A stretch of DNA of 26,607 nucleotides from a virus. Below, in pieces: positions 1-26,607 of the stretch. Position numbers and translations under genes: made by a program. The number at the start of each line of letters is the position of its first letter. Position 1 is the first letter of the stretch. The stretch spans positions 1 to 26,607 of IMG/VR virus record IMGVR_UViG_3300024351_000073; one strand, 5' to 3'. The notes beneath the pieces were generated by a model, which saw only the letters and a list, made by a program, of their open reading frames with translations, was not told where the DNA came from and made no database searches.

Positions 1-3000
1 AAAATCAATTATCACAAACATTAGATTCATTTGCCTATGCCAAGGAAGTTGCACAGGCTGTATTGAATCAAGTTCCACCAACATTAAATTATCAAGTTAT
101 TAACGATGTTGCTGTAGAGAATAGAGTATCACAGGTATTCAGTTCTGACTACGACGGCTCTGCATTTGTTACACGAGCAGGACAGTTGTTTGATTTATTA
201 AACGAAGTTATTACAGACCCGGAAGTAGATGTTTCAACAGTATTAACTGGTGCCAAACCTATCGTTTACCCAACATACAGATTAGTTCTTTCTACAACTA
301 CTCCTGTAACTAACGACTTAGAATATACTATTTCTACCTTCACTAGCAAGGCAGACTCGGGCGTCGGGGATGGATCTTACGATGTAGTATTCAGCATTGT
401 TACGCCCGTTGGAACTACTGCTCCTAGAACTAAAACACGTTATAGAGTGTTTGGCAACAGCAACTCTAACTATAACAATGATGCTGTAGAGTGTGTAGCA
501 TCTACACTAACTTCGATGACACTACGTTATCCAAGTGACCCGGGTGCATTTGGCACTGGCACTACTACCATAGAGTATGTAAAAGACTTTATGCTACTAA
601 GTGCTGGTAACACCAGTATGTGTTCAAATGACTTTACACAGATTAACGACTTAGGTTATGGACTGGTTGCTACAAACATTGGTTTGATTGAAACAGTTTC
701 TGTGTTCAGTTACTATTGCTGGACTGCTTATTATGCCAACAACGGTGGACAGATTCGTTCATTGAACGGTTCTAACGCACACGGCGAGTATGGTATTATT
801 TCTGAAGGTAGTGATCCATTAGAAGTTCCAGATAAGTGTAACTTGTCAGACAACATGATGCAGGTTGCTCGTGTTTACAAACAAGGAATTTATAGCACAG
901 ACAACGATGTTGGTGATTTACAGGTATTTTTCTACCAACATGATTACTCACCATACAACGTATCTGAAGTTGAAATTAACCACGGCGCTGGCGTTGTTAC
1001 AGAACTAGACGCAACTAGTTTAATCGGTGGTAGTGGTTATACCAACGGCACATATATTAATGTTCCGTTAACAGGCGGAACTGGTAGTGGTATCACTGCT
1101 AACATTGTTGTGTCAGGAGGTGTAGTAACTACTGTAGGTTTAGTTGCCGCAGGTATTAGATACAGCGAAGGTGATATTTTAAGTTGCAGTAATACAAACG
1201 TAGGCGGAACAGGTTCGGGCTTCTTTATCACTGTTAAAACTATTATTGGTAACGGTATTGCTCGTTACGAAGTTGCAGGTGTAACTGATGTTTCAAGTAC
1301 CTTGGCACAGTCTGTTTCTGGAACACCACTTAAGACTGGGCCAACAGGCGGAAAATATTACGTAACATATTCGTTCACTGCTGAACCATATACACCAAGA
1401 ATTGGTGTACCTTACACAGTTAGTGGATCAACAACTTCTGGGTTTAACGGTGTATATACTGCTACCGCTAGTACAACATCTAGTGTTACACTAGAGTACA
1501 GTACCAATCCTGGAACATGGGCAGGCGGTTTGGCTAGCCTATGGGGCCTAGGCAACGTTCTACGTCTAAACATCAACACTGGCGGTAATAATGATACTGC
1601 TACAAACGGCTTGGCCGTAGCATTGTCACATGACCAACCAATTATTATTCGCAGTAACCAAAACTTTAAGTTCTACGAAGTCGATGACACTAACCCGGTT
1701 CGTCCAAGTACTGCATTGACATTCGTCGGTGATCCCGATGCAGGTGCTATTGTTTATCGTGTGTTAGCATACGGTAACAAAGGTCCATTAAATGAAGACC
1801 TTGCGGTAGACGAAAGTATTCTAGGCTTCGATACAACTTACGATTATGTAAAATTACTAGTCAATGCAGAAAATGTATCTAACGCTGATCCAGATAATGT
1901 TGGACAGACTATGGGGTCGACTGCTGGTGATACTAAGATTGCCATCGACCGTGTAAACGAAACTGACATTGAAAGCAGACTTAATACCGGAGATATGATT
2001 ACTGCCTGGGATGGCAAGATTCATAAAATTTTAAGTTACACTGACATGGGGTTATTAGCCGGTTACGCTTATGTTGAAATAGAAGATGTCGCTGATAAGT
2101 GTCTAGCAGGAACATCTGCTAGCGGTATTAATACACCAGTTGATCCAGACTTTAACTTGGATATTTCTGAACCTCCAACATTACGTGCAGGTTTATCTAG
2201 CACAGAGCCAGCAGAAGTTATTGTACGTATTAGTACTTGCCGTGTTACAGGACATGACTTCTTAGACATTGGTACTGGAGGCTATAACGATACTAACTTC
2301 CCAAGCAAGATTTACGGTGCTCCAAAAGAACCTAACCAAGCACGTGAAGTTACAGAACGTACAAGAGGACGTTGTTTCTATGTAACCACAGACCAAGACG
2401 GTATTTTCCGTGTAGGTCGATTCTTTACAGTTGACCAAGGTACTGGTCGTGTAACGTTTGCGGCATCTATTGCGTTGTCAAACTTAGACGGTCTAGGATT
2501 TAAGCGTGGTGTTACAGTTAGTGAATTCTCAAACGATGATAGATTTACTGACGGTGCTAACGATGCGCTACCAACTGAAGCGGCAACACAAGGTTACATT
2601 GACAGACGTCTTGGAATGGATCGTACAAATAACGTTCTAGATCCAACTGCACTAATTGGTCCAGGCTACATGGATCGTGCTGGTTTGTTAACATTTACTG
2701 GTCCAGATCCAATGGACATGGGCGGATTTGTTATTGCTAACTTAGGTAGTCCTACTGCTGATACAGATGCGGCTAACAAGTTATATGTTAGAAATCAAGA
2801 ACTAAGCGATGACAGAGTTGATACTTCAACAAGTCCAGCAAGAAGTTTAAATGATTTATTAGTTTATAACGGAGTTAAATGGATCAACGCTGAAACAGTT
2901 AGCACAGGCGATATTCAAACTTCATTGACTCCTGGAACTAAAAATCTTGCTTTAAACATCAAGTCTAATGTAATTATTAACGCAGACGTTAATTCTAGTG

Positions 3001-4763
3001 CGGCTATTGCACAAAGTAAGTTAGACATGAATAAAGCAACTACTCGTGCAAATGCTACAAGTATTGCACAGGCAGATTTGGGTCTAGCAAGTTTCAAGAG
3101 TACAGAATTTACTGCAACTAACGGTTGGATTGAGTTGCAAACATCCAGTTCAACAACTACAGGTGTATTACAAACTAAATTACAGTATATTGCCAACGAC
3201 ACTTATTTAGGTAATAATACAGGCAGTGCTACATATCCTCGTCAAGTAACATCTGGACAGATTGTTACCAACGGCGATGGTATTAAGAATGCGTCATTTG
3301 CTCCAGGATCAGTAGGTAGCAATGGTCGTGCAATGATTTTAACTGCTATTGGTCCAAACGCTTACAGTACAACAAACATTAGTACAAGTGCTCAGGCTAG
3401 TTCATTGATACAATCTGATGGTAGCGGCCGTGTTGCTGTAGCACAGTTAGACTTAACTTCAAGTAGTTATAAGACCTTAAGCGTCAGCGGAACTACACTG
3501 ACTATGACTACACCCGGTGCTGTAGACTTCTTAACAGCAGTTGGAACTACTTCAGCAGGCACAACTATTACCACAGTTGGTACTTTAAGTGCAAACGCAA
3601 TAACATCAGCAAGCACTACAACATTTAGTCCTGCTAATGCTAACGTAACACTAAGTCCAAGTGGTACCGGTACTGTAACTATTGCTCCGGCCAGTGTCGG
3701 ATCAATAAACAACGTAAACATTGGTGCAACTACTCGAGGTAATGGTTATTTTAAATTGTTGTCTGCTAACGATACAGTAACCTTAACTGCTAACCAAGCA
3801 GTAACAGGTGCTGCCAACGGTACTGGTACATTACAGGTTACAGGCGGTGCAGGTATCAGTGGCGACCTACGTGTTGGTGGAACTATCTACGGTGCTGTTA
3901 CTGGTACATTGGCTGGTACACTGGGTCTAAGCACATACCTAAGTTTCACTGCTGGTTCAAGTTACGATGGTAGTACAACACGTACAATCCAAACTAACGC
4001 AACAAGTGCGGCCACAGGAAGCACATTAGTTGCACGTGACGTTAACGGTGACTTCAACGGACGTTATATTAACAGCAGTTACTTTAACAGTAGCGACGAT
4101 GTAAGTGGTGGCACCATTACATACATAATGGCTAAGTTTGGCGATAACTACTATCGCTCTGCTACAGCCGCAAAAGTTGCTTCGTTCATTAGCGGACAGT
4201 CAATGAACATTGCAGGTAATGCAAGTACAGTTACAATTAACTATAACAACGATAGTAACAGCACATATCAAATGTTATGGGGTAGCGGTAATAGTGTATA
4301 TGGCACAGGCGGCATTTATTGTAATCCATTTACCGACACACTATACGCAACATTATTCAATGGTACTGCTACAAGTGCTCGTTACGCTGACTTGGCTGAA
4401 AAATACTTGTCAGATGCAGAATATGAAACTGGTACTGTTGTAGTATTTGGTGGTGATGAAGAAATTACAGTCACTGACAAACATAACGATACTAGAGTTG
4501 CTGGTGTTATTTCTGAAAAACCAGCGCATTTGATGAACTCTGATTTAGCAGGAAAACATCCACTAGCAGTAGGCCTAACAGGACGCTTGCCATGTAAAGT
4601 ACTTGGTAAGGTTAAGAAAGGTGATATTCTAGTTACTGCGGCTAAGAAAGGTTACGCAATAGTTAATAATACTCCATCTGTAGGAACTATTATTGGTAAG
4701 AGTTTAGAGAACAAAGACGATTTAGGCGAAGGCCTAGTTGAGATTGTTGTTGGTAGATTCTAA
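1..4763 (+). CDS. Giant tail-fibre/virion structural protein, 5'-truncated by the window edge
   Basis: The reading frame is open from base 3 with no stop, so the gene begins upstream; the first in-frame TTG at 63 is not a credible start. About 1586 codons are visible. The protein is rich in Thr, Ser, Gly and Asn, with low-complexity beta-type repeats. A Gly-rich module (GGSGYTNGTYINVPLTGG and following, about bases 1025-1250) is of the type seen in fibres of marine T4-like phages. A segment with FRVGRFFTVDQGTG (about 2408-2450) precedes a fibre shaft containing GTLQVTGGAGISGDLRVGG (about 3825-3880). The last ~125 residues (from about 4385, DLAEKYLSDAEYETG) form a compact domain resembling C-terminal chaperone/trimerisation domains of phage fibres, with a VAGVISEKPA motif. 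Likely role: structural fibre or baseplate-attached protein. Exact function is not assigned. Confidence 0.8.
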   Translation, partial: NQLSQTLDSFAYAKEVAQAVLNQVPPTLNYQVINDVAVENRVSQVFSSDYDGSAFVTRAGQLFDLLNEVITDPEVDVSTVLTGAKPIVYPTYRLVLSTTTPVTNDLEYTISTFTSKADSGVGDGSYDVVFSIVTPVGTTAPRTKTRYRVFGNSNSNYNNDAVECVASTLTSMTLRYPSDPGAFGTGTTTIEYVKDFMLLSAGNTSMCSNDFTQINDLGYGLVATNIGLIETVSVFSYYCWTAYYANNGGQIRSLNGSNAHGEYGIISEGSDPLEVPDKCNLSDNMMQVARVYKQGIYSTDNDVGDLQVFFYQHDYSPYNVSEVEINHGAGVVTELDATSLIGGSGYTNGTYINVPLTGGTGSGITANIVVSGGVVTTVGLVAAGIRYSEGDILSCSNTNVGGTGSGFFITVKTIIGNGIARYEVAGVTDVSSTLAQSVSGTPLKTGPTGGKYYVTYSFTAEPYTPRIGVPYTVSGSTTSGFNGVYTATASTTSSVTLEYSTNPGTWAGGLASLWGLGNVLRLNINTGGNNDTATNGLAVALSHDQPIIIRSNQNFKFYEVDDTNPVRPSTALTFVGDPDAGAIVYRVLAYGNKGPLNEDLAVDESILGFDTTYDYVKLLVNAENVSNADPDNVGQTMGSTAGDTKIAIDRVNETDIESRLNTGDMITAWDGKIHKILSYTDMGLLAGYAYVEIEDVADKCLAGTSASGINTPVDPDFNLDISEPPTLRAGLSSTEPAEVIVRISTCRVTGHDFLDIGTGGYNDTNFPSKIYGAPKEPNQAREVTERTRGRCFYVTTDQDGIFRVGRFFTVDQGTGRVTFAASIALSNLDGLGFKRGVTVSEFSNDDRFTDGANDALPTEAATQGYIDRRLGMDRTNNVLDPTALIGPGYMDRAGLLTFTGPDPMDMGGFVIANLGSPTADTDAANKLYVRNQELSDDRVDTSTSPARSLNDLLVYNGVKWINAETVSTGDIQTSLTPGTKNLALNIKSNVIINADVNSSAAIAQSKLDMNKATTRANATSIAQADLGLASFKSTEFTATNGWIELQTSSSTTTGVLQTKLQYIANDTYLGNNTGSATYPRQVTSGQIVTNGDGIKNASFAPGSVGSNGRAMILTAIGPNAYSTTNISTSAQASSLIQSDGSGRVAVAQLDLTSSSYKTLSVSGTTLTMTTPGAVDFLTAVGTTSAGTTITTVGTLSANAITSASTTTFSPANANVTLSPSGTGTVTIAPASVGSINNVNIGATTRGNGYFKLLSANDTVTLTANQAVTGAANGTGTLQVTGGAGISGDLRVGGTIYGAVTGTLAGTLGLSTYLSFTAGSSYDGSTTRTIQTNATSAATGSTLVARDVNGDFNGRYINSSYFNSSDDVSGGTITYIMAKFGDNYYRSATAAKVASFISGQSMNIAGNASTVTINYNNDSNSTYQMLWGSGNSVYGTGGIYCNPFTDTLYATLFNGTATSARYADLAEKYLSDAEYETGTVVVFGGDEEITVTDKHNDTRVAGVISEKPAHLMNSDLAGKHPLAVGLTGRLPCKVLGKVKKGDILVTAAKKGYAIVNNTPSVGTIIGKSLENKDDLGEGLVEIVVGRF

Positions 4764-4773
4764 GGAAAATAAC

Positions 4774-5355
4774 ATGGCATTATATGATGATTTACAAGAG
4801 ATTAACCTAGGAAATGTCGTCAACGACGGTACTGGGGACGACCTGCGTACAGCCTTTGAAAAAGTTAAAACTAACTTTGAATATCTGTACAACAACGGTT
4901 ATGCTCCAGTTAGTGCTGAAAATATAGGCACTTCAGGACTAGGTGTTTTTAAACAAAAGAACGCAGACAGCAATCTAGAACTTAGAAAACTAGATGCGCT
5001 AGGACCACTAAGATTACAATTAGTAGGAGATGTGTTGCAGTTAGATTTACATCCAACGGCTACAGTTGACTTTAATGGGCAGGCTATTAATAACATTAGT
5101 ACTGTTACAGCCACTACATTTTCTGGCACTTTAACTGGAAATGTTGTAGGTTTAATTAGAAACGGCGGAACTGCAACTCAAAACCCGTTTGTTGATGTAA
5201 CACTTTTAGATAGACAGGTAAATACATTTGACTATGGACCCATTGCACCTACGTACTACGATCCAATTACTTATTTGTTAAATGAAATTGGAACGGACAT
5301 GGGCACGTTTACCGACCCGAGCCCTATAAGTATAGACGCTGGACCCATAGCATAA
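4774..5355 (+). CDS. Fibre-associated/virion structural protein, 193 aa
   Basis: The ATG at 4774 is chosen because TAAGGAAA lies just upstream and the gene follows the stop of the giant fibre gene by 10 nt; an earlier TTG/ATT-type extension would run back into that gene. Residues 8-32 contain the motif GNVVNDGTGDDLRTAFEKV, a recurring N-terminal module of structural proteins in marine T4-like phages. The middle has a short fibre-like stretch (TATTFSGTLTGNVVG). The C-terminus is acidic and Pro-rich. It lies between two fibre-type genes in the same orientation and is probably co-transcribed with them. No enzymatic motif is visible. Structural role inferred from motif and neighbours. Confidence 0.7.
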   Translation: MALYDDLQEINLGNVVNDGTGDDLRTAFEKVKTNFEYLYNNGYAPVSAENIGTSGLGVFKQKNADSNLELRKLDALGPLRLQLVGDVLQLDLHPTATVDFNGQAINNISTVTATTFSGTLTGNVVGLIRNGGTATQNPFVDVTLLDRQVNTFDYGPIAPTYYDPITYLLNEIGTDMGTFTDPSPISIDAGPIA

Positions 5356-5367
5356 GGAGAGAATAGA

Positions 5368-6597
5368 ATGGCATTACAAATCCGTAGAGGAACAACCGCT
5401 GAGAGAACCGCAAGAAAATTCCTCGAAGGCGAACTAATTTATGATACAACACTTCAGCAAGTGTATGTAGGCGACAGTACCAACGGCATCGACGGAACAG
5501 CCGGTGGCAAATCAGTAACTGCGTTTTCAGACGAAAACGCAAGAGATGCAGTTGCGGCAGTATTTGCAACAGGTACACACACAAATATAAACTTTTCATA
5601 TGTTGACGATGGCAACAATATTGGTAGTTTTAGTGCCGCTGTTAACTTAACATCTACTCCTTATGTTGGTAACGTGAATGTTACTGGTCTAGTTAATGCT
5701 AATGGTTTTAATGGGTGGCTTGAAGGTAATGTATTTGCAAGCGACTCAACTCTCCTTGTTGATTCGGGTAACGGAAGAATTCCAGCAGAAGTTGTTAAAG
5801 GTACGTTTACAGGCAATGTAACTGGTAATGTATCAGGCAATGTAACTGGTAATGTATCAGGCAATTTAACAGGAACAGTATTAACTGCCGCACAGACAAA
5901 CATTACCAGCGTTGGTACGCTGACTAGTCTTGCTGTTAGCGGCGCTATTACTGGTTCTAGTTTTACTGGTGGTGTTGTTACAAGTTCCATTACTACTACT
6001 TCTGGGGATTTAACTGTAACTCCTAACACTAATTTTTCAAACGGTATCGATGTAACAGGTGCTTCTACATTTGGAAATGTAACAGTTACTGGCGTCGGTA
6101 CGTTTAATGCAACTGCTGGTAGCCCTACATTATTAAAGGTTACTGATACTTCAACTTCAGGCGCTCGTCCTATAGCATTAGAAATTAATGGTCGCGCATT
6201 AGATTTGCTAGGATCTGGCTCTGCTATGGAGTTTAAAGTAAACAACGGTACAACAACTGAGCAGTTAGTTAAGTTAGAAGCATATACACAGTCCAACTTA
6301 ATTCCTGCACTAAGTCCTGGTTTAAACTTTAAAGTTTACAATACTGGAACCAGCTCATATGACCTAATTCCCCTAAGTTTTGACGGAGACGGTGTACTAG
6401 TAAGCGGAAATTTTGTACTTAACGATTCTTTAATATTAAGTACAGCCACTGCACCTACTTCATCTAAGGGCGCATCTGGAGATGCTGCCGGAACTGTTAT
6501 TATTACAAATTCGTACATTTATCGCTGTATTGCAGATTATACAACCGGCGCAGCCGATATTTGGGTCAGAGTAGCATTTACTGGCGGTACTTGGTAA
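5368..6597 (+). CDS. Tail-fibre-like protein with Mtd-type N-terminal domain, 409 aa
   Basis: ATG at 5368, preceded by AAGGAGAG at good spacing. Residues 1-50 (MALQIRRGTTAERTARKF, then EGELIYDTTLQQVYVGD) match the small N-terminal domain seen in the Bordetella phage major tropism determinant and many phage fibres. Residues 145-170 are a GNVTGNVSG tandem repeat encoded by a 24-bp DNA repeat. The rest of the shaft is Thr/Ser/Gly/Val-rich. The C-terminus (PTSSKGASGDAAGTV, then YIYRCIADYTTGAADIWVRV) is a common distal ending of phage fibre proteins. The role is probably receptor-proximal or accessory fibre; the receptor is unknown. It is in one run with the two upstream structural genes. Confidence 0.75.
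   Translation: MALQIRRGTTAERTARKFLEGELIYDTTLQQVYVGDSTNGIDGTAGGKSVTAFSDENARDAVAAVFATGTHTNINFSYVDDGNNIGSFSAAVNLTSTPYVGNVNVTGLVNANGFNGWLEGNVFASDSTLLVDSGNGRIPAEVVKGTFTGNVTGNVSGNVTGNVSGNLTGTVLTAAQTNITSVGTLTSLAVSGAITGSSFTGGVVTSSITTTSGDLTVTPNTNFSNGIDVTGASTFGNVTVTGVGTFNATAGSPTLLKVTDTSTSGARPIALEINGRALDLLGSGSAMEFKVNNGTTTEQLVKLEAYTQSNLIPALSPGLNFKVYNTGTSSYDLIPLSFDGDGVLVSGNFVLNDSLILSTATAPTSSKGASGDAAGTVIITNSYIYRCIADYTTGAADIWVRVAFTGGTW
5812..5859 (+). repeat. Two exact 24-bp tandem repeats inside the fibre gene
   Basis: The unit 5812-5835 (GGCAATGTAACTGGTAATGT then ATCA) is repeated exactly at 5836-5859, followed by a degenerate partial copy. It encodes GNVTGNVS twice. The near-perfect DNA identity suggests recent duplication and a site where fibre length could vary. 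Confidence 0.85.
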
Positions 6598-6609
6598 TAA
6601 ATTTAATTT

Positions 6610-6636
6610 CCCGGTACCGATAAATACAGTATCGGG
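6610..6636 (+). promoter_or_regulatory. Hairpin enclosing a late promoter and covering the RBS
   Basis: CCCGGTAC (6610-6617) can pair with GTATCGGG (6629-6636), an 8-bp stem with one G-U wobble and an 11-nt loop. The loop contains GATAAATA. The right arm includes part of the GGGGA ribosome-binding site (6634-6638) of the gene at 6646. RNA reading through from upstream would mask the site, while RNA started at the late promoter would lack the left arm. Confidence 0.55.
6619..6626 (+). promoter_or_regulatory. T4-type late promoter octamer (GATAAATA)
   Basis: GATAAATA followed by C, 20 nt before the ATG at 6646. T4 late promoters have TATAAATA as their only core element, recognised by the gp55 sigma-like factor. 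The same octamer, with variation at its first base, occurs in front of three other late-type genes in this window, which supports the call. Confidence 0.65.
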
Positions 6637-6645
6637 GATTAAACA

Positions 6646-9600
6646 ATGCTTAATATATGGAATCAACCGTCTGGATACAGTTTTAATACTTACAACGAAC
6701 GACAGACCCAGACTATACCTCTGCCTATAATTCCAAGCGCAGACTTAACCGGAGTAACATTTTCAGTTATCGCAGGCAATTTGCCCAGCGGGCTACGAGT
6801 CGCCTACGATACAAATTTAAGCACTTGGGTTATCAAGGGCTCTCCTTTAGAAGTTTCTACTAACACAACATCTACATTTGTAATCCGTGCATCTAACGGT
6901 ACAGAAATTTCCGACAGAACATTTACAATGACCATTGCAGGTCCAGACGCACCTGTATGGATCACTCCTGGTCCAAATCCAGACATTCAAATCTACGATT
7001 TTGATCCAGAAGCAACTTATATCCCAGATACTGTTATTAGACATACTGTGTCTAACGAAAGTACACTATACAGAACTACAACTACTGTTTCAGGAGTGAC
7101 TCCTCCAAACAGTACATATTATCAAGTTTTCACAGAAGATACCGGATTACTACCAGTCGGTCCAGTCACAACTAGGGTGTCGGCAGTTGTTAGCGCCAAA
7201 CGTCAAAGTAACCTTGTTACTATAACTACTGCATCCGCTCACAACTTTGTATTTGGAAATATTGTAACTATTGCTACCAACGTTGCGGCATTCAACGCTG
7301 CCAATGTAGAAGTGCTACAACCATTGCCTTTAGACGGAGAACAGTACGAAGAATATCTAACAAGAATTTCTACTACAATTACCTTTAATAAACTTGGTGG
7401 CGACCTAGGTTCACAAACTGTTTCTGGTACTGTTACATTAATTAAAGATCCGTTAACATTTGTGTTAGATAATACACCTGTAGATTTTCAATTAGAAGCA
7501 ACAGATACAGATTTGTCATCAACAGATACTTTGGAATATTTTATCGGTGACGGCGATGGAGAACTTCCCCCAGGTCTGTCTATGAGTAGCACAGGAAGAA
7601 TTACTGGTATTATCGATCCTATCCTTGCCCTAGACGTAACAGCACGTACAGGATTCTATGATACAAACTTGTATGATGCCTATGCCTATGACTTTGGTAA
7701 GCGTCCTAACATAGGAGAAGAAGATTATTTAAATGTTGTTACTCCTAGAAAACTAAATCGAAATTACGAATTTATTGTTACAGTCAGCGATGGTGAATCT
7801 GTTGCTAGAAGAAGATTTAGAATTTATGTAGTAGGCGATGACTTCTTAAGAACCGACAATACACTTTTACAAGTTGGTAACGGTGCTTACACGGCAGACT
7901 CTACATACTTAAGAGCACCAATATGGTTAAGTGCCGCCAACCTTGGCCTAAGAAGAGCCAACAATTATGTAACTATTTTATTGGATGTTTTCGATCCTAA
8001 TCCAGAAGTTGGTCCTGTAAGATATGAATTAGCCGCACTCAATGACGATTTGACTCCAAGCGTATTGCCTGACGGCTTATATATTGATTCCGATACTGCT
8101 GAAGTATTTGGATTTGCACCGTATCAGCCAGCAATTACTAAAGAGTTTAAATTTACAGTTAATGCCATTAAGTACGACAAAGAAAATTTAACAGAAGTTG
8201 AAGTCGCTATTGTAGTAGCAGACGATGCACCTATTGGTCAAACTTTCTTAAAGATACTGCCTTTACCAGAAGAAGATGTTGGCTTACTAATAGGAGACGT
8301 TATCCGTATTGGTCCTAGTATCTATACTATGACTGAATATATTAGTAATACTGTGCTAGGCGGAACAATGGCTACACTTAAACTATCCGATGCATTATTA
8401 ACTAATGTAACAGACGGATTAATTATTAGAAAAACATATAACCAATCAGTTAGTGAGTTTTCAACACAGATTGCTCCGAAGACATTTACTATTGCTATCT
8501 TAGGCGAAGTAGATTCTGTAATTCAATTTACAACAGATAGAATACTAGGATCAATTAAACCAAGTTTCCCAAGTAACTTTTATGTGGAAGCAACTACAAC
8601 CGTGCCTAATGCTAAATTAAGATACACATTAGTAGACGGAAGATTGCCTGAAGGACTTACATTAAAATCATCTGGTATTATTGAAGGAAAAATTAATCAG
8701 TTCCGTGCTAACAGCATTTCAGGATTTACATTATTCGACGGTGGCGATACCACATTCGACGGTGACTTATTAACCGTAGATCGTTCTTATAGATTTGTTG
8801 TTAATGCACAGGATCAATTTAGATATAGTTCAGTAAGTAAAGAATTTATAATTACAATCAGCGAAGGTACACTAACTCTGTATAGTAATATCTATACCAA
8901 ACCTTTGCCTAAACAATCAAAGAGAGAATTGTTTTATAACTTTATCAATGACACAACTGTGTTTACTCCAGAAAAAATTTATCGCTTAGGCGATCCTAAT
9001 TACGGATTACAGACAGAATTAAAAATGTTAATCTATGCTGGAATTGAGAGTAAAGCAATGCCAGAATATATTGCTGCCATATCAAAGAACATTCGACGTA
9101 AACGTTACAGAATTGGTAATCTTAAAAAGGCCATTGCTAAAGTACAGGGCACTAACGACATTGTCTATGAAGTGATTTATCTTGAAATATTAGATGATTA
9201 TGAAATTGCTAATAAATCTGCGGCCAGCAGAATTAAGTTGGACAGAGGTGTAAACAGCCCAACAAAAATTAATCAAGCAAGACGTAATCCAGTGGACGGT
9301 TCCCTAGGAACTGTTGACGGTAACGGAACTGTTACCTACGGAAGTACATACATTAATGGCAAACTAAATGAACAAGCATTTGACAGATTTAGTCCTATGT
9401 CGACACCTGTGACTATCGATACAGCAAATGTTATGGTCAGTGGCAATGATACAGAATATGTTTACCCTAGCAGTATTAAAAATGTTAGAGCAAATATCTC
9501 AGAAGTAGGATTAACTGAAAATGAATTCCTGCCACTTTGGATGACTACTCCACAGGATGCTAGAACTGCGGCTACAGGATTTGTTAAAGCAGTACCTCTA

Positions 9601-9768
9601 TGCTACTGTAAACCTGGCGAGGGACAGTATATTTTAGACAACATTATTAACAGAAACTTTGATTTTAATCAGTTAGATTTTGAAATTGACAGATTTATCA
9701 TAGATTCTGACATCAACGATGTGCAGGAAAAATACCTAAAATTCTCCGATGCACGTTATAACATATGA
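6646..9768 (+). CDS. Large virion structural protein with putative Ig-like (He_PIG-type) repeats, 1040 aa
   Basis: ATG at 6646 with GGGGA 7 nt upstream and a late promoter octamer before it. Four segments follow the He_PIG/cadherin-like signature LPxGLxxxxxxxxxxG: about residues 45-66 (NLPSGLRVAYDTN), 304-320 (ELPPGLSMSSTGRITGI), 472-490 (VLPDGLYIDSDTAEVFGF) and 665-682 (RLPEGLTLKSSGIIEGKI). Such domains are common in surface and virion proteins that bind other proteins or sugars. The last 300 residues are less repetitive, with more charged residues and a Cys pair (LCYCKPGEG) near residue 985. It follows fibre genes and precedes another structural-type gene, so a baseplate, fibre-attachment or capsid-decoration role is likely. 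The exact part of the virion is unknown. Confidence 0.75.
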   Translation: MLNIWNQPSGYSFNTYNERQTQTIPLPIIPSADLTGVTFSVIAGNLPSGLRVAYDTNLSTWVIKGSPLEVSTNTTSTFVIRASNGTEISDRTFTMTIAGPDAPVWITPGPNPDIQIYDFDPEATYIPDTVIRHTVSNESTLYRTTTTVSGVTPPNSTYYQVFTEDTGLLPVGPVTTRVSAVVSAKRQSNLVTITTASAHNFVFGNIVTIATNVAAFNAANVEVLQPLPLDGEQYEEYLTRISTTITFNKLGGDLGSQTVSGTVTLIKDPLTFVLDNTPVDFQLEATDTDLSSTDTLEYFIGDGDGELPPGLSMSSTGRITGIIDPILALDVTARTGFYDTNLYDAYAYDFGKRPNIGEEDYLNVVTPRKLNRNYEFIVTVSDGESVARRRFRIYVVGDDFLRTDNTLLQVGNGAYTADSTYLRAPIWLSAANLGLRRANNYVTILLDVFDPNPEVGPVRYELAALNDDLTPSVLPDGLYIDSDTAEVFGFAPYQPAITKEFKFTVNAIKYDKENLTEVEVAIVVADDAPIGQTFLKILPLPEEDVGLLIGDVIRIGPSIYTMTEYISNTVLGGTMATLKLSDALLTNVTDGLIIRKTYNQSVSEFSTQIAPKTFTIAILGEVDSVIQFTTDRILGSIKPSFPSNFYVEATTTVPNAKLRYTLVDGRLPEGLTLKSSGIIEGKINQFRANSISGFTLFDGGDTTFDGDLLTVDRSYRFVVNAQDQFRYSSVSKEFIITISEGTLTLYSNIYTKPLPKQSKRELFYNFINDTTVFTPEKIYRLGDPNYGLQTELKMLIYAGIESKAMPEYIAAISKNIRRKRYRIGNLKKAIAKVQGTNDIVYEVIYLEILDDYEIANKSAASRIKLDRGVNSPTKINQARRNPVDGSLGTVDGNGTVTYGSTYINGKLNEQAFDRFSPMSTPVTIDTANVMVSGNDTEYVYPSSIKNVRANISEVGLTENEFLPLWMTTPQDARTAATGFVKAVPLCYCKPGEGQYILDNIINRNFDFNQLDFEIDRFIIDSDINDVQEKYLKFSDARYNI

Positions 9769-9774
9769 TAAATA
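9767..9774 (+). promoter_or_regulatory. T4-type late promoter octamer (GATAAATA)
   Basis: GATAAATA overlaps the TGA stop of the previous gene (9766-9768) and lies 23 nt before the ATG at 9798. A transcript starting 5-8 nt after the octamer would begin just before AAAGGA (9781-9786), which can serve as ribosome-binding site. Confidence 0.6.
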
Positions 9775-9797
9775 TCAAATAAAGGATACCCAGTAAA

Positions 9798-10379
9798 ATG
9801 ACATACCGCGAGACCCAAATAGATGAAGCGTTCCCAGTAGCGGGCGTAGACAACGAAAGCCAAGGCTTCCGTGATAACTTCTCAGCAATTAAAGATACGC
9901 TAATTCAGGCCAAGTCTGACATTCAAGATTTACAAGCATCTAGACTAGACATTTCTAGTCCAGAAACAGATCTTAGCGGAAACACCATTGCTAATGCAAA
10001 CCTAAAAGGTGCCAGTTTCGAATTTAATGCAGGTGGCAACATTGTTGCTAGTCAAAACGTAAGTTTTACCAGCGGAGCATATCATGTGTACACATTGGCT
10101 GCAACAGATCCTGACGCAGGAAGTCCTTTAGAACTTACATTCTCTGACTTACCAGCAAGCGGAACATTGGCTGTTATTAGAGTTCATTTATATGGAAATG
10201 GTACAGAACAATTCTTTTCCTTTAACACAGAATCCATTGGTGACTTCTATGTAGAATCAGGATGGCCCGGTACACAAAGCGTTACTAGTTCGACAAGTCC
10301 AAAGATTTTTGAATTCTGGACTTACGATGGTGGCGTAAACGTATTTGGAAGATACTTAGGTAACTTTACAGCACTATAA
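9798..10379 (+). CDS. Virion structural-type protein, 193 aa
   Basis: ATG at 9798, with AAAGGA about 11 nt upstream. The N-terminus (VAGVDNESQGFRDNFSAIKD, about residues 14-33) is a variant of the short module that starts many structural proteins in marine T4-like phages. It is followed by a short coiled-coil-like stretch (IQAKSDIQDLQASR). The remainder (residues 75-193) looks like a beta-rich globular domain with many aromatic residues, ending in VFGRYLGNFTAL. It has its own late promoter octamer and follows the 1040-aa structural gene. No enzymatic motif is seen. Head/tail position is unknown. Confidence 0.7.
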   Translation: MTYRETQIDEAFPVAGVDNESQGFRDNFSAIKDTLIQAKSDIQDLQASRLDISSPETDLSGNTIANANLKGASFEFNAGGNIVASQNVSFTSGAYHVYTLAATDPDAGSPLELTFSDLPASGTLAVIRVHLYGNGTEQFFSFNTESIGDFYVESGWPGTQSVTSSTSPKIFEFWTYDGGVNVFGRYLGNFTAL

Positions 10380-10612
10380 TGCACCCACTAGCAGAAGATT
10401 TTTCCAAACTAAAGGATGTGGAACTTGAAACTAAGATCCAAGATCTTAGTAGAAGATATTTCATGGCCGCTAGTAACTCTGGAGTTCAACAGCAGATTAT
10501 TATGTTGTTGGACATGTATAAAGCAGAACTAAACATTCGCAGACAAAAACTCTGGGAAGAACAATACCAAAAACGAGACACAGATCTTGACAGCCTCATT
10601 AATGTAAGTTAA
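10379..10612 (+). CDS. Small conserved phage protein of unknown function, 77 aa
   Basis: The ATG at 10379 shares one base with the TAA of the upstream gene (TAATG), so it is translationally coupled. The 77-residue product is charged and predicted helical throughout (KLKDVELETKIQDLSRRYF, then IIMLLDMYKAELNIRRQKLW), with no Cys and no membrane segment. The pattern suggests a small helical or coiled-coil protein. I recognise it only as a type of small conserved gene found near structural genes in T4-like marine phages. Its 3' end contains the promoter of the next operon: the TAA stop (10610-10612) overlaps the -10 hexamer. Confidence 0.65.
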   Translation: MHPLAEDFSKLKDVELETKIQDLSRRYFMAASNSGVQQQIIMLLDMYKAELNIRRQKLWEEQYQKRDTDLDSLINVS

Positions 10613-10615
10613 AAT
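10587..10615 (+). promoter_or_regulatory. Sigma70-like promoter, predicted leaderless start
   Basis: TTGACA (10587-10592), a 17-nt spacer, then TAAAAT (10610-10615). The -10 is followed by exactly 6 nt and then the ATG at 10622, so the expected transcription start is at or within a base or so of the ATG. No Shine-Dalgarno is present before that ATG. It lies inside the 3' end of the preceding gene. Confidence 0.65.
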
Positions 10616-10621
10616 ACTTGC

Positions 10622-11128
10622 ATGAGGATTGATAATTTAGGTATTCCAGTATATTCAGCCAAAGACATCTTTGATTTAATTTACCAAGGTAAATTGGATG
10701 TCTTGCCTAATATTTTGGCAGAGCCTGACGATACAGACGTTAAGCAGTTTAATCTACATACTGAATCTGTAAAAATACGAGAATATCAAGAACCACAACT
10801 TTCTAAAACAGAGTTTGATTCCTTAATGCAGAGTAATTGGAATATGCCTGAGGAATACAAACAAATGGACATTGAAGGGTTCCTTGTTAACGAATGTCCT
10901 AAAGAAAACTACCAAAGACTAATAGAAGAATTACAAGAGTATAGAGAAAGAAATATGCTGGATCTACTACGCTGGCTAAAATACTTTGTAGATACTTGTC
11001 GTAAGGAAGGTATAGTTTGGGGTGTAGGAAGAGGAAGTAGCGTAGCCAGTTATGTACTATACTTAATTGGTGTACATAAAATTGACAGTTTGAAATATAA
11101 TTTAGACTGGCGCGAATTCCTGAGATAA
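10622..11128 (+). CDS. DNA polymerase III alpha (DnaE)-like palm fragment, 168 aa
   Basis: The C-terminal half aligns by eye with the start of the bacterial replicative polymerase palm. Residues 97-132 correspond to the helix pair before the active site (YQRLIEELQEYRERNMLDL, then WLKYFVDTCRKEGI). Residues 134-157 contain GVGRGSSVASYVLYLIG and HKIDSL, matching the DnaE nucleotide-binding motif GPGRGSxxGSLVAYxLGIxxIDPL. The protein stops at DWREFLR, equivalent to FERFLNPER, immediately before the place where the catalytic PDxDxDF would follow. PHP, fingers and beta-binding parts are also absent; DnaE is normally above 1000 aa. Polymerase activity is therefore unlikely. The role may be a triphosphate-binding or host-replisome-interfering protein. 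The start lacks a Shine-Dalgarno and sits at a predicted leaderless promoter. Confidence 0.7.
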   Translation: MRIDNLGIPVYSAKDIFDLIYQGKLDVLPNILAEPDDTDVKQFNLHTESVKIREYQEPQLSKTEFDSLMQSNWNMPEEYKQMDIEGFLVNECPKENYQRLIEELQEYRERNMLDLLRWLKYFVDTCRKEGIVWGVGRGSSVASYVLYLIGVHKIDSLKYNLDWREFLR

Positions 11129-11154
11129 GTACATATATTAAGGAGGACATTAAA

Positions 11155-11379
11155 ATGCCCATGAAACCAGCACCAAAGAAAGTTTATCGTACAGCCAACG
11201 GTAGAACTGTAGATATGGATCTATTGCGTCAACGCAACGAATTAACTCCAGCAGTAGGTAATGCTCGTGTTAATGCCCGCGGAGACGAACTAGGACCTGG
11301 TGGTCAAATTCTTCGCAAACGTGAAGATATTCTAAAAGACTTTTACGAACAATCCGAATTACCACAAGAAAAGGAATAA
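11155..11379 (+). CDS. Small conserved myovirus protein, 74 aa, unknown function
   Basis: ATG at 11155 with a very strong AAGGAGGA upstream (about 11140-11147). The product is basic at the start and acidic at the end. Its core (YRTANGRTVDMDLLRQRNEL, then GNARVNARGDELGPGG) is a pattern I recognise from short conserved proteins of T4-like phages, without a known function. It contains no Cys or membrane segment. It lies 26 nt after the DnaE-like fragment and 3 nt before the co-chaperonin gene, so it belongs to the same early-type operon. A nucleic-acid-binding or structural role would be speculation. Confidence 0.7.
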   Translation: MPMKPAPKKVYRTANGRTVDMDLLRQRNELTPAVGNARVNARGDELGPGGQILRKREDILKDFYEQSELPQEKE

Positions 11380-11382
11380 TAA

Positions 11383-11727
11383 ATGGCGGTAGTTAAAGGA
11401 ACCATTAGACCGTTACATGACAAAGTCATTGTAACAGATATGGATTTCGGTGATACTAAAACGCAAAGCGGTATCATCATTCAAAGCGATGACGGCAAGG
11501 ATCGCGGCATCCATCCAAGATGGGCTAAGGTATTTGCTGTTGGTCCAGAACACGATGAAGAATACGGAGTCGGTGATTGGATATTAGTTGAACACGGACG
11601 ATGGACTAGAGGTATCAAGTACGAAAATGAAAGCGGTGAAGAAATTACTATTCGTATGATTGATAACGAAGCAGTTATGATGTGGGACGACGAAGAACCT
11701 AAAGACATGATTATTGGACACCTATGA
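11383..11727 (+). CDS. groES: GroES/Cpn10-type co-chaperonin (functional analogue of T4 gp31), 114 aa
   Basis: The N-terminus (IRPLHDKVIV, residues 8-17) matches the conserved start of GroES. Residues 21-43 form the mobile loop, with TKTQSGIII in the place of GroES TKSAGGIVL; the III triplet would bind GroEL. Further matches are WAKVFAVGP (about 47-55), VGDWILVE (63-70) and the C-terminal strand with DNEAVMMW. Length is 114 against about 97 for E. coli GroES; the extra residues are mainly at the C-terminus and in the central loop. In T4, gp31 replaces GroES so that GroEL can fold the major capsid protein. A similar role is inferred. ATG at 11383 follows the previous stop by 3 nt. Confidence 0.85.
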   Translation: MAVVKGTIRPLHDKVIVTDMDFGDTKTQSGIIIQSDDGKDRGIHPRWAKVFAVGPEHDEEYGVGDWILVEHGRWTRGIKYENESGEEITIRMIDNEAVMMWDDEEPKDMIIGHL

Positions 11728-12095
11728 CAAACCCATTTCGAGATCAAGAAAAATTCATGGTTGCTTGTGACCAAAGCGTAGATGATTACGACTTTTCACA
11801 ATATGACATGTACTTAAAATTAATTGAAGAAGAATATAAAGAACTTCAACTTGCAGTTGCCGCCAATGATGATGTTGAACAATTGGATGCCTTAATTGAT
11901 ATTTTGGTTGTTACCATCGGTGCTATACATAGTATGGGAGCAGATGCCGAAGGTGCTTGGAAAGAAGTTATGAAAACTAACTTTGCCAAGATCGACAAAG
12001 AAACTGGCAAGGTTCGCAAGCGTGAAGACGGAAAAGTACTTAAACCGCTCGGTTGGACTCCTCCAGTATTAGAACCATTTGTTACCAAAAAATAA
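11724..12095 (+). CDS. MazG / phosphoribosyl-ATP pyrophosphohydrolase-like NTP pyrophosphohydrolase, 123 aa
   Basis: ATGA overlap with the GroES-like gene indicates coupled translation. The all-alpha NTP-PPase signature is visible: EEEYKE (residues 35-40) supplies the first metal-binding acidic cluster, and EQLDALIDILV (52-62) the second ExxD-type helix. KTNFAKID (84-91), followed by TGKVRKREDGKVLKPLGW, is the ending typical of phage members of this family. These enzymes hydrolyse NTPs or dNTPs to monophosphate and pyrophosphate. In marine phages they are proposed to alter nucleotide pools or alarmone signalling in the host. Substrate cannot be read from the sequence. It is the last gene of the first early-type operon and is followed directly by a terminator. 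Confidence 0.8.
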   Translation: MTNPFRDQEKFMVACDQSVDDYDFSQYDMYLKLIEEEYKELQLAVAANDDVEQLDALIDILVVTIGAIHSMGADAEGAWKEVMKTNFAKIDKETGKVRKREDGKVLKPLGWTPPVLEPFVTKK

Positions 12096-12099
12096 CACC

Positions 12100-12124
12100 A
12101 AAGGGTCTTGACGGACCCTTTTTT
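12100..12124 (+). terminator. Rho-independent terminator
   Basis: AAAGGGTC (12100-12107) pairs perfectly with GACCCTTT (12114-12121), giving an 8-bp stem with a 6-nt loop and a run of six T at 12119-12124. It starts 5 nt after the stop of the MazG-like gene. The loop itself is the -35 box of the next promoter. Confidence 0.8.
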
Positions 12125-12136
12125 ATTCTGTATAAT
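12108..12136 (+). promoter_or_regulatory. Sigma70-like promoter embedded in the terminator, predicted leaderless start
   Basis: TTGACG (12108-12113) occupies the loop of the terminator hairpin. A 17-nt spacer contains the stem's right arm and T-run, and a perfect TATAAT follows at 12131-12136. The ATG of the next gene lies exactly 6 nt further, at 12143, with only A residues between and no Shine-Dalgarno. The expected start is at the ATG. Confidence 0.75.
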
Positions 12137-12142
12137 AAAAAA

Positions 12143-12391
12143 ATGAACTGTGATATTTGTAAAAAAGAATATAGTCCAGATTGCGACTACAAACAAGGAA
12201 GGTGTCCGCACCACAAACCAATGATAGATATTCAATCTAAAGATACAAGTAAGTGGCATTTTAGAATCAGCATCGTTAAAAGCGGAATGAGATTTGCCGC
12301 AGGTTATAGATTAATCCAAGGCGATTTAATTGGAGCAGGAGTGTTTATTATTATTGCTGAAGTATTAGGAATTGCGGAGGAATTATTTTGA
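12143..12391 (+). CDS. Small protein with Cys/His cluster and hydrophobic C-terminus, 82 aa, unknown
   Basis: The ATG at 12143 is preferred over an in-frame TTG at 12053, which lies inside the previous gene and upstream of the terminator. The N-terminus has C3-xx-C6, C14 and C21-P-H-H24, a possible small zinc-binding knuckle. Residues 53-82 (AAGYRLIQGDLIGAGVFIII and onward) are mostly hydrophobic and could be a single membrane segment or amphipathic helix. There is no ribosome-binding site; the gene appears to be expressed from a leaderless early transcript. The following gene starts within its last codons. I do not recognise the family. A role in host takeover is possible from its position but is not shown. 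Confidence 0.7.
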   Translation: MNCDICKKEYSPDCDYKQGRCPHHKPMIDIQSKDTSKWHFRISIVKSGMRFAAGYRLIQGDLIGAGVFIIIAEVLGIAEELF

Positions 12392-12609
12392 CAGACGAAC
12401 GATTAGAAGAATTATACGGAACGTATCTGTCATTCACAGATACCATGGCTGGAGAATACGGGCCATTGCCTGTAGCGGCTATTATGATTGCACAGGCACT
12501 GACCATTTATAAATCTGCGCTAAGTCCAGAAGAATATGACACTATGGTGGATAATATTAGTGAAAGCAGAGATCAAGTTAAAACTTTTCAAAAGGCATCG
12601 TTACAATGA
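12388..12609 (+). CDS. Conserved small phage protein, 73 aa, TTG start, unknown
   Basis: TTG at 12388 is selected as start because GGAGG (12376-12380) stands 7 nt upstream and the codon overlaps the previous stop (TTGA). The product is acidic and helical, with a mildly hydrophobic central helix (GPLPVAAIMIAQALTIYKSA, about residues 25-44) too polar at its edges to be a sure membrane span. It sits directly before the clamp loader gene and overlaps it (ATGA). Small genes of this kind are found beside gp44 in marine T4-like phages. It is not a recognisable gp62 (clamp loader small subunit), which is much longer. Confidence 0.7.
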   Translation: MTDERLEELYGTYLSFTDTMAGEYGPLPVAAIMIAQALTIYKSALSPEEYDTMVDNISESRDQVKTFQKASLQ

Positions 12610-13532
12610 AAGAATTATGGGTAGAAAAGTATCGTCCTAAAACTGTAGATGGTTATGTGTTTAAGGATGAAACACTAAAACAGCAAATTGAAAAATGGAT
12701 TAGTCAGAAGGCTATTCCGCACTTGCTGTTTAGCGGCAATGCTGGTACAGGCAAAACTACACTGGCTAAAGTATTGTTAAATGAAATCGGTGTCGAAGAC
12801 ACAGACATTCTTATTGCTAACGGCAGTAAGGAAGGTCGTAAAATTGAATGGATTGATAAACTAATCGGTTTTTGTCAAACTATGCCGTTTGGCGACTATA
12901 AAGTTGTGCTGATCGACGAAGCAGATTATATGAACAAAGATTCTGTTCAACCAGCACTACGTAACTTAATGGAAGATTACAGTAACAGCGTTCGCTTTAT
13001 TTTTACTTGTAACTATCCACACAGAATTATTACTCCAGTTAAAAGTCGTTGCCAAGAAATTAAAATTGAACGCACAGACATTACAGAGTTTACTGCTCGT
13101 GTAGCAACTATTCTTGTAGAAGAAAATATCGAATTTGACTTGGATACACTGGACACTTATGTCAAAGGTACATATCCAGATTTGCGTAAGTGTATTAACA
13201 ACGTTCAAATGAACAGTTTGGCTGGTAAATTAATACTGCCAGATGCTGTAGAAGGTAGTGCAGATTACAGAGTTGAAATGGTTGAACTGTTTAAGAAAGG
13301 CCGTATTCAAGAAGCACGTAAACTGTTATGTAGTCAAGCCCGTCCAGAAGAAATGGAAGAAATCTACACTTGGATGTACAACAACATTACTCTGTTTGGC
13401 AAGGACGAGCATACACAAGACAATGCTGTGCTGGTAATTAAACAAGGATTAGTGGATCACGTATCTATGGCAGATCCTGAAATTAATCTAGCGGCCACGC
13501 TGATTAGATTAGCAAGACTCAATGAAGCCTAA
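12606..13532 (+). CDS. 44: Sliding-clamp loader large subunit (T4 gp44-like AAA+ ATPase), 308 aa
   Basis: The protein opens with LWVEKYRPKTVDGYVF, the RFC/gp44 hallmark. Walker A is SGNAGTGKTT (residues 43-52), Walker B is VVLIDEAD (100-107), and the SRC arginine-finger motif is at 147-149 (PVKSRCQEI). The C-terminal part (residues 165-308) matches the lid and collar domains. T4 gp44 is 319 aa, so this is full length. It forms the 4:1 complex with gp62 that loads the gp45 clamp for replication and for late transcription. No gp62 gene is present in the window. ATG at 12606 overlaps the preceding gene by ATGA. Confidence 0.93.
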   Translation: MKELWVEKYRPKTVDGYVFKDETLKQQIEKWISQKAIPHLLFSGNAGTGKTTLAKVLLNEIGVEDTDILIANGSKEGRKIEWIDKLIGFCQTMPFGDYKVVLIDEADYMNKDSVQPALRNLMEDYSNSVRFIFTCNYPHRIITPVKSRCQEIKIERTDITEFTARVATILVEENIEFDLDTLDTYVKGTYPDLRKCINNVQMNSLAGKLILPDAVEGSADYRVEMVELFKKGRIQEARKLLCSQARPEEMEEIYTWMYNNITLFGKDEHTQDNAVLVIKQGLVDHVSMADPEINLAATLIRLARLNEA

Positions 13533-13971
13533 GTTAGTAAAAGCATACATGAAAACTGCGGAAACATTCGCAGAACTCAGTCATGCTCGTCGATTACACG
13601 TAGGTGCCATTGTAGTTAAAGACGATAGAATTATTAGTATTGGCTACAATGGTATGCCAGCAGGTTGGGATAATAACTGCGAATATGAGATTTGGGAAGA
13701 TAACGGCGACGATGAACCTGAAACAGTTTTAAAAACTAAACCGGAGGTACTACATGCCGAAACAAACGCCATTGCTAAATTGGCCCGTAGTAATGAGTCT
13801 GGGCTTGGTGCTAATATTTTTATTACTCATGCTCCTTGCCTCGATTGCGCCAAACTTATCTATCAGTCTGGCATTAATCGTGTTTACTATGGTGAAAACT
13901 ATAGAGATGACTCGGGGGTCAAGTTTCTCAAAGCATCGGGCATCGAAGTAAAACAAGTGGAGGGGGATTAA
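13522..13971 (+). CDS. cd: Deoxycytidylate (dCMP) deaminase, 149 aa
   Basis: Zinc deaminase motifs are complete: HAE at residues 78-80 (catalytic Glu80, Zn ligand His78) and PCLDC at 105-109 (Zn ligands Cys106 and Cys109). The N-terminal RRLHVGAIVV (24-32) and GYNGMPAG (41-48) fit the ComEB/dCMP deaminase subfamily. The enzyme converts dCMP to dUMP, feeding dTMP synthesis. T4 Cd is about 193 aa; this shorter form is common in phages and bacteria. The gene overlaps the end of gp44 by 11 nt, so both are in one operon for replication and nucleotide supply. It is followed by a hairpin at the convergent border with phoH. Confidence 0.92.
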   Translation: MKPKLVKAYMKTAETFAELSHARRLHVGAIVVKDDRIISIGYNGMPAGWDNNCEYEIWEDNGDDEPETVLKTKPEVLHAETNAIAKLARSNESGLGANIFITHAPCLDCAKLIYQSGINRVYYGENYRDDSGVKFLKASGIEVKQVEGD

Positions 13972-13978
13972 CCCCTCC
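13959..13978. terminator. Probable bidirectional terminator hairpin between convergent genes
   Basis: GGAGGGG (13959-13965) pairs perfectly with CCCCTCC (13972-13978) around a 6-nt loop that holds the stop of the dCMP deaminase gene. It lies between convergent ends at 13971 and 13984. T-runs are weak on both sides, so termination strength is uncertain. Confidence 0.6.
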
Positions 13979-13983
13979 TAGGT

Positions 13984-14739
13984 TTAATCACCGTAAATAG
14001 ACAACACCTCCTTTACTGCTTCGTGTCTTTCGATATCTTTCATACCAAATTGCACGACGCTTAACAAATCTAGTTGTTTATTTGCCAATCGCTCCGTGAA
14101 ATCAATTAAACCGTTATCTTCTAATCTATCGGCTTGTCTTAAATCACCGGTTACGACCATCTTAGAGCCTTCTCCCAATCTCGTTAGCAACATCTTCATT
14201 TGATTTGGCGTAGCATTTTGCATTTCATCTGCAATAATGTATGCCTTCTTGAAGGTTCGACCTCTCATATATGCTAACGGGCTAATTTCAATAACACCTT
14301 CTCGGATCATATTCTCGATATCGCGAGCGTAATAGTACTCGGCTAGCACATCAAAGATGGGTCTAGTCCAGGGAGCCATTTTTTGCTCTAGGGTACCAGG
14401 AAGGAATCCATGATCTTCGTCTACAGAAACAGCAGGGCGTGTTACCACGATTTTATCTACCAACCCTTCTTTAAAGAGTTTAATACCGACTTGACACGCT
14501 ATCAGCGTCTTGCCCGTGCCAGCGGGGCCCAGAGCAAAAACTATGTTTTTTGATGGGTCTAATAGTTTAAATAGATATTCTTCCTGATTACGGTTGCGCG
14601 GAATTACGTGTACGCTCTTTTTCTTCTGTGGAAGACTTTGAGGAAGTGTGTGTTGAAATGGTTGAAACTCAATAACATTTGCTCGAGGATTATTATAGCC
14701 CTCGTTGGCAAAACGTTTTTTGGCTCTTTTTGTCGTCAT
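13984..14739 (-). CDS. phoH: PhoH-family P-loop ATPase, 251 aa
   Basis: The only gene on the minus strand. The start at 14739 is chosen because AAAGGAG lies about 10 nt upstream; two in-frame ATGs farther out (to 14796) lack such a site. The Walker A motif is GPAGTGKT (residues 71-78) and Walker B is AYIIADEMQNA (166-176), followed by NQMKMLLTRLGEGSKMVVTG and RQADR, a block specific to PhoH. The first 50 residues are basic and Pro/Gln-rich. PhoH proteins are cytoplasmic ATPases, linked in other bacteria to RNA metabolism. They are very common in marine phages, where their function is not settled. It converges on the dCMP deaminase gene and shares a hairpin with it. Confidence 0.92.
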   Translation of the reverse strand: MTTKRAKKRFANEGYNNPRANVIEFQPFQHTLPQSLPQKKKSVHVIPRNRNQEEYLFKLLDPSKNIVFALGPAGTGKTLIACQVGIKLFKEGLVDKIVVTRPAVSVDEDHGFLPGTLEQKMAPWTRPIFDVLAEYYYARDIENMIREGVIEISPLAYMRGRTFKKAYIIADEMQNATPNQMKMLLTRLGEGSKMVVTGDLRQADRLEDNGLIDFTERLANKQLDLLSVVQFGMKDIERHEAVKEVLSIYGD

Positions 14740-14785
14740 TAACTGCTCTCCTTTTGAGGCGTAGGACGTCATATTGTCACACTTC

Positions 14786-14812
14786 TTGTAGGACAACTGA
14801 GAGGTCCTACAA
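14786..14812 (-). promoter_or_regulatory. Hairpin in the 5' leader of phoH
   Basis: TTGTAGGAC (14786-14794) and GTCCTACAA (14804-14812) form a perfect 9-bp stem with a 9-nt loop. A third copy of GTAGGAC at 14761-14767 could pair with the same 14804-14810 arm, giving a competing structure closer to the ribosome-binding site. It lies 47-73 nt upstream of the chosen phoH start. No convincing sigma70 promoter was found for phoH. Confidence 0.5.
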
Positions 14813-14866
14813 AAATATTTAACATCTAGAAGAAAAATAGAACTGATACTATATCAAAATCGTCTA

Positions 14867-14874
14867 GATAAATA
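14867..14874 (+). promoter_or_regulatory. T4-type late promoter octamer (GATAAATA)
   Basis: GATAAATA followed by C, 23 nt before the ATG at 14898 and heading a co-directional run of eight closely spaced virion and lysis genes. A start 5-8 nt downstream would retain GAGGG (14882-14886) as ribosome-binding site. Confidence 0.65.
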
Positions 14875-14897
14875 CTTCATCGAGGGATGACTGAAAA

Positions 14898-15464
14898 ATG
14901 CACGATATTTTAGATATTATAGAAAACATCAACACCATATATAACAACAATAGTAGCCTTGCAATCCTTAAGGATTTCGAGCGTGTATTTGACGAGTTGG
15001 ATATGTATGTATTTGAAAACTGGCGCGATGGAGAACTTATCAAAGGACCTGTCGTTGACCGTCATTGGGTCAGTGCTAGTTTTATGTGGCCTCACAAACA
15101 AATGCCTAACCCGCAGGCCGCAAAGCGTTTGATGGAATACGGCTGTCGAGTAATTTACAAAAAAGATACATTAGTCAAGCCTAGAGAAATTAAAGAACCT
15201 GACGACATTCGTCCAGGTACAAAACTTGGTAAACTAGACGAGCATCCAATTTGGATTGTAGAAGTACAGATGCCTAAGAAGTTAATGTTAGAAATTTTCC
15301 GTGGATATCATAACCAATTAATGGACGAACTAGAGCCAGCAAATAATGAAAAGGCGCCAGAGCTTACACCTCCACCAGCAGGTGAAGCCACAGCAGGCGC
15401 ACCACCAGCGGCCGCAGCCGCTCCAGCACCAGGAGGAGAAGCAAGTGCCCCACCAGCCGCTTAA
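14898..15464 (+). CDS. Conserved T4-like phage protein with Pro/Ala-rich tail, 188 aa, probable virion or assembly protein
   Basis: ATG at 14898, first gene after a late promoter octamer. Residues 1-150 form a globular domain with ILKDFERVFDELDMYVFENW, an RHWVSASFMWPHKQMP segment and IRPGTKLGKLDEHPIW. This combination is familiar from conserved late-type proteins of marine T4-like phages, which lack a proven function. Residues 151-188 are almost only Pro, Ala, Gly and Glu, suggesting a flexible tail. The DNA coding for that tail also holds the ribosome-binding site of the next gene. Late timing and neighbours suggest a structural or assembly role. No enzyme motif is visible. Confidence 0.7.
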   Translation: MHDILDIIENINTIYNNNSSLAILKDFERVFDELDMYVFENWRDGELIKGPVVDRHWVSASFMWPHKQMPNPQAAKRLMEYGCRVIYKKDTLVKPREIKEPDDIRPGTKLGKLDEHPIWIVEVQMPKKLMLEIFRGYHNQLMDELEPANNEKAPELTPPPAGEATAGAPPAAAAAPAPGGEASAPPAA

Positions 15465-16188
15465 TGAAACAAGTTTACTAGCCAACGATCTAGTTAATCT
15501 AGTAAATCGTGTATTCGAAGTAGACAATTATAAATCTAAAATGGGCGACGACGAAGATGTCGTTGTTTTAAGTTTTACTGTGGAAAGTCGCAGTCCGGCA
15601 GAAGACTTAGTTAGTTTTGTAGAAAAAGGTTACGACTTTGTTCTAGATGCTGACATGAGTCCCGGTGAATTAGAAGATGGAAAATATCGTGTGTTTGTAG
15701 AATTACAAAGAACAAGTAAAGTTACAGAACAAATCAGCGATATGTTATATGGTATTTCTAAACTAGCAGGCATTGACAAGTTTGCTTTTAGATATCATAA
15801 GAGTTTTGATAGCCTAGAGGCTAATCAAGAAAAACTAGATGAAATTATTCCTACTAATCCTATGTTGTACAAACAACGTATGCAGGAACAGGAACTAAAT
15901 AGTTACGAACAGTTCTTCAACAATAGTATGTTAGAAAGTGTTCGTATGCACGGCGACATTATTGAATTTAAAAAGGTGTACGCTGAGCCATTAAAGTTCA
16001 AATATCTAGTTTCCGGCGGTACAAGAGAAGTATTAGAAAGTGTCGAAGACAGGATTGCTGTCTCATACAACGACATGGCCGAAGTTATGTTTTTAACCAA
16101 GTACATTGGCAACTACAACATTACCAAACTGGGCAACAAGTTCATGTTTGAAAACAAAGGCCGTGCAGTTATTTTGGAGAAACTATAA
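15445..16188 (+). CDS. Conserved T4-like phage protein, 247 aa, GTG start, probable virion or assembly protein
   Basis: The frame is open from 15346, but the GTG at 15445 is chosen. AGGAGGAG (15431-15438) stands 6 nt before it, and the upstream codons are an out-of-frame reading of the neighbour's Pro/Ala tail (runs of Gln and His). The gene overlaps its neighbour by 20 nt. The N-terminus (LANDLVNLVNRVFEVDNY, then GDDEDVVVLSFTVESRSPAE) and the C-terminus (AEVMFLTKYIGNYNITKLG, then FMFENKGRAVILEKL) are typical of a conserved protein of marine T4-like phages. The sequence is soluble and mixed alpha/beta, with no catalytic motif. It is coupled to the preceding gene, so the two may act together. 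Confidence 0.72.
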   Translation: MPHQPLNETSLLANDLVNLVNRVFEVDNYKSKMGDDEDVVVLSFTVESRSPAEDLVSFVEKGYDFVLDADMSPGELEDGKYRVFVELQRTSKVTEQISDMLYGISKLAGIDKFAFRYHKSFDSLEANQEKLDEIIPTNPMLYKQRMQEQELNSYEQFFNNSMLESVRMHGDIIEFKKVYAEPLKFKYLVSGGTREVLESVEDRIAVSYNDMAEVMFLTKYIGNYNITKLGNKFMFENKGRAVILEKL

Positions 16189-16814
16189 TGAGTTTTACGT
16201 TTGATTTTAAGAAAGAGCATTTAGCAGATATTATTCATGGCAATCCTTATGTGGATCACTGGTATCATGCGTTATGCGAAATACTTCCAGAGTATGATAT
16301 TAATACTCCAGAACGTGTAGCGGCTTTCCTAGCACAATGCGCTCATGAAAGTGGTGGGTTCAAATTCTTAAAAGAAAATTTAAATTACAAAGCCGCAAGT
16401 TTACGCAAAGTATTTCCTAAGTATTTTCCAACAGATGAATTAGCACAAGCATATGAAAAGAAACCAGAGAAAATCGCTAACAGAATTTATGGCAACCGCA
16501 TGGGTAACGGACCAGAAGAGTCCGGAGATGGTTTCCGCTACTGTGGCAGAGGTCTTATCCAACTTACCGGAAAAGACAATTACAGTTGGTTTGCCGCTAG
16601 CCTTGAAATCCCAGTTGAAGAAGCATCAGAATACCTAGAAACATTTGAAGGTGCTGTACAAAGTGCCTGCTGGTTCTGGGAAACAAATAACCTAAACCAA
16701 TGGGCAGACAAGGGCGACATCCTTACATTAACAAAACGCATTAACGGCGGAACAATTGGTTTAGAAGACCGTATCAAGCATTACAATCACGCACTACACG
16801 TATTAGGAGCATAA
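16188..16814 (+). CDS. Glycoside hydrolase family 19 endolysin (chitinase-like lysozyme), 208 aa
   Basis: The ATG overlaps the previous stop (TAATG). GH19 features are AAFLAQCAHESGGF (residues 45-58, catalytic Glu54), a second acidic residue around Glu63, YCGRGLIQLTGKDNY (118-132) and the substrate-side NGG (186-188). Phage GH19 enzymes cut the glycan strands of peptidoglycan. There is no signal peptide, so export should depend on a holin, and a holin-like gene lies downstream. It is directly followed by spanin-like genes, confirming a lysis cassette. Length is usual for phage GH19 endolysins. Confidence 0.9.
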   Translation: MSFTFDFKKEHLADIIHGNPYVDHWYHALCEILPEYDINTPERVAAFLAQCAHESGGFKFLKENLNYKAASLRKVFPKYFPTDELAQAYEKKPEKIANRIYGNRMGNGPEESGDGFRYCGRGLIQLTGKDNYSWFAASLEIPVEEASEYLETFEGAVQSACWFWETNNLNQWADKGDILTLTKRINGGTIGLEDRIKHYNHALHVLGA

Positions 16815-16815
16815 T

Positions 16816-17277
16816 ATGTGGCTACTTGCGTGGGTACCAGATAGTTTTTTACTGTGGATTATTCATACAGTTCTTCTGGCAGGTATTGTAGGAACAGTTC
16901 TAAGTTTCTTTTTATTACATAGAATTGTTCGCTGGTTTCCAGCATTAGCACCATATCACTTATTAATTCAAATAGTCAGCGTGACTTTATTAGTAGGCGG
17001 TGTTTATTTCAAAGGTGGATACGACACAGAAGCAAGTTGGAGAGCTAAAGTTGCAGAACTAGAACTTCAAGTTGCTAAAATGAACGACCAGTCCACAGAA
17101 CTTAATAAAAAGTTAGAAGACGAACGAAAGAAAAAACAAAAAGTTCGTGTTGAATATTACAACACCGTTAAAACTGAAATTAAAGAAGTTGAAAAACAAA
17201 TTAACGCAGATTGTAAGTTAGATCCTAAAGTCAATGATCTAATTAACAAAGCCGCTAAGAATCCGGAGGCAAAATGA
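16816..17277 (+). CDS. Inner-membrane spanin-like (Rz-type) protein with two membrane segments, 153 aa
   Basis: ATG at 16816, GGAG upstream. Two hydrophobic segments (about residues 11-34 and 48-66) are followed by a long charged, coiled-coil region (about 71-130, with Lys/Glu-rich heptads such as ELNKKLEDERKKKQKVRVEY). A single Cys133 could support disulphide dimerisation. A typical Rz has one N-terminal membrane segment and a periplasmic coiled coil; the additional segment is unusual. The next gene encodes a small lipoprotein overlapping by 4 nt, the standard i-spanin/o-spanin arrangement. Together they would fuse the inner and outer membranes at the end of infection. Assignment rests on architecture and context. 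Confidence 0.75.
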   Translation: MWLLAWVPDSFLLWIIHTVLLAGIVGTVLSFFLLHRIVRWFPALAPYHLLIQIVSVTLLVGGVYFKGGYDTEASWRAKVAELELQVAKMNDQSTELNKKLEDERKKKQKVRVEYYNTVKTEIKEVEKQINADCKLDPKVNDLINKAAKNPEAK

Positions 17278-17534
17278 AAAGATTACTCCTATTGATTCCC
17301 GCAGTATTGTTAACTGGTTGTTTAACAACAATTCCACCATTTCCTGAAGTTCCTAAAGAATTGCTGGAGGCTTGCCCAGACTTAAAAACTGTAGATCCAC
17401 AAAACGACAAATTAAGCACTATTGTAGATACTGTAGCAGATAACTACAAACAATACTACGACTGTAAGGCTAAAGTTGACGATTGGATCGAATGGTACAA
17501 CGGGCAGAAAAAAATCAGAGATAGTGTTAAATAA
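17274..17534 (+). CDS. Outer-membrane spanin-like lipoprotein (Rz1-type), 86 aa
   Basis: ATG at 17274 with GGAGG upstream, overlapping the previous stop by 4 nt (ATGA). The signal peptide KRLLLLIPAVLLTGC ends in lipobox LTGC, with lipidated Cys16. The mature part begins with a Pro-rich stretch (TTIPPFPEVPKE), usual for Rz1 proteins, and continues as a short charged helix with Cys34 and Cys63. The lipoprotein would sit in the outer membrane and meet the coiled coil of the upstream protein. The presence of both spanins implies a Gram-negative host. Confidence 0.8.
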   Translation: MKRLLLLIPAVLLTGCLTTIPPFPEVPKELLEACPDLKTVDPQNDKLSTIVDTVADNYKQYYDCKAKVDDWIEWYNGQKKIRDSVK

Positions 17535-17559
17535 TAGTATATTATAAAGGAGCCGAGAA

Positions 17560-18123
17560 GTGGCATTACATGATTCAATTTTAAAACTAATCAATAAAGA
17601 ACCTAAGGACGAAAGCGCACCAAAGCCAGCACCCGGTTCTCGCAGTGAGCGTGAAGCAAAGATTAAAGATAAAGCAGGTATGGTTATTTCTGTATTTGCA
17701 TTATTCCTAGCAGTAAACAGTTGGTACGGTGGTAAATTGTCTAGTACAGTTTTAAACAATACACTAGGTGCTAACAATGCTTGGGCACAATATCAAGCGA
17801 AAAACAATCGTTTAGTTAGTTACGAAATTGCTAGTAAGACTACTAGCGATCCTAAACTACGTGCAGAGTTTAAAGCAGAAGCAGAACGCATGGACAGTGA
17901 TAAGAAAGAAATTGCTGTAAATGCACGTAAGATGGAAGCAGAGCGTGAACACGCTAAAAAATCTAGTCCATGGATTGGTTATGCTAGTACAGCATATCAG
18001 TTAGCCATTGTTGTTCTATCAGCAAGTATTCTTGCAGTTAGTATGGCAATGTTTTGGAGCAGTTTTGTAGTAGCAGGTATCGGACTAGTATTAAGCCTAA
18101 ACGGTTTATTCCTCTGGTTCTAA
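17560..18123 (+). CDS. DUF4337-like membrane protein, 187 aa
   Basis: GTG start at 17560, with AAAGGAG 7 nt upstream. The N-terminal 38 residues are charged and cytoplasmic, followed by a membrane segment (about 40-56). A helical, charged middle (residues 75-135, NAWAQYQAKNNRLVSYEIAS and on) leads to two closely spaced membrane segments (about 146-165 and 167-187). The order and the NNAWAQYQAK motif agree with the DUF4337 family of bacteria, which has no known function. It lies inside the lysis block between the spanins and the holin-like gene, so a membrane role in lysis or lysis timing is inferred. It could also be a second holin or antiholin. Confidence 0.65.
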   Translation: MALHDSILKLINKEPKDESAPKPAPGSRSEREAKIKDKAGMVISVFALFLAVNSWYGGKLSSTVLNNTLGANNAWAQYQAKNNRLVSYEIASKTTSDPKLRAEFKAEAERMDSDKKEIAVNARKMEAEREHAKKSSPWIGYASTAYQLAIVVLSASILAVSMAMFWSSFVVAGIGLVLSLNGLFLWF

Positions 18124-18141
18124 AAATTAAAAGGAGCGAAT

Positions 18142-18663
18142 ATGAGCGAGTATAAAGATATGAGTGATTCAGAAAAGAAAAAAGAAGATTGGATGAACAG
18201 TAAATGGCGTCCAATGATGGGCTGGTTATACATGGGCGTTTGTGCATTTGACTTCGTTCTATTTCCAATCCTATGGTCAATGTTACAAGCAATTATGCAC
18301 GTATCACAAATTACACAATGGCAACCATTGACATTACAAGGTGCTGGATTATTCCACATCGCAATGGGTGCTGTTCTAGGTATCGCGGCAATGGGTCGCA
18401 CACAAGAAAAATTAGCAGGAGCAAACAATGGCGGAGCACCAACCACAGCACCAAGCGGCTTTACAGCACCTAGCGCACCTTCAACAGGATTTGGTGCCGC
18501 ACCTGGGACTTTCGGTTCTGCAACACCAAGCCCAGCACCAGCACCAAGTGGCTTTGGCGGAGGCGGGTTTGGAAGCACACCTAAGGCAACTCCAGCGCCA
18601 GCAGTAGGATTCTCAAGCAGTGGCAAACCAATGCCTGTACAACCAGAACAACCAGAACTCTAA
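18142..18663 (+). CDS. Holin-like membrane protein with long Pro/Ala/Gly/Ser tail, 173 aa
   Basis: ATG at 18142 with AAAAGGAG upstream. Residues 21-52 (KWRPMMGWLYMGVCAFDFVL and on) give one long hydrophobic segment. A QWQPLTLQGAGLFHIAMGAV segment (59-78) and the following residues give a second, ending in GRTQEK. The WRPxxGW start and GAGLFH core resemble the phage/GTA three-segment holin family. Residues 93-173 are a low-complexity tail of Pro, Ala, Gly, Ser and Thr, which holins usually lack. It could be a flexible cytoplasmic linker. The holin call rests on sequence pattern and on the lysis neighbours. Confidence 0.7.
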   Translation: MSEYKDMSDSEKKKEDWMNSKWRPMMGWLYMGVCAFDFVLFPILWSMLQAIMHVSQITQWQPLTLQGAGLFHIAMGAVLGIAAMGRTQEKLAGANNGGAPTTAPSGFTAPSAPSTGFGAAPGTFGSATPSPAPAPSGFGGGGFGSTPKATPAPAVGFSSSGKPMPVQPEQPEL

Positions 18664-18675
18664 AAGGAGAGACAA

Positions 18676-18888
18676 ATGAAAACATTCTTAGCATTATTAT
18701 TAACAGCGGCATTTGCAATGCCAACAATGGCTGCTGAAGAAGCACCAAAAACTAAAAAGGCTTGCGTAACTCAAAAGGACGCAAAAACTGGTAAGGAAAA
18801 AGAAGTTTGTAAAACAGTCAAAGTACACAAAAAGCACGAAGGTACCAAAGTAGAAGGTACTAAGCCAGATACAGCGACTAAGAAATAA
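18676..18888 (+). CDS. Small secreted Lys-rich protein, 70 aa
   Basis: ATG at 18676 with AAAAGGAG upstream. Residues 1-20 are a clear signal peptide (KTFLALLLTAAFAMPTMA), with likely cleavage after AMA-type residues near position 20. The mature 50 residues are strongly basic (about 17 Lys), with two Cys (30 and 45) in a repeated pattern (KACVTQKDAKTGKEKEVCK) that could form one disulphide bond in the periplasm. There are no other motifs. It is the last gene of the late operon, before a strong terminator. Function is unknown; a periplasmic accessory of lysis or virion release is possible. Confidence 0.75.
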   Translation: MKTFLALLLTAAFAMPTMAAEEAPKTKKACVTQKDAKTGKEKEVCKTVKVHKKHEGTKVEGTKPDTATKK

Positions 18889-18892
18889 ATTC

Positions 18893-18921
18893 TTGACATC
18901 TTAAGAAAGGTATAGTATAAT
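18893..18921 (+). promoter_or_regulatory. Consensus sigma70-like promoter overlapping a terminator
   Basis: TTGACA (18893-18898), 17-nt spacer, TATAAT (18916-18921): both hexamers are perfect. The -10 box lies across the left arm and loop of the terminator hairpin. The expected start (about 18928) is in the right arm, so the new transcript cannot form the hairpin. It drives dnaJ at 18951 with a leader of about 23 nt that has no Shine-Dalgarno. Confidence 0.85.
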
Positions 18922-18939
18922 TACTACTATACCTTTTTT
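18906..18939 (+). terminator. Rho-independent terminator of the lysis operon
   Basis: AAAGGTATAGTA (18906-18917) pairs perfectly with TACTATACCTTT (18925-18936): a 12-bp stem, 7-nt loop and a T-run to 18939. It lies 17 nt after the stop of the last late gene. Confidence 0.85.
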
Positions 18940-18950
18940 CATCATACACT

Positions 18951-19775
18951 ATGGATTATTATTCAATACTAGGAGTTTCAAAATCTGCTAGCCAAGACGA
19001 TATCAAAAAAGCATATCGTAAATTGGCTTCAAAGCACCATCCTGACAGAGGCGGCGATACTTCTAAATTTCAACAAATTGAAGAAGCATATCGCACCCTT
19101 AGTGATGACCAAAAACGAGCTCAATACGACAACCCAATGCCACAGTATAGTTTTCATACTGGCAATATGAACGACATGAATGATTTGTTTGGTGCCATGT
19201 TTGGTGCTAATCCCTTTGGTGCTGGCTTTAGACAGCAGTCCAGAAAGAACAGGAATATCAATATCCGTGTCGAAATGACTTTAGAAGAAATACTTGTCGG
19301 CAAAGAAGTTACTGGCAGTATCAGATTACCTAGTGGAAAAGAACAGGCACTACAATTAAGTATTCCTGCAGGTGTACAAAACGGTGACTCAATTCGTTTT
19401 AGAGGATTAGGAGACGACAGCATTCCTAATATGCCTAGGGGCGATGTAATAGCACAAATTATTGAACTTCCACATCCAAGATTCAAACGTGATGGCAGGA
19501 ACTTATATGCAGAAGTAGAAATTTCTGCGTTTGATGCTATGTTAGGAAAAACAATCCGCTTTAAAACATTAGAAGACAAAGAATTAGAAATCAAAGTTCC
19601 GGCAGGCATACAACCTAGTCAAATGATTAAGTGTGATAGTTACGGACTTCCAGTCGGTCCACACAATCATCAAAGAGGAAATTTGTTTATACAAGTACAA
19701 ATTACAATTCCCAAAATACTATTCACGGAAGATAAGATTCAAATTGAGCAACTTTCAGACCGTTACAGAACCTAA
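18951..19775 (+). CDS. dnaJ: DnaJ-like J-domain co-chaperone (type II/CbpA-like), 274 aa
   Basis: The J domain covers residues 2-60 ([20 protein letters not shown]) with HPD at 30-32, the motif that stimulates the ATPase of DnaK. A short Gly/Phe/Asn/Met-rich linker (about 62-97, with [13 protein letters not shown]) follows. Residues 98-265 resemble the two substrate-binding C-terminal domains ([42 protein letters not shown]). There is no CxxCxGxG zinc domain, so it is type II. Length is near that of bacterial CbpA (about 306). It is the first gene of an early-type operon with its own consensus promoter. It probably redirects the host DnaK. Confidence 0.9.
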
Positions 19776-20271
19776 AGATTTTTATCTTAGAACAGATCCA
19801 GACCCAATACTCTATACAAAATTAGAGCCCTTTGATTTTAATTGCGGCATCGATCCTAACCAAATAGAACAAGCCATGGTCGAGATAATGCTAGGCGGCC
19901 GTGGCATCGGCATTGCCGCTAATCAAGTTGGATTTGATCGCAGAGTTGTTGTAGTCAAACCTAGTGGGCAAGAACCATTTGCCATGTTTAATCCCGAAAT
20001 TGTCAGCGGATCCGACGAGTGTATAGACGAGGAAGGCTGTTTGAGTTTTCCAAATTTGTTCATAAAGATTAACAGATTTAATAATATTACAATAAAATAT
20101 CTTGACAAGACAGCAAAAGAATGTACAATTACATTAAGTGGTTATGACGCCAAGTGTATTCAACATGAAATTGACCACTTAGACGGCATTACTTTTACCA
20201 AAAGAGTAAGTAAGTTAAAGTTAGATTTAGCACTGAAAAAACAGAGGAAATTAAATGGTAGAACCAAGTGA
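19744..20271 (+). CDS. def: Peptide deformylase, about 175 aa
   Basis: All three motifs are present: GIGIAANQ (residues 54-61 from the chosen start), EGCLS (97-101, metal ligand Cys99) and QHEIDH (140-145, metal ligands His141 and His145, catalytic Glu142). The enzyme removes the formyl group from nascent protein N-termini. The start is uncertain. The frame is open from 19633, but a TTG at 19744 gives a length close to bacterial Def (about 169) and an N-terminus of normal size before the PDPIL segment. It overlaps dnaJ by 32 nt either way, and no good Shine-Dalgarno is visible. Unlike very short phage deformylases, this one keeps a basic C-terminal helix ([13 protein letters not shown]). Confidence 0.85.
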
Positions 20272-22495
20272 TCAACTGCAAGTAGTTTTTGAAAAGGCTG
20301 TTGCAGACTGTAAAAAATTAGGACACGAATATGTCACGCTAGAGCATCTTATTTTTGCTATGCTCTGCGAAGAAAAGTTCTACGAACTTCTTGTAAACTT
20401 CGGTGGTGACGGGGATTACATTAAAAAGAATCTCGAACACTATCTTAAAAATCAATTAGACGAAATTAAAATAGATCCAATTCCCAAAGGATTTAAACCT
20501 AAGAAGACTCAAACTGTTGAGCGTGTTCTTAATCGTGCATTCACACAAGTCCTTTTCAGCGGACGTCAAAGCATTGAGCTTGTAGATGTGTTTATGAGCG
20601 CACTTAGCGAAAAGCGCAGTTACGCTGTATTCTATATTAATAAGGGCGGCGTGGATCGTGAAAAGTTTGCTGATTTTATTAACAGCGAAATCGATGAAGA
20701 CGAAGAAGAACAGGTCACAGATGCACAAAGTGAAAAAGCACTGAAAGCATTTACTACTAACCTCAATGACCAAGTCAAGAAAAATAAAATCGATCCAGTT
20801 ATCGGTAGAACTGAAGAACTAGAACAAATTGCGCTAGGGCTCGGTCGCAGAACTAAAAATAATGTATTGTTAGTAGGCGACCCTGGTGTAGGTAAGACTG
20901 CTATCGCAGAAGGCCTAGCACATAATATTATTAATGGTGCTGTTCCTGACTTCTTAAAAGAATATACAGTCTATAACTTAGACATTAGTGCTATGCTTGC
21001 TGGTAGTAAATATCGCGGTGACTTTGAAGAACGTTTTAAATTAGTACTTAAGGCACTAACAGGCAAAGGCAAAACTGTATTGTTCATCGATGAAGCACAC
21101 ATGATTAGTGGCGCAGGCGCAGGTGGACAAGGTAATGCCAATGACTTGGCTAATATGATGAAGCCTGCTCTAAGCAAAGGCAACATTAAAGTAGTTGCAT
21201 CTACTACTTGGGAAGAATATCGTAAGTACTTTGAAAAGGATCGTGCGTTAATGCGCCGTTTCCAACGCATCACTGTTGACGAGCCTACTCCAGAAGTAGC
21301 AGTAGATATTCTTAAAGGTATTAAGAAGTATTACGAAAAACATCACGGTGCTGAAATTACAGATGCGGCTATTGAAACAGCAGTTAAATTATCTGTAAAA
21401 TATATGACAGATAAGAAATTACCAGATAAAGCAATTGATCTAATTGATGTGGCTTGTAGTCGTTTCAATATTAAGAACGCAGAACATAAGATTGTCGATG
21501 TTCCTGAGATTCAATACGAATTAGCAAAAATGGTTAAACTTCCCGAAGACACAGTCAAGGAAAAAGAAAACGAAAATCTTGTTAACCTTGAAAAGAACCT
21601 TAAAGGTGAAGTTTATGGGCAAGATGAAGCCATTGACGAAATCGTTGATAAGATTCTTGTAGCACAAGCAGGACTTAAATCTGATAATAAACCAGTGGGT
21701 AGTTTTGTATTCATGGGGCCAACTGGTGTTGGTAAGACTGAAGCCGCAAAACAACTTAGTAAACAGTTAGGTGTTCCACTTATTCGCTTTGACATGTCGG
21801 AGTATCAAGAAAAACACAGCGTATCTAAGTTGATTGGTAGCCCTCCTGGATATGTTGGCTTTGAAGAAAACGCTGGCTTGTTGATTACTAAACTACAAGA
21901 GAATCCACATTGTGTTCTATTGTTAGACGAAATTGAAAAGTCACATCCAGATGTAGCAACTATCCTATTACAGATTATGGACAATGGTTTTGTAACAGGA
22001 TCTAATGGTAAAGTAGCAGATGCTCGTAACATTATTTTGATTATGACTACTAACCTTGGCGCACAAGATGCTGAAAAGAACGTTATTGGTTTTGGTAGTC
22101 AAGATAATGACTACGAAGATAAAGAACTTAAGAAATTCTTCGCTCCAGAGTTCCGCAATCGTTTAGATGGTGTTGTTACATTTGGTAAACTAAGCAAAGA
22201 AACAATGATTAAAATTGTTGGCAAGTTCTTAGTTGAGTTAAAAACACAGGTCAAGGATAAGGGCATTAAGATTACAATCAGCAACGAAGCAATTGACTAC
22301 TTGGTAGATAAGGGCTTTGATAAGAAGATGGGTGCTCGCCCATTGCAACGTGTAATCGATAAGGATATTAAGCGTCCATTATCCAAACTTATGTTGTTTG
22401 GTGGTCTGAAACAGGGTGGAGCAGTAAACATCAATGTTGAAGACGATGAAATTAAACTCGAATTACAGAATGAAACTGTACAAGCAAACATCTAA
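20255..22495 (+). CDS. clpA: ClpA-like AAA+ protein unfoldase, 746 aa
   Basis: ATG at 20255 with GAGGA upstream, overlapping def by 17 nt. A Clp N-domain covers about residues 1-145. D1 has Walker A GDPGVGKT (208-215), Walker B VLFIDEAH (275-282) and the substrate pore-loop motif KYRGDFE (252-258). D2 has Walker A GPTGVGKT (488-495), Walker B VLLLDEIE (554-561) and pore segment GYVG. There is no long middle domain, so it is ClpA-like rather than ClpB. A conserved IGF (611-613) lies where ClpA has its IGL loop that docks on ClpP. Length is close to E. coli ClpA (758). The protein should unfold substrates, possibly feeding the host ClpP. Confidence 0.92.
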   Translation: MVEPSDQLQVVFEKAVADCKKLGHEYVTLEHLIFAMLCEEKFYELLVNFGGDGDYIKKNLEHYLKNQLDEIKIDPIPKGFKPKKTQTVERVLNRAFTQVLFSGRQSIELVDVFMSALSEKRSYAVFYINKGGVDREKFADFINSEIDEDEEEQVTDAQSEKALKAFTTNLNDQVKKNKIDPVIGRTEELEQIALGLGRRTKNNVLLVGDPGVGKTAIAEGLAHNIINGAVPDFLKEYTVYNLDISAMLAGSKYRGDFEERFKLVLKALTGKGKTVLFIDEAHMISGAGAGGQGNANDLANMMKPALSKGNIKVVASTTWEEYRKYFEKDRALMRRFQRITVDEPTPEVAVDILKGIKKYYEKHHGAEITDAAIETAVKLSVKYMTDKKLPDKAIDLIDVACSRFNIKNAEHKIVDVPEIQYELAKMVKLPEDTVKEKENENLVNLEKNLKGEVYGQDEAIDEIVDKILVAQAGLKSDNKPVGSFVFMGPTGVGKTEAAKQLSKQLGVPLIRFDMSEYQEKHSVSKLIGSPPGYVGFEENAGLLITKLQENPHCVLLLDEIEKSHPDVATILLQIMDNGFVTGSNGKVADARNIILIMTTNLGAQDAEKNVIGFGSQDNDYEDKELKKFFAPEFRNRLDGVVTFGKLSKETMIKIVGKFLVELKTQVKDKGIKITISNEAIDYLVDKGFDKKMGARPLQRVIDKDIKRPLSKLMLFGGLKQGGAVNINVEDDEIKLELQNETVQANI

Positions 22496-23114
22496 ATTGT
22501 TTTTTGACAAATATGTCAACAAGATTAGTGTAATAAATGTTTTTGCTTCGGAGTTTCGTAGCAGAACTATCGCTCGGGCAATGGCTTCAATCAAGATTCT
22601 TAGTGATCAAATTGAAGCCGTCCCGGATGGTAGAGTACAACTTAGATCCTGGCGTAAGAAATATGCTACAGTCAGTGATGTAATCTACATAAACAAACTT
22701 GTAGATTTACTTAATAAAGAAACTGATTTTTTGTTGCGTGTAGAAAGCGACACATTAAGCATTTACACCAACAGTGATTCTTTATTAGATGCTGTTCAAC
22801 TATTAGGACATGTTAAAGAAGTAACTAAACCTGCAGACGATAAAGTTAGGAAGTTTCTATTAACTAACCCTAACTGTATTATATCTAAAAAGTATACGCA
22901 CAAGTATAGAGTAACTGTAAATCCTCTACGTGATTCTAGCGAAAGTTTCCACGCATGGGCAGAGCAGATTCCCAGCATTAAACTGCTAAAGCGTACATAC
23001 CACTCCGAAGGCTACTTTTACGCCGCAAATGAAAAGACCCTAGGAATGTGCAGACTATTCCTGGGCAATAAGATACGCAGAGTGGACGAAATGTACCTAA
23101 TCAGCGAAATTTAA
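22470..23114 (+). CDS. Conserved phage protein of unknown function, 214 aa
   Basis: The ATG at 22470 is favoured: it begins MKLYKQTSKLFFDKYVNKI, an N-terminus I recognise from unassigned proteins of marine T4-like phages. An ATG 36 nt earlier lies deeper inside clpA. The overlap with clpA is 26 nt, and no clear Shine-Dalgarno is seen, so coupling to clpA translation is likely. The protein is basic and soluble, with no Cys cluster and no P-loop. It ends the early-type operon. No terminator is visible after it; a late promoter follows 17 nt later. Function is unknown. Confidence 0.7.
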   Translation: MKLYKQTSKLFFDKYVNKISVINVFASEFRSRTIARAMASIKILSDQIEAVPDGRVQLRSWRKKYATVSDVIYINKLVDLLNKETDFLLRVESDTLSIYTNSDSLLDAVQLLGHVKEVTKPADDKVRKFLLTNPNCIISKKYTHKYRVTVNPLRDSSESFHAWAEQIPSIKLLKRTYHSEGYFYAANEKTLGMCRLFLGNKIRRVDEMYLISEI

Positions 23115-23130
23115 TACAGTTGTAAAATAG

Positions 23131-23138
23131 CATAAATA
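23131..23138 (+). promoter_or_regulatory. T4-type late promoter octamer (CATAAATA)
   Basis: CATAAATA followed by C, located 17 nt after the previous gene and 54 nt before the ATG at 23192. It would drive the nucleotidyltransferase cassette as a late operon. Confidence 0.6.
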
Positions 23139-23191
23139 CTCTATTAGTGGAGTATGTATATCCGCGGCTCTATGCAGAACATGGTGATTAT

Positions 23192-23536
23192 ATGAAAATA
23201 AATGATGTAGATAAGCAAGCAGAACAGTTTAAAGACGTCGATTTCGTCGATGATTTAAAGTTTTTTATGCACAACGACCCACGTTTTTATCGTAAGGTAG
23301 TTTATCCTGTAATCGCTGAATTAAAAGGCAAGTTGAAATCCGGCGGCAAGTGCAACGAAATGTCATTTATGCCCTGCATCGATAAAGCCATACCAGTTTA
23401 TTGCAATAAATTCAAAATCACCCAAAACCCAAAAGTATTATTCGATCCCGAAGAAGTACAGGACTTGGCTGTTAAAATGTTCCACGAAGAAAAACATAAC
23501 ATCGAAAACGGTGTTTATGATGGGAGAGATGAATGA
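23192..23536 (+). CDS. Small conserved phage protein, 114 aa, unknown
   Basis: The ATG at 23192 is chosen over an in-frame GTG at 23147, because the GTG would fall within a few bases of the late transcription start. With the ATG the protein begins MKINDVDKQAEQF. A core DDLKFFMHNDPRFYRKVVYP resembles small late proteins of marine T4-like phages. A Cys-containing segment (GGKCNEMSFMPCIDKAIPVY) follows, with three Cys in about 20 residues, possibly metal-binding. If the GTG were used, 15 more residues would be added, including RLYAEH. It is the first gene of the last late operon and overlaps the next gene by 4 nt. Confidence 0.65.
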   Translation: MKINDVDKQAEQFKDVDFVDDLKFFMHNDPRFYRKVVYPVIAELKGKLKSGGKCNEMSFMPCIDKAIPVYCNKFKITQNPKVLFDPEEVQDLAVKMFHEEKHNIENGVYDGRDE

Positions 23537-24387
23537 TCCTATTAGAAGGTGGAAATGTATTTCCTGATGTAGAACCATTTGGCAAGGATGAAGCCAAGGA
23601 AGTACTAGCCAAGGCGCAATCAATGATGCCGCAGGGCATTGATTTAATTCCTGTTGGCAGTGCCGGCCATAAAGCCAGTTCTGGAGACATGGACTTAATG
23701 GTCGACGAGCAGTCCATGTTAGACTTTTTTAAAGTTAAGACAGCCAAAGAAGCAAGACAAAAATTAAAAACATACTTTCAAGATAGAGGCACCGAATCTG
23801 CACTAACTGGCATCAATGTACACATTAAAGTTCCTAACGGCGATAAGTTTGCACAAGCAGATATTATGTTTGTTAAAGATGCTGGCTCTGTTAGTAAATT
23901 TCATCAACACGATTATAGCATTGAAAATACTCCATTCAAAGGTTTACATAAGCACATACTACTTTCCAGTATTGCTAAAGAAACTCGTAACCAAAGATAT
24001 CCTTACGGACTAATGTGGAGCGGATTCCAAGGGCTGTTTGCCCGAGATGAAAATGGAAAGAAGGCAGACTTTGTTTCTCACAATGCAGACGAAGTTGCTA
24101 AAATTTTAATCGGTGCTCATGCTACTGCCGCTGACTTAGGTAATGTAGAAAGAATTATTGCCGCACTACCAGGTAAAGAACAAAATCCAAAAATTCAACA
24201 CGCACTAGCCGATGAGAACTGGCCTGGCAACGAAGGCAAAAAGCCTGAAGATGTTAAAGAAGGTTCTGCCGAATGGTTCTCATGGATGCAAGGCGTAGTA
24301 GAAGGTACTTATGGACGTTACTGGTGCAGTACAGATAAAAAATGGAAACAACGTAAAGGTCCCAAGCAGTCAAGGGGCGAAGAATGA
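23533..24387 (+). CDS. Pol-beta superfamily nucleotidyltransferase-like protein, 284 aa
   Basis: ATG at 23533 overlaps the previous stop (ATGA), with GGGAGAG upstream. The fold signature is clear: hydrophobic strand, G42-S43, then SGDMD with D52 and D54, and a third carboxylate D110 in FAQADIMFV. Such a triad binds two metals and transfers nucleotides to RNA, protein or small molecules (families include poly(A)/CCA polymerases, MNT-type toxins and AMPylating enzymes). The target cannot be read. The very short N-terminus MILLE-GG resembles a gp21-type cleavage site. It is followed directly by a KxDG protein and an HxGH nucleotidyltransferase. Confidence 0.8.
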   Translation: MILLEGGNVFPDVEPFGKDEAKEVLAKAQSMMPQGIDLIPVGSAGHKASSGDMDLMVDEQSMLDFFKVKTAKEARQKLKTYFQDRGTESALTGINVHIKVPNGDKFAQADIMFVKDAGSVSKFHQHDYSIENTPFKGLHKHILLSSIAKETRNQRYPYGLMWSGFQGLFARDENGKKADFVSHNADEVAKILIGAHATAADLGNVERIIAALPGKEQNPKIQHALADENWPGNEGKKPEDVKEGSAEWFSWMQGVVEGTYGRYWCSTDKKWKQRKGPKQSRGEE

Positions 24388-25532
24388 GATTAAGAGAACT
24401 ATTTGTTGAATCCACAGAAACAGTTAAAAAGAAACTGGGCCGTGCATTCAACCATCTCGAAGATCTAGTTTTCTTCTACGGCATCGACGGTACCATCGAA
24501 GCATTAGACCACGTTAAAGAAATCGCTACACAAGAAGGTTCTGAAAGCATTCGCATGAAATGGGACGGTAATCCTCAAATCTATTGGGGTCGTGAAACAA
24601 AGAATGGACCATTAATTCTAGCAGGACACAACGGTTGGGCACGTGGTGCTAAGACAGATAATCCAGAAGCAGTAAAAGATTTTATTGCTAACAAGAGCGG
24701 TACACCTAAGACAGAAGAAGAGCGTAAACAACGTGAAGAATTTGCCGCCAAGTTTGCAAATTTATATCCAGCATTTGATGCGGCAACTCCAAAAGATTTT
24801 GTAGGCTTTGTCTATGCTGACGCATTATTTTTAAACAGGCCCGATTTAAAAGACGGAGTATACACATTCTGTCCAAATCCTAAATCACAAACTTGTTATC
24901 ATGTCAGAGGCGACAGTGATTTAGGTAAGCGTATTGCTTATGCAGATGTAATGGTTGTCGGTCATGCTTATTTCCCACAATTTGGAATGGATGACAGTGA
25001 ACAAGAACCGTTAGACGATTTTGATCAATTTAATGCTAATCCTAAATTAATTGTACAAGGTCCGATATACAATAAAAAATCTGTTAGTATCGATACTAAG
25101 ATGATTGATAACATTGAAGGTTATGCACAACAACACGCAGAACAAATCGAAGGATTCTTGTCCGATACTGCTGGGTTAAGTGACCTTAAGAATATATTCT
25201 ACACCTATGTAAATCAAACAGCAAGAGCTAAACAGTTAAGCAGTTTAGGTTTACAGAATTTTAACGCATGGTTGGAAAAGTCAAAAGTTAGTGCAGGAAA
25301 ACAAGAAAAAATACAGGCTAAAATAGAAGCCCATCCTAACGCTGTAGATGCTATATTTTCTCTAGTTAAACAAATACAATCAATGAAAAACCAAATACTT
25401 GCACAGGTTGAAGGCGAGCAAGGAGATATCTGGGACACAAACGGAGAAGGTCGTGTACGCTATGCTGGCCCTGAAAAGAAATTCGGTAATGTAAAGTTAG
25501 TAAACAGAGACCAGTGGACTCCTGGGGAATAA
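24384..25532 (+). CDS. KxDG-motif (ligase-like nucleotidyltransferase?) phage protein, 382 aa
   Basis: ATGA overlap with the upstream gene. Residues 58-66 read MKWDGNPQI; K59-W-D-G62 is the spacing of motif I in covalent nucleotidyltransferases (DNA/RNA ligases, capping enzymes), where Lys takes the AMP. A following G-rich stretch (LILAGHNGWARG) and a later FVGFVYADALFL could be the motif II-III region, but later motifs are not certain. Related proteins in marine T4-like phages are unassigned (a DUF-type family). The C-terminal 100 residues are helical and charged. N-terminal MRLRELFVE-S is like a T4 capsid-targeting peptide. Function as an RNA or DNA ligase is a hypothesis. Confidence 0.7.
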   Translation: MRLRELFVESTETVKKKLGRAFNHLEDLVFFYGIDGTIEALDHVKEIATQEGSESIRMKWDGNPQIYWGRETKNGPLILAGHNGWARGAKTDNPEAVKDFIANKSGTPKTEEERKQREEFAAKFANLYPAFDAATPKDFVGFVYADALFLNRPDLKDGVYTFCPNPKSQTCYHVRGDSDLGKRIAYADVMVVGHAYFPQFGMDDSEQEPLDDFDQFNANPKLIVQGPIYNKKSVSIDTKMIDNIEGYAQQHAEQIEGFLSDTAGLSDLKNIFYTYVNQTARAKQLSSLGLQNFNAWLEKSKVSAGKQEKIQAKIEAHPNAVDAIFSLVKQIQSMKNQILAQVEGEQGDIWDTNGEGRVRYAGPEKKFGNVKLVNRDQWTPGE

Positions 25533-25533
25533 T

Positions 25534-26505
25534 ATGAGATTAAGAAATTTATTTGAAAATAAAACAAGTGAAGTAGCCATTATATTTGGTCGATTCAATC
25601 CTCCGCACAAAGGACATAAAGCCGCTTGGGAAACTGCCGCTACTAAAGATGTATGGTACGTTGGTACTAATGAAAGTACTGTAGGACCAAAAGACCCACT
25701 GCCATACAATGTAAAAACAGAATGTATGAAAGTTATTTGGCCTGATGTTACAGGACATATTGTTGCCGAAACAAGTTGGTTAACATTAGCCAGTTATGTA
25801 TATCAGAAACACGGTGCAGTAAAATTAATCATCGTTACTGACGAAGCATGGGTAGTTCCTACTGTACAAGATTATAATGGAAAGTCTGGTCCGCACGGCG
25901 AATACAATTTTCCAGAAATTAGACTGTTCCACGACAGTATAGAAGAAGCAAAATTAGAATTACGTAAGAGCTCTGCTACAAGTTTACGTGAAGCAGTAGC
26001 CAAAGGCGACAGACAAGCATTTAGCGATGCCGCTGGCGTAAGTTCAGAAACACCTGTTATGGGTAAACCATTCTTTGACTTAGTTGCCGAGTACTTGATG
26101 CCCTATGAAGAAAAGGCGAAGGAAAAAGCAAAGAAAAAAGATTCTAAGAAAAAAGAAGAACCTAAGAAAAAAGAAGAGCCTAAAAAAGAAAAAGAACCTA
26201 AGAAGGAAAAAGATGCTATGAAAATGTCAGAATTAGAAGAAGGCCGTTACGGTAGTTACGATGCGTATCAACGCGATTACGATTCTAGTCGCACAGGCTT
26301 TGGACGTCGTGAACGCGAAGATGATGAATATGTTAATGGACCGGATCCAGAAGAGTATTCATTCCGTTTTACTCTTATTGACAAGGACGGAAATGAAGTT
26401 GAAAGAACACCCCGTGTAACTACTACTAAAGGTCGCGAACACGCAAAGAATTATGCTCACGATCACTACGTAAAAGCAGGATTTACTGTTGTTAAGGTTT
26501 CATAA
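25534..26505 (+). CDS. HxGH-type nucleotidylyltransferase (NMN adenylyl-/cytidylyltransferase-like) with Lys-rich linker and extra C-terminal domain, 323 aa
   Basis: Residues 14-31 hold a strand and GRFNPPHKGHKAAW, the HxGH signature (H25, H28) of the family containing NadM/NadR-type NMN adenylyltransferases and glycerol-3-phosphate cytidylyltransferases. SSATSLREAV (146-155) stands in for the second signature (ISSTxxR). Residues 194-228 are a Lys/Glu/Pro linker made of about four 18-bp repeats. Residues 229-323 form a separate acidic-then-globular domain (EEYSFRFTLIDKDGNEVERT) of unknown role; an in-frame ATG at 26218 begins it. The N-terminus MRLRNLFE-N resembles a capsid-targeting peptide. 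NAD or CDP-linked chemistry is inferred; the substrate is not known. Confidence 0.8.
   Translation: MRLRNLFENKTSEVAIIFGRFNPPHKGHKAAWETAATKDVWYVGTNESTVGPKDPLPYNVKTECMKVIWPDVTGHIVAETSWLTLASYVYQKHGAVKLIIVTDEAWVVPTVQDYNGKSGPHGEYNFPEIRLFHDSIEEAKLELRKSSATSLREAVAKGDRQAFSDAAGVSSETPVMGKPFFDLVAEYLMPYEEKAKEKAKKKDSKKKEEPKKKEEPKKEKEPKKEKDAMKMSELEEGRYGSYDAYQRDYDSSRTGFGRREREDDEYVNGPDPEEYSFRFTLIDKDGNEVERTPRVTTTKGREHAKNYAHDHYVKAGFTVVKVS
26143..26214 (+). repeat. Four imperfect 18-bp tandem repeats (Lys/Glu/Pro linker)
   Basis: Units 26143-26160, 26161-26178, 26179-26196 and 26197-26214, each close to CCTAAGAAAAAAGAAGAA, code for P/S-KKKEE blocks in the linker of the HxGH nucleotidylyltransferase. Copy number may vary between relatives. 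Confidence 0.8.
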
Positions 26506-26508
26506 TAA

Positions 26509-26607
26509 ATGAAACAATATAGAATCAGTACAGAAAATTTAAATCAAGACAGTCCAGACGACTGCTTACTTGATCCTTCTGATCCTATATACGAAATTAA
26601 ATATGCA
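26509..26607 (+). CDS. 5' part of a conserved phage protein, cut by the window end
   Basis: ATG at 26509, three bases after the previous stop, open to the last base (33 codons). The start MKQYRISTENLNQDSPDDCL, followed by LDPSDPIYEIK, is a pattern found in small conserved proteins of marine T4-like phages. No function can be assigned from this piece. It continues the late operon. Confidence 0.6.
   Translation, partial: MKQYRISTENLNQDSPDDCLLDPSDPIYEIKYA

Follow-up and report, generated by a model that had tools for sequence, protein, structure and literature searches.

Organization of the operon

The window, i.e. the whole stretch of DNA analyzed (26,607 nucleotides), is part of a 270-kb parent contig. 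The three ORFs that a sequence-only reading had described (23533-24387, 24384-25532 and 25534-26505) were confirmed, together with the ATGA overlap and the 1-nt gap that join them and, at residue level, all of their motifs. The features of the region are the following:

23131-23139, plus strand: late-promoter-like CATAAATAC of the T4 late type, 5' of the operon (from sequence)
23192-23536, plus strand: small protein, function unassigned, first ORF of the operon (start in agreement with relatives)
23533-24387, plus strand: X-family DNA-polymerase-like protein, 284 aa (AlphaFold2, Foldseek, VIA)
24384-25532, plus strand: DUF6267 protein, ligase-like, 382 aa (Pfam PF19782, AlphaFold2, VIA)
24384-24410, plus strand: candidate capsid-targeting leader (MRLRELFVE) at the start of the ligase-like protein (relatives' leaders)
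25534-26505, plus strand: HxGH NMNAT/cytidylyltransferase-like protein, 323 aa (PHROG, NCBIfam)
25534-25557, plus strand: candidate capsid-targeting leader (MRLRNLFE) at the start of the HxGH protein (relatives' leaders)

The small upstream gene was listed with a GTG start at 23147. Its true start is probably the ATG at 23192 (MKINDVD...), as in some relatives; the related proteins start with MKINDV... or MKINDI..., and a few with MKIQDLFENV. A start at 23192 makes this gene a member of the same operon. It ends at 23536 in an ATGA overlap with the polymerase-like gene, the polymerase-like and ligase-like genes share a second ATGA overlap, and one nucleotide separates the ligase-like gene from the HxGH gene. 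The late promoter claimed earlier was borne out: in the parent contig, [CTG]ATAAATA is found in sense orientation within 80 bp upstream of genes 19 times compared to 1.1 expected and, judged by this motif, the promoter preceding the operon is real in kind and of late type. The downstream genes encode, among others, nucleotidase-like and ferritin-like proteins; the gene for the nucleotidase-like (NT5C) protein, presumably a HAD-type phosphatase, comes two genes later in the parent contig.

The polymerase-like protein

The active-site motif G42-S43...S50-G51-D52-M53-D54 is followed by D110, and D52, D54 and D110 are invariant in 30/30 aligned relatives. The protein has no match in Pfam or PHROG, and its 30 relatives gave two weak Pfam matches to NTP_transf_2 (best E 0.027). 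When its AlphaFold2 model (pLDDT 81.5, pTM 0.71) was compared with the PDB by Foldseek, all 50 matches listed were X-family enzymes, with pol lambda as the best one (E 7.6e-8). VIA aligned model residues 3-209 on residues 104-338 of the pol beta chain (Z 10.2, 174 residues, rmsd 3.8), and a search of a viral structure library returned pithovirus PolX (E 1.4e-5). A palm plus thumb fold and the catalytic triad (GS...DxD and a third Asp) are both found, as in the X-family DNA polymerases pol beta, pol lambda and viral PolX. The predicted fold is thus very probably that of an X-family (pol beta/lambda) polymerase, which refines the previous assignment to a pol-beta type enzyme whilst keeping its active site. 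The protein differs from known X-family polymerases by having no sequence-profile match, by a length (284 aa) that appears to leave no room for an additional 8-kDa lyase domain, and by the location of its gene in a phage late operon.

The ligase-like DUF6267 protein

The second protein matches Pfam PF19782 (DUF6267; E 2.8e-16) and carries K59-W-D-G, D146, E355G and K371. Residues K59, D61, G62, E355, G356 and K371 are invariant in 42/42 aligned relatives and D146 is kept in 90% or more of them; the whole K59-W-D-G is invariant in these 42 sequences, and distant members outside the alignment have KYDG or KMDG. We take the KxDG, the EG and the late Lys to be ligase motifs I, IV and V. They are shared with ATP-dependent DNA and RNA ligases, which are also the best structural matches of the AlphaFold2 model (pLDDT 89.4, pTM 0.81): rows 1-31 of the VIA search are all ligases or ligase complexes. 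The best Z is only 5.9, a low value on an absolute scale, and the predicted likeness does not discriminate between DNA and RNA ligases; Foldseek alone returned nothing significant (E <= 0.001). The protein departs from these ligases by a helical insert of about 110 residues before the EG motif and by having no OB domain, no motif VI (the chain ends 11 residues past K371) and no Pfam ligase match. In spite of these differences, the models suggest that the DUF6267 protein probably has the ligase-like fold that the KWDG motif had led to expect. As the parent contig carries a separate DNA ligase (Pfam DNA_ligase_A_M), the ligase-like protein would be an extra one. A DUF6267 match is present in 470 phage records, which include many near-duplicates, and no paper of the literature searched names the family.

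An RNA-repair module had been proposed for this locus. In such a module, the polymerase-like enzyme would restore lost nucleotides and the ligase-like enzyme would seal tRNAs cut by host defence nucleases. The top VIA matches include T4 RNA ligase 2 and an RNA editing ligase, which tie with DNA ligases, and the nucleotidase-like gene lies two genes further on; furthermore, jumbo phages are reported to combine RNA ligases with a Pol-beta NTase, RlaP (PMC7824862). Against this explanation, the polymerase match points to DNA, since all 50 Foldseek matches listed are template-directed X-family DNA polymerases, and Pfam RNA_ligase matches none of the three large contigs. RNA repair is not supported so far and appears improbable.

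The HxGH protein

The third protein carries HKGH within GRFNPPHKGH and an SxTxxR-like motif, SSATSLR, with R152. It matches phrog_3041 (E 4.4e-16) and phrog_395 (E 1.7e-13). Among 26 relatives, 24 match the generic NCBIfam domain, 8 an NadR-type NMN adenylyltransferase model and 7 a model of NaMN adenylyltransferase; the window protein itself matches only the generic TIGR00125, at 23 bits and under the cut-off of 27.7, and reaches no curated NMNAT cut-off. From these motifs and profiles, the protein is quite likely to be NMNAT-like, and the claim of three unrelated nucleotidyl-transferring folds (X-family, ligase-like and NMNAT-type) is supported. The C-terminal part of the protein is K/E-rich. 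The cyanophage virion NMNAT/cytidylyltransferase (T4-GC 190; S-SM1, S-SZBM1, S-SCSM1, S-CREM2) belongs to the same HxGH family, the window protein being 25-26% identical to those of S-SZBM1 and S-SCSM1 over 166-213 residues.

Recurrence of the gene group

A total of 284 matching stretches were found, 255 of them with relatives of the ligase-like gene, and the best 80 were taken for the study of gene order. The order recurs among them. Counts were made on 60 distinct relatives of the ligase-like gene, with testable loci as denominators. In 42/56 loci, no more than 1 kb separates the ligase-like gene from a polymerase-like gene on its upstream side, 37 of the 42 with a gap of at most 50 nt; the HxGH gene is found within 1 kb downstream in 41/52. 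All three genes are present together in 25/48 loci, and their grouping is real, i.e. beyond chance. Neither of the outcomes that would have told against the earlier interpretation, a KWDG protein lacking any ligase-like fold or a rare co-occurrence of the three genes, was observed. As the polymerase-like gene is missing upstream in 14/56 and the HxGH gene downstream in 11/52 loci, the trio is not a rule.

Of the nine named phages viewed, six have the ligase-like and HxGH genes next to each other or with a single gene in between; as in the window, the HxGH gene is directly behind the DUF6267 gene in cyanophages S-CAM4, Syn33, S-SZBM1 and S-RIM14. The two genes are far apart in S-SCSM1, and no annotated HxGH gene was seen near the ligase-like gene in the stretches viewed of ACG-2014f and a Vibrio phage. 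The window also differs from the cyanophages examined by its nearby X-family polymerase gene, of which no counterpart was found there by profile.

A shared N-terminal leader

The ligase-like and HxGH proteins have a common N-terminal leader (MRLRELFVE and MRLRNLFE), a feature that was absent from the sequence-only reading and is new here. The polymerase-like protein has no clear leader. In distinct leaders of ligase-like relatives, [LIFMV]xE is present within residues 4-22 in 52/52 and the strict [LI]xE in 39/52, the window protein having the relaxed form only (F-V-E). The window HxGH leader has the strict form (LFE), and so do 29/32 distinct leaders of its relatives; the remaining three were read from an internal Met, and two loci without a readable start were left out. 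Residues 1-19 of the ligase-like model have a pLDDT under 50. Cleavage after E9 in the ligase-like protein and after E8 in the HxGH protein is possible, these glutamates being candidate sites.

A leader pattern was drawn up after inspection of the ligase-like and HxGH genes. In the loci studied, 241 ORFs with such a leader and a length of at least 90 aa fall into 16 sequence clusters. The largest cluster merges the ligase-like and HxGH families, probably because they have a module in common, and chance may account for some of the small clusters. In three large contigs, the pattern occurs at 18/583 gene starts compared to 5/2,768 internal methionines (p 2.4e-10), and at 12/577 compared to 5/2,768 when the two pattern-defining families are removed (p 1.7e-6). 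The excess is slight in the window's own contig (3/278 genes, 4/1,288 internal Met), and 7/8 matches in contig G003 lie within 9 kb. T4 IPII/IPIII do not fit the pattern, nor do the HxGH leaders of S-SCSM1, Syn33, S-RIM14 and DLP_6; its one match in S-SCSM1 is in an ORF other than the HxGH gene. Similar-looking leaders are present in the distant phages DLP_6, Melnitz, S-RIM14 and S-SCSM1, the likeness being judged by eye, and the S-CAM4 HxGH protein has none.

The leader might have no targeting role and might have arisen instead as a by-product of coupled translation or of duplications, at the DNA level, where genes begin. The two window leaders are identical in their first 12 nucleotides (ATGAGATTAAGA), the pattern was defined after the fact, and T4's own leaders do not fit it. 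In contrast, the leader codons of ligase-like and HxGH relatives show synonymous changes with constant amino acids, which indicates that selection acts on the leader peptide; the look-alikes in distant phages and the detection of HxGH relatives in virions also argue against a by-product, which we regard as very improbable.

Possible packaging into the head

A gp21-type head protease is encoded by the parent contig (PF03420, E 7.8e-27; 3/10 records searched). The T4 internal proteins (IPI-IPIII, Alt) have a capsid-targeting sequence that gp21 removes. Like the window leaders, it is short and N-terminal, and basic and hydrophobic residues precede its x-E site; for IPII/IPIII, ten residues are enough to direct packaging, and cleavage by gp21 follows L/I-x-E (PMC9026906). 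By eye, the window leaders resemble that of IPII and IPIII, MKTYQEFIAEA, and the gp21-type protease, the late-type promoter and the unrelated mature parts are further likenesses. However, the window leaders have 8-9 residues instead of 10, their pattern does not fit the T4 leaders, the ligase-like protein has F-V-E in place of L/I-x-E, and the candidate cargo of the window would consist of a ligase-like and an NMNAT-like protein.

HxGH relatives were detected by mass spectrometry in virions of S-SM1 (PMC3037559), S-SZBM1 (PMC9146016), S-SCSM1 (PMC9602691) and S-CREM2 (PMC10665884); virion-detected enzymes could be leftovers of highly expressed proteins, according to the authors (PMC9602691, PMC10665884). 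As in the window, the HxGH proteins of S-SZBM1 and S-SCSM1 carry a leader: the former starts with MRFRQFIIEA and is the sole ORF of its genome fitting the leader pattern, and the latter starts with MKSFLQFLKEA. Other virion proteins of these two phages have no such leader. In both phages, the ligase-like relative (MAKNTHLEHLEDD, MQNKHQEHPEDT) has no leader and does not appear in the set of virion proteins reported or labelled as such; packaging of the window ligase-like protein is therefore proposed on the basis of its leader. Because the pattern misses the T4 and S-SCSM1 leaders, packaging and the overall reading were both rated slightly lower. With this taken into account, the HxGH protein is probably packaged in the head, the ligase-like protein, judged by its leader, may well be, and packaging of the polymerase-like protein is doubtful.

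A delivered NMNAT-like protein could rebuild NAD+ after the action of a host NADase, the other two proteins being unrelated passengers. The NMNAT-like character of the HxGH protein and its virion-detected relatives are in line with such counter-defence, and effects on NAD have been proposed (PMC9602691, PMC10665884). This would leave the linkage of the HxGH gene with the other two genes unexplained and, as the NAPRTase/NAMPT family (PF04095) matches 0/3 large contigs, which may be incomplete, only ready-made NMN would be usable. The complete NAD-restoring pathway suggested earlier is not supported so far, and the explanation as a whole is quite improbable.

A candidate head-cargo operon

Taken as a whole, there is slightly less than an even chance that the locus is a late head-cargo operon of a large T4-like myophage, the cargo of which is ejected with the DNA. 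Late in infection, the leaders would bring the ligase-like and NMNAT-like proteins into the prohead, where gp21 would cleave them after the glutamate; both proteins would then enter the next cell with the genome, like T4 internal proteins. Their most likely joint role would be to work on incoming DNA ahead of phage gene expression. The X-family polymerase would fill short gaps, the ligase-like enzyme would seal them, and the NMNAT-type enzyme would supply or restore NAD+ or adenylate. As a polymerase is found with a ligase, repair of the incoming genome is the simplest suggestion; that DNA repair is the purpose common to all three proteins is a tentative proposal.

Alternatively, the proteins may be ejected and act independently, having only the leader and the late operon in common. 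The leader on other proteins of the region (as in the 9-kb group of G003), the loci without the polymerase-like or the HxGH gene, and the nucleotidase-like and ferritin-like proteins encoded downstream are consistent with cargo of this kind. The tight linkage of the polymerase-like and ligase-like genes (within 1 kb in 42/56 loci, 37 gaps of at most 50 nt) argues against it, and we consider it rather unlikely.

Giant eukaryotic viruses package repair enzymes. That a tailed phage would bring along a ready-made, head-borne kit for filling and sealing DNA gaps, composed of an X-family polymerase, a dedicated ligase and an NMNAT to feed or balance NAD or adenylate, and so mend its incoming genome before phage expression, is in itself an unlikely proposal; if true, it would be the counterpart in a bacterial virus of these packaged enzymes. 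The analysis provides a testable function for DUF6267 and for an X-family-like polymerase missed by the profile libraries searched. It also suggests that a leader before an x-E site may serve as a simple clue to list possible cell-entering proteins of lake and sea T4-like phages.

Three late genes and their contig

The sequence-only reading had described three consecutive genes, joined by overlaps or a short gap, that carry the motifs of three different nucleotidyltransferase-type enzymes; reading the sequence again, we found ORFs, overlaps and motifs all as described. Four probes spread across the window showed it to be collinear with the minus strand of a 270,181-base viral contig (the parent contig). 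This contig has T4-type late promoters and encodes a T4 gp21-type head protease and, besides the DUF6267 protein that is the second product of the trio, an ATP-type DNA ligase (Pfam). Elsewhere, the window carries ClpA-like ATPase, DnaJ, peptide deformylase, clamp loader, PhoH and endolysin genes.

Late-promoter-type sites (ATAAATA) in the window, each with G or C directly before it
6620
9768
14868
23132

An X-family polymerase-like first protein

The first protein is left unnamed by Pfam and PHROGs, and over 30 relatives NTP_transf_2 gave two weak matches. Its AlphaFold2 model (30 sequences; pLDDT 81.5, pTM 0.71) retrieved X-family DNA polymerases in all 50 PDB rows listed, the best being pol lambda (E 7.6e-8), and pol beta was aligned over 174 residues covering palm and thumb (Z 10.2). 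Residues D52, D54 and D110 are invariant in 30/30 sequences. A viral structure library returned the same fold for unnamed Caudovirales proteins (best E 2.4e-20) and for a pithovirus protein annotated as PolX (E 1.4e-5). The polymerase alignment returned nothing usable from a profile search of PDB sequences. With the window protein as query no homologs were found in named phages; another family member gave one weak match, to an Agrobacterium phage (two records).

A ligase-like second protein

The second protein belongs to DUF6267, for which a full-text search of the open-access literature returned no paper. Its cyanophage relative Syn33 gp181 (T4-GC 71) has 470 matching phage records, many of them near-duplicates. 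Over 42 aligned members, with identity down to 22%, K59, W60, D61, G62, E355, G356 and K371 are invariant; more distant members not included in the 42 retain K-x-D-G and have Y or M in place of W. The invariant residues are arranged as in ligase motif I (K59-x-D-G), motif IV (E355-G356) and motif V (K371).

The model of this protein (pLDDT 89.4, pTM 0.81; residues 1-19 below pLDDT 50) gave no significant whole-chain Foldseek match in the PDB. In the structure comparison VIA, rows 1 to 31 were all ligases or ligase complexes, led by T4 Rnl2 (Z 5.9), an archaeal DNA ligase (5.8) and an RNA editing ligase (5.8), and from row 32 (Z ≤4.3) helical proteins were mixed with further ligases, scores below 8 being of a size that can reflect merely a common arrangement. 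The chain has a helical insertion at about 232-345 and no OB domain, since it ends 11 residues past K371. Combined, VIA and the motifs point to a ligase-like protein, which may be of the DNA or RNA type. An NAD-dependent ligase with NMNAT recycling is a possible alternative; NAD-ligase adenylation domains ranked lower in VIA (Z 4.0 and 3.9). A PDB-sequence profile search with the ligase-like alignment gave nothing usable, and two peptide patterns run against contigs of bacterial genomes gave 19 matches, none confirmed as a relative.

An NMNAT-like third protein

The third protein is of the HxGH family (PHROG 'cytidyltransferase'). Among its relatives, 24/26 match the generic NCBIfam domain, with weak matches to the NadR-type NMN adenylyltransferase (8/26) and NaMN adenylyltransferase (7/26) models. 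When the HxGH alignment was searched against PDB sequences, low-complexity huntingtin matches filled the top rows, with NMNAT (E 0.015) and NadR (0.064) behind. In phrog_455 (764 positions), ligase-like proteins match about 18-341 and the HxGH protein of cyanophage S-SZBM1 matches 406-695, which could be read as natural fusions of the two; as no fused ORF occurs among the ORFs of the fetched loci L001-L096, this profile was set aside as evidence of fusion.

Conservation of gene order

Gene neighbourhoods were analyzed around the best 80 of 255 confirmed gene 2 relatives (60 distinct), a choice of the most similar loci that biases toward conserved order. Upstream of gene 2, 42/56 loci with a flank of 900 bp or more have a polymerase gene no farther than 1 kb away (gap ≤50 nt in 37); none was found in the other 14. 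Downstream, an HxGH gene follows within the same distance in 41 of the 52 loci whose flank is 700 bp or more (gap ≤50 nt in 38) and was not found in 11. All three genes occur together in 25/48 loci. At one locus (L029 7450-8004), an additional leader-like protein (MRASEFITEL...) is encoded between the polymerase and ligase-like genes.

Among named phages, S-CAM4, Syn33, Melnitz, S-SZBM1, DLP_6 and S-RIM14 carry genes 2 and 3 side by side or with a single gene between them, and S-SCSM1 carries them far apart; for ACG-2014f and a Vibrio phage, the stretches examined show no annotated cytidylyltransferase close to gene 2. In the soil Stenotrophomonas phage DLP_6 (L137 4953-8844), the ligase-like and HxGH genes, one gene apart, start with MMKFTQFLAES and MKNIKDILEA. 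By profile, no polymerase was found next to gene 2 in the named phages tested: the cyanophage and DLP_6 genes in its position were negative, save for a marginal score of S-SZBM1_142 (9.3 bits). In three cyanophages the position before the DUF6267 or HxGH gene is occupied by proteins with D...SLKK-like patterns, which are possibly nuclease-like.

Cyanophage proteins with D...SLKK-like patterns
L143 47458-48792: S-SCSM1 ORF90, labelled a virion protein in the record
L132 6671-8008: S-SZBM1_142
L094 8446-9969: S-CAM4 protein

A shared N-terminal leader

In the window, the second protein starts with MRLRELFVES and the third with MRLRNLFENK; variants in relatives include MRANEFLREAE, MRAFEFLKEAE, MKLRQLFEG and MLLRELFEA. 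Codons of the conserved leader residues vary synonymously. The conserved core follows closely in most relatives, and in some a 30-residue module lies between. This exchangeable module (WSxKYKxSINCSNPKGFSQKAHCAGRKK) separates leader and core in the ligase-like proteins of loci L015, L019, L020, L021, L023, L025, L026 and L038; it also opens a DUF6321 protein (L118 9939-10658) and recurs within the C-terminal portion of a single HxGH protein (L030 9156-10772), and is a putative mobile piece.

The T4 protein Alt also carries a leader. T4 IPII and IPIII start with MKTYQEFIAEA. The first ten residues of IPIII are enough for packaging, and gp21 cleaves after L/I-x-E (PMC9026906). In 91 machine-readable loci, [LIFMV]xE was present in 52/52 distinct second-family leaders and the strict [LI]xE in 39/52, the window's own protein (F-V-E) having the relaxed form only. 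Third-family leaders had [LI]xE in 29 of 32 distinct cases, the other three being truncated at an internal Met by the script and two loci being dropped.

Leader-like starts were also found on other proteins of the fetched loci (241 ORFs, 16 clusters). A leader pattern, drawn up post hoc from leaders already seen, matched 3/278, 8/167 and 7/138 gene starts in three large contigs, compared with 4/1,288, 1/795 and 0/685 internal methionines (pooled p 2.4e-10; 1.7e-6 without the two defining families); the excess is slight in the window's own contig. Permitting any start adds two matching ORFs in the large contig G002 (22429-22629 and 267056-267592), outside the start count, and the match on a ferritin-like protein of another, G003, is probably due to chance.

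The pattern matches the DLP_6 DUF6267 protein and the S-SZBM1 HxGH enzyme (MRFRQFIIEA), the only such ORF of that genome; it matches neither T4 IPII/IPIII nor the HxGH leaders of S-SCSM1, Syn33, S-RIM14 and DLP_6, and in S-SCSM1 and T4 it picks one other ORF each. A second, stricter pattern has the S-SCSM1 NMNAT (MKSFLQFLKEA) as its sole match in that phage and has no match in S-SZBM1 or in the segment of T4. As each pattern misses some, no single one covers all leaders, and because the pattern fails on T4 and several HxGH leaders, likeness across distant phages was judged by eye.

Virion proteins of relatives

Mass spectrometry has shown third-family proteins in the virions of S-SM1 (PMC3037559), S-SZBM1 (Table 1, 30 proteins; PMC9146016), S-SCSM1 (PMC9602691) and S-CREM2 (PMC10665884); two of these papers cite S-CBWM1 alongside. 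The S-SCSM1 record likewise labels this protein as a virion protein; such labels are used here as in the record tables, the paper's figure being 45 (PMC9602691). The authors caution that virion enzymes are possibly carry-over of highly expressed proteins (PMC9602691, PMC10665884). The DUF6267 relatives of S-SZBM1 and S-SCSM1 have no leader and are absent from the reported or labelled virion proteins, which fits the leader deciding packaging; no DUF6267 protein was found in virions in the parts of the literature consulted. The leader is not the sole way into the virion, since other virion proteins of these phages, S-SZBM1_139 and S-SCSM1 ORF90 among them, are without it.

A candidate head-cargo operon

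Packaging of proteins into the head through targeting leaders is already known, as are NMNATs in virions, and giant viruses package repair enzymes. The open-access literature searched did not turn up a ligase-like assignment for DUF6267, a leader on its members, an X-family polymerase as its partner, or the combination of these.

The RNA repair and NAD restoration that the sequence-only reading had proposed are possible functions, which the tests made here did not favour. A mixed bag of cargo with no common pathway would also be compatible with the gene row beyond the window, in which some genes have leader-like starts.

Gene row in L108 (parent contig 160001-180000)
7942-16037, minus strand: 95-aa protein, NT5C-like/DUF6782 protein (nucleotidase/metallopeptidase-like), protein starting MRLIDIINEG, DUF3008 protein, ferritin-like protein, peptidoglycan-binding protein

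The simplest account is a late head-cargo operon that includes the ligase-like and NMNAT-like proteins as candidate cargo; in the window's clade the gene for the X-family polymerase is linked to the ligase-like one. A polymerase of a gap-filling family beside a ligase suggests that the incoming genome is repaired.
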